Assembly: GCF_000217715.1 (NCBI RefSeq)
Contig: NC_015666.1
Coordinates: forward strand, 2,244,270 to 2,308,269
DNA: 64,000 nucleotides
Direction: 5' to 3'
From: Halopiger xanaduensis SH-6
GTDB lineage: Archaea; Halobacteriota; Halobacteria; Halobacteriales; Natrialbaceae
This document shows, one piece after another, positions 1-64,000 of the stretch. Below the pieces are notes generated by a model, which saw only the letters and a list, made by a program, of their open reading frames with translations, did no database searches and had not been told where the DNA came from. Within the stretch, counting starts at the first letter, position 1, and each line of letters starts with the position of its first letter. The position numbers were made by a program, and so were the translations under genes.

Positions 1-348
1 TTTCGTCTCGTCGGACTCGTACAGGCCTATCGAGTACTCATAGAGATTGCTGCCGTCGTAGTAGTGGTCTCCCTGCCATGACTTGATGCCGACGTAGTAC
101 TCGGCGTCCCCCGCCGTGTGTGGCGGGTTAATAGGTCCGGCAAGGAACGGCTCGCGGTTCTCTTCGTCGCTATTGTGGAGTGATTGGACGAGCTTCCATA
201 GCTTGAGGTACAGCTCGTTGTCATCGTTGAGCTGGTATTTCCACACACCTTTGTGGACAATAGGCTGACTCTCGAAGGTGTCTTCGACGAGTTCGAGAGT
301 CGTTTTCTGTTTGCCAGTTGGAATGCTGGCGCTGTTCGTCAAACTCAT
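1..348 (-). CDS. Hypothetical protein, 3' end outside window
   Basis: The reading frame is open from an ATG at 346-348 down to base 1, giving at least 116 residues with no stop. The N-terminus begins MSLTNSASIPTG and the visible part is rich in Tyr, Trp, Asn and acidic residues (for example KLWKLVQSLHN and KSWQGDHYYDG). That looks like a real soluble protein. A GGTGAT element lies just before the ATG. I do not recognise the family. Its place beside two recombinases, and base composition less GC-rich than the chromosome to the right, suggest cargo of an integrated element. Confidence 0.6.
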   Translation of the reverse strand, partial: MSLTNSASIPTGKQKTTLELVEDTFESQPIVHKGVWKYQLNDDNELYLKLWKLVQSLHNSDEENREPFLAGPINPPHTAGDAEYYVGIKSWQGDHYYDGSNLYEYSIGLYESDETK

Positions 349-810
349 CGACCATCACCAGACACCTCCGTTGGTGGGGTGGGGAGGGCGTGTCTTGCCA
401 TGAGCAAAACCACAATGCGACGTAGCCCATTTAGGTCTGTCGCGTACTTGGAAGCATAATCGTGGGTAGAACAACCCTAATTGTCGGCAGATATATACAC
501 CTCTATGAAGGTAATAAATACGCGGCGCTACATGCGCCCGTCTGTCTTGCCAACTCCCGTGTGGTCCTTCTAACCAACCACTCTTTCAATACGTTTCACC
601 GGAACAAGCATTTGGTACACCCCGCGTCCACTCCCCTTGGGCCATTAATACTAATCCCGACACCTATTTAAAATACTTTAGCAGCGGAGGAGAAGACGAT
701 TTACTCATAGCAGCACAGGTCTTCTATAAAAATCTTCTACTATGTGATAGTTGTGTGTAGATTGACATGATAAGGCTTAAACGGCAAGTCCCCGGCGGGT
801 CGGATACCGC
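349..810. other. AT-richer intergenic region of the integrated element
   Basis: I see no convincing gene in these 460 bases. The composition is clearly less GC-rich than the rest of the window. Candidate TATA boxes lie near 490-498 (readable on either strand), 666-676 and 724-733. The last is best placed to serve the recombinase at 811. The short frames here have no recognisable protein character. Confidence 0.5.
724..751 (+). promoter_or_regulatory. Putative promoter and operator of the first recombinase
   Basis: CTATAAAAATC at 724-734 resembles an archaeal TATA box. A perfect palindrome, ACTAT-GTG-ATAGT, follows at 739-751, where the transcript would be expected to start. A site there could bind a repressor. 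Assignment is from position and sequence only. Confidence 0.35.
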
Positions 811-1962
811 ATGAGCGAAGAAGAACAACCCTCCCCCACGGACCTCGCCAAGTTGGTCTCCGATAGTGTAGAGGACCTCCTCCACGATGCGGGGGTCGTC
901 CCCAACCTAGAACCGATGACGCCCCGAGAAGCGGTCAATGAGTACTTCAAAGTGCGCGACTTGAAGCCGAAAACGAAGAACAAGCACGAGTCAAGCCTCG
1001 GGTTCTTCGTCGACTGGGGTGAGAACGTGGCCGGTATCAGCGAGATGAATTTCCTCTCCGGGAGCGACCTCAAAGATTACCGCGTATGGCGACGGGAAGA
1101 GTCGTCAGAACAAGTTGACGAACTGAGTCCCAAAACAGAGGAGACGGAGCAAAAAATCGTCCGTAAGTTCATCAAAGTATGCGGGACATTCGATGCTGTC
1201 CGCCCCGGATTGCACGAGCACGTACTCATCCCCGACCTAGACGATGAGGATGAGGTCCGCAATACGGTCCTCGATTCTGAAACTGTCAAACAAATCCTCG
1301 AACATCTCCGCAAGTACGAGTACGCCACCCGAGAGCACGTTATATGGGAGCTGTTCGCGTCTGCAGGGCCGCGACTCGGAGGCATCCGCTCGCTGGACGT
1401 GGACGACTACGAGCGCGGAGACTCAGGACCGTACCTCAAACTCCGCCACCGGCCTGATACGGAAACTACCCTCAAAAACGGCAAGGATGGAGAGCGCAAC
1501 GTCTTCATCTCCGAGTCTTTGGCGGAGGTGTTAGACGACTACATCAAAGACCAGCGCGAAGACAGCGAGGACAAGTTCGGACGTGAACCCCTGCTATCGA
1601 GCAAACAGGGCCGCCTCGCCGAGAGTACCATCCGAAACTACGTCTATGCTTGGACGCGGCCGTGCGTCCTTGGCAGAGGCTGTCCGTACGGAAAGGACCC
1701 AGACGAGTGTAAGGCAGCGCAGCGGAACAACTGGGCGTCACAGTGCCCGGGGAGCCTCTCGCCTCATCCTATCCGCAAGGGCTACATCACGCAAGAGCTC
1801 AACTCGGGAGTTCTGATGGAACACCTTAGCGACCGGTGCGACGTATCGGAGAAAATCTTGGAAAAACACTACGACAAGCGAACCGAGGCCGAGAAGATGG
1901 CCACCCGGAAGGAGGCCATGCAGGCTCTGACTCGGTTGGAACCAGGATACGGTGAGAAGTAG
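811..1962 (+). CDS. Tyrosine recombinase (phage integrase family)
   Basis: 383-residue site-specific recombinase, presumably for integration or excision of the element at this end of the window. An N-terminal SAM-like core-binding region (about 38-135) precedes the catalytic domain. Visible active-site residues are Arg188 in AGPRLGGIRS, His319 and Arg322 in HPIRKG, and nucleophile Tyr354 in EKHYDKR. Four cysteines (285, 291, 300, 312) sit in an insertion just before the HxxR box and may bind zinc. The stop codon directly abuts that of the convergent paralogue with no bases between. ATG chosen as the first start, with a TATA-like box about 80 bases upstream. Confidence 0.9.
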   Translation: MSEEEQPSPTDLAKLVSDSVEDLLHDAGVVPNLEPMTPREAVNEYFKVRDLKPKTKNKHESSLGFFVDWGENVAGISEMNFLSGSDLKDYRVWRREESSEQVDELSPKTEETEQKIVRKFIKVCGTFDAVRPGLHEHVLIPDLDDEDEVRNTVLDSETVKQILEHLRKYEYATREHVIWELFASAGPRLGGIRSLDVDDYERGDSGPYLKLRHRPDTETTLKNGKDGERNVFISESLAEVLDDYIKDQREDSEDKFGREPLLSSKQGRLAESTIRNYVYAWTRPCVLGRGCPYGKDPDECKAAQRNNWASQCPGSLSPHPIRKGYITQELNSGVLMEHLSDRCDVSEKILEKHYDKRTEAEKMATRKEAMQALTRLEPGYGEK

Positions 1963-2982
1963 TTAGAGGTTCCGCAAGAACTTCCGGCGCTGCTCCATCT
2001 TCGTCTTCTCGCTCCGCTGGTCGTAATGCTTCTCAAGTACGTTGGCTCCTACGTTCGCCCGTTCAGCGACAACTTCTGTCGGCACGTCCGACTGCAGGTG
2101 GTAAGTAATTGCACCGCGGCGAACTGCGTGAGACGAGACGGATTCCGGGCACTTAGACGCCCCTTGGTAGGACCCGGCTTCGCACTCGTCTGGGTCACGG
2201 TTCAACGGGCAGGGTGCGTCAATGTCACACGGACGGGTCCGCGCATAGGTTATAGAAGTGACTGTCACCGGGTGGATGCGGCCTTGTTTCGTCGACACGA
2301 GTGGGTCCCTTCCATATTCGTCCACTACCTCGGGCCGCTGCGAGTCTATCCAGTCGTCGAGTAGGTCGCAGATAGGGGCTGAGAGCGCGACCATTCGCTC
2401 TCCCTCTTCTTGGTTTTTCAACGGCGTCCCCGTCTCGGGCCGGTGACGTATCTCCAGACACTGGTCCTCAGAGTGGTAGTCTTGCAGGTCCGCGGCTCGC
2501 ACAGCTCCGCGTCGCAGCATCGTATGCCATTGCAGCGCGAGTACTATGTGGGCCCTAGAAGCGTACTCGTATTTAGATAAGTGGTCGAGAATTGCCTCGG
2601 CATGTTCCCGGTTGAGCATCACATCTCGGACATTTTCCTTGCCTTCGAGGTCGGGGGACATCACCTTCTCGCTGAGGTCCCTACGTACTGCATCGATGGT
2701 TTCGAGGAACCGGATGAACACGCGTAGCGTGTCCATCTGGGTCTTTTCAGTGACCGGAGCAATGCCGCCGTTCATGTTGGTCCTCCAGAGTCGGAACTCG
2801 TGGAGATTGCGCCCAGTAAGTTCGTTCAGGTTGTCGATACTTTTCTCTTCATTACACCATCGGATGAAGTGACCGAGGCGAGACCGGTGCGACCGCAAGG
2901 TCGATTCAGATACTTCGCGTCGCCGGTGGTCGAGGTACAGTTGCAGGGCCTCGTCTGGTCCGATGGGTTCGAGTTCGTCCAT
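1963..2982 (-). CDS. Second tyrosine recombinase, paralogue of its convergent neighbour
   Basis: 339-residue recombinase of the same family as the one at 811-1962. Shared landmarks include KYEYA before the catalytic domain, the HRP-T-LKN segment, and the same four-cysteine insertion (252, 258, 267, 278). Catalytic residues are Arg157 (MLRRGAVR), His285 and Arg288 (HAVRRG), and Tyr320 (EKHYDQR). It lacks the first recombinase's 30-residue acidic N-terminal extension. Similarity in plan but clear divergence in sequence suggests an old duplication or two element-borne recombinases. It may act with its neighbour or on a different site. Confidence 0.9.
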   Translation of the reverse strand: MDELEPIGPDEALQLYLDHRRREVSESTLRSHRSRLGHFIRWCNEEKSIDNLNELTGRNLHEFRLWRTNMNGGIAPVTEKTQMDTLRVFIRFLETIDAVRRDLSEKVMSPDLEGKENVRDVMLNREHAEAILDHLSKYEYASRAHIVLALQWHTMLRRGAVRAADLQDYHSEDQCLEIRHRPETGTPLKNQEEGERMVALSAPICDLLDDWIDSQRPEVVDEYGRDPLVSTKQGRIHPVTVTSITYARTRPCDIDAPCPLNRDPDECEAGSYQGASKCPESVSSHAVRRGAITYHLQSDVPTEVVAERANVGANVLEKHYDQRSEKTKMEQRRKFLRNL

Positions 2983-3100
2983 ATGTGGATTCTCCCACGA
3001 ATCTCATCGGTGTCGCCTCCAACTGCGGCGACCGTCCCCGTCCGCTGATTCGTATTTGTTATGGCCCGTCCAGTGTGCCTGCAGCGCCCATCCCTTTTCG

Positions 3101-3207
3101 GGTTGCTTATGATCTAAGGATGAGTGCAAAGTACGTCTGGCTTCGGTAAGCTGCGAGCGGTTCTAGATTCGAACTCGAGGGGCAACCAACGCGATATTTG
3201 TGGTTGC
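3101..3207. repeat. GGTTGC/GCAACC inverted repeat cluster, possible attachment site
   Basis: GGTTGC occurs at 3101-3106, its complement GCAACC at 3182-3187, and GGTTGC again at 3202-3207. The last two form a perfect 7-bp stem (GCAACCA/TGGTTGC) with a 12-base loop. The outer pair encloses an 85-base tRNA-sized segment. Its right part contains TTCGAAC, as in a tRNA T loop, with a 4-of-5 T stem, but the G53-C61 pair is missing. The D and anticodon arms do not fold. Place at the element/chromosome junction suggests a recombination site or tRNA remnant. Confidence 0.35.
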
Positions 3208-3225
3208 GGTGACCGTCGGTGAGAT

Positions 3226-3833
3226 ATGACCGAACCGTCCGAGATACTTATCCGACTTGCTGACGAGTTCGCAGCCGTCATTCCGGAAGTCGATGCGACG
3301 GCTAAACACGGCCGGTGGAAATCCGGGATCGGTCCGTTCGAGGAAGAGAATCAGATCGAACTGATCTTCGAAGCGCTCGAGGACAGTCCATTTCGGGATC
3401 GGATCGAGACCGAAGTGACGTATCTCGATGGCGAGCAGCGGTGCGACCTCGTCGTCGACTGCGACGGCATTCGGCTGCCGGTCGAAGCGAAGTTGCTTCG
3501 GTTCCGGTACGACAACGGAAACATCGATCCGAACAGCTTCGCGCGGATATTCACGCCGTTTCCGGAGCGGAATTCGTCGTCACTACTGACGGATACGAAG
3601 AAGCTCTTCGAGTCCGGATTCGAATCGAAGGTGGCGTACTCGGGCTGTACTATGAGCAGATCGACGAGGAGTACGACCGGATGAGCGCCGAGGCAGTCGC
3701 CGAGAAGTTCTGCCTCGATGTCGCCCACTGGTACGATTTCGACGTTGAAACACGACGGATCGCGACGTTCGACGGACTTCGGCATCCGGTATTTCAGCGA
3801 GGTGCGGTCATCACGTGGCAGCTTCTCGAGTGA
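3226..3833 (+). pseudogene. PD-(D/E)XK nuclease-like gene with a -1 frameshift
   Basis: The first frame runs from the ATG at 3226 to 3684. It carries a PD-(D/E)XK signature: Asp74 in CDLVVD, then Glu87-x-Lys89 in PVEAK. After about codon 141, near 3649, sense continues in the -1 frame (LGLYYEQIDEEYDRMS onward, ending QLLE at 3833). A single missing base near GTGGCGTACTCGGG would explain this. The restored protein would be about 202 residues. A programmed -1 shift or a sequencing error cannot be excluded. The substrate is unknown. It lies next to the element border, where genes often decay. Confidence 0.6.
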
Positions 3834-3891
3834 ATGACCGAGCTACCGCAGCGTCGAGCCGCTCAGTACCGGGTGCTACGAGTATGACAGC

Positions 3892-4311
3892 CTACTTATC
3901 CACGACGAGCACTGGCCGCTCCGCTTGCCGAACGACGGCGTCGACCGTACTCCCGAGCAGCGCCCCCTTGAACGACGAGCGTCCTCGAGAGCCGATGACG
4001 ATCACATCGGCGTCCTGCTCCGCAGCGTAGGTCAGAATCTCCTCGTGGGGTACGCCGGTGCGGATCGTCGTCTCGAGCGCCAATCCTTCGGCTGCAGCCT
4101 CGAGGTCGGCGAGCACCGACTCGGCGCGCTGCCGTCGCCGTCGGTCAGCCTCCTCGGGATCGACGATCGCGTTGTCGTACTCGGTTCGACTCTCGAGCAC
4201 GACGATCCCGTAGAGAGGGATGTCGAACTGGCGGGCGAGCGTGATCGCGTGGTCGACGGCCGCCGTGGCGGTATCGCTCCCGTCGGTTGCGACGAGGACC
4301 GAATCGTACAT
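3892..4311 (-). CDS. Universal stress protein (UspA family)
   Basis: 139-residue single-domain UspA protein. It starts MYDSVLVATDGS and ends with the nucleotide-binding signature GSRGRSSFKGALLGS followed by VDAVVRQAERPVLVV. This G-x2-G-x9-GS motif is the ATP-binding form of the family. A longer frame continues upstream, but its extra residues (MSSFAASGSRDD...) are unlike the family, so the ATG at 4309-4311 is preferred. Divergent from the small membrane gene at 4454. Usp proteins bind ATP and help cells through stress; the precise role here is unknown. Confidence 0.9.
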   Translation of the reverse strand: MYDSVLVATDGSDTATAAVDHAITLARQFDIPLYGIVVLESRTEYDNAIVDPEEADRRRRQRAESVLADLEAAAEGLALETTIRTGVPHEEILTYAAEQDADVIVIGSRGRSSFKGALLGSTVDAVVRQAERPVLVVDK

Positions 4312-4425
4312 GACTACTGGTCGACGCGCCAGCAAGAAAGCAGTACCCCCGGCGATGGGATCGACCGTTCCGGACTGCAGACGTCGGTTGTCATCACGCG
4401 ACCCGCTCGCCGCGAAACTCGACAT

Positions 4426-4433
4426 CTATATGG
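4426..4433 (+). promoter_or_regulatory. Core promoter of the small membrane gene
   Basis: CTATATGG is centred about 25 bases before the ATG at 4454, with a BRE-like CGAAACT just upstream. This spacing predicts a leaderless transcript. Confidence 0.5.
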
Positions 4434-4453
4434 GAGCGTTCCCAAGGAGCGGT

Positions 4454-4669
4454 ATGGAAGAGGAAGTTCCAGTAACCCGTCGGGATCTCGGGTTGCTCGT
4501 CGTCATCTCGCTCCTCGGCGGCGTCGTCATCGCCTCGGCGCTGTTACCGGTGGAACTGTCGCCACAGTTTCTCAACGCCGTGCTGGTCGGCGCGATGTTA
4601 GTTTCCTTTTTCATGTTCATCCCCGTCATGGGGATTCGCATGTTTCTCGAGGATCGGACGGACGACTGA
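4454..4669 (+). CDS. Small two-helix membrane protein
   Basis: 71 residues, beginning MEEEVPVTRRDLG. Two hydrophobic segments are visible: about 13-32 (LLVVISLLGGVVIASALL) and about 41-62 (AVLVGAMLVSFFMFIPVMG). An acidic tail ends DRTDD. I take it as a conserved haloarchaeal membrane protein of unknown function. The ATG at 4454 fits a leaderless promoter. The longer upstream extension of the frame is arginine-rich and unlikely to be translated. Confidence 0.7.
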   Translation: MEEEVPVTRRDLGLLVVISLLGGVVIASALLPVELSPQFLNAVLVGAMLVSFFMFIPVMGIRMFLEDRTDD

Positions 4670-4722
4670 TCAGGTCGGACGCGAACCACCTCATTTACGA
4701 CGCCTTCGACCCGCGCCGCGCG

Positions 4723-5589
4723 TTAGTCCCGCATCTTGTCCGGCATCGTCGAGAACCGGGCCGTCCCGCGCATATCCGAACGCTTCGACGGCGGCGGTGC
4801 CATCGTCGAATACCGCGTGCCACTCCCCGAGGTGCCGCGATTGCCGCGACCGCCGCCCGACCCGAGGTCCGCTCCGAGCAGGCCGTCATCCGACTCGTCG
4901 CTTGCCTCGTCTTCCGGTTCCGACCCACTTTCGCTCTCGGCGGCCGCTGATTCGTCGGATTCGCCAGCCGCTTCGGATTCGTCGGCATCTCCGCCACCGC
5001 CGAGCGCTTCGAGTCGTTCCTGAAGCTGGCTCACGTCGTCACTGAAATCCGTGAGCGACGACGACATCGCGGACCGCAATCGCTCCTCGAGGTCGCTGGT
5101 TCCGCCCCCAGCGTCGCTCGTCGCCTCGTCCGCTTCCGCACCGTTCGAGTCCTCGTCGGCTGACGACGCAGCGGATTCGTCGCCTGACTTTGACTCGGCC
5201 TCGACGGAATCGTCCGAACCGGCGCCACTGGAATCGCCGATACCTGCGCGAACGCTGCCGATGGCGTCCTCGAGGCCCTCACCGCGGTCGCCGAGCCGGG
5301 AGAGGTGGAGCAACCGTCGAAGATCGTCGACCTCGTCCGGATCGCCCTGCGAGATCGCCGCCGGAATCGAGTCCGGTTCGCTCCCGTCGGGGAGCGTATC
5401 CAGTCCGACCGCCTCGAGTAGCTCGTCGGGGTCCGCGGAGTCGAGGATTTCGTTCGCTTCGTCGGCGAGGTCGCGGATATCGTTCGCCGTCGATTCGTCG
5501 TCGGCCGTGGATCCGGCCACCAGCGAGCCGCTCTGTTCGTCGGCTCGCTCCAGCAGGTCGGTGACCCGATCGTGTAGTTGTTCGCTCAT
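4723..5589 (-). CDS. Acidic low-complexity protein with a duplicated C-terminal motif
   Basis: 288 residues, last gene of a four-gene cluster. The N-terminal 110 residues look helical and folded (MSEQLHDRVTDLLERADEQ; DPDELLEAVGLDTLP; DLRRLLHLSRLGDRGEG). Two Ser/Asp/Glu/Ala-rich linkers flank a helix at about 176-205 (DLEERLRSAMSSS; VSQLQERLEALGG). The end carries a repeated motif: RYSTMAP...SDMRG (259-275), then RFSTMPDKMRD (278-288). That motif is basic and aromatic in an otherwise acidic protein, so it may be a docking tail. No signal peptide or membrane segment is visible. I do not recognise a family. Confidence 0.75.
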   Translation of the reverse strand: MSEQLHDRVTDLLERADEQSGSLVAGSTADDESTANDIRDLADEANEILDSADPDELLEAVGLDTLPDGSEPDSIPAAISQGDPDEVDDLRRLLHLSRLGDRGEGLEDAIGSVRAGIGDSSGAGSDDSVEAESKSGDESAASSADEDSNGAEADEATSDAGGGTSDLEERLRSAMSSSLTDFSDDVSQLQERLEALGGGGDADESEAAGESDESAAAESESGSEPEDEASDESDDGLLGADLGSGGGRGNRGTSGSGTRYSTMAPPPSKRSDMRGTARFSTMPDKMRD

Positions 5590-5715
5590 GGATCTCGTAT
5601 GCCGTTGGGTCGTTTCGCGTCGTCTCGCGGCGCTTCGGTCTCTCCGGGCCGGGCCAGTTCCCGGCCCAATGCGCCGTCGCGCCGAGCGGGCTTCGATCGC
5701 CGAACTCGAACGGTC

Positions 5716-6729
5716 TTATGACGCCTCCGACTCCGCTTTCTCGTTCTCGTTCTCGCTCTCGTTCGAGTCCGACTCGTCTGTCTCGGAGTCGCTCTCGGTC
5801 GCCTCCTCGTCGTCACCCGCTACAGCCTCGATGATCTCGTCGGTCATCTCCTCGCGGCTGAGGTTCGCCTTGACGCCCACGTCCTTGGCGATCGACTGCA
5901 GATCCTGGTACGACATGATCCCGAGGAAGTCCTCGAGCGTCTCCCGCCGGAGGTCCTCGAGGTCGTCCGCCGAGGGTTCGGACTCGCCTTCCTCGTCGGT
6001 TGTGCCTTCGTCTTCACCCTCGGTTTCGGCGTCCGCAGTATCCTCCGCTTCGGGCTCCTCCTCGGCGTCCGACTCGTCCGCTTCGGATTCGTCTTCGGTT
6101 GCCTCCTCTTCCTCGTCTTCGTCGCTTTCGGCGTCCGGTTCGGTCTCCCCTTCGGATTCGTCCTCGTCGCTCTCGAGCAAGCCGTCGAGGCCGCTGGCTT
6201 CGCTGGCCGATCCGGCGGCCGACTCGACGGCGTCTCGAGCGCTGGCCGCTTTGCCTTTGGCCTCGGATTCGGCTTCGCTCTCGGCATCGTCCGAGTCCGA
6301 GTCTGAGTCCGCGTCAGCTTCTGATTCCGCATCGCTTTCGCCCTCGTCGCCGCCCTCGAGCAGCCCCTCGAGGCTGCCGCCCTCGGTGACGTCCTGCGCC
6401 AGCGACCGAACCGAGTCCGTCGCGTCGTTTTCTTCGACGCTCTCCCGGATGGCGTCGCGGATCGCGGCTACGAGGTCCGACTGCATCTCCTTGCGATCCT
6501 TCCCTTCCTCGAAGCCCTCCGCGAGCGCCTCGTGGATGCCGCGGCCGATCGCCGCACCGAGTTCGCGACCGACGCGTTCGCCGAACTCGCGACCGACCGC
6601 AGCGCCGACCTCGCCGCCGTCGATGCTGTCCTCGATGCTGCCGTCATCGAGGAGGTCGGCGACGTCGAGCTGGTTGCTCACCTCTTGGCTCACCAGCTCC
6701 TTCAGTCCGCTCTTACTCACGGCGCTCAC
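5716..6729 (-). CDS. Glycine-zipper protein with acidic linker and SAP-like end
   Basis: 337 residues from a GTG (6727-6729); a GTG at 6720 is also possible. Residues 20-37 (QLDVADLLDDGSIEDSID) lead into a perfect tetrad zipper, glycines at 38, 42, 46, 50, 54, 58 and 62. A helical segment follows to about 115. Residues 130-255 are a Ser/Asp/Glu linker containing a GLLE motif. Residues 265-303 (DFLGIMSYQDLQSIAKDVG and on) resemble SAP or Rho-N helix-extended-helix domains. A paralogous zipper lies in the gene upstream. The zipper helix is charged, so I infer oligomerisation or surface binding rather than membrane insertion. Function unknown. Confidence 0.75.
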   Translation of the reverse strand: MSAVSKSGLKELVSQEVSNQLDVADLLDDGSIEDSIDGGEVGAAVGREFGERVGRELGAAIGRGIHEALAEGFEEGKDRKEMQSDLVAAIRDAIRESVEENDATDSVRSLAQDVTEGGSLEGLLEGGDEGESDAESEADADSDSDSDDAESEAESEAKGKAASARDAVESAAGSASEASGLDGLLESDEDESEGETEPDAESDEDEEEEATEDESEADESDAEEEPEAEDTADAETEGEDEGTTDEEGESEPSADDLEDLRRETLEDFLGIMSYQDLQSIAKDVGVKANLSREEMTDEIIEAVAGDDEEATESDSETDESDSNESENENEKAESEAS

Positions 6730-6780
6730 CTCGAGGGCGGGTCGTCCGTCGGGTGTCGGGAAGCTGCTGCCACGTCATGG

Positions 6781-7368
6781 TCAGTCCTCCTCGGCTTCGG
6801 CCGCTTCTTCGTCCGCGTCCTCGGCGTCGCCCTCGGACGAGTCGCTGTCGTCGCTCGTTTCGGATTCGTCCGCCTCGCTCTCGTCGTCATCGGCGGATTC
6901 CAACTCGTCGTCGGTCGACTCGTCAGTCTGTTCTTCGTCGGTGTCTTCGTCCGCCGACTCGTCGGCCTCGTCCTCGGTTTCCTCCTCGTCTTCAGACTCG
7001 TCTTCGTCCCCGGCTTCGTCTTCAGTTTCCTTCTCGCCCTCGGATTCGTCTTCAGCGCCTTCTTCGTCCTCCTCTGCGTCGGACTCCTCTGCCTCGGATT
7101 CGTCCTCGTCTTCCTCGGTAGTCCCGAGCAACTCTTCGACGACCATATCGCCGATCGTCCGGCCGATGGATTCGCCGACCTTTCGGCCCACGAGAGCACC
7201 GATCTGGCCCCCGAGGGCTTCTCCGAGGGGCTGATCCTCGTCGATCTCGTCCTCCCACTGCGTCCCCTCGACGAGGTCGTCGACGTCGATGTTGTCGGTG
7301 ATCTTTTCGTAGTCGATGCGCTGGACCATTGACTCGGACTTGGTATCGGTGTCGGATTCTCCACTCAT
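6781..7368 (-). CDS. Short glycine-zipper protein with acidic tail
   Basis: 195 residues. Residues 18-45 (IDYEKITDNIDVDDLVEG...) parallel the pre-zipper segment of the neighbouring 337-residue protein. A perfect (Gxxx) zipper follows, glycines at 49, 53, 57, 61, 65, 69 and 73 (GEALGGQIGALVGRKV...). After VVEELLG near 82 everything is an Asp/Glu/Ser tail of over 100 residues. The gene starts 2 bases after the stop of the preceding gene, so the two are almost certainly cotranscribed. It looks like a paralogue of its downstream neighbour without the SAP-like end. No known family recognised. Confidence 0.75.
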   Translation of the reverse strand: MSGESDTDTKSESMVQRIDYEKITDNIDVDDLVEGTQWEDEIDEDQPLGEALGGQIGALVGRKVGESIGRTIGDMVVEELLGTTEEDEDESEAEESDAEEDEEGAEDESEGEKETEDEAGDEDESEDEEETEDEADESADEDTDEEQTDESTDDELESADDDESEADESETSDDSDSSEGDAEDADEEAAEAEED

Positions 7369-7370
7369 CG

Positions 7371-8894
7371 TTAGGCTGCCTCCGCTGTCGCGTCGGATTG
7401 ATCACTCGCCTCTTCCTGCTGTTCCTCGGGCTCTAACTGATCGATCATTTGCTCGAGTACCTGGCTGACGACCGCTGACACGAGTTCCTCAACTGGCAGG
7501 CTCGGTATGAGTCCGGCGAGCCCCTCTTTCGCCCGGCTGCCGGCGGCGGATATCGGACCCGGCGATTCGGCCGTTTCGTCCTCGCTTTCGTCGCCTTCCT
7601 CCGCCTCCTCGTCCTCCGCTTCGTCCGGCGTCTCTTCGCCCTCTTCGCCCTCTTCGCCTTCGCCTTCGGCCTCGTCCGGCGCTTCCCCTTCTTCGCCGTC
7701 GCCCGCTTCTTCCGTTTCCTCCGTCGGCGCTTCATCCTCGCCTTCGCCGCCGAAGAGCCCGCGGAGCCACTCCACCGGCTTGCCGAGAATCCCCTTCACC
7801 CAGCTGAGGGCCGAAGATATCCGACCGCCGGATTCAGCTTCCTCTTCCGCTTCTTCGCCTTCGCCCTCGGCCGCTTCCTCACCCTCGGCTTCTTCCTCGC
7901 CGCCGAGTCCAAGCAGCCCCAGCAGCTTGTTGAACAGTTCCTTCGGCTTGCTCACCAGGTTGCTGAGGAACTCCTTCGGCTTCTCGAGCAGACCGCTGAG
8001 CATCTCCTTGGCCCTCCCGGGAATCTCCTTCAGCTTCCCAGGAACCTTCTTGAGCATCTCGATCGGCTTGCTCAGGAGCTCTTTCGCCTTGTCGATCATC
8101 GCACCGGGGCCGTCGAGTAGCCCCGTCACCGCGGACAGAAGATTCCCGAGCAAATTGTTACCGCCCGGTCGCGCGGACACGTCGAGCTGGAGGGGGTTCA
8201 GGTTGACCTCGAGGCCGAGTAAATCGAGGAACAGACCGTCGAGATCGAGGTGGAGGACGCCCGAGGCGTCGTCGCCTTCGTAGACCTTTTCGGCGTCGTC
8301 GGCGTGCCCCTCTTCTCGATTGTCCTCGGTGAGTTCGCCGGTATCCTCGCCGACGTCCGGTTCTTCCTCTTCGTCGGCTTCTTCCTCCTCCCCGGCCTCC
8401 GCTTCTTCATCTTCGCCCTCTTCACCTTCCTCCTCGAGATCCTCTTCTTCGGCTTCTTCCTCGAGGTCTTCTTCGTCTTCCTGCTCCTCGGTTTCCTCGT
8501 CTTCTTCAGCTTCTTCCTCGGCTCCTTCTTCGGTTTCGTCGGCCTCTTCCTCAGTTTCCGCTTCCTCGTCTTCGGCTTCTTCGTCCACCTCAGCCTCTTC
8601 TTCGGCCTCCGTTTCCTCGTCTTCGGCTTCTTCGTCCTCTTCGGCCTCTTCTTCAGTCTCCGCTTCCTCGTCCTCAGCTTCTTCGTCCTCTTCTTGCTCA
8701 GCTTCCGCTTCTTCGTCTTCCGCTTCCTCGGCACCCTCTTCTTCAGCCTCCGAGCCCTCTGACGCAGATTCTTCTTCAGCTTCCGCTTCTTCGCCGTCCT
8801 CGTCCACAGGTTCTGCTTCCGTTTCCTCGGGGTCGTCTCCGTCCCCTTCCTCCTCGTCAGGTTCCGACATCTCCGCCTGCCCGCCGTCGGTCAT
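7371..8894 (-). CDS. Large acidic protein with amphipathic KPxE-helix repeats
   Basis: First gene of the cluster, 507 residues from the ATG at 8894. An ATG at 9011 adds 39 arginine-containing residues unlike the rest, and an ATG at 8870 is also possible. Residues 10-190 are almost wholly Glu/Asp/Ala. Residues 214-262 (LHLDLDGLFLDLLGLEV; ARPGGNNLLGNLLSAVTGLL) resemble a short domain I have seen in other haloarchaeal and bacterial hypotheticals. Residues 265-331 form Lys-rich amphipathic helices with repeats KPIEML, KPKEFL and KPKELF. A fourth, KPVEWL, lies at 372. Another acidic stretch and a hydrophobic helix (SLPVEELVSAVVSQVLEQM) end the protein. Confidence 0.7.
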   Translation of the reverse strand: MTDGGQAEMSEPDEEEGDGDDPEETEAEPVDEDGEEAEAEEESASEGSEAEEEGAEEAEDEEAEAEQEEDEEAEDEEAETEEEAEEDEEAEDEETEAEEEAEVDEEAEDEEAETEEEADETEEGAEEEAEEDEETEEQEDEEDLEEEAEEEDLEEEGEEGEDEEAEAGEEEEADEEEEPDVGEDTGELTEDNREEGHADDAEKVYEGDDASGVLHLDLDGLFLDLLGLEVNLNPLQLDVSARPGGNNLLGNLLSAVTGLLDGPGAMIDKAKELLSKPIEMLKKVPGKLKEIPGRAKEMLSGLLEKPKEFLSNLVSKPKELFNKLLGLLGLGGEEEAEGEEAAEGEGEEAEEEAESGGRISSALSWVKGILGKPVEWLRGLFGGEGEDEAPTEETEEAGDGEEGEAPDEAEGEGEEGEEGEETPDEAEDEEAEEGDESEDETAESPGPISAAGSRAKEGLAGLIPSLPVEELVSAVVSQVLEQMIDQLEPEEQQEEASDQSDATAEAA

Positions 8895-9151
8895 CACCCT
8901 TCGATCCGTTCGAGCCGCTCGGTCACCGTCGCGACGGTCGCTCGAGGCGTCCGCGACCTCCACGGGATCGGGACAGTCCTCGGAACCATCATCTTCTAGG
9001 CGCGCTGTCATTATGTGGGGAAAACACGAGAGTGAGCGTTGTGGTGATTTCCCTTGCGTGTGCGACTGACCACCGCGTGCCGGCCGGTTTCGAGAACTGA
9101 TAAAAAAGCGGAACGGCGGAACCGATCGATCGAGTCGACCGTCCCCGAATC

Positions 9152-10489
9152 CTACTCGAGGGCAGTCACGCGGAGGGCGTACTCGCCGCGAGTCTCGTCC
9201 TCGTCGTGGTATTCGACGGGTTCCTCGATCGCGGCGAGGGTTTCGTCATCGGTCGCCGCGGCGGTCGCGATACCTGGAAGGCGCTCGACGGTCGCCGCTC
9301 CCGACTCGAGGTCGTACCGCCGGACGGCGTGGGTCTCGGGATCGCGAACGCGGAAGTTCTGCGCACAGGGGGCGACGAGCCGGTCGCCCTCGGCGGCGAG
9401 TCCGTGGACGAAGCCGCGGACCGCGTCGTCCCACAGCGGCGTCGCCTCCCGGTCGAACGCGGCGATCCGATGCTCGTTCGGATGGCAATTTTCGGTTTCG
9501 CGGCTCTCTTCGGCGTAGGTGTTGCCGGTCACGAACGCTACCCGACCGTCGTTGGCGTGGACGTGGTTCGGATAGGCGTACAGCGTCTCTCCGTCGATGT
9601 CGGTCGGCACGGCGAGGTCGACCCGCCAGCGCTCGGCGCCGCCGGGTCCCAGCAGGTAGCCGCGCTTGTCCCCGTGGCTCGCGACGGCGACCGTCTCGCC
9701 GTCGAACGAGACGTCGCCGACCCGGCGGTCGCCCTCGGTACCCGGATCCCAGGTCCACTCGAGGGTGCCGGATTCGGTCTCGAGCACCACGAGTCCGGTG
9801 TCGTGGTCGCCCATGCAGCGGTTGTAGCCGACGGCCAGCCGCTCGCCGTCGGCGGCCAGGTCCATCGCGATCGGAGAGGCGTCGGTCTCGTACCGCCAGC
9901 GGACTGTGCCGTCGGATTCGAATGCGTAGACCGTACTGTGCCACTGACGGGTCTCGCCGTCGCGCTCGTAGCGTCGGGCGGCGGCGTACAACTGCCCCGT
10001 TTCCGCGTCGGCCTCGAGCGCGACGACGTAGGGCAAGTAGAAGACGCTGTCCTCGACCGGCTCGCCGACGTCCGCGGCGGTATCGTATCGCCAGCGCTGC
10101 TCGCCGGTCTCGGCGTCGTAGCCGGCGATCGCCCCGCTGTCGCCGCGGCCGGCGACGACGATCGTCTCGGCGGTTCCGCCGTCGGACTCGGCCCCGCCAG
10201 CCTCGAGCGACGCGATCCCGACCGCATGGTCCGGGTGGTCGACGGTCCATCGGGGTTCCGGCTCGTGCTCGAGTTCGGAACCGGCGCCGGACGAATCGCC
10301 CTCGAGCGCGTCGCGCTCGTAGGCGGTCACGATGCCGTCCCACCGTCCGGCGACGAGCAACTCGGCGGTCGCGTGGACCGCAGACCGGGTCCACATGTGG
10401 CGACTGCGGGCAGGTTCGATCTCGCCGAGCGAGACGCTGGCGAATTCGCTCGAGCGCTCGGGGACGGCGTCGGATTCAGCGTCGGCCAT
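9152..10489 (-). CDS. PQQ-type beta-propeller protein of the cobalamin operon
   Basis: 445 residues, no signal peptide or membrane helix, so probably cytoplasmic. Repeated blades of the type AGYDAETGEQRWRYD, YAFESDGTVRWRYE and VVLETESGTLEWTWD identify a PQQ/BamB-like propeller. It is the last gene of the cobalamin cluster, 9 bases after the DUF3209 gene. I recall such a propeller gene beside haloarchaeal cobalamin genes generally, but no reaction is known to me. A scaffold or sensor role for the pathway is inference. Confidence 0.75.
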   Translation of the reverse strand: MADAESDAVPERSSEFASVSLGEIEPARSRHMWTRSAVHATAELLVAGRWDGIVTAYERDALEGDSSGAGSELEHEPEPRWTVDHPDHAVGIASLEAGGAESDGGTAETIVVAGRGDSGAIAGYDAETGEQRWRYDTAADVGEPVEDSVFYLPYVVALEADAETGQLYAAARRYERDGETRQWHSTVYAFESDGTVRWRYETDASPIAMDLAADGERLAVGYNRCMGDHDTGLVVLETESGTLEWTWDPGTEGDRRVGDVSFDGETVAVASHGDKRGYLLGPGGAERWRVDLAVPTDIDGETLYAYPNHVHANDGRVAFVTGNTYAEESRETENCHPNEHRIAAFDREATPLWDDAVRGFVHGLAAEGDRLVAPCAQNFRVRDPETHAVRRYDLESGAATVERLPGIATAAATDDETLAAIEEPVEYHDEDETRGEYALRVTALE

Positions 10490-10498
10490 CGTCTCGAC

Positions 10499-10876
10499 TC
10501 ACTCGTCGTCTTCGACCGGGAAGGTCTCGTGGAGGGTATCGTGGGCGTCGCCGAGCCCGTCGACGATGCTCTCTCCCTGCGCGCGCAGCCGCTGGACCGC
10601 GCGCTCGGCGTCGCGAACCGCGAGCAGTCTCCCCCGAGTGTAGTCATACTCGGGGTCGTCGCTGTCCATCGTAGCGACCTCCTCCTCGAGGTCGACGAGG
10701 GCGGCGTCGAGGTGGCGTTCAACCTCTGCGAGGCTCTCAGCGTTCGCCAGCCCCTCGATCGGCCCCTCGAGGTGGCCCTCGAGTTCCTTCTCGGCGTGCT
10801 CGCGGGCGCTCTGGTCCCCGACGCCGAGGACGTTCATCAGTCCGAGTCGTAGCGCTTCGATTTCGTGGCAGCTCAT
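10499..10876 (-). CDS. DUF3209 family protein
   Basis: 125 residues, starting MSCHEIEALRLGLMNVLG. Mostly helical, with acidic coiled-coil-like stretches (ESLAEVERHLDAALVDLEEE) and the segment YDYTRGRLLAVRDAERAVQ. I recognise it as DUF3209, a small haloarchaeal family found with cobalamin genes. The N-terminal Cys3-His4-Glu5 could be a metal ligand set, which is inference. It sits between cbiX (57-base gap) and the propeller gene (9-base gap). Confidence 0.8.
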   Translation of the reverse strand: MSCHEIEALRLGLMNVLGVGDQSAREHAEKELEGHLEGPIEGLANAESLAEVERHLDAALVDLEEEVATMDSDDPEYDYTRGRLLAVRDAERAVQRLRAQGESIVDGLGDAHDTLHETFPVEDDE

Positions 10877-10933
10877 AGGTGTGGTGAATTATGGAGTCGT
10901 GTTCGTCTCGAGTTGGTTGGCTATCGATACTCC

Positions 10934-12172
10934 TTACAACGTCTGATCGACCAAGTCGCTCACGATGCGATCCCGATCGAGGTGGTCGGAAACGATCCGT
11001 TCGGCGTCCTCGCTCGCGACGTCACCGTACCAGATCCCGTCCGGATAGACGGCGACCATCGGGCCGTCGCCGCAGCGGCCGAGACAGGACGACCGGGTGA
11101 TCCGGGCGTCGCAGTGCTCGGAATCCCGCACTTCCTGTCGCAGCCGCTCGAGGACCGCCGGCGAGCCCATCTCGGCGCAGGTCTGGTTCATACAGACCGC
11201 GACGTGCTTTTCGGGGGCGTCGTGGCTGTGAGGTTCGTCGTCGACGTCCTCCCGGTCGGCGTGGGTCTCTTGGTGGGCCAGCGCGCGCAGCATGGCGCGG
11301 GCGCCGCCGACGTCCTCCTCGTAGCCCTCGAGGTCGACCTTGTACTTGCACGTGTCGCAGGACATCTCGACGTTTCCCGACCTCGCTTCCTGCCACCGGT
11401 CGGCGAAGACGTCCAGCAGCCGCGAGTCCGTCCCGAGGGGATCGCCGGCCAGCGCGTCGACGTAGGGATAGTCGTCGTCGAACTCCGCGGTCCAGTCCCG
11501 TACTCGCTGGGTGAGCACGCCGTCGCCGAGCATGTACGGCAGGACGACCACGGCGTCGGGCCGGTGCTTCGAGAGCCCGTGGAGGGTGTCCTCGAGCGTC
11601 GGCTCCGTGACGCCGATGAAGGTCGCCTCGACGCGGTCGAATTCCCGCCCCTCGTAGAGCAGGCGAGCGAGTTTGTGGACGTCGCCGTTGGCGTCCGGAT
11701 CGCTCGAGCCGCGGCCGCAGAGGACGACCGCGACGTCGTCTTCTTCGCGGTCGACGCCCAGTTCGGCCTCGACCGCAGCGGCGCGGTCGTCCAGCAGATC
11801 CAGGATCGCCGGGTGGATGCCCAGGTGGGCCCCGTTGTCGATCGCGAGGTCGTACTCGGCGCGGGCCTGCTCGATCGCCAGCGGCACGTCGTTCTTGACG
11901 TGGCTCGCGGCGAACAGCGAGCAGTGGACGACCGTCACCCGGTCGGCGACCGGTTCCAGTCCCGCGAACGCCTCGTCGATCGCCGGCTCCGCCAGCTCGA
12001 GGAACGCGGCGTCGACCGGGATACCCAGCCGCGACTCGAGGCCGGCGGCCAGTTCGCGGACCTGCTCGTTGGACTTCTCGCGCCGGGAGCCGTGGCCGAT
12101 CAGCAGGACGGCCTCGTCGTCGAACGCGGCGGTCGCGCCGGGCGCGGATTCGTCGGATGTAGGTGTGCTCAT
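10934..12172 (-). CDS. cbiX: CbiX cobaltochelatase fused to a [2Fe-2S] ferredoxin domain
   Basis: 412 residues. The N-terminal two-thirds is a double CbiX/sirohydrochlorin chelatase: LIGHGSRREKSNEQV and HCSLFAASHVKND in the first half, LCGRGSSDPDANGDVHKL and LPYMLGDGVL in the second, where the active-site His is Arg. This family inserts Co2+ early in anaerobic cobalamin synthesis. A CDTCKYK motif near 289 is typical of long CbiX. The C-terminus, from about 340, is a thioredoxin-like [2Fe-2S] domain with CMNQTC and CLGRC ligands. The fusion places a redox centre on the chelatase. A short His-containing linker (HSHDAPEKH) joins the two. Confidence 0.92.
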   Translation of the reverse strand: MSTPTSDESAPGATAAFDDEAVLLIGHGSRREKSNEQVRELAAGLESRLGIPVDAAFLELAEPAIDEAFAGLEPVADRVTVVHCSLFAASHVKNDVPLAIEQARAEYDLAIDNGAHLGIHPAILDLLDDRAAAVEAELGVDREEDDVAVVLCGRGSSDPDANGDVHKLARLLYEGREFDRVEATFIGVTEPTLEDTLHGLSKHRPDAVVVLPYMLGDGVLTQRVRDWTAEFDDDYPYVDALAGDPLGTDSRLLDVFADRWQEARSGNVEMSCDTCKYKVDLEGYEEDVGGARAMLRALAHQETHADREDVDDEPHSHDAPEKHVAVCMNQTCAEMGSPAVLERLRQEVRDSEHCDARITRSSCLGRCGDGPMVAVYPDGIWYGDVASEDAERIVSDHLDRDRIVSDLVDQTL

Positions 12173-12202
12173 CGTGTTGTGGCGTTCGTCGTGAGTGGTC
12201 GG

Positions 12203-12916
12203 TTACTCGTCGTCGCCGTACGCGTCGGCCTGCTCGAGGCTCCGCTCGAGCTTCCGACGACGACTCGGCGCGAACAGGCCGGTTTCTTCGCAGTTCTCGT
12301 AGAGCCAGGTGCCGAAAGCCGGCGCGTCGGCGTCGTCGACGCCGAACCAGTAGCCGCCCGACGACGTTTCCGAGAGGTCGTCGTAGGCGGCGTCGACGGG
12401 ACACTCGTCGATCAGTTCCTGCGCGAACGCGAGCAGGTCGCGGTCGTCGTGGACGAACGAGATACCCACGGTGCCGCTCGAGGACTTGAAGCAGATCGTG
12501 CCGCAGCCCTCGAGCAGCCCTCGGAGGAGTTCGCGGTCGTACTCGCTGAACGCGCCGAAGCGGTAGTTGCCGCGGCCGTCGACGGGGAGGCCGAGCGCGC
12601 CGCTGCGACCGAGGAGGCCGGTATCGTCGCCATCGATCGTCAGCGTGTACTCGTCCTCCGTCCGCGTGATCGACGTATCGTGGGCGTAGTCGCGGGTGGT
12701 CGTCTCGTGCTCTAAGTCGCCGCCGGCGACCGCGGCGAGCACCTGCGCCGAGGCCTCGTCGTTCGCCACGACCTCGATGCGGTCGTCGGTCACGTCGCCG
12801 CTACCGGCGACGTGGCCCCAGAAGTACGCCGTGGCGGCGTGGCCGGCCAGCGGGTCCGCGGGGACTTCGATCTCGAGCGGTTCGTCGCCGTCGGCGCTCG
12901 ATCGGGCGTCGCTCAT
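12203..12916 (-). CDS. Degenerate LAGLIDADG-like protein of the cobalamin operon
   Basis: 237 residues in two similar halves. Motif one, YFWGHVAGSGDV (31-42), and motif two, LLRGLLEGCGTI (130-141), line up with the LAGLIDADG helix (LxGLIDADG). The catalytic acidic residue is Ser in the first and Cys in the second. Each half continues with a beta-rich segment and a helix (EASAQVLAAVAGG; DLLAFAQELIDE), as in LAGLIDADG domains. The C-terminus is basic (SRRRKLERSLEQ). No cutting activity is expected. By analogy with bacterial WhiA it might bind DNA as a regulator. Its ATG overlaps the ferredoxin stop (ATGA). The family link is my reading, not a search result. Confidence 0.6.
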   Translation of the reverse strand: MSDARSSADGDEPLEIEVPADPLAGHAATAYFWGHVAGSGDVTDDRIEVVANDEASAQVLAAVAGGDLEHETTTRDYAHDTSITRTEDEYTLTIDGDDTGLLGRSGALGLPVDGRGNYRFGAFSEYDRELLRGLLEGCGTICFKSSSGTVGISFVHDDRDLLAFAQELIDECPVDAAYDDLSETSSGGYWFGVDDADAPAFGTWLYENCEETGLFAPSRRRKLERSLEQADAYGDDE

Positions 12917-13179
12917 TCGCCCACCTCCCGGACGGCGATGGCGTCCGTCGGGCAGGCCGCCGCGGCCTGCTGGGCCTCGTCGATGCGGTCGTCGTCGAAC
13001 GTCGCGACGACCCGCTCGTCGGTGTCGGTGACCTCGCCCTCGCAGTCGTAGACCGGGTCCGCGTCCGGATCGACGGTCGCGAGGCCGTCCTCGCCCTCGA
13101 CGAACCGCGGATCGCGGGTCAGGCAGGCGAAGATGCCGTCGCAGGCGTCCTTCTCGATGGTGACTTCGTATCGTGGCAT
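12913..13179 (-). CDS. Small single-cluster ferredoxin
   Basis: 88 residues, MPRYEVTIEKDACDGIFAC onward. Cluster ligands visible are Cys13, Cys19 and Cys76 (AACPTDAI). The usual middle cysteine of CxxCxxC is Ile16, so a [3Fe-4S] cluster, or a [4Fe-4S] cluster with another ligand, is likely. A Glu/Asp-rich insertion of about 40 residues separates the halves, typical of halophilic ferredoxins. Presumably an electron donor in ring contraction or cobalt reduction; that is inference from the operon. The stop overlaps the next start by 4 bases. A longer upstream frame is rejected because it runs through the cbiH coding region. Confidence 0.85.
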   Translation of the reverse strand: MPRYEVTIEKDACDGIFACLTRDPRFVEGEDGLATVDPDADPVYDCEGEVTDTDERVVATFDDDRIDEAQQAAAACPTDAIAVREVGE

Positions 13180-13217
13180 GCGTGGTAGTGAGTGGTGGTA
13201 TCGGTCGCGTCGGCGCC

Positions 13218-14327
13218 TCAGTAGTCGTACTTCGTCTCGTAGCCCCGCGGCGTGACCATCCGGTCGTCCCAGACGTAGGTGTCCTCGGTGCCGACGACGA
13301 TCGTCGTTGTCATGTCGATAATCTCGCTTTCCCCGAGTTCCTCGAGTTCGCCGAGTTCGGTGATCATCACCTGCTCGTCCTCGCGGCCCGCGCCGTGGAC
13401 GATGCCGACGGGCGTGTCGGGGTCGCGGTGAGTCAGCAGGATCTCGCAGGCCTTCTGAAAGTTCTCGCGGCGCTTGCGGCTCCACGGGTTGTAGATCGTG
13501 ATCGCGAAGTTCTCACTCGCGACGGAGTGGAGCCGCGACTCGATCTCCGGCATCGGCACGAGGTGGTCCGACAGTGAGATCGAAACGGTGTCGTTCACGA
13601 GCGGCGCGCCGAGGCGTGCGGCGCAGGATTGGGCTGCGGGAACGCCCGGCACTACCTCGAAGTCGACCATCGAGGCCGTCGCGCCCTTCGACTCGAGAAT
13701 CTCGAGCGCCAGCCCGGCGAGCGCGTAGACGTTCGGGTCGCCGCTGCCGACGATGGCGACGTCGTTGCCCGCCAGTGCGCGGTCGATCGACTCCTCGGTG
13801 CGGGAGACCTCGCCGCACATCGGCGTATCGTAGATATCGTCGGCCTGCTCAGTGATCTCGTCCGGGATGAGTTCGATGTAGGTCGTGTAGCCGACGATGT
13901 GGTCGGCCTCGAGCAGCGCGTCCTTGGCGCGCTCGGTCATCCCTTCCGGGTGACCGGGACCGAGGCCGACGGCGATCAGTTGGCCGGGTTCGGCGTCGAA
14001 GTCCTCGATCGTCGCGCCGACCTCCTTCTCGTTGCCGCTCGAGTCGTCGGAACTCGAGGCGCCGCACTTCGATCCGCTCGAGGACGACGAAGACGAACTC
14101 GAGGAGCCGCCGCACTTGGAACTACTCGAGTCATCGCTTCCGCTCGAGCCACCGCATTTCGAACCGCTCGAGTCCGAGTCGGCGCTCGAGGCCTCGCCCT
14201 CGGAACTGCTGCTCGAGGCCCCGCATTTGGTGGTGCTCGAAGAATCGGTTTCGTCAGTGCTCGAAGCGCCGCACTTCGAGGTCGATTCGCCGTCAGCGTC
14301 GGAATCGGTATCGGTGTCCGTGCTCAT
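13218..14327 (-). CDS. cbiH: CbiH precorrin/cobalt-precorrin-3 C17-methyltransferase with KCG-repeat N-terminus
   Basis: 369 residues. From about 115 on it is a tetrapyrrole SAM methyltransferase: VGLGPGHPEGMT, GSGDPNVYAL, EVVPGVPAAQSCAARLGAPL, SLSDHLVPM and IYNPWSRKRR. It is closest to the CbiH/CobJ ring-contraction enzymes. Residues 1-105 are unusual: a Ser/Asp/Gly stretch with five KCG(A/G)SS repeats at 18, 34, 57, 71 and 87. These regularly spaced cysteines could bind cobalt or Fe-S, which is inference. It follows a second cbiH by 12 bases. Confidence 0.9.
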   Translation of the reverse strand: MSTDTDTDSDADGESTSKCGASSTDETDSSSTTKCGASSSSSEGEASSADSDSSGSKCGGSSGSDDSSSSKCGGSSSSSSSSSSGSKCGASSSDDSSGNEKEVGATIEDFDAEPGQLIAVGLGPGHPEGMTERAKDALLEADHIVGYTTYIELIPDEITEQADDIYDTPMCGEVSRTEESIDRALAGNDVAIVGSGDPNVYALAGLALEILESKGATASMVDFEVVPGVPAAQSCAARLGAPLVNDTVSISLSDHLVPMPEIESRLHSVASENFAITIYNPWSRKRRENFQKACEILLTHRDPDTPVGIVHGAGREDEQVMITELGELEELGESEIIDMTTTIVVGTEDTYVWDDRMVTPRGYETKYDY

Positions 14328-14339
14328 GGGTTCGTGGTC

Positions 14340-15212
14340 TCAGAAGTCGTCGACGTCACGCCCGCCGCGCGGGGTGACGAGGTACGTTCGGTCGTCGTTA
14401 TGCCAGGTCTCGGTCTCGTGGTTGCCGATGATCAGCGAGGTGCCCATCCCCGAGACTTTGTCGTCGTGGTCGGCAGCCTCGCCCAGGGTCGTGATGAACT
14501 GGCTCTCGCCGTTGCGGCCGGCGTCCGCGCGGCCGGCGTCGTTGACGATCGCCACGTAGGCGTCGTCCGTGCGCTCCTCGCGGACGATCTCGACCGCCTG
14601 CTCGTAGTTGCGCCAGCAGTTGTAGAGGACGATTACAAAGTCGCTGATCGCCGCCGCGCGGAGTTTCTCCTCGATCTCGTCCCAGCCTCGCCACTTATCC
14701 GACAGCGAGACGGTACAGAAGTCGTTACACAGCGGCGCGCCGACGTTGGCCGCGCCGCCCAGCGCCGCCGTCATGCCGGGGACGACCTCGATCGGCACAT
14801 CCGTCGCCGACTCCTCCTCGGCCATCTTGAAGATGAGGTCGGACTTGCCGTAGACCGACGGATCGCCGCCCGAGACGTGGGCGACGTCTTTCCCCTCGCG
14901 GACGTAGTCGAACGCCGCGCGAGCGAGTTCGATCTGCCGTCCCATCGTCGAGCGAACGATCTCCTGCTCGGTGCCGTCTTCGCGGGTCGCGATTCCCTCA
15001 TCGTCTGTCCGCTCCTCCGAGGGGATGGTGCCGTCGTCGCGCAGGAACTCCTGATAGAGGCTCGAGGCGATGACGACGTCGGCGGACTCGATGACTTCCT
15101 TGGCCCGTTTGGTCATGTGATCCGGCAGGCCGGGGCCGATGCCGACCACGTAGAGGGTGCCGTGGTCGTCGGGGGTGCCGGCGCTGTCGGTGGGGGCGTC
15201 TTCGACGCTCAT
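14340..15212 (-). CDS. cbiH: CbiH-type C17-methyltransferase (second copy)
   Basis: 290-residue tetrapyrrole methyltransferase: VVGIGPGLPDHMTKRAKE, HVSGGDPSVYGKSD, EVVPGMTAALGGAANVGAPL, VSLSDKWRGW and VLYNCWRNYEQ. Compared with its neighbour it has an extra acidic loop (about 60-85) and no KCG repeats. Two CbiH-like proteins side by side is a pattern I associate with haloarchaeal cobalamin clusters. One may do the C17 methylation and ring contraction and the other assist, but the sequence does not decide. Its ATG overlaps the cbiG stop (ATGA). Confidence 0.9.
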   Translation of the reverse strand: MSVEDAPTDSAGTPDDHGTLYVVGIGPGLPDHMTKRAKEVIESADVVIASSLYQEFLRDDGTIPSEERTDDEGIATREDGTEQEIVRSTMGRQIELARAAFDYVREGKDVAHVSGGDPSVYGKSDLIFKMAEEESATDVPIEVVPGMTAALGGAANVGAPLCNDFCTVSLSDKWRGWDEIEEKLRAAAISDFVIVLYNCWRNYEQAVEIVREERTDDAYVAIVNDAGRADAGRNGESQFITTLGEAADHDDKVSGMGTSLIIGNHETETWHNDDRTYLVTPRGGRDVDDF

Positions 15213-16174
15213 TTGCCGATCGCCACCGTCACCTCGTCCTCATAACTGAGTTTCTTGAGGACCAACTCGTGGTCGCGGCCGCCGGCGATCGCGGACGCCT
15301 CGGAGACGCCCGGCCAGCCGATCAGTTCCTTCGACTTGGAGGGCGTCGGTCCCTCGTGCTCGAGCAGCGTCTCCTTGTCGAAGGTGACCACGCCCAGATC
15401 GAGTTCCTGCGCGGCCTCGAGCAGCCCTTCCTCGTCTTCCTTCCGGGTCGCGGTGCCGACGAACTCGACGTCCTCGAGTTCGTAGTCGGTTTGCTCGAGG
15501 GCTTCTTCCCAGGCCTCGAGGAAGCGCTCCTTATCGGCGCCGGAGACGCTGCCGGTGCCGATGACGACGCCATCGTCTTTGTTGCGCTTGAGGACGGTCA
15601 CGTCGTCGCCGACGAGGACCGCTCGCGGCCCCTCGAGTCGCGCGACCGGTCCGAGGTTCTCGTCCAGCACTGCGAGGTTCGTCTGGACCGTCGAGTCGCC
15701 GTTGACCACGTGGGCGTCCATCGCCTTTGCGCGAGACTCGACGCCCTGCTTCCCTGCAGCCTCCGAGGCGGTCGTCATCGCCGGCACGGCGCCCATCGTC
15801 GCCAGATCCTGCGCGACCTGATTCGCGCCGTGGTGGCCGCCCGTAATCGGGATCGCCCACGTCAGTTCCTCGTCGACCACGCAGATCGCGGGATCCTCCC
15901 ACTTGTCGTCGAGCAAGTGGGCCGTCTTTCGCATCGCGATCCCCGAGGCCATCAGCCCGACGAAACAGTCGTACTCGCCCCAGTACTGCTCGAACACGTC
16001 GCCGTGGTACTCGATGATGTCGATCGCTTCATAGCGATCCGCGAGTTCGGTCTGGATTTCCTCGGCCGTCTCGAGTTTACGCTCGAAGGAGATGATCGCG
16101 ATCTCCTCCGCAACTTCGCCGTCACTGTCCGGCGTGGCACAGTGTCCGCTGTCGTCGTTCGTCTCGGAACTCAT
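15209..16174 (-). CDS. cbiG: CbiG cobalt-precorrin-5A hydrolase
   Basis: 321 residues from the ATG at 16174, preceded by a GGGAGG-type element (CGGAGGGAGACG). An upstream ATG at 16261 would fall in the promoter and is rejected. CbiG core motifs: [36 protein letters not shown], and [20 protein letters not shown] (N-terminal and central domains), then [17 protein letters not shown] and [14 protein letters not shown]...[14 protein letters not shown] (CbiG C domain). It opens the lactone of cobalt-precorrin-5A and releases acetaldehyde. First gene of this operon; cbiL, cbiF, cbiC and cbiT are not in the window. Confidence 0.93.
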
Positions 16175-16239
16175 CGTCTCCCTCCGTTCCGATTGCTGCG
16201 TACGCTCACGAGAGAGACAATCAACTCCCTCCCTAATAC

Positions 16240-16275
16240 AACCTACGTTTCTCATATACAAGATAGGTTTACCTA
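16240..16275 (-). promoter_or_regulatory. Promoter with DtxR-like palindrome upstream of cbiG
   Basis: On the minus strand a TATA box (TATATGAG, 16251-16258) lies about 80 bases before the cbiG ATG. Directly upstream, where the BRE should be, is TAGGTTTACCTA (16264-16275), a palindrome with a 2-base spacer. It resembles the half-sites of DtxR/IdeR-family metal-regulator boxes (TTAGGTTAG.CTAACCTAA). A second arm, AACCTA at 16240-16245, lies on the other side of the TATA box and pairs with TAGGTT at 16264-16269. Metal-responsive control of cobalamin synthesis is inference. Confidence 0.5.
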
Positions 16276-16401
16276 AGCTTATTCTGTAATACTCCGTATT
16301 GAGTTGGATATCGGAGTTATTCGGGATAATTGGTCCTCAAGCGACGAAATAGCATGAAGAAAACTGCGAGCGTTCCTCGGGCTACCTCCTCAAGAAGCGG
16401 C

Positions 16402-17781
16402 CTACCCGTCGTTTTCTTCGGTCTCGAGGCGTCTCTTCAACATGTACACTGTAGTACCGAGGCCGGAAACTGCAGCGGGGACGCCGAATCCAGGGAGGCC
16501 GTCATCATCAGAATCTGCATCGGCAGCCGACGAGTTCGAACTGCTAGCTCTGGTTCCACTGCTCCCACTGCTGGAGGCGTTACTGCTTTCGGCACTGTTG
16601 ACCGACGGCAGATCCGCCATTGATGTTGTTGTCTCGTGATGATGGTTGAACGTCCCCAGAAGGACCCGGGAGTCGACGCTGTCGCCATTTTCGGGATCCG
16701 CCACGACCGTAGCTGAACCACCTGAGTATTCGTCGAAATCAGTCTCGAGTTCCCATTCAATCTCGCCGGTTCCAGCGTGAACGCCGTACATGGTCTGGTC
16801 GCTTCCACCGACACCCGTGTACACCATCCCATCGTAGACCGTTGGAGACGTATCGCCAGGAGTAATGTCGGTGAGCGCCCACTGCTCTTCACCTGTCTTT
16901 GCGTCCACTGCGTACAGTCCGTCGCCACCGGTGAAGACGAGTCCGTCGGCGACTGTTGGAGAAAGCAAATCCCCACTCCAAGATGTATCATACGACCACT
17001 GCTCCTCGCCTGTTTGCGGATCCAGAGCATACAGGTTGTCGCCGTGGATGTATAACGTGTCGTCGACGAACACAGGCGATGGGGAACCTTCGATCGAATC
17101 CGTCACCACCCGCTCTTGTTCACCCGTTTCCGGATCAACTGCGTACAGCGCCTCATCGTAGGCGGCGACGTAGAGGGTATCGTCATAGATAGCCGGCGAT
17201 GAGTCGACCCAGTCCTCAGGATCGAAGAACGTCCACTCGTGCTCGCCGGTCTCCGCATTGACTGCATCAAGTGTATGATCCCGTGAACCAGCGTAGACAG
17301 TATCATTATGAACTGTCGGCGATGAAGTCACGCGATCTTCTGGTAAGTCGAATTCCCACTCCTCGTCACCCGTCTCTGCGTCGACAGCGTACAGTGTATT
17401 GTCGAGAGCACCGACGTAAACAGTGCCGTCGACGACCGTTGGTGAGGAGCTAATCGGTCCTGGCTCATCAAAACGCCACACGTTTTCGCCTGTTGTTGCA
17501 TCAAGAGCGTACAGTCGTTCGTAACTAGAGCCAACGTAAAGCGTTCCATCGACGACAATTGGCGATGATCGCGGTGAACCAGGTCCGCTCCGTTCCCACA
17601 GCCTCTCTCCCGTCAGTGCATCGACGGCGATGAGGTTACCGCCATACCCTGAGGCGAAGATAGTGGGACCTGTCGCGGCTTCGTTCTGTAAACTATTGAC
17701 CACCGTCGTTGTTTCGGCGATGGTCAGGGATCCGCCGATCATACTCAGTACCGACCGGCGGTTTATTGTGGTCATCGTCAT
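16402..17781 (-). CDS. Surface PQQ-type beta-propeller protein with PGF-CTERM anchor
   Basis: 459 residues. The N-terminus (TTINRRSVLSMIGGSLTI) looks like a Tat signal with twin Arg at 8-9, followed by a weak hydrophobic core. Eight or so blades repeat the pattern SSPTVVDGTVYVG...LYAVDAETGEEEW. A Ser/Asn/Ala-rich linker from about 395 leads to DDDGLPGFGVPAAVSGLG and a basic end (YMLKRR). This is a PGF-CTERM signal for archaeosortase A processing and lipid anchoring. The exposed propeller may bind ligands or proteins. Codon use is more AT-rich than neighbours, suggesting transfer. ATGs at 17781 and 17775 are both possible. The upstream 240 bases are AT-rich with TATA-like GTTATATTTC near 17920. 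Confidence 0.85.
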   Translation of the reverse strand: MTMTTINRRSVLSMIGGSLTIAETTTVVNSLQNEAATGPTIFASGYGGNLIAVDALTGERLWERSGPGSPRSSPIVVDGTLYVGSSYERLYALDATTGENVWRFDEPGPISSSPTVVDGTVYVGALDNTLYAVDAETGDEEWEFDLPEDRVTSSPTVHNDTVYAGSRDHTLDAVNAETGEHEWTFFDPEDWVDSSPAIYDDTLYVAAYDEALYAVDPETGEQERVVTDSIEGSPSPVFVDDTLYIHGDNLYALDPQTGEEQWSYDTSWSGDLLSPTVADGLVFTGGDGLYAVDAKTGEEQWALTDITPGDTSPTVYDGMVYTGVGGSDQTMYGVHAGTGEIEWELETDFDEYSGGSATVVADPENGDSVDSRVLLGTFNHHHETTTSMADLPSVNSAESSNASSSGSSGTRASSSNSSAADADSDDDGLPGFGVPAAVSGLGTTVYMLKRRLETEENDG

Positions 17782-18025
17782 ATGTTTGTCTCCCTCCTAC
17801 CATTGTTCCGCGGAACCCAGCCACTGTGTAATCTGATCCCTCGGAGGTCTTTACTGTCTTCCATCTGTTACACTTTTGTTGTGACACTATCAATATTAAT
17901 CTATCCTCTATAGATGAAATATAACCAAGATATTACTTCGGAATGGTGTAACGTCGGACTAACAAGTACCAGCAGGGATGCTTGCTTAAATCGAAGTACT
18001 TGATGAATACGACTCGTAACACTTA

Positions 18026-21000
18026 TCAACCGTATTCCGGGAAGTGACACTTGTTTTCTATCGTCTTCTGGGCTTCATCGGGGTCAAAGTCCGGTCCGAT
18101 GTGGTTCCAAGTTGGAGAACACGCTGTCTGTCCAATCCGCTTAGGCTGCGTATCGGCTACTGCAGGAACACCACCATTTCGGACGACTGCGCCCGGCATG
18201 ATGACGATGACTTCGGTGGAACTCTCGAACGTGATTGGCTCATTCCTTCCAAGTTCTATCTCGGTGCCGTCGTGTAATTCGACCTCGATCGGTCGATGCT
18301 CGCGGACGTAAGTCAACCGTTCTGTATCGGCGGGACTACCGACCGAGGCGCTGACTTCGAATCGGGCATACTCTCCTTTGACCGTGCTATTCCAAGTGTT
18401 CGTCTGGAAGAACCAGAACTGCGGTGGGTAGGGTGTAATCGGAACACCCGGCCACGGTGCTCGGTTGTCACTCTGGATCGTCATCGGAACGTGCTCGGTC
18501 TCCGTGTCGAAGTCGGTGATCGTCTTGTTTTCGGGCCGGATCGCCGGATCCTGCTCCCGGCTAATATTCACGTGGGTCATGTACGTCGGCGATCCGGAAA
18601 TCTCGAACTGGGCGTCGTCGAGTACTGGCGATCCCTCGATCTCACCTGGATCGTACTCGACGTCTGCATTCACGACATCTTGTGCGAATCCGAGGATCTC
18701 GTCAGCGCTGTCGGTTCCGCCTTCACTCATCTCGTTGATCTCGTCTTCAAAATCTTCGACTTGCCCCTCGTACTGGTCGCCGATCCGCTCGATGTAGTGG
18801 TAGAGTCGATCGAAGTACGCCTTCCGGATCTGTGCCGTCAGATACTCGCCTGTCGTTTCGAACTCTCCGTCGGCTGCACCTTCGGAGAGGCCGGCGTACA
18901 CGAAGTCGTCTTCGACCGCTTTGATGTGATCGATAGCGCCGGTGATCGGCTCCGCGTCAGAATCCAGAAGCTCGGTTCGTTCGACGGTATACGCGTTGTC
19001 CTCCTTTTGAGCCCACTCGGTGAACTCGTCGTGGGTTCGTTCGAGTTCGATGCGCAGATCTTCGATGAGTTCATTCTCGGCGGGTTCGAGCGCCGTCAGG
19101 TCGTAATCTTCCTGAAACGAGTCAGACACGACTGCGTCTCGCATCTTCGCCTCGATGTCGCCGCTGTCTTCGACTTCTCCGCTGATTCTTCGCGCGTTGG
19201 ATTCGAGGTCGGTCTCGATCGTGCCGTACGACCTGACATTCATCGCATCGACGGGAGACTTGCGAAACGCGACGTTGAAGTTCTGGCCGCTTCCGACCTC
19301 GACCCGATTTTGGTCCGCGCGCTTGTCCAGTTCGAGCGACTGATAGTCGTACTCGATATCCGGACTCCGATCGAGGACGAACTCCTCGTCGTCGTAGTGC
19401 ATCCCCTCCTCGTAGAAGTCGTAGGTCGATTCGATTTCGACCTCTGTTTCGACCGTCATGTCTCCAGTAGGCGAGCGGGAAACCACTACTTCTTCGCCGT
19501 ACTCGCTCGCGTTCTCGGAGTCGTCGTGGACCCAGCGTTCGTCCGCCTCGAGGTCGACGTCAGCGGTCACGTCGATCTCGTGGATCGTCTCACTTCCCGA
19601 ATCAGGCAACGCATCGTGGTTCGCGTCCACCTCGTGAACGTTCGTGATCATCACGTCGAATTCCTCGAGCGAGTAGTTCCCTCCGGGTCTGTCCGGCTGT
19701 GGGAGATTCCCCCGTGATCTATCAGTTACGGACCTGTCGAGGCCGATATCGTAGAGCTCTTTCGTCATACTCCCGATGGTCCGATCCTCGTTGGTGTCGA
19801 TGTCTGGCGGATCGGCCTCTTCCTCGATCGAATCTTCGACCTCGTCCTGATATTGTTCGTCGGCTTCGTCGACGATCTCGTCGGTCTGCTCGACGAGGTG
19901 TTCGGCCTGATCGACGTACGTCTCCGCTTCGTCGACGTGGGCGTTCGCCGCGTAGTACGTGTACGAGACCTCGGCGGACTCGACGAACGGAATCCGCTCT
20001 TCCTCGTTCATCACCTCCATCTCCTCGAGTTCGCTTCGTAGCAACTCCGAGGGCTCCGGCACGTCGGGCAGCTCGCCGGTGGCCGAATCGCCGAATAACC
20101 AGTTCTGGACCGCACCGTCGCCGCAAAGTTGTTCCTCGATGTCGATTTCCTCGGTGCCTCCATCACTACCGTTGGTTTCGATTTTCCCGTCTCCGAGTTG
20201 CTCTGCCGCTTTATCGAAACCATCCGCACCATCACCGTTACCGCCGTCGTTGTTCGTGTCGGGCTTCTTTTTCTTTCCACCTCCCGTTCTCCCCATAGAG
20301 TCCAGCATCTGATACGACATGCAGACGTATTTCGGTCGCATGGTCCGATCGGCGTACGGGTCCGTCGTCCCGAAAACGTCGTGCTGGACGTCGAAGATCG
20401 CGTCGTTCATCAGGACTTCCGTGTGTTCCGGCTCGAGCACGCGCCAAAAGTCGTGATCGTCAGGCCTCGCTGTTCGGTCAAACCGATCCCAGCCAGCTTT
20501 GAAGTACGCGAGGAGATACAGCCGGGCGGCGGAGTGCTGGCCGAGGCCGGAGAGTTCGCTATTGAGATCCGCATCGAAGAAGTCCGCGTCGAGCTGGGAT
20601 TCGTACTCGGTCGTCCGTTCGTCCAGTTGTTTCACCGGTGCGCCGACCGTCACCGTGATCGGTCGGGTTTCCGTCGCCGTGGCGGTGCTGTGAATCTCGA
20701 CGTCTTCGATCGTCACCTCGAGCAGCCCGGCCTCGAGTTCCGTGTCGGCGTAGTCGCCGATCACCAGGTCGACCCTGTCGATCGCCTCGTCGGGCGTAAT
20801 CGCATCGTCGCTGGCGCCGTCTTCGGTTACCTTCGGGATGGAGACCGTCGTTTTGGTGTCGGTGCTGACAGTTTGTCCGGCAGCGGGCAGGCGTTCGTAC
20901 GCCTCGAGGTAAATGAGCAATTTGAGGTAGTTCTCGAAGTTCTCGTCGCGATCGTTCGCCGTCGCATCGATGGCATCGATACCCGTGTCGTTATGGACGG

Positions 21001-21256
21001 TTATGAGCGGTGCACTCACCGCGCTGTGACTCGCGTCGATCGACGCGGACCGGAGTTCCGACTGGGCCGCGGTGACGCTCCGGTCCATACCCAGTTCGGC
21101 TTCTTGATCGACGACCGGCGCTGATCGCTGCTCGAGGACCGCAATCGCCCCGAGACTCGTAACGAGCAACAGGACGGCGATCATCGCGAACGGGATGCGG
21201 GCGCGGTCGTCGTCGGCGATCGATACGGTTCGGGATCGTCTCTCGTGGGTCGACAT
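18026..21256 (-). CDS. Very large membrane-anchored protein of the pilus-like locus
   Basis: 1076 residues from an ATG (21254-21256) that overlaps the previous stop by one base (TAATG). The frame stays open upstream, but that part is antisense-like, Arg-rich sequence over the neighbouring gene. One N-terminal membrane segment (about 23-42, PFAMIAVLLLVTSLGAIAVL) precedes a long acidic extracytoplasmic region. A Gly/Asn/Asp linker with KKKK lies near 300, and coiled-coil-prone segments near 400-450. No C-terminal anchor is visible; it ends in KCHFPEYG. Cysteines near both ends could bond. It closes the operon and is probably an exported structural or adhesive part of the pilus machine; the family is not named here. 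Confidence 0.75.
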   Translation of the reverse strand: MSTHERRSRTVSIADDDRARIPFAMIAVLLLVTSLGAIAVLEQRSAPVVDQEAELGMDRSVTAAQSELRSASIDASHSAVSAPLITVHNDTGIDAIDATANDRDENFENYLKLLIYLEAYERLPAAGQTVSTDTKTTVSIPKVTEDGASDDAITPDEAIDRVDLVIGDYADTELEAGLLEVTIEDVEIHSTATATETRPITVTVGAPVKQLDERTTEYESQLDADFFDADLNSELSGLGQHSAARLYLLAYFKAGWDRFDRTARPDDHDFWRVLEPEHTEVLMNDAIFDVQHDVFGTTDPYADRTMRPKYVCMSYQMLDSMGRTGGGKKKKPDTNNDGGNGDGADGFDKAAEQLGDGKIETNGSDGGTEEIDIEEQLCGDGAVQNWLFGDSATGELPDVPEPSELLRSELEEMEVMNEEERIPFVESAEVSYTYYAANAHVDEAETYVDQAEHLVEQTDEIVDEADEQYQDEVEDSIEEEADPPDIDTNEDRTIGSMTKELYDIGLDRSVTDRSRGNLPQPDRPGGNYSLEEFDVMITNVHEVDANHDALPDSGSETIHEIDVTADVDLEADERWVHDDSENASEYGEEVVVSRSPTGDMTVETEVEIESTYDFYEEGMHYDDEEFVLDRSPDIEYDYQSLELDKRADQNRVEVGSGQNFNVAFRKSPVDAMNVRSYGTIETDLESNARRISGEVEDSGDIEAKMRDAVVSDSFQEDYDLTALEPAENELIEDLRIELERTHDEFTEWAQKEDNAYTVERTELLDSDAEPITGAIDHIKAVEDDFVYAGLSEGAADGEFETTGEYLTAQIRKAYFDRLYHYIERIGDQYEGQVEDFEDEINEMSEGGTDSADEILGFAQDVVNADVEYDPGEIEGSPVLDDAQFEISGSPTYMTHVNISREQDPAIRPENKTITDFDTETEHVPMTIQSDNRAPWPGVPITPYPPQFWFFQTNTWNSTVKGEYARFEVSASVGSPADTERLTYVREHRPIEVELHDGTEIELGRNEPITFESSTEVIVIMPGAVVRNGGVPAVADTQPKRIGQTACSPTWNHIGPDFDPDEAQKTIENKCHFPEYG

Positions 21257-22302
21257 TATTCGGTTGTCTGGACCGTCAGGTCCGCAGTTTCGATCGAAAT
21301 GTACTCCTCGAGGAGCGGTTCCGCTTCGGCGACGAACTCGTCCTCGCGCGGTGCGGGACGCAGCTCGTCGTACGTCCGTTCTAGGTCGTCGGAAATTTCG
21401 TGGTCGTGCATGTCCTCGGCGACCGTCTCCGCGAGCGCGTCGGCGAGCAGTTCGTTCGCACGCTCGGCGTTCGGATTCGAGCCAACGATTTCCTCGTTCA
21501 CGTCGTCCCGTAACTCCGCTCCGTCCAGCGCCAACGCGAGCTTCCGGTAGTCGTAGGTCGTCACCGCGTTCTCGGTGCGCGTCGACTCCAGGGCGTACTG
21601 GGTTTCGGCGACGGGGAACATCGCCTCGATGATCGTCGACGCGAGCGCGTTCGCGGCGGCCTCGAGTCCGTCGCCGCTCGTGCGCTGTCCCTCGTGGTAG
21701 GCGGCTGCAATCTCCTCGTAGTCGGCCCCGGCCATCGTCGTCGAAACCGTCCCGCTCGCGCTCGAGACGGCCACCGACTGCGCCGGTCGGTCGCCGCTGG
21801 TCGCGGTCCCGCCGAACGAACTGTCCTCGTAGGGTTCCCACGTCGCGACGACGTAGATCGAATCGTCGGCGCCGACGAGCTGTCTCTGAATCGCTGCGTC
21901 GACGGACGCTTCGACCTCGTGGCCGTACGCGAACGGCCGCGTACCGTCGTAGTCGACGTTCACGATCGCCGCCTCGACCAGGAGGCCGCTCGCCGGGCCG
22001 TATCTCGTGACGCGGTACGCGTCGGGTGCCTCGTCGGGCTCGTACCCGTCCGGAACGTCGAACTGATCCGTCTCGTCCACCGCTGCGACGCCGGACTCGT
22101 TTTCGGCCCGGAGGTCGTAGGTGATCGTCACGGTCGACCCGGTGACCGTCTGGTACGAACGATCCCCGCGGTCCCGATCGACCGAGCTATCGTCGCGCGA
22201 GAGGTGGACGCCGATGAGCAATACGCTTGCGCTGATAAGCAACAGCGCCAGCGAGACGTCCATCACGGTCGAAATCGCCCGGTCGGGATCCGGCCTCACC
22301 AT
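21256..22302 (-). CDS. Pilin-like membrane-anchored protein
   Basis: 348 residues. The N-terminus MVRPDPDRAISTVMDVSLALLL fits an archaeal class III (prepilin) signal: a charged stretch, RA, then a hydrophobic helix (about 14-31). The rest is acidic and beta-rich (TVTGSTVTITYDL) with a helical segment at about 205-330. Its ATG lies inside the end of the preceding gene (7-base overlap), and its stop overlaps the next ATG by one base, so translation is probably coupled. Likely a minor pilin or assembly part. Processing by a prepilin peptidase is inferred from the N-terminus alone. Confidence 0.75.
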   Translation of the reverse strand: MVRPDPDRAISTVMDVSLALLLISASVLLIGVHLSRDDSSVDRDRGDRSYQTVTGSTVTITYDLRAENESGVAAVDETDQFDVPDGYEPDEAPDAYRVTRYGPASGLLVEAAIVNVDYDGTRPFAYGHEVEASVDAAIQRQLVGADDSIYVVATWEPYEDSSFGGTATSGDRPAQSVAVSSASGTVSTTMAGADYEEIAAAYHEGQRTSGDGLEAAANALASTIIEAMFPVAETQYALESTRTENAVTTYDYRKLALALDGAELRDDVNEEIVGSNPNAERANELLADALAETVAEDMHDHEISDDLERTYDELRPAPREDEFVAEAEPLLEEYISIETADLTVQTTE

Positions 22303-22784
22303 ACTGCCACCCGGAGCGTTCCGGATCGAACGTCAGCCTCGTTCTCGACGGTGACCGGAACCGACCGCGTTGCAACGGAGGCGTCGTCGGGGATGCCGTC
22401 TTCCGCCACGTACTGCTCGACTGCGGACGGGGACGTGTCGTGGTTCGGATACCCCGACGGAAACGCTGCGTCGACGGTCAGCCGATTCGCATCCTCGTCG
22501 ATCGCCGTGATACGCACGTACACCGTCGCACCGGCTGGGAGCGGCTCGGTATCGTCGATACGATCCCTGAGCGTGGGATCGTCGTGCGCGTAAAACACGC
22601 CGTTGTCCTCGAGGTCGTCCCAGACGCGGTCGATCGTCCGGTCGGCCGTCGCGTGTCGGCTGGTTCCCGGAAGCACGCTCTGGTACGCAACCGCGTAGAT
22701 TCCGATCCCGACGACCAGGATTCCGACCGCGACGATCGCCGCGAACGGTTCCGTCTGAGCCCTAGACTGCGACCAGCGTGACAT
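22296..22784 (-). CDS. Small membrane-anchored pseudopilin-like protein
   Basis: 162 residues from the ATG at 22784. It starts MSRWSQSRAQTEPFAAIVAV and has one membrane helix (about 13-35). A soluble beta-rich part follows (ATVYVRITAIDEDANRL; TRSVPVTVENEADV). The RAQTEP N-terminus is common in haloarchaeal pilus-locus proteins as I remember them. Its start lies within the 3' end of the upstream gene and its end overlaps the next gene, consistent with a single coupled transcript. Confidence 0.75.
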   Translation of the reverse strand: MSRWSQSRAQTEPFAAIVAVGILVVGIGIYAVAYQSVLPGTSRHATADRTIDRVWDDLEDNGVFYAHDDPTLRDRIDDTEPLPAGATVYVRITAIDEDANRLTVDAAFPSGYPNHDTSPSAVEQYVAEDGIPDDASVATRSVPVTVENEADVRSGTLRVAVW

Positions 22785-23706
22785 CGTAGTTCCCTCCGTC
22801 GTCGAGCCCGATTGCCGGATGATCGCGGTCGAAATCGGCTTCACGTTCGATTTCGTTGTCCCGCTCGTGTACGTCGTCGATTCCGAGACTGCTACTCGTC
22901 AGTGTGCGTTCTGGTAATTCGTCGTCACCTGCGAATTCGGCGCTGTACTCGACGGGCTCCGCAGCGGGTTGGTGAAGGTTCGACGATCTGATTTCGATCG
23001 AAATCGTCCCCGAGCCATCGCGAAACGTCTCATCGCGGCTCTCCTCGAACGAACCGCTGCCGGCGTAGTCCCCTTCGACGGAGAAGCGAATCGCTCTCCC
23101 TTCGACCCCGTCGTATCGGAGTTCTACCTCCCGAATATTTTCTCTGATCCGATCCTCTCCCGGTAGGGTATCGGTTTCCGTTACTTCCACTGTGGTCGCT
23201 TCGGTGAGCGGCTCGAGGTCGTCGATCCCGGAGTCGACCGTGACTTTGCGGGCGTGAAGCGTGCCCTCGGCGACGAGTTCGTCGCCGGTGTTCTCGTCGT
23301 AGGCCGTTTCGACTTCGTCCTGGAACACCGCGAGCGCGTGGGTATCACCGTCTCGAAGTTCCGCCTCGTATTCGTCTTCGAACGACGCGCCGTCGGTGAG
23401 GTTCTCGAGTCGCTCGTGGCCGTTGACCGGCACGACGACGCCGTACGAGAAACTCGCGTGAGCGGTCCCGTGCTCGTTTTCCATGGTGATCGTCCGGCGG
23501 TCGACCGTCACGCGGTCGGCGTCGTGCTCGTAGGTCGCACTGGCGGCGTACTCGCTGCCCGTGGCCCCCTCGATCGCGTTCGCCGCCGCCGGCGCGTCCG
23601 GCGGCGGTCCCGTTGCGACACCCAGCGCGAGTCCCGCGAGCGCGACGCTGACGATCGAGACCGCGACGTAGGTGTACCACGCGTCGGCGGGCGTCTCCAG
23701 ATCCAT
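22762..23706 (-). CDS. Membrane-anchored protein of the pilus-like locus
   Basis: 314 residues from the ATG at 23706. One membrane helix near the N-terminus (YTYVAVSIVSVALAGLALGV), then an extracytoplasmic part rich in beta strands and acidic residues. An alternative GTG at 23751 overlaps the TGA of the TadC-like gene (GTGA) and would add 15 residues. A TATA-like TTTATATA lies 22-29 bases before the ATG, so an internal leaderless promoter could favour the shorter form. The C-terminus (GGNYDVTLVAV) overlaps the next gene by 23 bases. Family not recognised beyond its locus. Confidence 0.75.
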   Translation of the reverse strand: MDLETPADAWYTYVAVSIVSVALAGLALGVATGPPPDAPAAANAIEGATGSEYAASATYEHDADRVTVDRRTITMENEHGTAHASFSYGVVVPVNGHERLENLTDGASFEDEYEAELRDGDTHALAVFQDEVETAYDENTGDELVAEGTLHARKVTVDSGIDDLEPLTEATTVEVTETDTLPGEDRIRENIREVELRYDGVEGRAIRFSVEGDYAGSGSFEESRDETFRDGSGTISIEIRSSNLHQPAAEPVEYSAEFAGDDELPERTLTSSSLGIDDVHERDNEIEREADFDRDHPAIGLDDGGNYDVTLVAV

Positions 23707-23747
23707 GCCGTCGTTGGCCGCGGTACGGTATATAAAATCCAGTACGC

Positions 23748-25481
23748 TCACAGCGGCGCGACCAGAACGACGTCGATCAACGCGACGGTCAGCACGAACA
23801 GCACCATCGAGGAGACCAGCGTCCGACCGACGTGGTAGCCGAACAGCGTCCGATCCATCCCGAACCGGAGCGCGTACGACAGCGGCGTCAGAATGGCGGC
23901 CAACAGGAGCAGGTAGACGGCCACGACGACGCCGAGTTGGTCCGTCGCCAGCGTCGTCGCGTCGCCCATTCCCGCAGCGGCGGCGTCGAAGTTCTCGGCC
24001 GAAAGCATCCCCGCCATTCCGACGGTCGCCCCGCCGACCATCGGGCCGAAGTACGCCGCCGTGTTGTCGAGCGTGCTCGTCACGCGCACGAGTTCGCGTT
24101 TCGTCTCCGCCTCGACGTCCTCGAGTTCCTCGAGGTGGTCGGCCATCGCGACGATCGCGCGGCCGGCCGGCTTCCCCTCGTCGCCGGCGATCGCGAGCAG
24201 CGCCGCCATGCTCCGGGCTCGCTGACTGGGTACGTCGCGGAGCGCGCCGTAGTCGCCGAGGAAGGCCTCCTCGACGCTCGTGTGCAGGCGCCGCTGGACG
24301 CCGGCCGCGTGCGCGAGCATCTCTCCGGTCTCGTCGGCGACGCGGTCGGCGGCGAGTTCGATGGCGGCCTCGACCGACTCTCCCTCGGCGACCTGTCGGC
24401 CGATGATATAGAGGGCGTCGGTCAGGTTTTCTTCGACGTTGCGCACGCGGTTTCGAAGCTCGAGGATCGGGCTGTAGACCGCCAACAGGGCGACGCCGAG
24501 GCCGATCCCGAACGCAGCGATTTCGGCGAGGTACGCGGGTCCGACCGCGTCGACGGTGACGTAGGTCGCACCGGCGGCGAGCAGTCCCCAGCCCGCGCGG
24601 AGCCAGAGCCGATCCGGCAGGTCGGGATGCGTCCGATCGATCTCCGGCGGCGGAAAGGCGACGGGGCGGCGCACGAGCAGCCAGATCGCGGCGCCGACCA
24701 GACACAGCGGCAGCACGACATCGTAGAGGAGCACGAACATCCAGATGTTGAGCGAGACGCCCGCCATCGGCGCCGCGGGGACGAGCGCGATCAGCGCCAG
24801 CGGGAGCAGGATGCCGAAGGCGAACAGCATCGTCGTCGGCGCCCTGATCGCAGCCGTGAACTCGGCCATCTGACTCCGCGTCCCGTCGAGGATGGCCGAC
24901 AGCGCCCGCTCGAGCGTGCGCCCGCGCTCCCCCTCCGGAGCGTCCTGTGCGGTCGCCAGCAGCGTCGACGAGCGCCGCAGCGCCGGGAAGTGCGGCGCCC
25001 ACTCCTCGGCGAAGGACAGCAGGCCGGCCCGCGGCGTCCCCTTCGAGCGGGTGACGTGGGCGGCGAGGCTCCGGGCTAACGGTCCCTCGCCCGTCCGCGC
25101 GGCGAACCGGACCGCGTTCTCGAGCGAGGGGTGGATTTGCATGCGCAGGACCGCGCGTCCGACGAGCGTCGGCGTATCGCCGAGCGCCTCCGTTCGCCGA
25201 AACGCGGCCGCCAGGTGCGGCCACGAGTGAACGGCGTGGATCGACGCGAGCGACGCCGTCAGCACGAAGAAGCCGACGAACGAAAACGGGACGCCGTAGA
25301 GCAACAGCGGCAACGGGACGAACGCGGCGAGCAATCCTGCGCCGTAGCCCGCTCTGACGACCGTCTCGGCGTCGTACGGCGGTTCGACGAATCGGACGGA
25401 GTCGCGGAGGTCGTCGCTGGCCGAGACCGGGTACGGGTACAGCCGGGCGAGGCCGCGAACGAGAGTCGATTCCACCGCCAT
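23748..25481 (-). CDS. TadC/PilC-type membrane platform protein
   Basis: 577 residues with several membrane segments (for example LLAAFVPLPLLLYGVPFSFVGFFVLTAS split over about 50-80, MLFAFGILLPLALIALVPA near 215, and two at the C-terminus). Two cytoplasmic T2SSF-like domains are visible, around 95-200 and 340-480. The second contains GEMLAHAAGVQRRLHTSV and DEGKPAGRAIVAMADHLEELEDVEAETKREL. This is the inner-membrane partner of the TadA/PilB ATPase in archaeal type IV pili. It starts 3 bases after the ATPase stop. Two F domains in one chain match archaeal PilC/FlaJ layout. Confidence 0.88.
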   Translation of the reverse strand: MAVESTLVRGLARLYPYPVSASDDLRDSVRFVEPPYDAETVVRAGYGAGLLAAFVPLPLLLYGVPFSFVGFFVLTASLASIHAVHSWPHLAAAFRRTEALGDTPTLVGRAVLRMQIHPSLENAVRFAARTGEGPLARSLAAHVTRSKGTPRAGLLSFAEEWAPHFPALRRSSTLLATAQDAPEGERGRTLERALSAILDGTRSQMAEFTAAIRAPTTMLFAFGILLPLALIALVPAAPMAGVSLNIWMFVLLYDVVLPLCLVGAAIWLLVRRPVAFPPPEIDRTHPDLPDRLWLRAGWGLLAAGATYVTVDAVGPAYLAEIAAFGIGLGVALLAVYSPILELRNRVRNVEENLTDALYIIGRQVAEGESVEAAIELAADRVADETGEMLAHAAGVQRRLHTSVEEAFLGDYGALRDVPSQRARSMAALLAIAGDEGKPAGRAIVAMADHLEELEDVEAETKRELVRVTSTLDNTAAYFGPMVGGATVGMAGMLSAENFDAAAAGMGDATTLATDQLGVVVAVYLLLLAAILTPLSYALRFGMDRTLFGYHVGRTLVSSMVLFVLTVALIDVVLVAPL

Positions 25482-25484
25482 CGT

Positions 25485-27437
25485 TTATCCTCTGTCGGCG
25501 TACGCCGCGGCGACGTCGTCCGGTGACACCCGCCCGTCCTCGGCGAGGGCCCGCATCGCGTCGGTTCGGTCGGCGATCGTCTCCCTGACGTCGGCGTACG
25601 CTTCGGTCGGGCCGGCGATCGCGTTGACGAACCGGCTCTCGCCCCGGTCGATACGGCCGGTCGGCGCCGCTTCGGAGCCCTCGAGTTCGTACAGCGGTTC
25701 GAACCGGACGTCCTCGCCGTCGCCGAGTACCTCCTCGACGCGAGCGACCCGGCGGCTGCGTCCCTCGCCGGTTCGGTACGACTGGACCGTGACGACGAGG
25801 TCGGTCGCGGCGAACGACGACGGCTCGACCCCCAGATCGGAGACGACGCGCTCGTACACCGCCGACGCCCCGTCGCCGTGGATGGTCCCCAGCACCGCGT
25901 TGGCGTTCGCACCGACGCGCATCGCCTCGTAGAGGACCGCGGCTTCCTCGCCGCGGATCTCGCCGACGACCAGCGCGCCGTCCCCCAGTCGGAGGGCCGT
26001 CCGGAGCGCGTCCGCCGGCGAGATTTCGGGACCGTCGCCGGTACCGGTTCGAAGCGCCTGCACGTCGCGCCCGACCGACTGGAGCGCGGCGACCGGCAAC
26101 TCGGGCGTGTCCTCGATGAGCACCGTCCGCGTGTCCGGCGTCACCTCGTAGAGCAGGGTTCCCAGCAGCGTCGTCTTCCCCGCGCCGCGGGTGCCGGCGA
26201 TCAGCGCCGCGGCGTTGCGCTCGATCGCGACCGAGAGAAAGCCCGCGACGGCCGGCGGCACCGTCCCGTTGGCGACCAGCGCGGGCAGCGTGAACCGGTC
26301 GTCGGACCGCTCGCGGAACGCGAAGCCGGTTCCGTCCGCGACCGGATCGGTAACGCCCGCGATGCGAAGCCCGCGACCGTTCGCCAGCGACGCCGTCGCG
26401 TCGATCGTCGGCTTCGCCCGCGAGAACGCTCGGCCGCTGGTTCGCCGGATGCGAGAGGCCAGCGCCTCCGCACCGATCTCGGTGAGGTGGACGTTGGTCT
26501 CCATCGCGACCCCGTCGCACTCGACTCGGAGCGGATTCGCCGTTACCGGCGACGTGGCGTAGACGTCGGTGACCGCCGGATCGGCGAACAGATCCTCGAG
26601 CACGCCGTAGCCGTCCGTGTGCTTCTCGAGGATCGCCGTCAGCGTCGGATCGACGGGCTCGTCCGCCTCGGAGACGAGTTCGACGGCGCGAGAGGGCGCG
26701 CGGTCGCCGTCGACCCACCCCTCGGCGATCGCCTCGTAGCCGTCGACGAGCAGTTCGCGTTCGGCCGGCGACAGCGAAAGGTCGACGACCTCGAGCGCGT
26801 ACAGCGGCAGTCGATCCGCGCGTTCGTAAACCCGCGCCGTGCTTCCGGTCGCGAGCTCCCTGACGTCGGTGAGTCGAGCCCGGCCCGTGTCGTCGATCGC
26901 CCGCTCGACGAAGTAGTAGGCGATTTCCAGGCCCGTTCGCGGCGAGAATACGTCCGCGTACTCGCCGACACCCGAGACGGCGTCGAGCAACCCGGACTCG
27001 CGGGCGACGTCGCCGATCGCGTCGACCCGCGTCTCGAGGGTCGCCGCTTCCCCGAGCGGATCGCGCGCGACATCGCGCGCCAGCCCGTCGTCGCGCGAGC
27101 CGAACAGTTCGACGAACCGGCCGGCGGCGCCGAGTAGCGCCGCCGCTTCGGCGTCGTACCGGTACTGCAGTCCGTTCGAGCGAACGACGATCGCGTCAGC
27201 ATCGCGCTCGGCCAGTGCGGTGACGACCGACCGGCGGCACGACGGCGCCTCGGCGAGCATGCCGTCGCAGTTCGACGCGTCGACGACGAGCGTTCGGTCC
27301 TCGAACTCGAGCGTACAGTCGCAGTCGCCGCGATCCGTCTCCCGGTCGTCGAAGAGGGACTCGAGGCCGATTCCGGCGAGCAGCGTCGGCACGACGCCCG
27401 ATCGCTCGCCGTCGGCCGCGGCCTCGTTCGATGGCAT
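25485..27437 (-). CDS. TadA/PilB/VirB11-family secretion ATPase
   Basis: 650 residues. Walker A GTRGAGKT (415-422), Asp box IEDTPE (441-446), Walker B ALVVGEIRG (488-496) and His box GTIHG (517-521) are all intact, so it should power pilus assembly. The N-terminal 200 residues carry cysteines at 39, 41, 57 and 67, a possible metal site, and an acidic helical region. A core promoter sits 22 bases upstream. It is followed by the TadC-like gene after 3 bases. The archaellar ATPase FlaI is a relative, but no archaellin or Fla accessory genes are present, so a pilus is favoured. Confidence 0.92.
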   Translation of the reverse strand: MPSNEAAADGERSGVVPTLLAGIGLESLFDDRETDRGDCDCTLEFEDRTLVVDASNCDGMLAEAPSCRRSVVTALAERDADAIVVRSNGLQYRYDAEAAALLGAAGRFVELFGSRDDGLARDVARDPLGEAATLETRVDAIGDVARESGLLDAVSGVGEYADVFSPRTGLEIAYYFVERAIDDTGRARLTDVRELATGSTARVYERADRLPLYALEVVDLSLSPAERELLVDGYEAIAEGWVDGDRAPSRAVELVSEADEPVDPTLTAILEKHTDGYGVLEDLFADPAVTDVYATSPVTANPLRVECDGVAMETNVHLTEIGAEALASRIRRTSGRAFSRAKPTIDATASLANGRGLRIAGVTDPVADGTGFAFRERSDDRFTLPALVANGTVPPAVAGFLSVAIERNAAALIAGTRGAGKTTLLGTLLYEVTPDTRTVLIEDTPELPVAALQSVGRDVQALRTGTGDGPEISPADALRTALRLGDGALVVGEIRGEEAAVLYEAMRVGANANAVLGTIHGDGASAVYERVVSDLGVEPSSFAATDLVVTVQSYRTGEGRSRRVARVEEVLGDGEDVRFEPLYELEGSEAAPTGRIDRGESRFVNAIAGPTEAYADVRETIADRTDAMRALAEDGRVSPDDVAAAYADRG

Positions 27438-27458
27438 AGGCTAGCTGGCTCGCGTTCC

Positions 27459-27473
27459 GGTTTAAACTCGGAC
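27459..27473 (-). promoter_or_regulatory. Core promoter of the pilus ATPase gene
   Basis: Read on the minus strand, GTCCGAGTTTAAACC combines a BRE-like CCGAG with a TATA-like TTTAAACC. It ends 22 bases before the ATPase ATG, fitting leaderless transcription. The identical 15-mer lies at 28715-28729, at the same distance from another gene of this locus. Confidence 0.65.
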
Positions 27474-27529
27474 ATCGCGAGGGGGTGGTTCCGTCGCGCT
27501 CGACGACTCGAGCCGGGCAGCGTACCTCG

Positions 27530-27997
27530 TCAGGAGTCCGGAAACGTCGCGACGACGACCGGTCGGCCGTCGGCGTCCGGGCGGAGCGCGAGTCGGACGG
27601 CCTTCGTGCCGCTCCAGCCGATTTCGGTCGTCCGATCGGCCGTCGGCTCGCAGTAGACGAGACGGCTCTCGAGGATCATCCGCCCGCGCGTGCCGTCGGT
27701 CAGCACGTACCGCGCGACGCTGGCGTCGTCGGCGACCGGTTCGATCTCGAGGCGGTCGACGCCCGCTCGAGTCAGCGAACGCGTCGGGACCGAAAACTCG
27801 ACCACCCGCCGCGGGTTCGGATGGCCGGCGGGGGAAACTTCTTCGCTCGCCTCGAGGTCGACCGCCGCCGCTTCGACGGCCGCGAGTTCGCTGCGGAGTT
27901 CGCGTTCGGTCGCCTCGCCGGCCGCGTCGTCGATCGCGAGCCCGGCCAGTCCGAAGATTGCGAGCGTCAGGAGGACCGCGACCACGTACCGGATCAT
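27530..27997 (-). CDS. Small membrane-anchored protein of the pilus-like locus
   Basis: 155 residues. An N-terminal membrane helix (MIRYVVAVLLTLAIFGLAGL) is followed by a helical segment rich in Glu/Ala (ATERELRSELAAVEAAAVD). The soluble domain is beta-rich (RVVEFSVPTRSL; GRMILESRLVYCEP). Its ATG overlaps the stop of the coiled-coil gene by 4 bases (ATGA). Topology resembles periplasm-side assembly factors such as PilN/PilO, but I see no diagnostic motif. Confidence 0.75.
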   Translation of the reverse strand: MIRYVVAVLLTLAIFGLAGLAIDDAAGEATERELRSELAAVEAAAVDLEASEEVSPAGHPNPRRVVEFSVPTRSLTRAGVDRLEIEPVADDASVARYVLTDGTRGRMILESRLVYCEPTADRTTEIGWSGTKAVRLALRPDADGRPVVVATFPDS

Positions 27998-28692
27998 GGA
28001 AACCGAGCGCGAAGCGACCCGAACAGTCCCGATTCGGCGTCGTCGCCGTCGGTCTCGTCGTCGGGCTGCGCTGGCCGGTCGCCTCTCGAGGGGGCGTCCT
28101 CGCGTGGCCGTGGTTCGTCGGATCCTGCGACGATGTCGGCCACCGTTTCCTCCGGCGTCTGTGCCGTCTCGGCACCGGTTCCGTCGTCACCGGCACCTGT
28201 CGCGAACTCGAGCGACGCGCTCTCGGACGGGTCGTCCGCTGCGTCCGTCCCGTCTATCGACTCGTCGTCGAACTCGAACGCAGACCCGGCCCCGCCCTCG
28301 CCAGCACCGTCGTCCGAATCGGAACCGGACCGAGTCCCTTCCGTCTCCCTTTCGGTCGGTTCTCGAAGAACGCCGCCCCGGACATCGTCGAGTTCGACCT
28401 CGAGCCGGTCGACTCGGCGCTCGAGTCGATCGACCGTTGCAACCGCTGACGCGGCCTGTCGCTCGACGTCGTCGTTGATCGATTCGACGTTGCCGACGTA
28501 CCCCTCGAGCGACCGGACCGCCGCTTCGAGGTCGGCGAGCCGTCGCTCGTGTTCGTCGACGCGCGTCTCGAGGTCGGCGACGGTCTCGGCGAGCGCCGCC
28601 ACTTCCGCGAGTTCGTCCAGCGCCGCGTCGCCGTCGACGACGACGCGCTCGACGGCCGACAACCGCTGCTCGAGTCGATCGAGGTCGGTCAT
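27994..28692 (-). CDS. Coiled-coil protein with acidic tail, pilus-like locus
   Basis: 232 residues. Residues 1-105 are a long coiled coil with clear heptads (LDRLEQRLSAVERVV; LAETVADLETRVDEHERRLADLE; VDRLERRVDRLEVELDDV). Residues 110-215 are a disordered Asp/Gly/Ser/Glu linker. The end is a short basic segment, GLFGSLRARFP, perhaps a docking peptide. No membrane segment. It overlaps the next gene (ATGA) and has its own core promoter at 28715-28729. Likely a cytoplasmic adaptor of the pilus ATPases; this is inference. Confidence 0.78.
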   Translation of the reverse strand: MTDLDRLEQRLSAVERVVVDGDAALDELAEVAALAETVADLETRVDEHERRLADLEAAVRSLEGYVGNVESINDDVERQAASAVATVDRLERRVDRLEVELDDVRGGVLREPTERETEGTRSGSDSDDGAGEGGAGSAFEFDDESIDGTDAADDPSESASLEFATGAGDDGTGAETAQTPEETVADIVAGSDEPRPREDAPSRGDRPAQPDDETDGDDAESGLFGSLRARFP

Positions 28693-28714
28693 GGCGGAGG
28701 TTGCCGCGCGATCG

Positions 28715-28729
28715 GGTTTAAACTCGGAC
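28715..28729 (-). promoter_or_regulatory. Core promoter of the coiled-coil gene
   Basis: The minus-strand sequence GTCCGAGTTTAAACC ends 23 bases before the ATG at 28692. It is identical over 15 bases to the element before the ATPase gene. BRE plus TATA at this distance predicts a leaderless transcript. Confidence 0.65.
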
Positions 28730-28760
28730 CCGGAGGTAACGCGATTCGACTCGAGACCGA

Positions 28761-29816
28761 TTACAGCTGATCGGCGACCTCGCGTGCGCTCGGACTGCCG
28801 CCGCCGTGAGGCGTGTCCCGCCGGCGAATCCGGGCGGCGTGGATCGTCTCCGTCGCGTCGTCGATCACGACGACGCTCCCCGGGTCGGTCGGGAGCCGGT
28901 CGGCGAGCGACTCGTGGACGTACGTCGGCTGGGCGGCCTCGAGCGCCGCCAGATCGGCCTCGGCCGTCAGCCGGTGGGCGACCAGCACGTCGGACTGGGA
29001 AACGGCCGTCTCCGAGAGCGAACTCGGCTGCTGGGTCGCGAGGACGAGGCTGACGCCTGGAGCGCGCCCGCGCGTGAGTATCCTATGTAGTGCGTCCGCC
29101 GCGACGCCGGCGAAGAACGCGTGGGCCTCGTCGAGCAGGAGCCACGGCAGCCGATCGATCGTCCCCGTAACCCGTGCGCGGTACAGCGCCTCCGCGACGG
29201 CGCGACACACCGCGTTCATCGGGGCGGCCTCGAGTCCGGAGACGTCCACGACGGTGACCGCCGAGCCGGCGAGTTCGGCCGCATCGAGCCCGTCCGGGTC
29301 GAACGCGCCCCACGACTCCGCAAGCGCGATGTGGTTGGTCGCGGCCCGCTTGTCGGCCCCCGGCGCGTCCGTCGCCGCGACGTGATCGCGCATCTCCTCG
29401 AGCGTCGCCGATTCCTGGGCGGCCCGCCAGACGAGACTCCCCGCGCCGCTCTCGGGGGAGAGGCCGAGCAGCGCACACCACGACCGGGGATCGAGCGCGT
29501 CGACCGCGACGGTCGGTTCGGTGACAACCTCGACCGGAACCGGCTCACCGGTCGACCCGTCGGCGAGCGTCTCGAAGACGCCCATCGGGTCGACGATCAC
29601 CGGCGCGACGCCGGACGCGCGTGCGAGCTCTTCGGCGACGACGCCGAGGGTGTAGGACTTCCCGTAGCCGCGCTTGCCCACGACCAACATCGCGTGCGGG
29701 CCGTCGAGATCCACGTACAGGTCGGCCCCGTCGCTGCCGTCGAGCGCGCGGTACGTACCGACTCGCCCCGCCTGTACCGTCTCGGCGTCGCTCCCCCGTC
29801 CGATGACGAAACTCAT
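28761..29816 (-). CDS. HerA/FtsK-like ATPase of the pilus-like locus
   Basis: 351 residues. Walker A GKRGYGKS (47-54), with the HerA-like lead DLDGPHAMLVVG. Walker B LPWLLLDEAHAFF lies near 224-236, followed by GRAPGVSLVLATQQPSSLSETAVSQSDVLVAHRLT, split over about 245-280, which is typical of HerA/DUF853-type ATPases. These hexameric pumps move DNA or protein substrates. First gene of the minus-strand locus, 68 bases before the coiled-coil gene. A link between this ATPase and the secretion ATPase could reflect DNA uptake or conjugation-like transport, which is speculative. Confidence 0.85.
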   Translation of the reverse strand: MSFVIGRGSDAETVQAGRVGTYRALDGSDGADLYVDLDGPHAMLVVGKRGYGKSYTLGVVAEELARASGVAPVIVDPMGVFETLADGSTGEPVPVEVVTEPTVAVDALDPRSWCALLGLSPESGAGSLVWRAAQESATLEEMRDHVAATDAPGADKRAATNHIALAESWGAFDPDGLDAAELAGSAVTVVDVSGLEAAPMNAVCRAVAEALYRARVTGTIDRLPWLLLDEAHAFFAGVAADALHRILTRGRAPGVSLVLATQQPSSLSETAVSQSDVLVAHRLTAEADLAALEAAQPTYVHESLADRLPTDPGSVVVIDDATETIHAARIRRRDTPHGGGSPSAREVADQL

Positions 29817-29860
29817 GGCGACGGTTCCCGCGGCTTCCCACTTGAACCCGCGGCCCGGGG

Positions 29861-29868
29861 TTTACGTA
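29861..29868 (+). promoter_or_regulatory. Core promoter of the divergent pilin-like gene
   Basis: TTTACGTA is centred 27 bases before the ATG at 29891, consistent with a leaderless transcript divergent from the HerA-like gene. Confidence 0.45.
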
Positions 29869-29890
29869 CGAAGGGGCGACCAACGGCGGT

Positions 29891-30400
29891 ATGGCTTCAG
29901 GACGAGAGTCACCGTCACCGACCGTATCGATATCCGTCGGCCCGAGGCGCTCGTTCGCCGACGACGATCGGGCGATCGAGGGGTTGCCGATCAGACTCGT
30001 GATCGCGCTCATCGTCGGCGTCGTCTCGCTCGGGATCATGCTCCAGATTCTCGGCGGCATCGACGGCTTCCAAACGGACACCGAAGTCGACGTCCAGTTC
30101 GACGACGCGACGATCGCGGAGGACGACGACGACGTGAGCATCTACGTCGTCGACGAGGACGGCAACGAGGTGACCGACGCCGTCGTCGTCGCGCAGGCCG
30201 GCACGGCGCGGATGGACGGAGCGTTATCTAAAGAGACGGGCGACGATAACGAGGTCGAATTCGACTTCGACAGCGACGGCGAGCTGTCGCTCGCCCCGGA
30301 CCAGTCGACGGGCACGATCGAGTTCACGGTCCAACCGCCGGCCGACTCCGACTGGGAGGACGACGAGCCGAACAACGAACTGCTGGTGGTCGACGACTGA
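29891..30400 (+). CDS. Pilin-like membrane-anchored protein with Ig-like domain
   Basis: 169 residues. After a charged N-terminus with RRSFADDDRA comes IEGLPIRLVIALIVGVVSLG, a single membrane helix (about 34-55). The arrangement (charged, RA, hydrophobic) resembles class III prepilin signals. The exported part looks like a carboxypeptidase-regulatory or Ig-like beta domain (SIYVVDEDGNEVTDAVVVAQAG) and is extremely acidic. Divergent from the pilus-like locus and probably part of it. It could be a structural subunit or a surface protein using the same exporter. Confidence 0.75.
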   Translation: MASGRESPSPTVSISVGPRRSFADDDRAIEGLPIRLVIALIVGVVSLGIMLQILGGIDGFQTDTEVDVQFDDATIAEDDDDVSIYVVDEDGNEVTDAVVVAQAGTARMDGALSKETGDDNEVEFDFDSDGELSLAPDQSTGTIEFTVQPPADSDWEDDEPNNELLVVDD

Positions 30401-30471
30401 GCGGCGTGGGCCGTTCTCGAGTCGAGTCGAATCCGGTCAGTCGGCCAGTTGCGGACGCCCCGTTCGCCCGC

Positions 30472-31599
30472 TTACAGCGAGTCCGTATCGAGCCCGCCGA
30501 CGATGCGCCGGAGCGCGACGACGGCGGCGATACCCGCGAGACAGTAGCCCGCGAGGAGCGCCCAACTCGTTCCCGTCGAACTGCCCATCGCGAACTTCGC
30601 GACGGTGTTGGCGGGATGTTCGGGCAACAGACTCGCAACTACGAGGGCGCCGACGATACTGATCGAGTAGCACAACTGCGCCTGCCGCCGATCCGGTGCG
30701 ACCAGTGCGACGATCGCACCGACGCCGACGACGAGCAGCGACAGCGCGGCAACCAGCGTAACCAGCGCCGTCGGAGTCGCGATCGACGTTCCGTTGACCG
30801 CGAGCAGAACCATCCAGGCGACGGCCTGCAACGGTGCCAGCGCCGCCGTCGCCGCGACTTTCGCGTCGACGATCTCGGTCAGCGAGAGCGGGGCGACCCG
30901 AAGCAGCGTGAGCGTCCCCCGATCGCGCTCCTCGATCAGCGAGTCGACGACGATCGAGCCGCTGATGAACACCGGCAGGAAGCAAAGCAGCGGCAGCAAG
31001 ACGGTGTAGGTGAAGCCGACGTAGGGACTCGCCTGGATCGCTGACGGGACGAAAAGGGGCGTCTCAGCTAGCCGCCCCGCGTCAGCGTTCGCCAGCCGCT
31101 CGGTGCGCTCGAGATCCTTCAAGGCGTCGCGCAACTGGACGACCAGCAGCGTCGTCTCGAGCCCCTCTTCGGGCGCGGTGACGTGGACGAACAGTTGGCC
31201 CTCGTCCGTCCGCGAGGTCCGCAAAACGGCGGCGACGTCGCCGCGGTCGAACGCCTGCTGTGCGCTCGCGGCGTCGTACTGGCGGGCGGAGAGGCCCTCC
31301 TGCCGGATCGCGACCTCGACGAGGTCGTCGGCGCCGTCGCCGGTCACCGCGACTTCGGTCTGGTAGCCGTCGACCGCGCCGGGATCGTACAGCGAGACGA
31401 GGCCGACGACGAGGAACGACGAGAACGCCGCGATAAACAACTGGATCGCGATCGCGAGCATGATCGTCTTCTCGGACCGTAGCGAACCGAGTTCTCGGCG
31501 GACGAGCGCCAGGCGAGCGCGCCAAGATGTGCCGTCGCCGTCCAATTGGTTCAGCTCGTCCTCGAGCGTCGGCGGGTTCGGCCCCTGCTCACGCGACAA
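30472..31599 (-). CDS. ABC-2 type transporter permease
   Basis: 375 residues from a TTG at 31599, which overlaps the end of the preceding gene by 11 bases. The first ATG would remove the conserved cytoplasmic lead (RRELGSLRSEKTIMLAIAIQ). Six membrane segments are visible: one near 45-65, a large external loop to about 185, then a cluster including VGFTYTVLLPLLCFLPVFISG. The segment SLIEERDRGTLTLLRVAPLS is a hallmark of ABC-2/NatB permeases. It pairs with the fusion permease and ATPase upstream to form an exporter of unknown substrate. Confidence 0.88.
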   Translation of the reverse strand: MSREQGPNPPTLEDELNQLDGDGTSWRARLALVRRELGSLRSEKTIMLAIAIQLFIAAFSSFLVVGLVSLYDPGAVDGYQTEVAVTGDGADDLVEVAIRQEGLSARQYDAASAQQAFDRGDVAAVLRTSRTDEGQLFVHVTAPEEGLETTLLVVQLRDALKDLERTERLANADAGRLAETPLFVPSAIQASPYVGFTYTVLLPLLCFLPVFISGSIVVDSLIEERDRGTLTLLRVAPLSLTEIVDAKVAATAALAPLQAVAWMVLLAVNGTSIATPTALVTLVAALSLLVVGVGAIVALVAPDRRQAQLCYSISIVGALVVASLLPEHPANTVAKFAMGSSTGTSWALLAGYCLAGIAAVVALRRIVGGLDTDSL

Positions 31600-33514
31600 G
31601 GGCGATCACCCCCGCGTTGTAGGCCGCGTGGACGAGCGTCGCGGCGACGAATCCGAGCGCGTAGCCGACCGAACCGCGACTCGCCCCGATCGCCGAAACG
31701 ATCGCCGTCGCGGCGTGGAGCGCGAGCGGCGCGAGGAAGATCGCACCCGCGAGCAGCGGCCCGCTCGTGCTCGCGAGGTCGGGACCGAAGGCCGCGGTGC
31801 CGACCGTCAGTTCGGGGAGCCCGACGAACTGGACGATGTGGGTGATCTTTTCGCCGACGAAGAAGCCGAGCCCCGACAGCGAGCCGACCGCGACCGCGAC
31901 GCGAAGCGACGCCTCGAACCTCGAGCGGGCGAAGCCGGCGTAGACGTGGACGCTCTTCGCGAGTTCCTCGATCGCCGCCGCGAGCACGAGGACGATCGGG
32001 AGCGCGACCGCCTCGGGAACCGCGAACAGCAGGGCGACGATGAGCAACTGCCCCGCGAAGATGAAGGGAATAAAGAGGATCGAGAGGACGAACGGGCTCA
32101 AGCGGGCGTCCCACCGCGAGAGCGCGTCGATCTGGCTCGCGATCGCGTCGAGCACCTTCGCCGGGATCGGCTTCTGGGCGAACATGTCCTCCTCGCGGTA
32201 GATACCGACGCCGAGCAGGAAGCAGACGACCGCGCTGAGGTAGAACGGCAGCGTCGAGAACAGGTACTCGCCGGCCGCGACCGACTCGCCCTGCAGGGCC
32301 GTCACGATGAGCGTCAGCGGCGAGATCAGCGCGATCGGCGTTACGTCGGTGAAGATCGCCGGGATGAAGGCGTAGGTCGTCAGCCCGACGCTGATCGCGA
32401 CAGTGACGAACGTGAGTTCCTTGAACGAGCGGGCGAGCATCGCGCCGACGAACGTCGACGCGAGGAACAGCAGTGCGATCGGCAGTGCCGCGGCGACGGC
32501 GAGCAACCCGCCATCGATCGCGTACGCGATTCCAGCCGCGATAGCGACCAGCGCGAGCAGGTACGGCAACGTCTTGCCCGCGACGATCTCGTAGCGCGAG
32601 GCCGGCGACACCAACAGCAATTCGCCGCGGCGCTTGATCCGTTCGTCCATGATCGTGCTCCCGTAGGCCTGGATGACGAAGTTCATCGGCACGACGAACA
32701 GGAACGCGAGCACGAGCGACCGGAACGGGAACGGCGGCGAGAGCGAGCCGGGTGCGCCGACCGTCGTCTCGGCAGCTCCCGTCGATCCGCCGACGTTCGG
32801 GACCTGTAGTTCGTCATCGCCGCTCGAGGCGTCACCTTCGTCGTTCGTATCGGAACGGGCTCCATCGCTTGTCGGTCCGTCATCGGATATCGTCCCGTCG
32901 CCGGTATCATCGTCCGCAGAACCAGCGCTGCCGGAGTCGTCCAGTGTGGCGAGGTCGCGTTCTCGGTAGTCGAGTTCGACGAGGACCGGATACGCGGCTG
33001 CCTCGTCGGCTTCCTGAGTCATCAGCGCCTCGTTATAGCCGTCGATCGCGTCGCGAAACGCGTCGTAGGCGGGTTCGCCGTTGTCGCCGACGTCCCATAT
33101 TCTGTCGCCGGAGACGACGAGATCGACAGATTCGCCTATTCTATCTCGGTCACCGCCCTCGAGCGGCACCGGCCGGAACTGGGCGCTCTCGACGGCGACG
33201 TCGTGGTACGGATTGGACTCGTCGACGGCGACCACGTAGATCTCGTCCTCGAGGCCCAGCCCCTCGTCGGCGACGCCGAATCCGACGACGCCGACGACGA
33301 GGACCATCGCGGCGAGGACCAGCACGGTCTTCCGGTCGATGGTGCCGGTACTGCTCGAGACTTCCCACCGGGCGATTCGGGCGGTTCTCGAGAGCGATTC
33401 GCGGAAGCGAGTCGCCACGCCGGCTGACGCCTGGATATCGGCGCCGCGATCAGTCCCGTCGCGCGACGGCTCGAGCCCAGTCACGTCCTCGTTCACCGCG
33501 TCGTCCCCGCTCAC
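31589..33514 (-). CDS. ABC-2 permease fused to a PrsW-type intramembrane protease
   Basis: 641 residues from a GTG that overlaps the ATPase stop (GTGA). Residues 1-430 form an ABC-2 permease half: one helix near 65-85, an acidic Ser/Asp-rich external loop, then STIMDERIKRRGELLLVSPAS and several helices. Residues 470-641 form a PrsW (M82) domain with Glu516-Glu517 (IEELAKS), Glu555 (GEKITH), His600 and His629 (TLVHAAYN), the expected metal and catalytic residues. Physical fusion suggests that export and intramembrane cleavage are coupled. The substrate is unknown. Confidence 0.88.
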   Translation of the reverse strand: MSGDDAVNEDVTGLEPSRDGTDRGADIQASAGVATRFRESLSRTARIARWEVSSSTGTIDRKTVLVLAAMVLVVGVVGFGVADEGLGLEDEIYVVAVDESNPYHDVAVESAQFRPVPLEGGDRDRIGESVDLVVSGDRIWDVGDNGEPAYDAFRDAIDGYNEALMTQEADEAAAYPVLVELDYRERDLATLDDSGSAGSADDDTGDGTISDDGPTSDGARSDTNDEGDASSGDDELQVPNVGGSTGAAETTVGAPGSLSPPFPFRSLVLAFLFVVPMNFVIQAYGSTIMDERIKRRGELLLVSPASRYEIVAGKTLPYLLALVAIAAGIAYAIDGGLLAVAAALPIALLFLASTFVGAMLARSFKELTFVTVAISVGLTTYAFIPAIFTDVTPIALISPLTLIVTALQGESVAAGEYLFSTLPFYLSAVVCFLLGVGIYREEDMFAQKPIPAKVLDAIASQIDALSRWDARLSPFVLSILFIPFIFAGQLLIVALLFAVPEAVALPIVLVLAAAIEELAKSVHVYAGFARSRFEASLRVAVAVGSLSGLGFFVGEKITHIVQFVGLPELTVGTAAFGPDLASTSGPLLAGAIFLAPLALHAATAIVSAIGASRGSVGYALGFVAATLVHAAYNAGVIALVA

Positions 33515-34482
33515 GGCTCGGCCTCCGCGTCCCGGTTCCGGGTGCGGTTGCGCTCCGCGTCGGGGTCCGCACCGCTCGCGATCTCGAGGAAGATGTCCTC
33601 GAGGCTCGGCGTCTTCGTCTGGATGTCGGTGACGCGACCGCCCTCGGCTTCGACGGCTTCGCGGATGGCCTCGACGGAGGCCATGTCCGCGACGACGTGG
33701 CGGACTTGCTGTCCGTCATTCGTCTCTTCGCGCGTGACTTCGATGGCCCGTGATTGGTCGTCGTCGAGCGCGTCGCTCCCGTCTTTCGTCGCGTAGACGT
33801 GGTACTCGGTGCCGCCGTGTTCGTCGCGGATCTCGTCGACGCTCCCGCGGGCGATGATCCGCCCGTCGTTCATCACCGCGACGCGATCGCAGATGCTCTC
33901 GACGTGGTAGAGGTTGTGCGCGCTGAAGACGATCGTCTTCCCCTGCTCGCTCAGTTCGCGGGTGAACTCGATGATGTAGTTCGTCGTCAGCGGGTCGAGA
34001 CCCGAGGCCGGCTCGTCGAAGATGAGCACGTCCGGATCGTTCACCAGCGCCCGCGCGATCGCGACCTTCCGCTTCATGCCCTTCGACATGTTGCCGATCC
34101 GCCGGTCGCGGTGCTCGAGGTCCAGGCGGTCGAGCGTGTCCGCGATCCGCTCGGTCGCGACCTCGCCGGGGACGTCGTAGAGATCTGCAAAGAACTCGAG
34201 GTAGTCCGTCGCCGTCATGTCCTCGTACAGCGGCGACTCCTCGGGGAGGAAGCCGAGTCGTCGCTGCATCGCCGGTTCGCCGGGTTGGCGGCCGGCGACG
34301 ACCGCGGTTCCGGCCGTCGGTTCGACGAGTCCCGCGAGCATCTTCAGCGTCGTCGTCTTCCCCGCGCCGTTGGGGCCGACGACGCCGAACACCTCGCCGC
34401 GCTCGATCGCGAAGGTGCTGCCTTCGACGGCGGGAAAGTCGCCGTACTCTTTCCGGAGCCCGTCCACTTCGAGTATCGCCAT
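33511..34482 (-). CDS. ABC transporter ATP-binding protein (NatA/Ccm-like)
   Basis: 323 residues. Walker A GPNGAGKT (36-43), Q-loop around [11 protein letters not shown], signature-like [17 protein letters not shown], and Walker [14 protein letters not shown]. The signature reads MSKGMKRK instead of LSGGQ, a known variant in NatA-like exporters. The C-terminal third is an extra domain that is acidic and ends in Arg/Asn/Asp-rich sequence. First gene of a three-gene operon with both permeases, with a promoter just upstream. Confidence 0.92.
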
Positions 34483-34505
34483 TCGTTTCTCGAGAATAAG
34501 CGTCC

Positions 34506-34513
34506 GTAGTAAA
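34506..34513 (-). promoter_or_regulatory. Core promoter of the ABC exporter operon
   Basis: On the minus strand TTTACTAC is centred about 28 bases before the ATG at 34482, with no room for a leader. Confidence 0.5.
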
Positions 34514-34777
34514 GTGTAGTGGCCGGTGACAGTCGTCCGAAACGTCCGATTTGGGCTCGCTTTCGAGTATCTTCGACAGTAGAGATACCCGGTGTCCGGT
34601 GATTCACGACGGTTCCGATCTTCTCGAGTGTCGATCTGATCGGCGCAGAAGTACGTATTTTGACACGGTGGGGTGGTTATCCCAGTCGGGCGGCAACTAT
34701 CCGGGAGCTTTCCCTATGTTAGCTGGTTCGTATCCGAACTGCTATACGGATGGGGACGCTACGAACGATCGACCGAG

Positions 34778-35182
34778 ATGTCTTCCCCCCAGACGAAATC
34801 CCGCGACGACGAGGCCACTCCCCGCAGCGACGGCGAGAACGAGAGCGATGCCGACCAGCACGGCCACGACGCCGCCTGTCCCGTCATCGCGTCGATCGAG
34901 CAGATCGGCTCGCAGTGGCGACTCGCGGTCCTCCACGAACTGCTAGACGGCGAGCAGCGGTTCAACGAACTCAAGCGCTCGACCGACGCCAACGCCCGCA
35001 CCCTGTCGCGCGTTCTCGACGACCTCGGCGAGATGGGGTTCGTCGAGCGTCGCATCGAGGAGGACTCGCCGATCGCGACCTACTACAGCCTCACCGAGAA
35101 GGGCAAGTCCTTAGAGCCGGTGTTCGACGAGATCGAGTGCTGGGCGGGCAGTTGGCTCGACGAGGACGCGCTCGAGAAGTAG
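34778..35182 (+). CDS. HxlR-family winged-helix transcription regulator
   Basis: 134 residues from the ATG at 34778. A disordered acidic N-terminus of about 25 residues precedes CPVIASIEQIGSQWRLAVLHEL, the HxlR lead with its conserved Cys near 30. RFNELKRSTDANARTLSRVLDDL is the recognition helix region, and the wing follows (FVERRIEEDSPIATYYSLTEKG). HxlR proteins act as redox- or ligand-sensing regulators. It is divergent from the ABC exporter operon, which it may control. Two longer in-frame starts upstream are rejected because the extra residues are unlike the family. Confidence 0.9.
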   Translation: MSSPQTKSRDDEATPRSDGENESDADQHGHDAACPVIASIEQIGSQWRLAVLHELLDGEQRFNELKRSTDANARTLSRVLDDLGEMGFVERRIEEDSPIATYYSLTEKGKSLEPVFDEIECWAGSWLDEDALEK

Positions 35183-35223
35183 CGCCAACAACGTTTGTTT
35201 TGAGCGGCCGTCCGCCGTCGACG

Positions 35224-35670
35224 TCAGTCGTCGACGTCGAGTTCGACCAACTCGAGCGAGCGATCGAGGTGGCAGACGTCGTGGGGCGGGTCGCCGCGGA
35301 TCTCCCGAATGCGGTACTCCTCGTCGAATTCGACGCCGTCGGGTTCGCAGTACTCGTGACTCGGACACTCGACGTACGGGCAGGGACCCTGCAGACTCGC
35401 TTTACTCCCCGCGAACGCGCCCTTCGACGGAACGTTCGCCTCGACGGCGGCGGGCTCGACTTCGACGGCACGGACGCCGCCGTCGTGCATCGCGCACTCC
35501 AGCGTTTGCGCCTTTTCGCGGACGTCGGTAACGCGGTACTTGGTGCCCTCGGAGAGATTGAGACACTGGCTGCGGTAGGGACAGCCGGCGCAGCCGTCGG
35601 CCTCGCCCTGATAGACGAATTCGGTGCCGGGCTCGGCCAAGCGGGAGCCGATGAGCGTGACGGTCGACAT
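35224..35670 (-). CDS. UPF0179 family cysteine-rich protein
   Basis: 148 residues from the ATG at 35670. Cysteine motifs GCAGCPYRSQC near 26-37 and CPYVECPSHEYCEPDG near 96-111, plus two further cysteines, suggest a metal or Fe-S cluster site. I recognise UPF0179, an archaeal family of unknown function. A longer frame adds 20 basic residues that are unlikely to be real. It stands alone, convergent with the HxlR gene. Confidence 0.85.
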   Translation of the reverse strand: MSTVTLIGSRLAEPGTEFVYQGEADGCAGCPYRSQCLNLSEGTKYRVTDVREKAQTLECAMHDGGVRAVEVEPAAVEANVPSKGAFAGSKASLQGPCPYVECPSHEYCEPDGVEFDEEYRIREIRGDPPHDVCHLDRSLELVELDVDD

Positions 35671-35784
35671 AGCACGGCGTAGTCGGCACGCGCGGTTAAG
35701 CCTCTCGTCCTCGTCACGCGACGTCTTCACGTCCGCCTATCCGGCCCGTCCAGCGACAGGCTCGAGGCGCAGGATCCTGAACCG

Positions 35785-36198
35785 CTATTCGGTCTTCGCA
35801 TCGCCGCGACCCGTCAGTTCGTCGAGCCGATCGAAGTACCGCTCGCGGGGCACCTGGTACAGCCCCCGGTAGTCGATCTCCCCGTCGTCGAACGCCCGCG
35901 CGAGTTCGACCGTGCGCTCGAGCGCTTCCGCCCGCGTCGGGTAGCGGTCGTGGTCCTCGAGCGTGACGTCGGGCTCGAGGTAGAGCGTGACGAACCAGTC
36001 GCTGGCGCCGGTGGCGTCGGTCGGGTTCCGCCCGGGGCGGCGGGTTCGCCGGCCGTGGGTGAGGTACAGGGTCGGCAGACAGGGCGCGGGAAATTCGGCG
36101 GCGTCGAAGACGTCGGGCCGGTACGCGAGGACGAGGCGACCGTCGTCGCCCCGAGACCAGACGGCCCAGGAATCGGGCAGGTCCGTCAGTTCGTCCAT
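35785..36198 (-). CDS. DUF5820 family protein
   Basis: 137 residues, MDELTDLPDSWAVWSRGDDGRLVL onward. Compact alpha/beta protein with WFVTLYLEPDVTLEDHDRYPTRAEALERTVEL in the middle (split around 68-100) and YRGLYQVPRERYFDRLDEL near the end. No cysteine clusters or membrane segments. I place it in the haloarchaeal DUF5820 family from the overall pattern. Function unknown. Confidence 0.75.
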   Translation of the reverse strand: MDELTDLPDSWAVWSRGDDGRLVLAYRPDVFDAAEFPAPCLPTLYLTHGRRTRRPGRNPTDATGASDWFVTLYLEPDVTLEDHDRYPTRAEALERTVELARAFDDGEIDYRGLYQVPRERYFDRLDELTGRGDAKTE

Positions 36199-36422
36199 AT
36201 CGGCCGTACCGTCGCCGGTCCTAAAGCCTCGTCGTCGCGGGACGATGCGACTGCGATTGACGACTGTTTCCCGGTCTCGAGCGTTCTCTGCCGCGAGATC
36301 GACGTCCCGCTAGCCGTCCGACTTACCGGGCTTGCAGGATCCGGGAACAGCGTTGTTACTCCGGCCCACTCTCATGCGACCGCATTTCACGCGATGCAGC
36401 GCGTCCCGAAATATAAGCGGAG

Positions 36423-36448
36423 TAACGTATGAGTGGTACTAACGTATG
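36423..36448. repeat. Direct repeat TAACGTATG x2
   Basis: TAACGTATG at 36423-36431 and again at 36440-36448, 17 bases apart, just downstream of a TATA-like AAATATAAG. The arrangement suggests binding sites for a dimeric regulator. Confidence 0.4.
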
Positions 36449-36559
36449 CGCCCAGGCAATCGAGCGCGCGCGAGCGCGCCACGCCAGTGCAGGCCCGTCG
36501 TTTACGGCACCCGTCTTCAAAAAATGAGGTGTGGTATCAATTGACGGTGTACGGTTCTG

Positions 36560-36574
36560 GCAGGATTTGCCTGC
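36560..36574. repeat. Short inverted repeat GCAGG-ATTTG-CCTGC
   Basis: A perfect 5-bp inverted repeat with a 5-base spacer, a few bases upstream of a TATA-like TAAATACC. It could be an operator of the prkA operon or a small hairpin. Confidence 0.35.
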
Positions 36575-37004
36575 AATTAACTGCTGGTAAATACCTTTTG
36601 GGGCTAAGATTAAGTACCTGGATTACTCACTCATTAAATACTATCGGTATCCGATCGCCGGACCGATCCACTCTGCGTCCGTCCCCGGCGCACGTCGCGC
36701 ACGATCTCCGATCCGGTCGTTGCGCAACGACGAGTGGTGATCGATCACACATGACACGACACGTCGCCGCCCGACGGGGTCCGCGCTCACCGAGCGCCGC
36801 GCTCGAGGAGGGACGACCGTGTGACGTCGTCGAACGGGCGGGCCGGATGACCGGTCCCCCGACGAAGCGGGCGGGCTGGACCGCCGGAATCGGTTCGGCC
36901 GCGCGAGGCTCCAGCCGGTCGACTGCTGCCCACTCCACGACGCGCTCCCCGCGCGATCACAACAGAACCCGACGGCAGGGGAGCACCCAACGAGCACTGA
37001 TACA

Positions 37005-39077
37005 ATGAACGGTGACATCGAGACGCTCGAGACGCTCAGCACGGAATACAAGGAATCGATGCCCGCGGACCTGCGGGAAACCAAGTCCTTCGACTGGTAC
37101 TTAGAGGAAGTCTACGAGGACCCGAAGATCGCCCGCAACGCCCACCAGCGGGTTGCGGATATGTTCGACCACTACGGGACGACCTACGACGAGACGGAGG
37201 GCATGGTCGAGTACCTGCTGGCCAGCGAAGACCCGCTGCACGACGGCGAGAACACCTTCTACGGGAAGGTGATCCACCAGTCGATCCACGAGTTCGTCAA
37301 CAAGGTCAAGTCCGGCGCCCGCCGGCTCGGCCCCGAGCGGCGTATCAAGCTGCTGCTCGGCCCGGTCGGCTCCGGCAAGTCCCACTTCGACAAGCAGGTG
37401 CGCCGCTACTTCGAGGATTACACTCTGCGCGAGGAGGGCCGGATGTACACGTTCCGCTGGACGAACCTCTGCGACGTCGTCCAGGATCAGGACCCGGCCG
37501 ACGACACGGTTCGGTCCCCGATGAACCAGGACCCGCTCGTCCTGCTGCCGCTCGAGCAGCGCCAGCGGGTCATCGACGATCTCAACGAGAACTTAGACGC
37601 GCCCTACACGATCCAGAACGACCAGGCGCTGGATCCCGAGTCGGAGTTCTACATGGACAAGCTGCTGGCCTACTACGACGACGACCTCCAGCAGGTCCTC
37701 GAGAACCACGTCGAGATTATCCGACTGGTCGCCGACGAGAACAAGCGCCAGGCGCTCGAGACGTTCGAGCCCAAGGACAAGAAGAACCAGGACGAGACCG
37801 AACTGACCGGCGACGTCAACTACTCGAAGATCGCCATCTACGGCGAATCCGATCCGCGCGCGTTCGACTACTCGGGGGCGTTCTGTAACGCCAACCGCGG
37901 TATCTTCTCCGGCGAGGAGTTGCTGAAGCTGCAGCGGGAGTTCCTCTACGACTTCCTGCACGCCACCCAGGAGCAGACGATCAAGCCGAAGAACAACCCG
38001 CGGATCGACATCGACCAGGTGATCGTCGGCCGCACCAACATGCCCGAGTACAAGGACAAGAAGGGCGACGAGAAGATGGAGGCGTTCAACGACCGCACCA
38101 AGCGGATCGACTTCCCGTACGTCCTCTCCTACGAGGACGAGGCCCAGATCTACTGGAAGATGTTAAACAACGCCGACGTGCCGGACATCAACGTCGAGCC
38201 CCACACGCTCGAGATGGCCGGCCTGTTCGGCGTCCTCACGCGCATCGAGGAGCCCGACGCCGAAACCGTCGATCTGCTCTCGAAGGCCAAAGCCTACAAC
38301 GGCGAGATCGACGAGGGCGACGACATCGACGTGAAGAAGCTCCGCGAGGAGGCCGAACAGAAGGCCGAGATCGGCGAGGGCATGGTCGGCGTCTCGCCCC
38401 GGTTCATCGGCGACGAGATCGCCGAGGCTATCATGGACTCCAAACACCGCCAGCGCGGGTTCCTCTCGCCGCTGACGGTGTTCAACTTCTTCGAGGAGAA
38501 CCTCGAACACCACGGCTCCATCCCGGAGGACAACTTCGAGAAGTACTACCGCTACCTCGAGACGGTCCGCGAGGAGTACAGGGAGCGGGCCATCGAGGAC
38601 GTCCGCCACGCCCTCGCGTACGACGTCGACGAGATCCAGCGCCAGGGCGAGAAGTACATGGACCACGTCATGGCCTACATCGACGACGACACCATCGAGG
38701 ACGAGCTCACGGGCCGCGAGCAGGAACCCGACGAGACCTTCCTGCGCTCCGTCGAGGAAAAACTCGACATCCCCGAGGACCGCAAGGACGACTTCCGTCA
38801 GGAAGTGAGCAATTGGGTCTCCCGGCGCGCCCGCGAGGGCGAAGCGTTCAACCCGCAGGACAACGAGCGCCTGCGCCGCGCACTCGAGCGCAAACTCTGG
38901 GAGGACAAGAAGCACAACATCAACTTCTCCGCGCTGGTCTCGGCCAACGAGTTTGACGACGACGAACGGTCCGCGTGGATCGACGCCCTGATGGAGCAGG
39001 GATACTCCGAGGGCGGCGCCAAGGAAGTACTCGAGTTCGCCGGCGCGGAGGTCGCCAAGGCAGAGATGGACGACTAA
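37005..39077 (+). CDS. prkA: PrkA-type serine kinase / AAA+ protein
   Basis: 690 residues. The PrkA AAA domain occupies about the first 380 residues, with Walker A GPVGSGKS at 119-126 preceded by GARRLGPERRIKLLL. The C-terminal PrkA kinase-like domain follows (YEDEAQIYWKML; SPRFIGDEIAEAIMDSKH; RGFLSPLTVFNFFEENLE). PrkA proteins are cytoplasmic Ser/Thr kinases with an AAA+ core, tied to starvation and stress in bacteria. It is the first of four genes in the same order as the prkA-yeaH-spoVR group. The next gene starts one base after its stop. Confidence 0.9.
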   Translation: MNGDIETLETLSTEYKESMPADLRETKSFDWYLEEVYEDPKIARNAHQRVADMFDHYGTTYDETEGMVEYLLASEDPLHDGENTFYGKVIHQSIHEFVNKVKSGARRLGPERRIKLLLGPVGSGKSHFDKQVRRYFEDYTLREEGRMYTFRWTNLCDVVQDQDPADDTVRSPMNQDPLVLLPLEQRQRVIDDLNENLDAPYTIQNDQALDPESEFYMDKLLAYYDDDLQQVLENHVEIIRLVADENKRQALETFEPKDKKNQDETELTGDVNYSKIAIYGESDPRAFDYSGAFCNANRGIFSGEELLKLQREFLYDFLHATQEQTIKPKNNPRIDIDQVIVGRTNMPEYKDKKGDEKMEAFNDRTKRIDFPYVLSYEDEAQIYWKMLNNADVPDINVEPHTLEMAGLFGVLTRIEEPDAETVDLLSKAKAYNGEIDEGDDIDVKKLREEAEQKAEIGEGMVGVSPRFIGDEIAEAIMDSKHRQRGFLSPLTVFNFFEENLEHHGSIPEDNFEKYYRYLETVREEYRERAIEDVRHALAYDVDEIQRQGEKYMDHVMAYIDDDTIEDELTGREQEPDETFLRSVEEKLDIPEDRKDDFRQEVSNWVSRRAREGEAFNPQDNERLRRALERKLWEDKKHNINFSALVSANEFDDDERSAWIDALMEQGYSEGGAKEVLEFAGAEVAKAEMDD

Positions 39078-39078
39078 C

Positions 39079-41364
39079 ATGACCGAACGCGACTACGTCA
39101 CCGAGGCCGACCGCCAACTCGAGGAGACCTACGAGGAGCCGATGGGCCTCGCGGCGTACGTCGATCGGATCTTCGAGAACCCGACGATCGCCTCCCACGC
39201 CTCGAAGTACCTGCTCGAGGCGATCGAGGCGGCCGGCACGCGCACGGTGGTCGAGGAGGGCGAGGAGAAGGAGCGCTACCGCTTCTTCGACGATCCGCAC
39301 AACGACGGCGAGCACGCCATCCTCGGCAACACCGAGGTGCTGAACGGGTTCGTCGACGACCTCCGATCGATCGCCGCGGGCCGGGCGAAAGACGAGAAGA
39401 TCATCTGGTTCGAGGGGCCCACCGCCACCGGAAAGTCGGAACTCAAGCGCTGTCTGGTCAACGGACTGCGCGAGTACTCCAAGACGCCCGAGGGCCGGCG
39501 GTACACCGTCGAGTGGAACGTTACGACCGCCGAGGCCGGCGAGCGCGGGCTGAGCTACGGCGGCGATCCGACCGCGACCGACGACCAGAACTGGTACGAG
39601 AGTCCCGTTCAGGCCCACCCCCTGTCGGTGTTCCCGGAGGACGTCCGCCAGGGCATCCTCGAGGATCTGAACGCCGAACTCGACGACCACGTCCCGGTAC
39701 GGGTCGACGCGGAACTCGACCCGTTCTCCCGGGAAGCGTACGACTACTTGGAGGAGCGCTACCGTCGGGACGGCGAGGAAGCGCTGTTCTCGGCGATCAC
39801 GGACGACGCGCACCTGCGCGTGAAGAACTACGTGGTCGACGTGGGCCAGGGCGTCGGCGTCCTCCACAGCGAGGACGAGGGCCAGCCCAAGGAACGGCTC
39901 GTCGGCTCGTGGATGCACGGGATGCTCCAGGAACTGGATTCGCGCGGGCGAAAGAACCCGCAGGCGTTCAGCTACGACGGCGTGCTCTCGCAGGGCAACG
40001 GCGTCCTCACGATCGTCGAGGACGCGGCCCAACACGCCGACCTGCTCCAGAAGCTGCTGAACGTGCCCGACGAGCAGTCCGTGAAGCTGGACAAGGGGAT
40101 CGGGATGGACGTCGACACGCAGATGCTGATCATCTCGAACCCCGACCTCGAGGCCCAGCTCAATCAGCACGCCGACCGCAACGGGATGGACCCGCTGAAA
40201 GCGTTGAAGCGGCGACTCGACAAGCACCGCTTCGGCTACCTGACGAACCTCAGCCTCGAGTCCGAGCTCATCCGGCGCGAGCTGACCAACGAGACGGAGG
40301 TTTGGGAGGCGGAAAGCTACGACGAACTCGAGGACCGGATCCGCGCGCCGGTGACGGTCGCGGTCAAGAACCAGGCCGGCGAGACGACGGTGGAGGAGTT
40401 CGCACCGCACGCGCTCGAGGCGGCCGCGCTGTACGCGGTCGTCACGCGGTTGGACGAGGAGAACCTGCCGAACGGGCTCGACCTCGTGGATAAGGCCTTG
40501 ATCTACGATCAGGGCTACTTACAGGAGGGCGACACCCGCCGCGAGAAGGAGGAGTTCGACTTCGACGACGACAACAACGACGGCGACCACGGGATTCCGG
40601 TCACGTACACGCGGGATACCCTGGCGGAACTCCTGCAGACTGATCGGGACCGCCACCACCCCGACTTGGCGGTCGAGGACGTCGTCATGCCCCGCGACGT
40701 GTTGAACGCGATGGCCGAGGGGCTGGCCGAGGCGCCGGTCTTCTCGACGGGCGAGCGCTCGGAGTTCGAGAACCGCGTCGTTCCGGTGAAGAACTACATC
40801 TACGACCGGCAGGAGTCAGACGTCATCGAGGCGATCATGCACGACAAGCGGGTCGACGAGGAGACCGTCGCCGAGTACGTCGAGCACGTCTACGCGTGGG
40901 AGACCGACGAGCCGCTGTACAACGACCGCGGCGAGCGCGTCGAGCCGGACCCGCTGAAGATGAAGCTGTTCGAGGTCGAGCACCTCGGGCGGTTCTCCGA
41001 GGACGAGTACGAGGGGAACCTCCCCCGCGAGAGCGTCCGCAACTTCCGCCGCGAGAAGGTGATCACCTCCTTGAACCGCCACGCCTGGGAGCACCGCAAC
41101 GAGGACTTCTCCGTCGAGGACGTCGACCTCACCGCGATCCCGGTGATCAAGACCGTCCTCGAGAGCCACGACTGGGACGACGTCAAGCGGACCTTCGAGG
41201 ACTTCGACCCCCGCCAGTGGGACGACCCGCCGAGCGGCACCGAGACGGCGGCGATCAAGGAGGATACGATCGAGACGATGGTCGACCTCTTCGGGTACTC
41301 CGAGGCGTCGGCCGAACTGACAAGCAGACACGTCATGGGACAGGTGAGCTACAGATGGGACTGA
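39079..41364 (+). CDS. Second PrkA-family protein
   Basis: 761 residues, paralogue of the gene before it. Walker A GPTATGKS (113-120) follows DEKIIWFE; a Thr-Ala replaces Gly-Ser in the loop. The AAA part continues with [32 protein letters not shown] (split over about 355-390). A divergent C-terminal half starts near 445 ([23 protein letters not shown]) and ends in a helical region to 761. The two PrkA proteins may form a heteromer, which is inference. The gene ends inside the start of the YeaH gene (10-base overlap). Confidence 0.88.
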
Positions 41365-42686
41365 GAGACGATCTCGAACGATTCCGCGAAGTGGGCGAAA
41401 AGCGCCGTGAGGATCTGGCCGACTTCATCCAGTACGGCGACCTCGGGGGCAGCGGCCCCGGACAGATCAACATCCCGGTGAAGATCGTCTCGCTGCCGGA
41501 GTTCGAGTACGATCAGCGCGACAAGGGCGGCGTCGGGCAGGGCGACGGCGACACGCCCGACACCGGCCAGCCGGTCGGCCAGCCCCAACCCCAGCCGGGA
41601 GACGGCGACGGTGACGAGGACGGCGAACCCGGCGAGGAGGGCGGCGAGCACGAGTACTACGAGATGGACCCCGAGGAGTTCGCCCAGGAGTTGGACGAGG
41701 AACTCGGACTCGACCTCGATCCGAAGGGCAAGAAGGTCGTCGAGGAGAAGGAGGGTCCCTTCACCGACCTCACGCGGACCGGCCCCAACAGCACGCTCGA
41801 CTTCGAGCGGATGTTCAAGGAGGGGCTCAAGCGCAAGCTGGCGATGGACTTCGACGAGGAGTTCCTCCGCGAACTCTGCAAGGTCGAGGGCATCGAACCC
41901 CGCGACGTCTTCGAGTGGGCCCGCGGCGAGAACCTGCCGGTTTCGATGGCCTGGATCGAAGAGGCCTACAAGGACATCCCCGACGATGAGCGAGGGAAGT
42001 GGGCCTCGATCGAGGAGGTCGAGAACAACGTCGAGCGCGAGGACGTCCAGCAGAAGATCCGCCGCGAGGGGATCGACCACGTCCCCTTCCGCCGCGAGGA
42101 CGAGCGCTACCGCCACCCCGAGATCATCGAGGAGAAAGAGAAGAACGTCGTCGTGGTCAACATCCGCGACGTCTCCGGCTCGATGCGCGAGAAGAAGCGG
42201 GAACTCGTCGAGCGCACCTTCACGCCGCTCGACTGGTACCTCCAGGGCAAGTACGACAACGCCGAGTTCGTCTACATCGCCCACGACGCCGAGGCCTGGG
42301 AGGTCGAGCGCGAGGAGTTCTTCGGCATCCGCAGCGGCGGCGGCACGAAGATCTCGAGCGCGTACGAACTGGCCGCCGAACTGCTCGAGGAGTACCCCTG
42401 GAGCGACTGGAACCGCTACGTCTTCGCGGCCGGCGACTCCGAGAACTCCTCGAACGACACCGAGGAGCGAGTCATCCCGATGATGGAGCAGATTCCGGCG
42501 AACCTCCACGCCTACGTCGAGACCCAGCCCAGCGGCAACGCGATCAACGCCACCCACGCCGAGGAGCTCGAGCGCCACTTCGGCACGGACGACGACGAGG
42601 TTGCGGTGGCCTACGTCAACGGCGAGGCGGACGTGACCGACGCGATCTACGAGATCCTCTCGACGGAGAGTGATGACGATGAGTAA
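41355..42686 (+). CDS. YeaH/DUF444 von Willebrand A-like protein
   Basis: 443 residues from the ATG at 41355. A Gly/Asp/Pro-rich linker (about 55-100) separates the N-terminus from the core. The MIDAS motif D272-V-S274-G-S276 starts a vWA domain, with [21 protein letters not shown] and [13 protein letters not shown] downstream. This family (YeaH/UPF0229) accompanies PrkA and SpoVR in bacteria. It probably recruits a metal-dependent partner. The start overlaps the second PrkA gene by 10 bases and the SpoVR gene begins before its stop. Confidence 0.9.
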
Positions 42687-44715
42687 ATCCAACTCCAACG
42701 CCGATCGCTTCCGCAAACAGGCGATCGCTACCGACCTCGAGGAACCGGTCGAAGAGGCCCGCAACCTCGCTCAGAAGCTCGGCCTCGAACCCTACCCCGT
42801 CAAGTACTGGATCATCGACTACGACGAGATGAACGAACTCATCGCCTACGGCGGCTTCCAGAGCCGCTACCCGCACTGGCGGTGGGGCATGCAGTACGAC
42901 AAGCAGCGCAAGCAGGGCCAGTACGGCGGCGGGAAGGCCTTCGAGATCGTCAACAACGACAATCCGGCCCACGCGTTCCTCCAGGAGTCGAACACGCTGG
43001 CCGACCAGAAGGCCGTCATCACCCACGTCGAGGCCCACTCGGACTTCTTCGCGAACAACGAGTGGTTCGGGCTCTTTACCAGCGGCCGGGCCGACGAGGA
43101 GCAGGTCAACGCCGCCGCGATGCTCGAGCGCCACGCGCGGGCCATCGACGACTACATGTCCGACCCCGACATCGACCGCGCGGAGGTCGAAAAGTGGATC
43201 GACCACTGCCTCTCGCTCGAGGACAACATCGACCAGCACCGCGTCTTCCAGCGTCGCCTCGAGGTCGACGGTCCGGGCGACGAACTCGAGGACTTGGACG
43301 ACGACCTCGCGGAGAAACTCGACGAACTGAACCTCTCCGACGAGATCAAAGGCGAGGTGTTCGACGAGGAGTGGCTCGAGCAACTCGAGGGCGAGGACGG
43401 CGGCGTCACGTTCCCCGACGAGCCCGAAAAAGACATCCTCGCGTTCGTTCGCGAACACGGCAAGCGGTACGACGACGACGCCGAACGGGCCGTCGAGATG
43501 GAGGAGTGGCAGCGAGACGTGCTCGACATGATGCGGGCGGAGGCGTACTACTTCGCCGCCCAGAAGATGACGAAGGTGATGAACGAGGGCTGGGCCGCCT
43601 ACTGGGAGTCGACGATGATGACCGACGAGACCTTCGCCGGCGACGACGAGTTCATGAACTACGCCGACCACATGGCGAAGGTCCTCGCGTCCGGCGGCCT
43701 GAACCCCTACAGCCTCGGCATGGAGCTGTGGGAGTACGTCGAGAACACCACCAACCGCCGCGAAGTCCTCGAGCACCTGCTGCGCGTCGAGGGCATCTCG
43801 TGGCGCAACCTCGCCGACGTCGTCGACTTCGACGACGTTCTCGAAACGCTCGAGCCTCCGGAACCGATCGACACTATCACCCCCGAGACGCTGGACTCGC
43901 TCGAGGAAGTCCCTGACGAGTGGGTCGACCGCGAGGCCCTCGAGAAGGCCCGCGAGGGCGAGATCGACGTCGAAAAGTACCCCTGGAAGGTGCTGACCTA
44001 CGAGGGACTGGCTCGGCGCCACTACTCGCTGGTCAAGCGCCAGAACCGCGGCTTCCTCTCGCGGGTCAACCAGAACGAACTCGAGCGGATCGGCCGCTAC
44101 CTGTTCGACGACGCCCGGTACTCGTCGGTCGAGGAAGCGCTCGAGGACGTCGACTTCGCCGCGGGCTGGGATCGGATGTTCGACATCCGCGAGAGCCACA
44201 ACGACGTCACCTTCCTCGACGAGTTCCTCACGGAGGAGTTCATCACGGAAAACAACTACTTCACCTACGAGCACTCGCAGGCGACCGGGCAGTTCCACGT
44301 CGCCAGCGACGCCGCCGAGGATGTCAAGAAGAAGTTGCTCCTGCAGTTCACCAACTTCGGGAAGCCGACGATCGCGGTCTACGACGGCAACTACAACAAC
44401 GCCAACGAACTGCTGCTGGGCCACCAGTACAACGGCGTCATGCTCGACCTCGGGAAGGCCAAGGAGACCTTGAAGCGCATCTTCGAGCTCTGGGGCCGGC
44501 CGGTGAACCTGCTGACGATCGTCAAGGAGGTCGACGAGCACGACATCGAGGTCGCGAAGCGTCGCAACCGCGAACCCGAGGCCCAAGAGCGCGGGAAACT
44601 GATCCGCTACGACGGCGACGAGGTCACCGTCGAGGACGTACCGTGGGAGGAAGTCGAGCACCTCTCGGCAGACGACGTCGACTACGACACGAAACCCGAG
44701 AACTGGCTCGCCTGA
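42679..44715 (+). CDS. SpoVR family protein
   Basis: 678 residues from the ATG at 42679; ATG 42673 and GTG 42670 are also possible, and GGAG at 42665 fits either ATG. Conserved SpoVR features include [53 protein letters not shown]-like [10 protein letters not shown], and [26 protein letters not shown] (split around 290-315). SpoVR/YcgB acts with PrkA and YeaH; in bacteria it affects spore cortex or stress, but its biochemical role is not clear. It closes the four-gene operon. Confidence 0.9.
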
Positions 44716-44812
44716 ACGGCCGATTGACTTCCGGCCCGTCCGCTTCTTTCAGCTATCCGTGAATTAAACAGACAGAAGATTTTTACCGCCGATAGGATAT
44801 GGAGCGCATGTT

Positions 44813-45508
44813 ATGGATGGGGATGGGGGCGAGGGCAGCGCACAACTCCACCGCTCCGCGGACTCGCACGCGGCTGCGGATTCGAACTCGAGTGGGGGCT
44901 CGAGTTCGAGTCCGACGCTACACGGCGACGCGGACGCGGAGTTCAACCTGCCGGCGGTCCTCGCACAACTCGACGCAACGGACGCGGACGTACAGCGACA
45001 GGCGGTTCGGACGATCCGGGCTCACGTCGACGATCGTCCCGAGGCCTGTATCCCGACCGTCTCGAAGTTACGAACGCTGCTCGAGCGGCCGGACCTCGAG
45101 TACCACGAGGCGGTCGCCTACTGCCTCGCGGAACTGGCCGAGGAGTCGGCCGCCGACGTCGCACCGTCCGCGGACGAGATCGTCTCGTTCGCGACCGAAC
45201 GGCCGTCGCACCCGGCGACGGCCGATTGCTGTCGGAGTCTGGCGGCCATCGCCGACGAGCGACCGGGCGCGCTCGTCGACCGCGTCGATGCGCTCGTTCC
45301 GACTCTCGAGAGCGACGATGCGACAGTGCGGGCGAACGCCGCGCTCGCGCTCGCCCGCGTGGCCGACGGGGCTGACGGCCCCCTCGAGCAGACTGATACA
45401 CCCGACGTGCTCGAGGACGTACGCGCGATACTCGCCGATCTCGAGCGCACCGATCCCGACCCCGATGTTCGGGAGTGGGCCGCACAGGCGCGCGATCGAC
45501 TGCGCTGA
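44813..45508 (+). CDS. HEAT-repeat protein
   Basis: 231 residues. The first 40 are Ser/Gly/Asp-rich and disordered. From about 47 on, paired helices repeat: LPAVLAQLDATDADVQRQAVRTI, CIPTVSKLRTLLERPDLEYHEAVAYCLAELA, VDALVPTLESDDATVRANAALALARVAD and RAILADLERTDPDPDVREWAAQA. They match HEAT/PBS-lyase-type repeats. These form protein-binding superhelices. The ATGs at 44799 and 44808 are close but out of this frame. A TATA-like TTTTTACC lies about 30 bases upstream. Confidence 0.8.
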   Translation: MDGDGGEGSAQLHRSADSHAAADSNSSGGSSSSPTLHGDADAEFNLPAVLAQLDATDADVQRQAVRTIRAHVDDRPEACIPTVSKLRTLLERPDLEYHEAVAYCLAELAEESAADVAPSADEIVSFATERPSHPATADCCRSLAAIADERPGALVDRVDALVPTLESDDATVRANAALALARVADGADGPLEQTDTPDVLEDVRAILADLERTDPDPDVREWAAQARDRLR

Positions 45509-45547
45509 ACCGTAACTATCAGACCGCCGGCCCGCGTTCGCCCGCGT

Positions 45548-45949
45548 ATGCGGACGGAATTCACCGTCGACACCGACGCGCGACTCACGACCGTCGAGGT
45601 CACCGACCAGATTGCGGCAGCCGTTCCAGACGACCTCGAGTCGGGCACCTGCACGGCGTTCGTCGAGCACACGACCGCGGGGCTCGTCGTTCAGGAGAAC
45701 GAATCGCGGCTCCGCGAGGACCTCGAGTCGTATCTCTCGGAACTCGTGCCTGACGAAGGCCACGCCCACGATCAACTGGACGGCAACGCGGACTCGCACC
45801 TGCGCGCGACGCTGATCGGGCCGGACGTGACGATACCCGTTACGGACGGCGAACTGGCGCTCGGCGCGTGGCAATCGATCCTGTTCGTCGAGTGCGACGG
45901 GCCGCGAACGCGGACGGTCTCGGTGACGACCGTCGGTGACTCTGCATAG
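45548..45949 (+). CDS. YjbQ/UPF0047 family protein
   Basis: 133 residues. The family signature is clear: TCTAFVEHTTAGLVVQENE near 34-52, then GHAHDQLDGNADSHLRATLIGPDV and the ending WQSILFVECDGPRTRTV. Members show secondary thiamine-phosphate synthase activity in vitro, but the physiological role is open. The conserved histidines (HTTAG, GHAHDQLDGN, SHL) form the metal/active site. Convergent with the GDPD gene, with one base between the stops. Confidence 0.92.
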   Translation: MRTEFTVDTDARLTTVEVTDQIAAAVPDDLESGTCTAFVEHTTAGLVVQENESRLREDLESYLSELVPDEGHAHDQLDGNADSHLRATLIGPDVTIPVTDGELALGAWQSILFVECDGPRTRTVSVTTVGDSA

Positions 45950-45950
45950 C

Positions 45951-46610
45951 TCAGGGACGGATCGGTCGATCCGCGGAAACGTAATCGACGCCCCGCCGCT
46001 CGAGCAGTTTCGCCACCAGCCGCCGTTCGATCGACCACGAGTGGACCTCGAGGCCGACGGCCTTCGCCCGGGGAACGAGCCGCGTCGTCAGGCAGCGCCA
46101 CCAGTTCGCGCCGATGACGTCACAGCCGAGTTCGACCGCCGTCGTGACCGGGTTCTCGAGGTGACGGTTGGCGAGCAGACCCGTCGGCTGGCCGGAATCG
46201 AGGTCGCGCATCGTCCGCAGTTCCGGGACGAGAAACGAGGTCGTGACGACGCGGTTCTCGAGATCCTCGATCGCCTCGAGAACGTCCGCAGCGATCCCGA
46301 GTTCCTTCATCTCGAGGTTGACCACCACGTCCGATGGGAGCGCAGCGATCGTCTCCTCGAGCGTCGGAATCCGTTCGCCGGACTCGAGGACGGTGTGGGT
46401 CTTGAGTTCCTCGAGGGAACTGTGGACGACGGTGCCGACGCCGCCGGTGACGCGGTCGATCGTTTCGTCGTGAACGACGACGAGTTCGCCGGAGCCACAG
46501 CGTCGAACGTCGAACTCGACGGCGTCCGCTCGGTCGGCCGCCGACCGGATCGCCGCGATCGTATTCTCGGGAGCCGTTGCGGAGAACCCGCGGTGTGCGA
46601 TCACTCGCAT
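45951..46610 (-). CDS. Glycerophosphodiester phosphodiesterase
   Basis: 219 residues, full length for a cytoplasmic GDPD. Catalytic residues: His6-Arg7 (AHRGFSATAPENT), Glu33 and Asp35 (EFDVRR) and His48 (VVVHDE). The C-terminus keeps the TIM-barrel ends (GLEVHSWSIERRL; GVDYVSADRP). It releases glycerol-3-phosphate (or the glycerol-1-phosphate form found in archaea) from glycerophosphodiesters in lipid turnover. No signal peptide. Confidence 0.92.
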   Translation of the reverse strand: MRVIAHRGFSATAPENTIAAIRSAADRADAVEFDVRRCGSGELVVVHDETIDRVTGGVGTVVHSSLEELKTHTVLESGERIPTLEETIAALPSDVVVNLEMKELGIAADVLEAIEDLENRVVTTSFLVPELRTMRDLDSGQPTGLLANRHLENPVTTAVELGCDVIGANWWRCLTTRLVPRAKAVGLEVHSWSIERRLVAKLLERRGVDYVSADRPIRP

Positions 46611-46636
46611 TCACCGCTCAAAACGGCTCGAATATC

Positions 46637-46646
46637 GTTATAACCC
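46637..46646 (-). promoter_or_regulatory. Core promoter of the GDPD gene
   Basis: On the minus strand GTTATAACGA is centred about 30 bases before the ATG at 46610, consistent with a leaderless transcript. Confidence 0.5.
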
Positions 46647-46854
46647 CCCTCCGGTCTCCCCCGGTAGACTCCCCATTTCTGTTGATAAGATCCACCGGAG
46701 ATCTTCGCAGGCAATTTCCGACGGCTCGACTGATTGCCAGTTCCAAAGCCTTTAGCAAGTACTCTTAAACCCATACCGTTACTACCACAATCCAAGTGCC
46801 TAATTCGATGTCCTCCGTTCCATCTTCCCCTAGACCTGCTTGTGGTGACCTCGT

Positions 46855-47298
46855 ATGAGCGGTCGGCTAACCGAACCCGTCGAAATTCTGTTGGTCGAGG
46901 ACAATCCCGGCGACGTCCGGCTCATTCAGGAAGCGTTCAAGGACCTCCCGACCGAGGTCACGCTGTGCGTCGTTACCGACGGGGACGACGCGCTAACCCT
47001 GCTCCAGGACCGACAGGCCGAGACGGCACCCCTCCCCGATCTCGTCCTGCTCGATCTCAACCTGCCGCGAATGGGCGGACTCGAGTTCCTCGAGGCGATC
47101 CAGGACGAGCCCGCGTTTGCTCGGCTCCCGGTCCTCGTGTTGACGAGTTCAGAGGCCTACGAGGACGTCCTCGAGAGCTACGAGCTCGCCGCAAACGCCT
47201 ACCTCACCAAACCGACCGATCCCGACGAGTTTTCCTCGATGGTCGAGACGATCGCGGAGTTCTGGTTCCAGCGCGCTGCGCTGCCGCCGATGGCGTAG
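46855..47298 (+). CDS. Single-domain response regulator (Rcp1-like)
   Basis: 147 residues, one receiver domain. The acidic pair is in LLVEDNPGDV, phosphoacceptor Asp in LVLLDLNLPRMGG, Thr/Ser in VLVLTSSEAYEDVL, and Lys in AYLTKPTDPDEF. All key residues are present, unlike the receiver protein at 60348. The DNPGDVRLIQEAF lead matches Rcp1-type regulators that serve phytochrome-like or PAS kinases. No output domain, so it acts by protein contact. CTTAAACCC near 46763 is a possible TATA box. Confidence 0.92.
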   Translation: MSGRLTEPVEILLVEDNPGDVRLIQEAFKDLPTEVTLCVVTDGDDALTLLQDRQAETAPLPDLVLLDLNLPRMGGLEFLEAIQDEPAFARLPVLVLTSSEAYEDVLESYELAANAYLTKPTDPDEFSSMVETIAEFWFQRAALPPMA

Positions 47299-47419
47299 TC
47301 GGACGGTCGAATCGATCACCGACCGAGTCGATCGAGTCTACAATCGAATCGGGCCGCCGTCTCCGTTTCCGTTCGTTTGACCCCTGCCATTGATCCCCTC
47401 TGCCGTTGCAGGGCCGCCT

Positions 47420-48142
47420 ATGGCAACCGCCAAATCGTTCACCGTCGACTTCGACGACACCGTCGCCGTCATCACCGGCGCCAGCGGCGCGCTCGGGAGC
47501 GCCGCGGTCGACCGCTTCCGAGCTGCCGGCGCGACGGTCTGTGCCGTCGACGTCGTCGCCCCCGACGCGGAGGACAGCCTGCTCGAGCCCGACTCGAAGA
47601 CCCACTTCTACGAGGCCGACCTCACCGACGAGTCCGACGTCTCCGAACTCGTCGCGTCGATCGTCGACGATCGCGGTCGGATCGACCACCTGCTGAACAT
47701 CGCCGGCACCTGGACGGGCGGCGATCCGATCGAGGAGACCGACCTCGAGGAGTTCGAGTTGCTGGTCGACGTCAACCTGAAGACGGCGTTTCTCGCGTCG
47801 AAACACGCGTTGCCGCACCTGCAGGAAAACGAGGGGTCGATCGTCAGCGTCAGCGCCCGCTCCTCGCTCGAGGGCGGCGAAGGCGACGGGCCGTACCGCA
47901 TCACGAAGGCGGGCATCCGGATTCTCACGGAGACGCTCGCCGAGGAGAACGAGGGGACCGTTCGCGCGAACTGCGTGATGCCGAGCGTGATCGACACGCC
48001 GGCGAATCGGGAAATGATGCCGGACGCGGATCACGGGGCCTGGGTCGAGCCGGCCGAGATCGCGGACGTGATGGCCTTCCTCTGTAGCGACGGGGCGGCG
48101 GTGACCAGCGGCGCCGCGGTGCCGGTCTACGGCGAGGCCTGA
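47420..48142 (+). CDS. Short-chain dehydrogenase/reductase
   Basis: 240 residues from the ATG at 47420. Rossmann motif TGASGALGSAAVD, then LLNIAGTWTGG (NAG motif as NIAG), the Ser in SVSARSS and YRITK (YxxxK). An NAD(P)-dependent oxidoreductase whose substrate cannot be read from sequence. An ATG 30 bases further upstream is possible but its residues (MIPSAVAGPP) look untranslated. Neighbours give no pathway. Confidence 0.9.
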   Translation: MATAKSFTVDFDDTVAVITGASGALGSAAVDRFRAAGATVCAVDVVAPDAEDSLLEPDSKTHFYEADLTDESDVSELVASIVDDRGRIDHLLNIAGTWTGGDPIEETDLEEFELLVDVNLKTAFLASKHALPHLQENEGSIVSVSARSSLEGGEGDGPYRITKAGIRILTETLAEENEGTVRANCVMPSVIDTPANREMMPDADHGAWVEPAEIADVMAFLCSDGAAVTSGAAVPVYGEA

Positions 48143-48158
48143 CCGGTTCGCTGAGCGG

Positions 48159-48512
48159 CTAGTCGACGCTGCGGATCGCGTCGTCGGCCGACAGTTCCAC
48201 GGTCTCCGATCTGATCTCGTCGTCCTCGCGCCACTGGTAGTACCGGTATTTCGTCCCCGCGATCTCGGTGACCGTGACGGTCGCGCGTTCGGGAACCCCC
48301 GGCGGGTAGCCGCCGTTGTCGCTGTCGTCGTCGGAATCACCGTCACTCGAGTCGCTACCGTTCCGTTCCGCTTCGACCCACGCAGCGAGATCCTCCGCGT
48401 ACGCCGCGACCGCGGGCAGTGCCTCCGGGTCGCGTTTCGCGAGTTCGACGAGGGACTCGCGAAGCGACGGTTCGAGCGCGGCCGGCGGACGCGGCCGGTC
48501 GTTGTCGGCCAT
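48159..48512 (-). CDS. Small haloarchaeal hypothetical protein
   Basis: 117 residues from the ATG at 48512. The N-terminal helix region (PAALEPSLRESLVELAKRDPEALPAVAAYAEDLAAW, split around 10-45) precedes an Asp/Ser/Gly linker. A beta-rich end follows (ATVTVTEIAGTKYRYYQWRE). Looks like a conserved haloarchaeal protein. No function assigned. The leaderless-type TATA at 48534-48541 supports this start. Confidence 0.7.
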   Translation of the reverse strand: MADNDRPRPPAALEPSLRESLVELAKRDPEALPAVAAYAEDLAAWVEAERNGSDSSDGDSDDDSDNGGYPPGVPERATVTVTEIAGTKYRYYQWREDDEIRSETVELSADDAIRSVD

Positions 48513-48533
48513 GGATCGGCGATTCGTCGCGAG

Positions 48534-48541
48534 CGATAAAA
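48534..48541 (-). promoter_or_regulatory. Core promoter of the small hypothetical gene
   Basis: Minus-strand TTTTATCG is centred 26 bases before the ATG at 48512, which also supports choosing that start over a longer frame. Confidence 0.5.
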
Positions 48542-48659
48542 TGGGCGCCGGTTGCGGAACCTGTGTCGAACACGCAGCCGGCCCGCGGCGCTCGAGCCAC
48601 CGTTGATATACCAACTATTAACACCTGATATCGGATTTATATTCAAGCGCAGTACACGC

Positions 48660-48666
48660 TTATATA
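48660..48666 (+). promoter_or_regulatory. Core promoter of the winged-helix gene
   Basis: TTATATA is centred about 30 bases before the ATG at 48693, predicting little or no leader. Confidence 0.55.
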
Positions 48667-48692
48667 CCAGCGCGGAGTTCGTTCACGTGACA

Positions 48693-48932
48693 ATGCAGAC
48701 ACAGGAGCACCGCTCCGCGGAAACAGCACGGATCGGACCCGTTCCCGAGAGTATCGAGTCCACGCAGGCGAAACTCGTGTACGTCTACCTCGCGGCGACG
48801 GGGAGCGCGACGATCGACGAACTTCGGGAGACGCTGGCGCTGAAGAAGATCACGTTATTGAGCGTGCTACGGTCCCTGATACGGGTCGGTATAGTCGAGA
48901 AGGACGGCTCGAACTACGTCGTTACGGCGTGA
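48693..48932 (+). CDS. Small winged-helix (MarR/TrmB-like) DNA-binding protein
   Basis: 79 residues from the ATG at 48693. The core is one helix-turn-helix: ESTQAKLVYVYLAATGSATIDELRETLALKKITLLSVLRSL (split over about 22-62), then a wing, RVGIVEKDGSNYVVTA. The pattern resembles the DNA-binding part of MarR/TrmB regulators without an effector domain. The leaderless promoter fits this start. It stands near glnA, but a regulatory link is not shown. Confidence 0.8.
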   Translation: MQTQEHRSAETARIGPVPESIESTQAKLVYVYLAATGSATIDELRETLALKKITLLSVLRSLIRVGIVEKDGSNYVVTA

Positions 48933-49219
48933 CAGGGTTGGCGTGACTGGGTTCGGTGACGAGTAGCACTATGTCTGCGTCGAGTTCGGTGCTCGAGCGA
49001 CGAGTGCTCTCCGGCGACCGGGTGCCGCTAAAAAAGGACGAACAATGAACGGAACCGCAAACGGCGAGTGACTGGTGACGAACGGCGAACTGCGAGTGCG
49101 AGCCGTCCTCGAGCGCGGAGCCGACGAAATCGAACCGCATCGTCGAGAGCCGCGACGGAAACCGACGCGTAAAGTCGGTGTGACTGTGAACCTGAATCGC
49201 GGAGGCTGCCGAGTTAGTG

Positions 49220-50575
49220 TTAGTACTTCTCGAGGTAGCGATCGATCTCCCACTGGGAGACGTCGACGAGGTACTCCTCGAACTCCTGGCTCTTCGCTTC
49301 GACGAACTTGGGCGCGACGTGTTCGCCCAGCGCGTTGTAGATGACTTCGTCGTTCTCGAGGGCTTCGACGGCTTCGCCGAGGTTCGACGGCAGCGTGTCG
49401 ATGCCGTACTCTTCTCGCTTCTCGTCGTCGAACTCGTAGATGTTCTCGCGGATCGGGTCGGGACACTCGAGGTCCTGCTCGATGCCGTCCAGCCCCGCGT
49501 GGATCATGGCGGCGAACGCGAGGTACGGGTTACAGGACGGGTCCGGCGAGCGCAGTTCGATGCGGCTCGCGGCCGGGACGCGGGCGGCCGGCTTGCGGAC
49601 CAGCGCCGAGCGGTTGCGGTCCGACCAGGCGACGTAGACCGGCGCCTCGTAGCCCGGCACCAGGCGCTTGTAGCTGTTCACGGTGGGGTTCGCGACCGCC
49701 GTGATCGCCGGCGCGTGCTCGAGGATGCCGGCGAGGTAGGAGTGGGCGGTGTCCGAGAGGTTGAACTCGTCGTCCTCGTCGTGGAACGCGTTCTCGCCGT
49801 CCGTCGTCATCAGCGACTGGTGGGTGTGCATGCCGGAGCCGTTGATGCGCGGGATCGGCTTCGGCATGAAGGTGGCGTGCAGATCGTGCTGGGCGGCGAT
49901 CGCGCGGACGACCATCCGGAAGGTGGCGACGTTGTCGGCCGTCGACAGCGCGTCGTCGTACTCGAAGTTGATCTCGTGTTGCCCCTTCGCGACCTCGTGG
50001 TGGCTCGCCTCGATCTCGAAGCCCATACTCTCGAGGCCGTAGATGATGTCGCGGCGGACGTCGCTGGCGAGGTCCTTGGGCGCGACGTCGAAGTAGCCGC
50101 CGTGGTCGCCGGTCTCGGTCGTGGCGTTCCCGTCTTCGTCTTCCTCGAAGAGGAAGAACTCCGGTTCCGGTGCGAAGTTGACGGTGTAGCCCATGTCTTC
50201 GGCGCGCTCGAGGGCGTTCTTCAGCACGCGGCGCGGGTCGCCCTCGAAGGGCTCGCCCGTGGAGGTGTCGTAGACGTCGCAGATCATCCGGGCCGCGGCG
50301 CTTTCCTCGTCGTTGCGCCACGGGAGGACCGCGAACGTGTCCGGATCGGGGACGAGGCGCATGTCCGATTCCTGAATGCGGACGAAGCCCTCGATCGAGG
50401 AGCCGTCGAAGTAGATCCCCTCGGTGAAGGCCTTCTCGGCCTGCCGGGCCGGCACGGCGACGTTCTTGACCGTGCCCAGAATGTCGGTAAACTGCAGGCG
50501 GAGGAAGTCGACGTCTTCCTCCTCGATTTTCTCCAGTACTTCTTCTTCCGCAGCGGTCAGGTTGTCACCTGTCAT
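49220..50575 (-). CDS. glnA: Glutamine synthetase, type I
   Basis: 451 residues, normal GSI length. Motifs present: DGSSIEGF loop near 57, catalytic/ammonia region [28 protein letters not shown], and [20 protein letters not shown]. It makes glutamine from glutamate, ammonia and ATP, the main nitrogen-assimilation step, as a cytoplasmic dodecamer. Near the position of the bacterial adenylylation Tyr there is ENIYEFDDE, but the surrounding motif is the non-adenylylated GSI-alpha type. A TATA-like element (TTTAATAG on the minus strand near 50607) precedes it. Confidence 0.97.
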
Positions 50576-50854
50576 CTTCTACTCGAGTAAGCCAATGGAT
50601 TCTACTATTAAAGCTCTACTGTTGTGGGCGAATATACTCAGATCGGATCAGAAATATTCAATCGTACGCTTCCAACATCCGATAGCCGGGTTCGATGTGA
50701 ATTCCGTTCGCAAAACGGGAGCAAAATTTGAGAATGTTCGCGATGGTGGTCGGAACGGGGTTTACATTCGTCTGAATATGCGTGAACAGCCAATGAATCG
50801 GCCGTTCTCCGCGAGCGAGCTGCGGATACTGGATCGCGAACTGTAGCCCGAACG

Positions 50855-51121
50855 CTAGCTGTAGATCAACTCGAGCGCCTGACGGCGACGATTTTCGGCA
50901 GCCGCGTTCGACCGGCCGCCGTCGGACTGGCGGTCGTCGCCGTCGTCGCGACGCGGTCGTTCCGTAATCCGCGTCTCGCAGACCGGACAGACGTAGACGA
51001 CGGTCTCGCCGCGCTCGCGACGACGCCAGTCCCCGTCGATCGGACTGGCGTGGTCGCACGTCCGGCAGAATAACGTCGATTTTCGACGCACTGCCGCCTT
51101 GTGAGTGCCGGATTCCGTCAT
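50855..51121 (-). CDS. Small zinc-ribbon protein
   Basis: 88 residues. Two knuckles, FCRTCDHASP (Cys19, Cys22) and YVCPVCETRI (Cys45, Cys48), form a zinc ribbon. The flanks are strongly basic (KAAVRRKS; WRRRERGE; RPRRDDGDDR), unusual for a halophile, and suggest nucleic-acid binding. The end is a short helix, QALELIYS. Haloarchaea have many such small zinc-finger proteins of unknown role. Confidence 0.8.
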   Translation of the reverse strand: MTESGTHKAAVRRKSTLFCRTCDHASPIDGDWRRRERGETVVYVCPVCETRITERPRRDDGDDRQSDGGRSNAAAENRRRQALELIYS

Positions 51122-51350
51122 CGGAGGTCCCTAGGCGTTCGACGCATAAATGTCCTATCTGTGATGATTATAGATCCTGTACGCGTCCGGTACCGCGCCG
51201 GTCCGTCCGGAACAATTCCAAAGTGGGCACCCGAATCCGTATCAAGAGTATAAGTATTGGTCGAATGGGCGATTGTCGGGGCGAACCGCGCCGCCAGCCG
51301 GCCGCCCGCGCCGCCGATATCGATATCCGTCCGGCGCCCCTCCCTCGTCT

Positions 51351-51707
51351 ATGAGCGACGCCACGCCGAAACCGACGCAACTCGCGGACGGAGCCGAGCT
51401 AGAGTCGTTCGTCGACCGGTACGACGTAGCGCTCGTCGAGTTCTACACGGTCGGCTGTCCGAAGTGTCAGGCGATGGAGCCGGTGCTCGGAAACGTCGCC
51501 CGGTCGACCGCCGTTCCGATCGGGATGCTCAATCCCGGCGACGATCTCGGACTGGTCGACCGGTTCGATATCGAGTCCGTCCCGTCGCTGCTCCTCTTTC
51601 GAGACGGCGAACCCGTCGCCCGGCTCGCGGACGGCTTCGTGGGCGGTGACGAACTCGTCGACTTCCTCGCGGAGCACGCGCCCGGGGCCGTCGACGCAGA
51701 CGCGTAG
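51351..51707 (+). CDS. Thioredoxin-fold protein with CPKC active site
   Basis: 118 residues from the ATG at 51351. A thioredoxin domain: LVEFYTVGCPKCQAMEPVLGNVA near 36-58 and the cis-Pro segment ESVPSLLLFRDGEPV. The active site is CPKC rather than CGPC, so the redox potential may differ. Cytoplasmic (no signal). It could reduce disulfides or act as a chaperone-like thioredoxin. The upstream extension of the frame is basic and rejected. Confidence 0.9.
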   Translation: MSDATPKPTQLADGAELESFVDRYDVALVEFYTVGCPKCQAMEPVLGNVARSTAVPIGMLNPGDDLGLVDRFDIESVPSLLLFRDGEPVARLADGFVGGDELVDFLAEHAPGAVDADA

Positions 51708-51742
51708 CTGCAGGACGATTCGAGTCGGCCGCCAGGAGTCGA

Positions 51743-52003
51743 CTACTCCTCGTTCGCCTCGAGGTCCGCGGGATCGACCTCGCCCTCGAGGTACCGCTCG
51801 CCGAGGTCGGTGATGTCGTAGACGCCGGTCATCGGGTTCTCCAGCAGGCCGCGCTCCGCGAGTTCGCGGCATCGGTAGGCCGCGTGCGGCCCCCGGCAGA
51901 TCCCTTCGTCCCTGATCTGACTCGGCTCGAAAACCTCGTCCTCGCACAGCAACTCGAGGATGTCGTCGTCCACCGGATCCATCCAGTCGGCGGGGTCGGT
52001 CAT
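51743..52003 (-). CDS. Winged-helix protein (PhiH1 repressor-like)
   Basis: 86 residues. The start MTDPADWMDPVDDDILELL leads into a helix-turn-helix, then PSQIRDEGICRGPHAAYRCRELAERGLLEN and a wing with VYDITDLGERYLEGE. The pattern matches small MarR-like/PhiH1-repressor-type regulators common in haloarchaea. No effector domain. Convergent with the thioredoxin gene. Confidence 0.82.
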   Translation of the reverse strand: MTDPADWMDPVDDDILELLCEDEVFEPSQIRDEGICRGPHAAYRCRELAERGLLENPMTGVYDITDLGERYLEGEVDPADLEANEE

Positions 52004-52066
52004 ACGGGCGACTACGCGCGTCTGCGGTAAGAACGATCCGTTTTCGGGGCTCGAGGCGGCCGGGAC

Positions 52067-52486
52067 CTACTCCGCGGTGCCGTAATCCACGTGGACGTTC
52101 GGCGCCGCCGCGGGCGAGTGGCCCGTGATCTTGCGGTCGACGAAGGTTACGTCGACGAGGTCGCCGTCGAAGCGGAACGCGACGGTTCCGGTTTCGACGG
52201 TCCCTTCGACGGTCGTTCCGGAGACGACCGTGGTCTCGCGGGCGCCGGCGGCGTCGATCGCGCCGTCGACCGTGATCTCGAAACTCGAGGGCGCGCCGTG
52301 GCCGACGACGGTCACTTCGTTGGGGAAAGTGGTCTCGTCCGTTCGGTCGGCCCCGTCGGTTGCGATAATCGTGGCGGGAGCCGTCTCGGTCGCGTCCGGA
52401 CTCGCGCTCGCGTTCCACCCGTCCGCTCGCTCGGTCGACGCATCGTCCAGTTCGGCATCGACGTCGGTCGCTTCGTTCCGTGCCAT
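52067..52486 (-). CDS. Acidic haloarchaeal hypothetical with beta-rich domain
   Basis: 139 residues. The first 55 are disordered and Asp/Ala/Thr-rich. The rest is beta-rich (TFPNEVTVVGHGAPSSFEITVDG; TVAFRFDGDLVDVTFVDRKI), reminiscent of PKD or MSP-type sandwich domains. It has no signal peptide or membrane segment. The start codon lies in an inverted repeat (52485-52506) and the promoter region has two direct repeats. I do not recognise the family. Confidence 0.65.
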   Translation of the reverse strand: MARNEATDVDAELDDASTERADGWNASASPDATETAPATIIATDGADRTDETTFPNEVTVVGHGAPSSFEITVDGAIDAAGARETTVVSGTTVEGTVETGTVAFRFDGDLVDVTFVDRKITGHSPAAAPNVHVDYGTAE

Positions 52487-52571
52487 ACCCGTTCGAAGGT
52501 GGGTATACGATCATAAACCTTCCCACTGAATTATCCGTCCGATCTCGAGAAATTTGGATCGAATTATCCGT
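52485..52571 (-). promoter_or_regulatory. Repeat-rich promoter of the 139-residue protein
   Basis: On the minus strand TTTATGA (about 52511-52517) is centred 28 bases before the ATG, as in a leaderless promoter. ATACCC-N10-GGGTAT (52485-52506) spans the expected transcript start. Upstream of the TATA, GAATTATCCGT occurs at 52528-52538 and 52561-52571, exactly 33 bases (about three helical turns) apart. The combination suggests a regulated promoter. Confidence 0.45.
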
Positions 52572-52829
52572 TTCGAGGAGAGTTCTCGCGTTGCAGTTGC
52601 AGGGCCAATCGTCGTTCGGCCGTTCCCCGGATCGCGGCCGTATGGACGCGAAAGGACCGGCGCTCGGGTCGACGACCGGCCCGACGAAGACGGTGCCGTG
52701 ACGACTCGCAGGAAGTGAGAACGTCAAAACGACGGCGACGGCGGGGCGACTCCAACGAGCGGTCAAAACGATCGCCGACGCGTTACGACGAGAGCGGACT
52801 CGCCGTTCTCCCGTCCGGCGGCGCGACCG
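52487..52829. other. Intergenic region, no gene seen
   Basis: Apart from the promoter repeats near 52485-52571 I see no reading frame with protein character in these 340 bases. The right half is GC-rich, without clear signals. Confidence 0.5.
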
Positions 52830-53051
52830 TTACTCGGCGTCGTCGAGGAGGCCGAGTTCCGTCGCGATCAGGTCGGCGATGTGGTCCGCGACGTCAGGAT
52901 CGACTTCGGCGACGTCTTCGCCGTCGTGGAGTTGATCGTTGTGTCGCTCGACCGTCTCGGCGAGATCGGTCAGCGGCACGCGGGAGGTCGTTTCGCACTC
53001 GGGACACACGACGGGTACGCGCGGATCGTCGTCCGGGTCAGCGGGCGCCAT
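52830..53051 (-). CDS. Small acidic protein with CPEC knuckle
   Basis: 73 residues from the ATG at 53051. Residues 14-25 read VVCPECETTSRV: a single CxxC knuckle, so a half zinc site that may pair in a dimer. The rest is helical and acidic (DLAETVERHNDQLHDGEDV; VADHIADLIATELGLLDD). An ATG nine codons upstream adds TIAVRLPT and is possible but less likely. Typical of small haloarchaeal CxxC proteins. Confidence 0.7.
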   Translation of the reverse strand: MAPADPDDDPRVPVVCPECETTSRVPLTDLAETVERHNDQLHDGEDVAEVDPDVADHIADLIATELGLLDDAE

Positions 53052-53165
53052 TGTCGGGAGTCTCACTGCGATCGTCAAAACCTAATTGGTATTGGTTCCG
53101 GCCGCGCTCGAGAGCCGCACCGAACCGGCCGTCTCGAGGGGGAGGACGACCGCGCTATCGGCGGA

Positions 53166-54230
53166 TCAGGACGACCGCGAACCGACGACCCGCGCGAGCA
53201 TCGCGGAGCTCAGCGCGACGACCGCGGCGACCGCGCCGAAGCCGGGCAGTCCGTCGCCCGTGCTGGCATCGCCGCTGTCGTCGCTCTCGTCGGTTCCGTT
53301 CGCATCGGACGGGGTCGATTCTGCCGACTCGTTCTCGCTCTCGTTCCCCTCGTCGCCGCTCGAGTTCGTCGCGTTCTCGTCGCCGTCGGTGGCGGCCGTC
53401 TCGTCGTCGGTCGACTCGTCGAGGCTGATATCTTTGTCGCCGTCGAGCTGGAGCACGACGACGACCTGGCCGTGCGAGCGGTCGGGGTAGTACGTCCAGC
53501 CGCCGCCGGCCTCCTCGTAGGATTCGGCGTCCTCGATCGGGTCGACGTCGGTGTCCCAGGTGTCGTGGGCCTGCTGGACGTAGCCGACGAGTTCGATATC
53601 GTCCGCGTGCTCGCCGGCGATTTCGGCCTCGCCGTACTGCACCTCTCCGCCGTCTTCCGGCAGGCCGTGGATTTCGATACAGTGGGCGTCCATGTAGCCG
53701 TCGCCCTGCGGGACGTCGGGACTCGTGCCGAACTGGTCGGCGTCGAGCGGCCGATCGTAGTGCTCGGTCAGCGGGTACTCGACGGTCACCGGGTCGGCGT
53801 GGGAGTGCCAGTCGATCGACTCGCCGGTCGGCACGGTGACGGTCGTGTTCGGCACGCTCTCGCCGGACACGACCTGCCCGGCCTCGTTGAACAGCGAGAC
53901 GCAGATCTTCCCCGAGCCGTTGCCGAGGTACGGGGAGCGGTACTCGTCGCGCGGGTTGATGTAGCTGATCCACCGGTTGTCGTCCGCCTTCGCCTCGAAG
54001 TAGGGGTCGCCCTCCTCGGGAGCCGACACGGCGAACTCGCTTTCCGAGACGTTCTGCTGGAGGGCGGCGTTCGCCTGCGGACTCGAGTCGGCATCGACGG
54101 CGTTCGCACCGGTCGTCGCCCCGACGGCGACGCCGACCGTCGCGACGCTACTGACCACGACGAGGGCCGCGAGAACGAGTGCAGTCCGCGTGCGCCCGTT
54201 CCCCGCACCTCGCGGGAAGAAGTTCCGCAT
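53166..54230 (-). CDS. Secreted surface protein with PGF-CTERM anchor
   Basis: 354 residues from the ATG at 54230; a GTG at 54239 is possible. A signal peptide (TALVLAALVVVSSVATVGVAVGA) precedes an acidic domain rich in Trp/Tyr/His (WISYINPRDEYRSPYLGNGSG; WHSHADPVTVEYPLTEHYD). A Ser/Asp/Glu/Asn linker with N-glycosylation-type sites follows (NATNSSG). The end reads GDGLPGFGAVAAVVAL with a basic tail, a PGF-CTERM signal for archaeosortase. The globular part is not recognised. Its two cysteines (CVSLF, HCIEIH) might form a disulfide. Confidence 0.82.
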   Translation of the reverse strand: MRNFFPRGAGNGRTRTALVLAALVVVSSVATVGVAVGATTGANAVDADSSPQANAALQQNVSESEFAVSAPEEGDPYFEAKADDNRWISYINPRDEYRSPYLGNGSGKICVSLFNEAGQVVSGESVPNTTVTVPTGESIDWHSHADPVTVEYPLTEHYDRPLDADQFGTSPDVPQGDGYMDAHCIEIHGLPEDGGEVQYGEAEIAGEHADDIELVGYVQQAHDTWDTDVDPIEDAESYEEAGGGWTYYPDRSHGQVVVVLQLDGDKDISLDESTDDETAATDGDENATNSSGDEGNESENESAESTPSDANGTDESDDSGDASTGDGLPGFGAVAAVVALSSAMLARVVGSRSS

Positions 54231-54239
54231 TCGTCTCAC

Positions 54240-54602
54240 CTCGCGCTGGCCTCCGGAGCGGTCGTCTCGAGCGATTGCGGTGCGAGGGTCGAACGGTTCC
54301 GACCGTCCGTCCCTCCCGATCCACTGGTGGGAGCACCTGCCGCAGCGCAGAGGGTTACGGTACGTCGTCTCGAGCGTGCGGACAGTTCCGGTGAGCGATC
54401 AGTCGGAATCGGTGACTGTCGTGAATCGATAACTGTCATCTGGTCGAAGTACTGACCCCTCCCCTGTAGCTATGAATCGCATACCCGGTCGGAAGGCGGT
54501 CCCTACCGCAGTTACGGCCCGGTTTCGACGCCGGTTCGGGGCGGTCGACCCCTTGCGTTGCCACCCCGAATCGACTTCCGGGGCGGGAGAGTAGGGGTCC
54601 CG
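54240..54602. other. Intergenic region, no gene seen
   Basis: 360 bases between divergent genes. No protein-like frame on either strand. I see no strong TATA box for the gene at 54603 and no clear repeat. Confidence 0.4.
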
Positions 54603-55124
54603 ATGCGCCTTCCGTCGACCACACGAACGCGCGAGCGATCCGCGCGAGCGACTGCACCGCCGGGCAATGGCGCCTCGGGCGGCGGCCTCGCGCGGAAGCT
54701 GTTGTTGCTCTCGCTGGGGCTCGCTGCCGTCGTGTACGCCGTCTCGCGGTACGCGGACGTCCCCGACGAGTTCGAGAAGATTCCGATCGGCGACCGGGAC
54801 GAGAAGGAAATCGACCGGAGCGAGGAGGGGCCGCCGACCGAGGACGCGAAGTCGGCGGCCGAATCGGACGCCGACGTTACCGGTCTCGACGACTCCGACG
54901 CCGAGACCGGGGCCGACGCCGACGCTACGACCGACGTGATCGACGACGCGGAGACCAACGTCGACATCACCGACGAGGAGCGCTCGGCCGAGGAGATCTC
55001 CGAGCGGGCCGACGAAAACATTCCGGAGCCGGGGGAGATGGCCGTCGACGAGGACGTCGTCGACGAACTGGTCGACGAGGGGACGGCGGACTCCGACGAA
55101 GACGCCGAAAGCGGCGAGTCGTGA
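54603..55124 (+). CDS. Single-pass membrane protein with acidic tail
   Basis: 173 residues from the ATG at 54603. The N-terminal 35 residues are basic (RLPSTTRTRERSARATAP), then one membrane helix (about 31-47, ARKLLLLSLGLAAVVYAV). The following 125 residues are Asp/Glu-rich with some helix (DEFEKIPIGDRDEKEIDRS; NVDITDEERSAEEISERAD). Orientation is probably N-inside by the positive-inside rule. No known family. The upstream ATG at 54558 gives an extra Arg/Gly-rich stretch and is rejected. Confidence 0.65.
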   Translation: MRLPSTTRTRERSARATAPPGNGASGGGLARKLLLLSLGLAAVVYAVSRYADVPDEFEKIPIGDRDEKEIDRSEEGPPTEDAKSAAESDADVTGLDDSDAETGADADATTDVIDDAETNVDITDEERSAEEISERADENIPEPGEMAVDEDVVDELVDEGTADSDEDAESGES

Positions 55125-55192
55125 ACGCTCCCGTTCGTTGAACCGGGGGCGGAGCGTGGACCTTATGCGTCGCTCGCCCCTACGAGAAATCG

Positions 55193-58033
55193 ATGACTGA
55201 CGGGGACGTCGCGGCCTTTACGCACCTCGGTTCGACGGTTCGCGGGGCGCTTTCCGAGCGCGGGTTTTCGACGCCGACGGCGCCCCAGCGGCTGGCGATT
55301 CCGCCGCTGGCCGCGGGGCAGAACACGCTCGTGATCGCGCCCACCGGGAGCGGCAAGACCGAGACGGCGATGCTCCCCGTGTTCGACCACCTCGTCGCCG
55401 ACGACGGGCCACCCGAGGGGTTCGGCGCGCTCTACGTCACCCCGCTGCGGGCCTTGAACCGCGACATGCGCGAGCGCCTCGAGTGGTGGGGCGAGTACCT
55501 CGGCCTCGAGGTCGACGTCCGCCACGGCGACACGACCCAGTACCAGCGGGGGAAGCAGGCCGAGAACCCGCCGGACGTGCTGATCACGACCCCCGAGACG
55601 GTGCAGGCGATGCTCACCGGTGAGCGCCTGCGCGAGGCCCTGCAGGACGTCTCCCACGTCGTGATCGACGAGGTCCACGAACTCGCCGCCTCGAAGCGGG
55701 GCGCGCAGTTGGCGATCGGTCTCGAGCGACTGCACGACCTCGCGGGCGAGATGCAGCGGATCGGCCTGTCGGCGACCGTCGGCGACCCCGAGGACGTCGG
55801 CCAGTTCCTCACCGGGGGCCGCCCCTGCGAGATCCGCGAGATCGACGTCGGGAGCAACGTCGACGTGGCGGTCCGTCAGCCCGAGATCACCGAGGAGGAC
55901 AAGGAACTGTCGGGGACGCTGATGACCGACGCCAGCACGGCCAGCCACGTCCGGCTGATCCGCGACGTCGTCGCCGACCACGAGTCGACGCTGATCTTCG
56001 TCAACACTCGCCAGACCGCCGAGGCGCTGGGATCGCGGTTCAAGGAACTGGACCTCCCGATCGGCGTCCACCACGGCTCGCTCTCGAAGGAGGCCCGGAT
56101 CGAGGTCGAGGATCGGTTCAAGACGGGCGAACTGGACGGGCTGCTCTGTACGTCCTCGATGGAACTCGGGATCGACGTCGGCCGCGTCGACCACGTGATC
56201 CAGTACAAGAGCCCGCGGCAGGTCACGCGCCTGCTCCAGCGGATCGGCCGTGCCGGCCACCGTCAGGACGAGGTTTCGAGCGGCACCATCGTCACGACCC
56301 GGCCGGACGACACCTTCGAGGCGCTCGCGATCGCCCGCCGCGCCCGCGAGGGCGAGGTCGAACCGGCGGCGATCCACGAGGGCAGCTTGGACGTCGTCGC
56401 CAACCAGATCCCAGGGATCGTCCAGAGCCGCGGCGACACCCGCTTCCGGGAGGCCTACGACACCGTCACGCGCGCGTACCCGTTCCGTGACCTCCCCGAG
56501 GAGACGCTCCGCGAGATCTGCTCGGAACTGCACCGCAATCGGATCGTCTGGTTCGACGAGGGGGAGGATCGCCTCGAGACGACCGGCGGGACCTGGCAGT
56601 ACGTCTACGCGAACCTCTCGATGATCCCCGACGAGGAGACCTACGAGGTCCACGACATCGCATCGGGCCAGCAGATCGGCACCCTGGACGAGCGGTTCGT
56701 CGTCAACTTCGCCCAGCCGGGCGAGGTGTTCGTCCAGCGCGGCGAGATGTGGCGGATCGCCGAGATCGACGACGAAGAGGGAAAGGTGAAGGTCAGCCCG
56801 ATCGAGGACCCCGCCGGCGAAGTGCCCTCCTGGATCGGACAGGAGATTCCGGTCCCCGCAGCGGTCGCCCAGGAGGTCGGCGAGATCCGGGCCGTCGCAC
56901 AGCCCCAACTCGAGACGGGTGCCGACGCGGCCGCCGTCGGCCGCGAACTCGCCCACCGGTATCCGGCCGACGAGTACACGCTCACCGAGGCCTGCGACCA
57001 ACTCGAGAAACAGATCGAAGCCGAGGCGCCGATGCCGACGGCCGACCGGATCGTCCTCGAGCGACAGGGCCGGACGATCGTGCTCAACGCCTGCTTCGGC
57101 CACACGGCCAACGAAACGCTGGGCCGCGTGCTCTCGGCGCTGCTGGGCCAGCGGGCCGGTTCCTCCGTGGGACTGGAGACCGACCCCTACCGGATCGAAC
57201 TCGAGGTCCCGAGTTCGATCGCGACCAGCGACGTCGTCGAGGTGCTCGAGGACACCGACCCGGATCACGTCGAGACGATCGTCGAGCTCGGGCTCAAGAA
57301 CTCCGACGCCCTGGCGTTCCGGCTCGCGCAGGTCTCCGCGAAGTTCGGCGCGCTCAAGCGCTGGCAGGGCCAGGGCTCGGGCCGGATCTCCAACGAGCGC
57401 CTGCTCGCGGCGCTGGAGGACACGCCGATGTACGAGGAGGCGGTCCGCGAGGTGTTCCACGAGGATCTGGACATCGAGCGGGCGAGCGCGGTGCTCGCGG
57501 GGATCCAGTCGGGCGAGCTCGAGTTGGTCACCCAACGCGGCCGCACGCCGGTCGGACAAGGCGGGCGCTCGTCTTCGGGGAAGGAATTGCTCGCGCCGGA
57601 GAACGCCGACGCGAGCGTCATCGAGACGGTCAGGGAGCGCCTGCAGAACGACCGGGTCATCCTGCTGTGTACCCACTGCAAGGACTGGAAGGTCAAGACG
57701 AAGGTCAAGCGAGTCTCGGACCAGCCCGAGTGTCCCGAGTGCGGCTCGACTCGGATCGCGTCGCTGAACCCGTGGGCCGAGGAGGTCGTGCAGGCGGTCC
57801 GAGCGGCGGAGAAAGACGAGGAACAGGAGCGGATGACCGAGCGCGCCTACCGCGCCGCGAGCCTGGTCCAGAGTCACGGCAAGCGGGCCGTCACCGCGAT
57901 GGCCGCCCGCGGCGTCGGGCCGCACAACGCCGCCCAGATCATCAACAAGCTCCGCGAGAACGAGGACGAGTTCTACCGGGACATCCTCTCGAAGGAGCGC
58001 GAGTACGCCCGGACCCAGTCGTTCTGGGACTGA
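55193..58033 (+). CDS. lhr: Lhr-type DEAD/DEAH superfamily 2 helicase
   Basis: 946 residues. Helicase motifs: Q-like PTAPQRLAI, Walker A APTGSGKT (49-56), DEVH (159-162), SAT (193-195), then motif IV-VI region with FVNTRQTAEALGSRF, SSMELGIDVGRVDHVIQY and QRIGRAGHR. After 400 comes a long Lhr-like region, and near 825-850 a zinc knuckle pair (CTHCKDWK; CPECGSTR). Lhr proteins unwind nucleic acid in DNA repair. CCTTATGCG about 28 bases upstream fits a leaderless promoter. A 998-residue antisense frame across this gene is a composition artefact. Confidence 0.93.
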   Translation: MTDGDVAAFTHLGSTVRGALSERGFSTPTAPQRLAIPPLAAGQNTLVIAPTGSGKTETAMLPVFDHLVADDGPPEGFGALYVTPLRALNRDMRERLEWWGEYLGLEVDVRHGDTTQYQRGKQAENPPDVLITTPETVQAMLTGERLREALQDVSHVVIDEVHELAASKRGAQLAIGLERLHDLAGEMQRIGLSATVGDPEDVGQFLTGGRPCEIREIDVGSNVDVAVRQPEITEEDKELSGTLMTDASTASHVRLIRDVVADHESTLIFVNTRQTAEALGSRFKELDLPIGVHHGSLSKEARIEVEDRFKTGELDGLLCTSSMELGIDVGRVDHVIQYKSPRQVTRLLQRIGRAGHRQDEVSSGTIVTTRPDDTFEALAIARRAREGEVEPAAIHEGSLDVVANQIPGIVQSRGDTRFREAYDTVTRAYPFRDLPEETLREICSELHRNRIVWFDEGEDRLETTGGTWQYVYANLSMIPDEETYEVHDIASGQQIGTLDERFVVNFAQPGEVFVQRGEMWRIAEIDDEEGKVKVSPIEDPAGEVPSWIGQEIPVPAAVAQEVGEIRAVAQPQLETGADAAAVGRELAHRYPADEYTLTEACDQLEKQIEAEAPMPTADRIVLERQGRTIVLNACFGHTANETLGRVLSALLGQRAGSSVGLETDPYRIELEVPSSIATSDVVEVLEDTDPDHVETIVELGLKNSDALAFRLAQVSAKFGALKRWQGQGSGRISNERLLAALEDTPMYEEAVREVFHEDLDIERASAVLAGIQSGELELVTQRGRTPVGQGGRSSSGKELLAPENADASVIETVRERLQNDRVILLCTHCKDWKVKTKVKRVSDQPECPECGSTRIASLNPWAEEVVQAVRAAEKDEEQERMTERAYRAASLVQSHGKRAVTAMAARGVGPHNAAQIINKLRENEDEFYRDILSKEREYARTQSFWD

Positions 58034-58097
58034 GCGGTGATGGTTGCGGTCAACTGCGCTCAATAATCGTCTGAGACGATATAAACGGGAGGTGAAA

Positions 58098-58122
58098 CGG
58101 TTCAATTCTATAAAATGAACCG
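58098..58122. promoter_or_regulatory. Palindrome around a TATA box upstream of the histidine kinase gene
   Basis: CGGTTCA (58098-58104) and TGAACCG (58116-58122) are perfect 7-base inverted arms. The 11-base spacer contains CTATAAAA, a good TATA box. A protein bound here would block TBP. The kinase ATG is 57 bases further on; a second weaker TATA (CCTTATCC) sits about 28 bases before it. Confidence 0.45.
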
Positions 58123-58178
58123 AACAAATACGGCGAGTCACCGCAGCCCTTATCCTCACTTATGCCGAAACTTCGGCG

Positions 58179-60290
58179 ATGGAATCCGGGCCGCCTTCGA
58201 CGCCGCCGACGAGTGACACGGACCACGAGAGCGACTCTGCGGGTTCGAGTCCGCGTCGGATTGGCGCGCTTCTCGCGGCGGCCGACATCGCCGGTTTCCG
58301 CGCGACGGAAACCGGTGTTATCACCGACGTCAACGACGCGTTCGCGTCGTTGACCGGTTACGGCCGATCGGAACTCGAAGGCGCGTCGATCACGGACCTC
58401 GTCACCGACGACGACGACATTCTCGAGGGCCTCGTCGCGACGGATGCGGAGAGCGAATCGGAAGCCGAGACCGACGCGGCAGCACTCCTCGAAAGTGGCG
58501 CGGAGCCGGTGTCGATCCCCGTCTCGCTGCGGACGAAAGGCGAGTCGTACATCTCCTGCGACCTCCACCTCGAGGTCTTCCCGGGTCCCGACGACGAGCG
58601 GGAGTTCGGCGGCATCGTCGACCGCCGGCCAAGCGCGACGGCGACCGTCTCGGAACCCGACCTCACCTACGGGAAGACGTTTCAGGCGCTGGCCGAGGCG
58701 CTGCCTGACGGAATTATCGTCCTCGACACGAACAGCGATATCCAGTACGCCAATCCGGCCATCGAGCGGATCCTCGGCTACACGCCCGACGAACTGGTCG
58801 GCTCGAGCAAGGTCAATATCATCCCACCTCGCCTTCGGCAAACCCACCTCGACGCGCTCCAGCGCTATCTCGAGACGGGCGAGCGACACTTGAACTGGAC
58901 CTACGTCGAACTTCCCGGCCAGCACAAGGCGGGCCACGAGGTGCCCCTTGCCGTCTCGCTCAACGACTTCACGTACGACGGCGACCGCTACTTCGTCGGC
59001 CTCTTCCGAGATATTTCACCGCGCAAAGCCGCCGAGCAGGCGCTGACGGAGAAGGTCGTCCAACTCGAGTCGGTCAACTATCTCGGCCGCTACGCGCTCG
59101 AGAACCCGGACGTCGACGACCTGCTCGACAAGGCGACTCGGCTGATCGAAACGGCGCTCGACGTCGAGTGCTGTCTCGTGCTGGAGACCGACCCGTCGCC
59201 GGGCGACGCTCCGGGTCTCGCCGTCCGCGCGAGCGTCGGTTGCTCCGACGCGCTGCTCGAGAACGAGACGACGCCCGCGTTGTCCTCGTCGGAGCCGGCG
59301 CTGTTGGCGGAGCGAACGCTCGCCGACGGCGAGCCGATCGTGGTCGAATCTTTCGCGGCCGACGACAGGGTCGAACGGTCGTCAGTGCTGGCCGACACCG
59401 GCATTCAGAGTGGGATGGGCGTCACGATCGGTCCCGCGGACGATCCGTGGGGCGTACTGGCCGTCTACGACGATCAGGAGCGGGAGTTCGCCGACCACGA
59501 CGTCGATTTCCTCGAGAGCACCGCGACGCTCCTCGCGACCGGAATCGAGCGCCAACAGTACGAACGCCGGCTCAACGAGACGGTCGCCGACCTCGAGGAG
59601 TCGAACGAACGGTTAGAGCAGTTCGCGTACGCCGCCTCCCACGACCTCCAGGAACCCCTGCGGATGGTCTCGAGCTACCTCCAGCTCGTCGAGGACCGGT
59701 ACGTCGACGAGTTGGACGAGGACGCCGAGGAGTTCATCGAGTTCGCCGTCGACGGCGCCGAGCGGATGCGCGAGATGATCGACGGACTGCTCGCGTACTC
59801 GCGGATCGACTCGCAGGGCGATCCGTTCGAGCCCGTCGACCTCGACGACGTGCTCGAGGACGTGCTGACGGACCTACAGGTGAAGATCGAGGACACCGAC
59901 GCGGAGATCACGACGGAGTCGCTGCCGACCGTCGAGGGCGACGACAGCCAGTTGCGGCAACTGTTCCAGAACCTGCTGTCGAACGCCCTCGAGTACAGCG
60001 GGGACGAGCCGCCGCGGGTCCACGTCGCCGTCGAGCGAAATCGCCGGACGTGGGAAATTTCCGTGGAAGACGAGGGGATCGGCATCGATCCGGACGAGAC
60101 CGATCGCGTCTTCCGGGTGTTCCAGCGGCTCCACAGCCGCGACGAGTACCCAGGCACGGGGATCGGACTGGCGCTCTGTCGGCGCATCGTCGAGCGCCAC
60201 GGCGGTCGCATCTGGGTCGACTCCGAGCCCGGCGAGGGGTCGACGTTCGCGTTCACGATCCCCGTCGACGGACCGCAGAATCAGGCGTAA
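58179..60290 (+). CDS. PAS-PAS-GAF sensor histidine kinase
   Basis: 703 residues, no membrane segment, so a cytoplasmic sensor. PAS 1 (about 28-150, FRATETGVITDVNDAFASLTGY), PAS 2 (about 163-285, DGIIVLDTNSDIQYANPAIERILGY) and a GAF domain (about 300-455). Then HisKA with phosphoacceptor His488 (AYAASHDLQEPLR). The ATPase domain has the N box (QLFQNLLSNALEY), G1 DEGIGID (632-638) and G2 GTGIGLAL. The H-box SHDLQEPLR is the type found in phytochrome-like kinases with Rcp-type regulators. The signal is unknown. A receiver protein follows after 57 bases. Confidence 0.93.
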   Translation: MESGPPSTPPTSDTDHESDSAGSSPRRIGALLAAADIAGFRATETGVITDVNDAFASLTGYGRSELEGASITDLVTDDDDILEGLVATDAESESEAETDAAALLESGAEPVSIPVSLRTKGESYISCDLHLEVFPGPDDEREFGGIVDRRPSATATVSEPDLTYGKTFQALAEALPDGIIVLDTNSDIQYANPAIERILGYTPDELVGSSKVNIIPPRLRQTHLDALQRYLETGERHLNWTYVELPGQHKAGHEVPLAVSLNDFTYDGDRYFVGLFRDISPRKAAEQALTEKVVQLESVNYLGRYALENPDVDDLLDKATRLIETALDVECCLVLETDPSPGDAPGLAVRASVGCSDALLENETTPALSSSEPALLAERTLADGEPIVVESFAADDRVERSSVLADTGIQSGMGVTIGPADDPWGVLAVYDDQEREFADHDVDFLESTATLLATGIERQQYERRLNETVADLEESNERLEQFAYAASHDLQEPLRMVSSYLQLVEDRYVDELDEDAEEFIEFAVDGAERMREMIDGLLAYSRIDSQGDPFEPVDLDDVLEDVLTDLQVKIEDTDAEITTESLPTVEGDDSQLRQLFQNLLSNALEYSGDEPPRVHVAVERNRRTWEISVEDEGIGIDPDETDRVFRVFQRLHSRDEYPGTGIGLALCRRIVERHGGRIWVDSEPGEGSTFAFTIPVDGPQNQA

Positions 60291-60317
60291 TAACGCTTCT
60301 GGCAGGGTGCCAAACGG

Positions 60318-60324
60318 TTTATAG
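60318..60324 (+). promoter_or_regulatory. Core promoter of the receiver-protein gene
   Basis: TTTATAG is centred about 28 bases before the ATG at 60348, in a GC-rich setting. It implies that the receiver gene can be transcribed separately from the kinase. Confidence 0.55.
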
Positions 60325-60347
60325 TAATTCGTCCGAGTTGTCTGTCT

Positions 60348-60743
60348 ATGTCACCGTATCGCGTTCTCTTCGTCGACGACAGCGACTTTCTGACGGAACA
60401 CGTCAGCCGGACGTTGCAGTCGGAGCACGGCTTCGACGTCGAGACCGTCGCGACGGCTGCGGACGCCCGGTCGACGCTCGCCGACTCGGCGTCGTTCGAC
60501 TGCGTCATCTCCAGCTACGAACTGCTCGAGGAGAACGGGCTCGAGCTCGCGGCGTCGCTGCACGACGAGGCGACGGTCCCCGACCTGCCGTTCGTGCTCT
60601 TTACCGGGAACCCGCTCGAGCCGCTGGTCGACGAGGCGCTCGAGGCGGGCGTCTCGGCGTTCGTCAGCAAGAGCGACCACGCGACGGGCGAGATGAACGT
60701 CTTCGCGAATCGGATTCGGCTGGCGATCGAAGCGCACGGGTAA
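60348..60743 (+). CDS. Atypical response regulator receiver without phosphoacceptor Asp
   Basis: 131 residues, one receiver fold. The acidic pair (VLFVDDSDF) and the Lys (FVSKSDHATGE) are present, and VLFTGN supplies the Thr. Where the phosphoacceptor Asp is expected the sequence is FDCVISSYELL, with Ser56 in place of Asp. It therefore cannot be phosphorylated in the usual way and may work as a constitutive or ligand-controlled partner. It follows a histidine kinase gene with its own promoter. Full length for a CheY-like protein. Confidence 0.88.
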   Translation: MSPYRVLFVDDSDFLTEHVSRTLQSEHGFDVETVATAADARSTLADSASFDCVISSYELLEENGLELAASLHDEATVPDLPFVLFTGNPLEPLVDEALEAGVSAFVSKSDHATGEMNVFANRIRLAIEAHG

Positions 60744-60896
60744 GCGTTGCTGGGAGCGTCTCGGTATCACGGGCGCTTCCGTTCGAGCTCTATTCCCATT
60801 TCGGCGATCCGTTCACCGCTCTGTTCTTCCGGCCCGGGTCGTCGCCGACGCCCTGCCCTCCGTAACGGCCATACGCCTCGCCGTCGTGGATCCCAT

Positions 60897-61700
60897 ATGA
60901 AGTTCGCTCCCGGGGCCTGGAAGTACGCCATCCTTCCGCTGCTCGCCGCGCCGTTCGCGCTCGTGATCAGCGCCACGGCAGGCATCCTCTCGCTCGCGGC
61001 CGGCGCCGGCGTCCTCGCGTTTTTCCGCGATCCCGACCGCACGCCGCCGCCGACGGGCGTCGTCGCACCGGCCGACGGCCGCGTCTCCGTGCTCCGCGAG
61101 GAGGGCGACCGCGTCCGGCTCGGCATCTTCATGAACGTCTGGCACGTCCACGTCGTCCGCGCGCCGTTCGCCGGCCGCGTCGCCGACGTCGAACACGTCT
61201 CCGGCGCGAACCGGCCCGCCTTCTCCAAGGAGTCCGACCGGAACGAGCGGGTCCACGTCCGCCTCGAGACCGACTCGCCGAACCTGCCGGCCGACTCGAC
61301 CGACGGCGAGACTGACCCTGCACCCGACCCGGACGACTACGCCGACACGCCCGCAAGCGACGCCGAAGTCACTCTCATCGCGGGCGCGTTCGCCCGGCGG
61401 ATCCACCCCTACGTCGAGGCCGACGACGACGTAGAGCGCGGCGAACGCATCGGCCACATCGCCTTCGGTAGCCGCGTCGACGTTCTCTTTCCGCCGTCGG
61501 TAGACAAATCGGCCATCGCCGTCGAACCCGGCGACTCGACCACCGCAGGCGAGACGATCGTCCTCGAGGGCGGCGGATTCGAGGCCGGCGACCTCGAGTT
61601 CGACGTGACGACCGAGACGCCCGACGGCGCGGGCGAGGGGATCGACGCCGATGGTGGCTCTGACACCGAGTCCGACGATTCGGCCTCGAGCCCCGCCTAA
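60897..61700 (+). CDS. Archaetidylserine/phosphatidylserine decarboxylase
   Basis: 267 residues from the ATG at 60897. An N-terminal hydrophobic region (about 10-42) anchors it to the membrane. Core motifs: APADGRVSVL, FMNVWHVHVVRAPFAGRV and the self-cleavage Gly191-Ser192 (AFGSRVDVLFP), which yields the pyruvoyl group. The C-terminus has a Ser/Asp/Glu-rich tail. It makes archaetidylethanolamine from archaetidylserine in halophile lipid synthesis, or the phosphatidyl analogues. An acidic insertion of about 30 residues (near 125-157) is unusual. Confidence 0.93.
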   Translation: MKFAPGAWKYAILPLLAAPFALVISATAGILSLAAGAGVLAFFRDPDRTPPPTGVVAPADGRVSVLREEGDRVRLGIFMNVWHVHVVRAPFAGRVADVEHVSGANRPAFSKESDRNERVHVRLETDSPNLPADSTDGETDPAPDPDDYADTPASDAEVTLIAGAFARRIHPYVEADDDVERGERIGHIAFGSRVDVLFPPSVDKSAIAVEPGDSTTAGETIVLEGGGFEAGDLEFDVTTETPDGAGEGIDADGGSDTESDDSASSPA

Positions 61701-62089
61701 GTTCGCGTCCCAGGATCTATCTTCGTTCTTCCATCTCGCTGATCCTCGAGCCCAGCCGATCGCAGCCGCCGGCTTGCAAAGGTACAGCCAGCGCTTATGT
61801 GACTCGTCATTGCTTCAACAGCCACGCCTGCAGTGGCATCGACTCGCCCTCGGGCGATCGGCTGCCACGGTTGCAGGACGCAACGTCAGCGATCGACGCG
61901 CCGTCCCTGCCCCTCGCCGCGGCCCGAGGGGACCGCCCTGTCGTCAGCGACACTCCGCTGTAGTCGACGATTTTCGGAGTACTGCGACCAGGACGGCCTC
62001 GAGGCCCCATCGCTCGTGCGGACCGATCGCCGCCGGTTCGGCCGGCGACGGAGGCTTGCGAACGGCGCGGCGAGCGCGATCGGCCAACA
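61701..62089. other. Intergenic region upstream of the catalase gene
   Basis: 390 bases with no protein-like frame. A TATA-like GCTTATGTG lies near 61794, which would leave a leader of about 270 bases. No hairpin or repeat stands out. Confidence 0.4.
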
Positions 62090-64000
62090 ATGTCAGGACA
62101 CGATTCACACGACGAACGGCAGGCGGAGGAGAACGCGACAGATAATTCGGAACCCGCCGGTAACAGCGATCGGACGAACGAGACCGAGCAGTCGATCGCC
62201 GACGGCGGCTCGAGCGAGACCGACGGCGGAAGCGAGAGCGACGGTCAGCCCGGAACCAGCGACCGCACCGAGGGCGTCGACGAGAACAGCAAGCAGGACC
62301 AACTCGACGAGGTGCGGGAGAACTCCGAGGGCGAGGAGCTGACGACGGACCACGGCGTCAAGGTCAGCGACACGGACAACTCCCTGAAGGCCGGCGAGCG
62401 CGGGCCGACGATCATGGAGGACTTCCACTTCCGGGAGAAGATGACCCAGTTCGACCACGAGTCGATCCCGGAACGAGTAGTCCACGCGCGTGGAACCGGC
62501 GTTCACGGCTACTTCCAGCCCTACGAGGATCCGGATCTCGGCGACGAATACGACGATATCGAGGAGCTGACGAAGGCGAAGGTTCTGACCGACCCGGACC
62601 AGAAGACGCCGGTCTTCACTCGGTTCTCGACGGTCGTCGGCTCCCGGGGCTCCGCGGACACGGTGCGAGACGTCCGCGGCTTCGCGACGAAGTTCTACAC
62701 CGAGGAGGGCAACTGGGACCTCGTCGGGAACAACATCCCCGTCTTCTTCATCCAGGACGCGATGGAGTTCCCCGATCTGGTCCACTCGATCAAGCCGGAC
62801 CCCGACGACGGGACGCCGCAGGCCTCGGCGGCCCACGACACCTTTTGGGACTTCGCCTCCCTCAAGCCCGAGATTACGCACATGATCATGTGGGTCCTCT
62901 CCGGTCGCGCGCTCCCGCGCGCGTATCGGATGATGCAAGGGTTCGGCGTCCACACCTTCCGGCTGGTCAACGAGGAAGGCGAGTCGGTGTTCGTCAAGTT
63001 CCACTGGGCGCCCGAGTACGACACCAGCCAACTCGTCTGGGACGAGACGCAGAAGATCGCCGGCAAGAACCCCGACTTCAACCGTCAGGACCTCTACGAC
63101 GTCATCGAGGCTGGGTACGAACCCGAGTTCGAACTCGGGGTTCAGATCTTCGACGAGGAGGACGCCGAGGAGTTCGACTTCGACGTCCTCGATCCGACGA
63201 AGATCGTCCCCGAGTCGGAGGTTCCCGTGCGGCCGATCGGGAAGATGACCCTGAACGAGACGCCGGACAACTTCTTCGCGGAGGTCGAGCAGGTCGCGTT
63301 CCACCCCGGGAACGTCGTCCCCGGGATCGACTTCTCGAACGACCCGCTCCTGCAGGGCCGGCTGTTCTCCTACCAGGATACCCAACTCAATCGCTTCGGC
63401 AGCGCCAACTGGGACGAGATTCCGATCAACCGGCCGATCGCCGAGCGGCACAACAACCAGCGGGCCGGCTTCATGCGCCAGGAGATCAACGAGGGCAAGG
63501 CCTCCTACAAACCCAATTCCATCGGCGACGACGATCCGCAGGAAGCGCCCGAGGAGGAGGGCGGCTACGAACACTACGCCGAAAAGATCGACGGAAAGAA
63601 GATCCGAAACCGCTCCGAGAGTTTCCAGAACCACTTCGATCAGGCCCGGCTGTTCTGGAACAGCATGACCGAACCCGAGAAACAGAACATCATCGACGCC
63701 GCCCACTTCGAACTCGGCAAGGTCGACCGCGTGGAGATCCGCGAGCGGATGGTCTACGACCTGTTCAACAACGTCGACCACGAGTTCGCCAAGCGCGTCG
63801 CGGAGGGCATCGGCGTCGAGCCGCCCGAGGAACCCGGCGACCAGATGCCGACCCACGACCGCGAGGACTCGCGGCTGAGCATTGAAGAGCGCCGGGACGC
63901 CGACTCCATCGAAACCCGCAAGATCGCCGTCCTCGTCGACGACGACTACGACAGCGACCACCTCGAGACGATCCAGTCCACCTTACAGGACGAGGGCGGC
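62090..64000 (+). CDS. Large-subunit catalase, cut by the window edge
   Basis: 637 codons are visible from the ATG at 62090, and the frame is still open at 64000. A disordered acidic N-terminus of about 80 residues precedes the catalase core. Distal His132 is in VVHARGTGVHGYF, distal Asn in DLVGNNIPVFF, and the proximal Tyr in GRLFSYQDTQLNRFG. The last 30 residues (RKIAVLVDDDYDSDHLETIQ) begin the DJ-1/flavodoxin-like C-terminal domain of HPII-type (clade 2) catalases, so the whole protein should be 700 or more residues. It removes hydrogen peroxide using heme. Confidence 0.95.
   Translation, partial: MSGHDSHDERQAEENATDNSEPAGNSDRTNETEQSIADGGSSETDGGSESDGQPGTSDRTEGVDENSKQDQLDEVRENSEGEELTTDHGVKVSDTDNSLKAGERGPTIMEDFHFREKMTQFDHESIPERVVHARGTGVHGYFQPYEDPDLGDEYDDIEELTKAKVLTDPDQKTPVFTRFSTVVGSRGSADTVRDVRGFATKFYTEEGNWDLVGNNIPVFFIQDAMEFPDLVHSIKPDPDDGTPQASAAHDTFWDFASLKPEITHMIMWVLSGRALPRAYRMMQGFGVHTFRLVNEEGESVFVKFHWAPEYDTSQLVWDETQKIAGKNPDFNRQDLYDVIEAGYEPEFELGVQIFDEEDAEEFDFDVLDPTKIVPESEVPVRPIGKMTLNETPDNFFAEVEQVAFHPGNVVPGIDFSNDPLLQGRLFSYQDTQLNRFGSANWDEIPINRPIAERHNNQRAGFMRQEINEGKASYKPNSIGDDDPQEAPEEEGGYEHYAEKIDGKKIRNRSESFQNHFDQARLFWNSMTEPEKQNIIDAAHFELGKVDRVEIRERMVYDLFNNVDHEFAKRVAEGIGVEPPEEPGDQMPTHDREDSRLSIEERRDADSIETRKIAVLVDDDYDSDHLETIQSTLQDEGG

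Follow-up and report, generated by a model that had tools for sequence, protein, structure and literature searches.

Gene content and conservation of the A-D locus

The window analyzed here is the whole 64,000-nt stretch of Halopiger xanaduensis SH-6 DNA spanning positions 2,244,270-2,308,269 of the forward strand of NC_015666.1 (assembly GCF_000217715.1), and all coordinates given below are window positions. According to the ORF listing of the window, its minus strand carries four consecutive ORFs, designated here genes A, B, C and D. Gene A (7371..9011), a member of a gas-vesicle-associated family, encodes a 546 aa protein with an acidic linker, a 65-aa core, amphipathic helices and a C-terminal helix. 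Gene B (6781..7368, 195 aa) encodes a glycine-zipper helix and an acidic tail, gene C (5716..6729, 337 aa) a glycine-zipper helical hairpin, an acidic linker and a C-terminal SAP-like domain, and gene D (4723..5589, 288 aa) a protein related to GvpI. A preliminary description of this DNA, made from the sequence alone, had placed four consecutive genes on one strand with gaps of 2, 51 and 126 bases between them, and the ORF coordinates agree on both points.

Homologues of A were detected in 47 of the 146 genomes of the order and homologues of C in 26 of the 146. Scanning of genome contigs yielded 69 named loci, in Haloterrigena, Natrinema, Natrialba, Natronococcus, Natronorubrum and Halopiger, and also from Haladaptatus, Halococcus, Halocatena, Haloarcula and others, with genes in these relatives called by a simple ORF script plus profile matches, without full annotation. 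Gene order in other haloarchaea had been suggested as a check on the cluster, and the A-B-C-D order and orientation are kept in about 50 of the 69 named loci. Pairs of A-D homologues exhibit dN/dS values of 0.13-0.54, indicating that these acidic proteins are under purifying selection. The recurring order, the dN/dS values and the alignment of the 65-aa core of A, which has 12 invariant columns and a mean column identity of 73%, argue against a low-complexity artefact; all four are genuine, conserved genes maintained by purifying selection. Searches of Pfam and NCBIfam returned no usable match above cut-off for any of the four.

Gene A and its upstream region

The preliminary description started gene A at 8894. 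Both the DNA around the ATG at 9011 (AATGAC) and the N-terminal V-x-T/P-DGG motif that follows this ATG are conserved among A homologues, so the likeliest start of gene A is 9011, which lies 39 codons before 8894 and gives the 546 aa product. Just upstream, at 9036..9064 on the minus strand, lies a DNA element of the form CGCAYACGCAAGG..AA..ACCACAACGC that proved conserved when 25 loci were aligned and is a probable promoter or operator of A. It was also considered as an element common to gvp promoters, which was ruled out by its single copy in the genome and its absence near the organism's own gvp operons.

The conserved core of A (8100..8294, minus strand) is recognized in the alignment by the consensus VLHLDLDGLFLDLLGLEVNLNxVxLDVSARPGxxNLLGNLLSAV, a new core within the likewise new A family. 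The AF2 model of A has a mean pLDDT of 59.8, with most of the core below 50 and its fold not resolved. The core was compared with GvpA as a possible GvpA-like hairpin, and this was ruled out by an hhalign probability of 0.5% against the GvpA profile, which likewise gives no sign of kinship with the GvpA/J/M family (PF00741). Sequence searches of the PDB with the A and C profiles found nothing meaningful. The helices of A follow the core and are modeled with a pLDDT of about 70-80; they take the form of proline-punctuated 11-residue amphipathic repeats (KPxExLxxLLx; 7905..8132, minus strand). Pro-Pro spacings of 11, 22 and 33 residues occur in 49, 45 and 20 pairs versus shuffled means of 10, 9 and 7, and the helical periodicity of 3.6 is above that of shuffles, in keeping with the amphipathic KPxE helices that had been proposed for the first gene.

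Genes B and C

Sequence comparison identified B and C as glycine-zipper paralogues of each other, a relationship that the preliminary description had missed. The glycine zippers that it did report in the second and third genes are evident in both proteins. In B the zipper (7150..7212, minus strand) contains six invariant glycines, one per four residues (G53, 57, 61, 65, 69 and 73), and in C the AF2 model places a 38-residue zipper helix at residues 38-75 (6505..6618, minus strand), with invariant G46, G50, G54 and G58, followed by a second helix.

The SAP-like segment reported in the third gene appears at the C-terminus of C in the AF2 model as a helix-extended-helix domain of the SAP/DEK-C/Rho_N-like type (5803..5970, minus strand), with a pLDDT of about 90. 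Among solved structures the closest folds are those of DEK-C and SAP, neither of them significant by E-value; the Foldseek superposition on DEK has an rmsd of 0.9 Å over 41 columns but an E-value over 1. Weak Pfam SAP_new25/Rho_N matches in C homologues are also not significant alone. The domain thus has the same fold as SAP, DEK-C and Rho_N in the model, with family and fold scores that are individually not significant, and nucleic-acid binding by C is putative.

Gene D and GvpI

The preliminary description stated that no gene of the cluster matches a family of known function, which does not hold for D. In profile-profile comparison by hhalign, D and the GvpI of gvp clusters align over most of their length with a probability of 99.5 and an E-value of 9.1e-23, compared to a probability of 0.1 in a control of D against the equally acidic C. 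HMM profiles of D and of cluster GvpI also match reciprocally, and a tree built with 45 sequences of D and 31 of GvpI parts D from GvpI by a branch with 100/100 support.

The forms of GvpI compared with D were the long form (e.g., Nmag_0338 and Htur_2370), noted earlier in Natrialba as a GvpI with an N-terminal extension of more than 200 residues (PMC3403918), and the short basic form of Halobacterium. D shares with GvpI the N-terminal helical part, an FRxxL-type helix and a tail in which ST(M/V)P motifs recur. The duplicated basic RYSTM/RFSTM tail that had been described for the fourth gene (4723..4818, minus strand) is indeed present as two R-x-S-T-M motifs. The GvpI tail carries three ST(V/M/L)P motifs, two of which correspond to those of D; these GvpI tail motifs are also found in the short Halobacterium-type GvpI. 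D differs from GvpI in having neither a third motif nor the IYGRRFE end, of the general form (I/L)YGxR, and in coexisting with a normal gvpI that its own genome also encodes. With a two-motif tail and no YGxR end, D is classed as a paralogue and not as GvpI proper. It is not located between gvpH and gvpJ, a place filled in its own genome by the separate GvpI. On these sequence comparisons D is assigned as a GvpI paralogue. GvpI itself is reported to bind GvpH and, in split-GFP assays, also GvpC and GvpL (PMC7688916, PMC9501494).

Association of the module with gas vesicle genes

Gas vesicles are protein-walled flotation bubbles. The gvp cluster of H. xanaduensis, located ~2.1 Mb from A-D (G000:C3:133112-138422), consists of gvpO, gvpN, gvpA and gvpF-M, without gvpC. 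Among the 146 genomes of the order, gvpA-type genes occur in 46 of the 47 that are A-positive (phi 0.76, Fisher 1.7e-22), the sole exception being a 70% complete assembly. Within the organism's own family (125 genomes), 108 carry both A and gvp genes, none A only, 4 gvp genes only and 13 neither (Fisher 1.6e-14). These genomes are not independent of one another and the statistics ignore kinship; genomes lacking both A and gvp genes occur in several genera of the family (g2, g7, g58 and g61), a pattern that speaks against shared descent as the whole cause. A-D, three of whose four genes belong to unnamed families, is kept by nearly all gvp-bearing genomes of the family.

Gene order provides a second line of evidence. 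In two genomes of the same family (loci L198 and L199), A-B-C-D immediately follows gvpA-gvpO, is oriented like them and lies beside gvpFGHIJKLM, and this gvpA-gvpO-A-B-C-D order is the strongest single piece of evidence for membership in the gas vesicle system. At L083/L156, A-B-C-D adjoins a whole gvp cluster, and parts of the module are found within gvp clusters at L081, L084, L086-L088, L091, L148, L151, L152, L184 and L185. Outside the family, the neighbors of A, B and C include gvpA, O, F, G, H, I, J, K, L and M. Counted against the association is the arrangement in most genomes of the family, where A-D lies apart from gvp and is preceded by an element of its own. A second such point is that the species concerned have been reported not to form gas vesicles (PMC4390858). 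By occurrence, gene order and the homology of D, A-D very probably belong to the gas vesicle system, and an accessory module of the haloarchaeal system is the best explanation of the four genes and a likely one.

The preliminary description took the proteins for builders of an assembly, coat, granule surface or condensate, and named a match of all parts to a known complex, such as gas vesicle proteins, as an outcome that would speak against an undescribed cluster. Its assembly is upheld in the form of the gas vesicle by co-occurrence with gvpA, gene order and D; the granule is not supported, as discussed below, and nothing was found in support of a condensate. As for the match, D alone corresponds to a known Gvp protein, while A, B and C come on top of the set known so far. 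The classical set of gvpACNO plus gvpDEFGHIJKLM does not include A, B or C; where A-D is present this set occurs without a recognized gvpC, and in this family A-D usually has its place in another part of the genome. No earlier description of the A, B and C families in the gas vesicle system was found in the open-access literature.

Relation to GvpC and possible function

GvpC is an amphipathic helical protein with 33-residue repeats that binds on the GvpA ribs (PMC10185304), and in haloarchaeal GvpC the repeats measure 32-38 residues and are accompanied by a linker and a C-terminal domain (PMC10903477). Its gene is absent from the gvp region of Natrialba magadii and from related gvp regions (PMC3403918; PMC4390858), and gvp clusters without gvpC are noted for Natrialba, Natrinema, Halopiger and Haladaptatus, in which gas vesicles were not seen (PMC4390858); a table in one review gives gvpACNO for some of these species, at odds with those two papers (PMC9501494). 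In five gvp loci of the family the gap between gvpA and gvpN is just a few bases, too small to hold gvpC; such a gap is seen at L099, and in H. xanaduensis the two genes almost touch. A search with PF05465 gave no match to A-D at E-values up to 1, and none in the H. xanaduensis genome or the family sample. Among gvp-positive genomes of the order, as judged by strong PF05465 matches, 46 carry A only, 6 GvpC only and none both (p 1.8e-4). The switch is seen within one genus, where one genome (G056) has A without GvpC and another (G064) GvpC without A. The A-negative genome G156 of the family encodes a 416-aa GvpC-like ORF between gvpA and gvpN together with a short GvpI; this divergent GvpC is missed by PF05465, and the exclusivity of A and GvpC may accordingly be overstated, although the tight gvpA-gvpN spacing at the five loci above speaks against a hidden gvpC there. 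Neither the A module nor GvpC is indispensable for having gvp genes, as 11 gvp-positive genomes of the order carry neither A nor a recognized GvpC.

A perhaps works like GvpC, given its amphipathic helical repeats, acidic region and tie to gvpA, and C shares the GvpC layout of helices, acidic linker and compact C-terminal domain. The A repeat is 11 residues long with prolines, versus 32-38 residues in GvpC, and A-D are not members of the GvpC family by PF05465; nor are they placed between gvpA and gvpN, the position of gvpC. The C-terminal domain is a ROS/MucR-like zinc finger in Halobacterium-type GvpC and the SAP-like domain in C, and comparison of the latter with the C-terminus of the G156 GvpC-like protein was suggestive only (probability 25%, E 8e-4).

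In the mechanism proposed here, the 11-residue amphipathic helices of A, punctuated by prolines, would rest on the shell built from GvpA ribs in the manner of the 32-38-residue repeats of GvpC. B and C would form helical oligomers via their glycine zippers and display their acidic tails, C also its SAP-like domain, and D would dock the A-B-C set to the GvpH/GvpL assembly platform. Together, A-D would take the place of GvpC and reinforce or shape the shell, a role that we regard as quite possible, if just short of probable. Amphipathic 11-mers are a feature expected of a shell binder and count in its favor. What was observed is homology, gene order, co-occurrence with gvp genes and, in the sampled genomes, exclusivity with recognized GvpC; we infer the physical location and binding of A-D at the vesicle. 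Still tentative is the further proposal that A, with B and C, may be a coat unrelated to GvpC that evolved independently and replaced it in several haloarchaeal lineages, with D as its dedicated dock. The module is kept almost only by gvp-bearing genomes, mainly those without the usual wall-strengthening GvpC, and A-D may offer an alternative to GvpC for tuning vesicle stiffness. Studies limited to the gvp cluster of such species would omit A-D, giving a testable reason to add them.

The main rival to a GvpC-replacing coat is that A-D form an assembly, nucleation or size-control factor, equivalent to a second GvpI/GvpH-like chaperone set, and this too is a real possibility that falls somewhat short of probable. 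D is a paralogue of GvpI, which acts with GvpH, GvpL and GvpF in an accessory complex and whose loss results in over-long vesicles (PMC7688916), and A and B are located between gvpH and gvpI at L088, L148, L151 and L152. At L198, L199, L184 and L185, however, the module lies behind gvpA-gvpO, the side that holds gvpC elsewhere, and the exclusivity of A with GvpC and the amphipathic 11-mers of A also favor a coat.

Amphipathic helices and glycine zippers would also suit phasin-like coats, and the H. xanaduensis genome has a PHA synthase. The synthase is, however, missing from 6 of 18 A-positive genomes sampled in the family and present in both A-negative ones, and across the order 12 of 47 A-positive genomes lack it, its co-occurrence with A being weak (phi 0.25 versus 0.76 for gvpA); the granule surface or condensate of the preliminary description is thus very unlikely. 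A link to cobalamin synthesis, suggested by the CbiX/CbiH-type genes, DUF3209 and PQQ-like gene located just upstream of A both here and in several further genomes, is extremely unlikely, as A-B-C-D stays together at many loci with other neighbors (e.g., L069-L072 and L074-L080), the module tracks gvp, and A-D was not seen with cbi genes in gvp-free genomes.

Returning to the gas vesicle module, a plasmid search with the A core gave no match at the sensitivity used, despite an existing plasmid copy. This copy, in Haladaptatus halobius, lies ~12 kb from an annotated gvp cluster and is annotated in RefSeq as four hypothetical proteins at the position of the module; membership in the gas vesicle system would provide a biological setting for these four widespread proteins.

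Repeat number and conserved modules

The gene A protein (window 7371–9011, minus strand), which joins a conserved core to amphipathic 11-residue helix repeats, varies in its repeat count, since homologues in other families are 620–840 aa long and carry many more amphipathic units (L081 5985–8303; L084 6517–9039; L179). In this the A family resembles GvpC, the shell-reinforcing protein of gas vesicles, whose repeat number also varies.

Modules of putative nucleic-acid-binding type occur in three gas vesicle proteins: the Halobacterium-type GvpC (L109 4601–5749), which has a ROS/MucR-like zinc finger as its C-terminal end; GvpO (L099 6304–6876), which starts with a DUF5763 Cys/His motif; and the glycine-zipper protein C (5716–6729, minus strand), with its SAP-like domain. 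A SAP-like segment (L201 10746–10931) also terminates the GvpC-like protein of a Natrialbaceae genome lacking A, and its similarity to that of C is weak, the match having a probability of 25%.

Upstream of A lies a conserved DNA element of ~30 bases (9036–9064, minus strand), which is kept across the family and occurs once in the H. xanaduensis genome; no copy was found near this genome's own gvp operons. Haladaptatus halobius carries the module of genes A to D three times (L165, L167 and L172), once on the chromosome and twice on plasmids, one of which has a gvp cluster ~12 kb from the module.

Other genes in the window

A cobalamin-type methyltransferase (13218–14327, minus strand) bears a Ser/Asp-rich N-terminal extension with repeated KCG(A/G)SS motifs; judged by eye, this extension is possibly metal-binding. 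Two convergent integrase-like genes of the tyrosine recombinase type, likewise recognized only by eye, occupy the left edge (811–2982).
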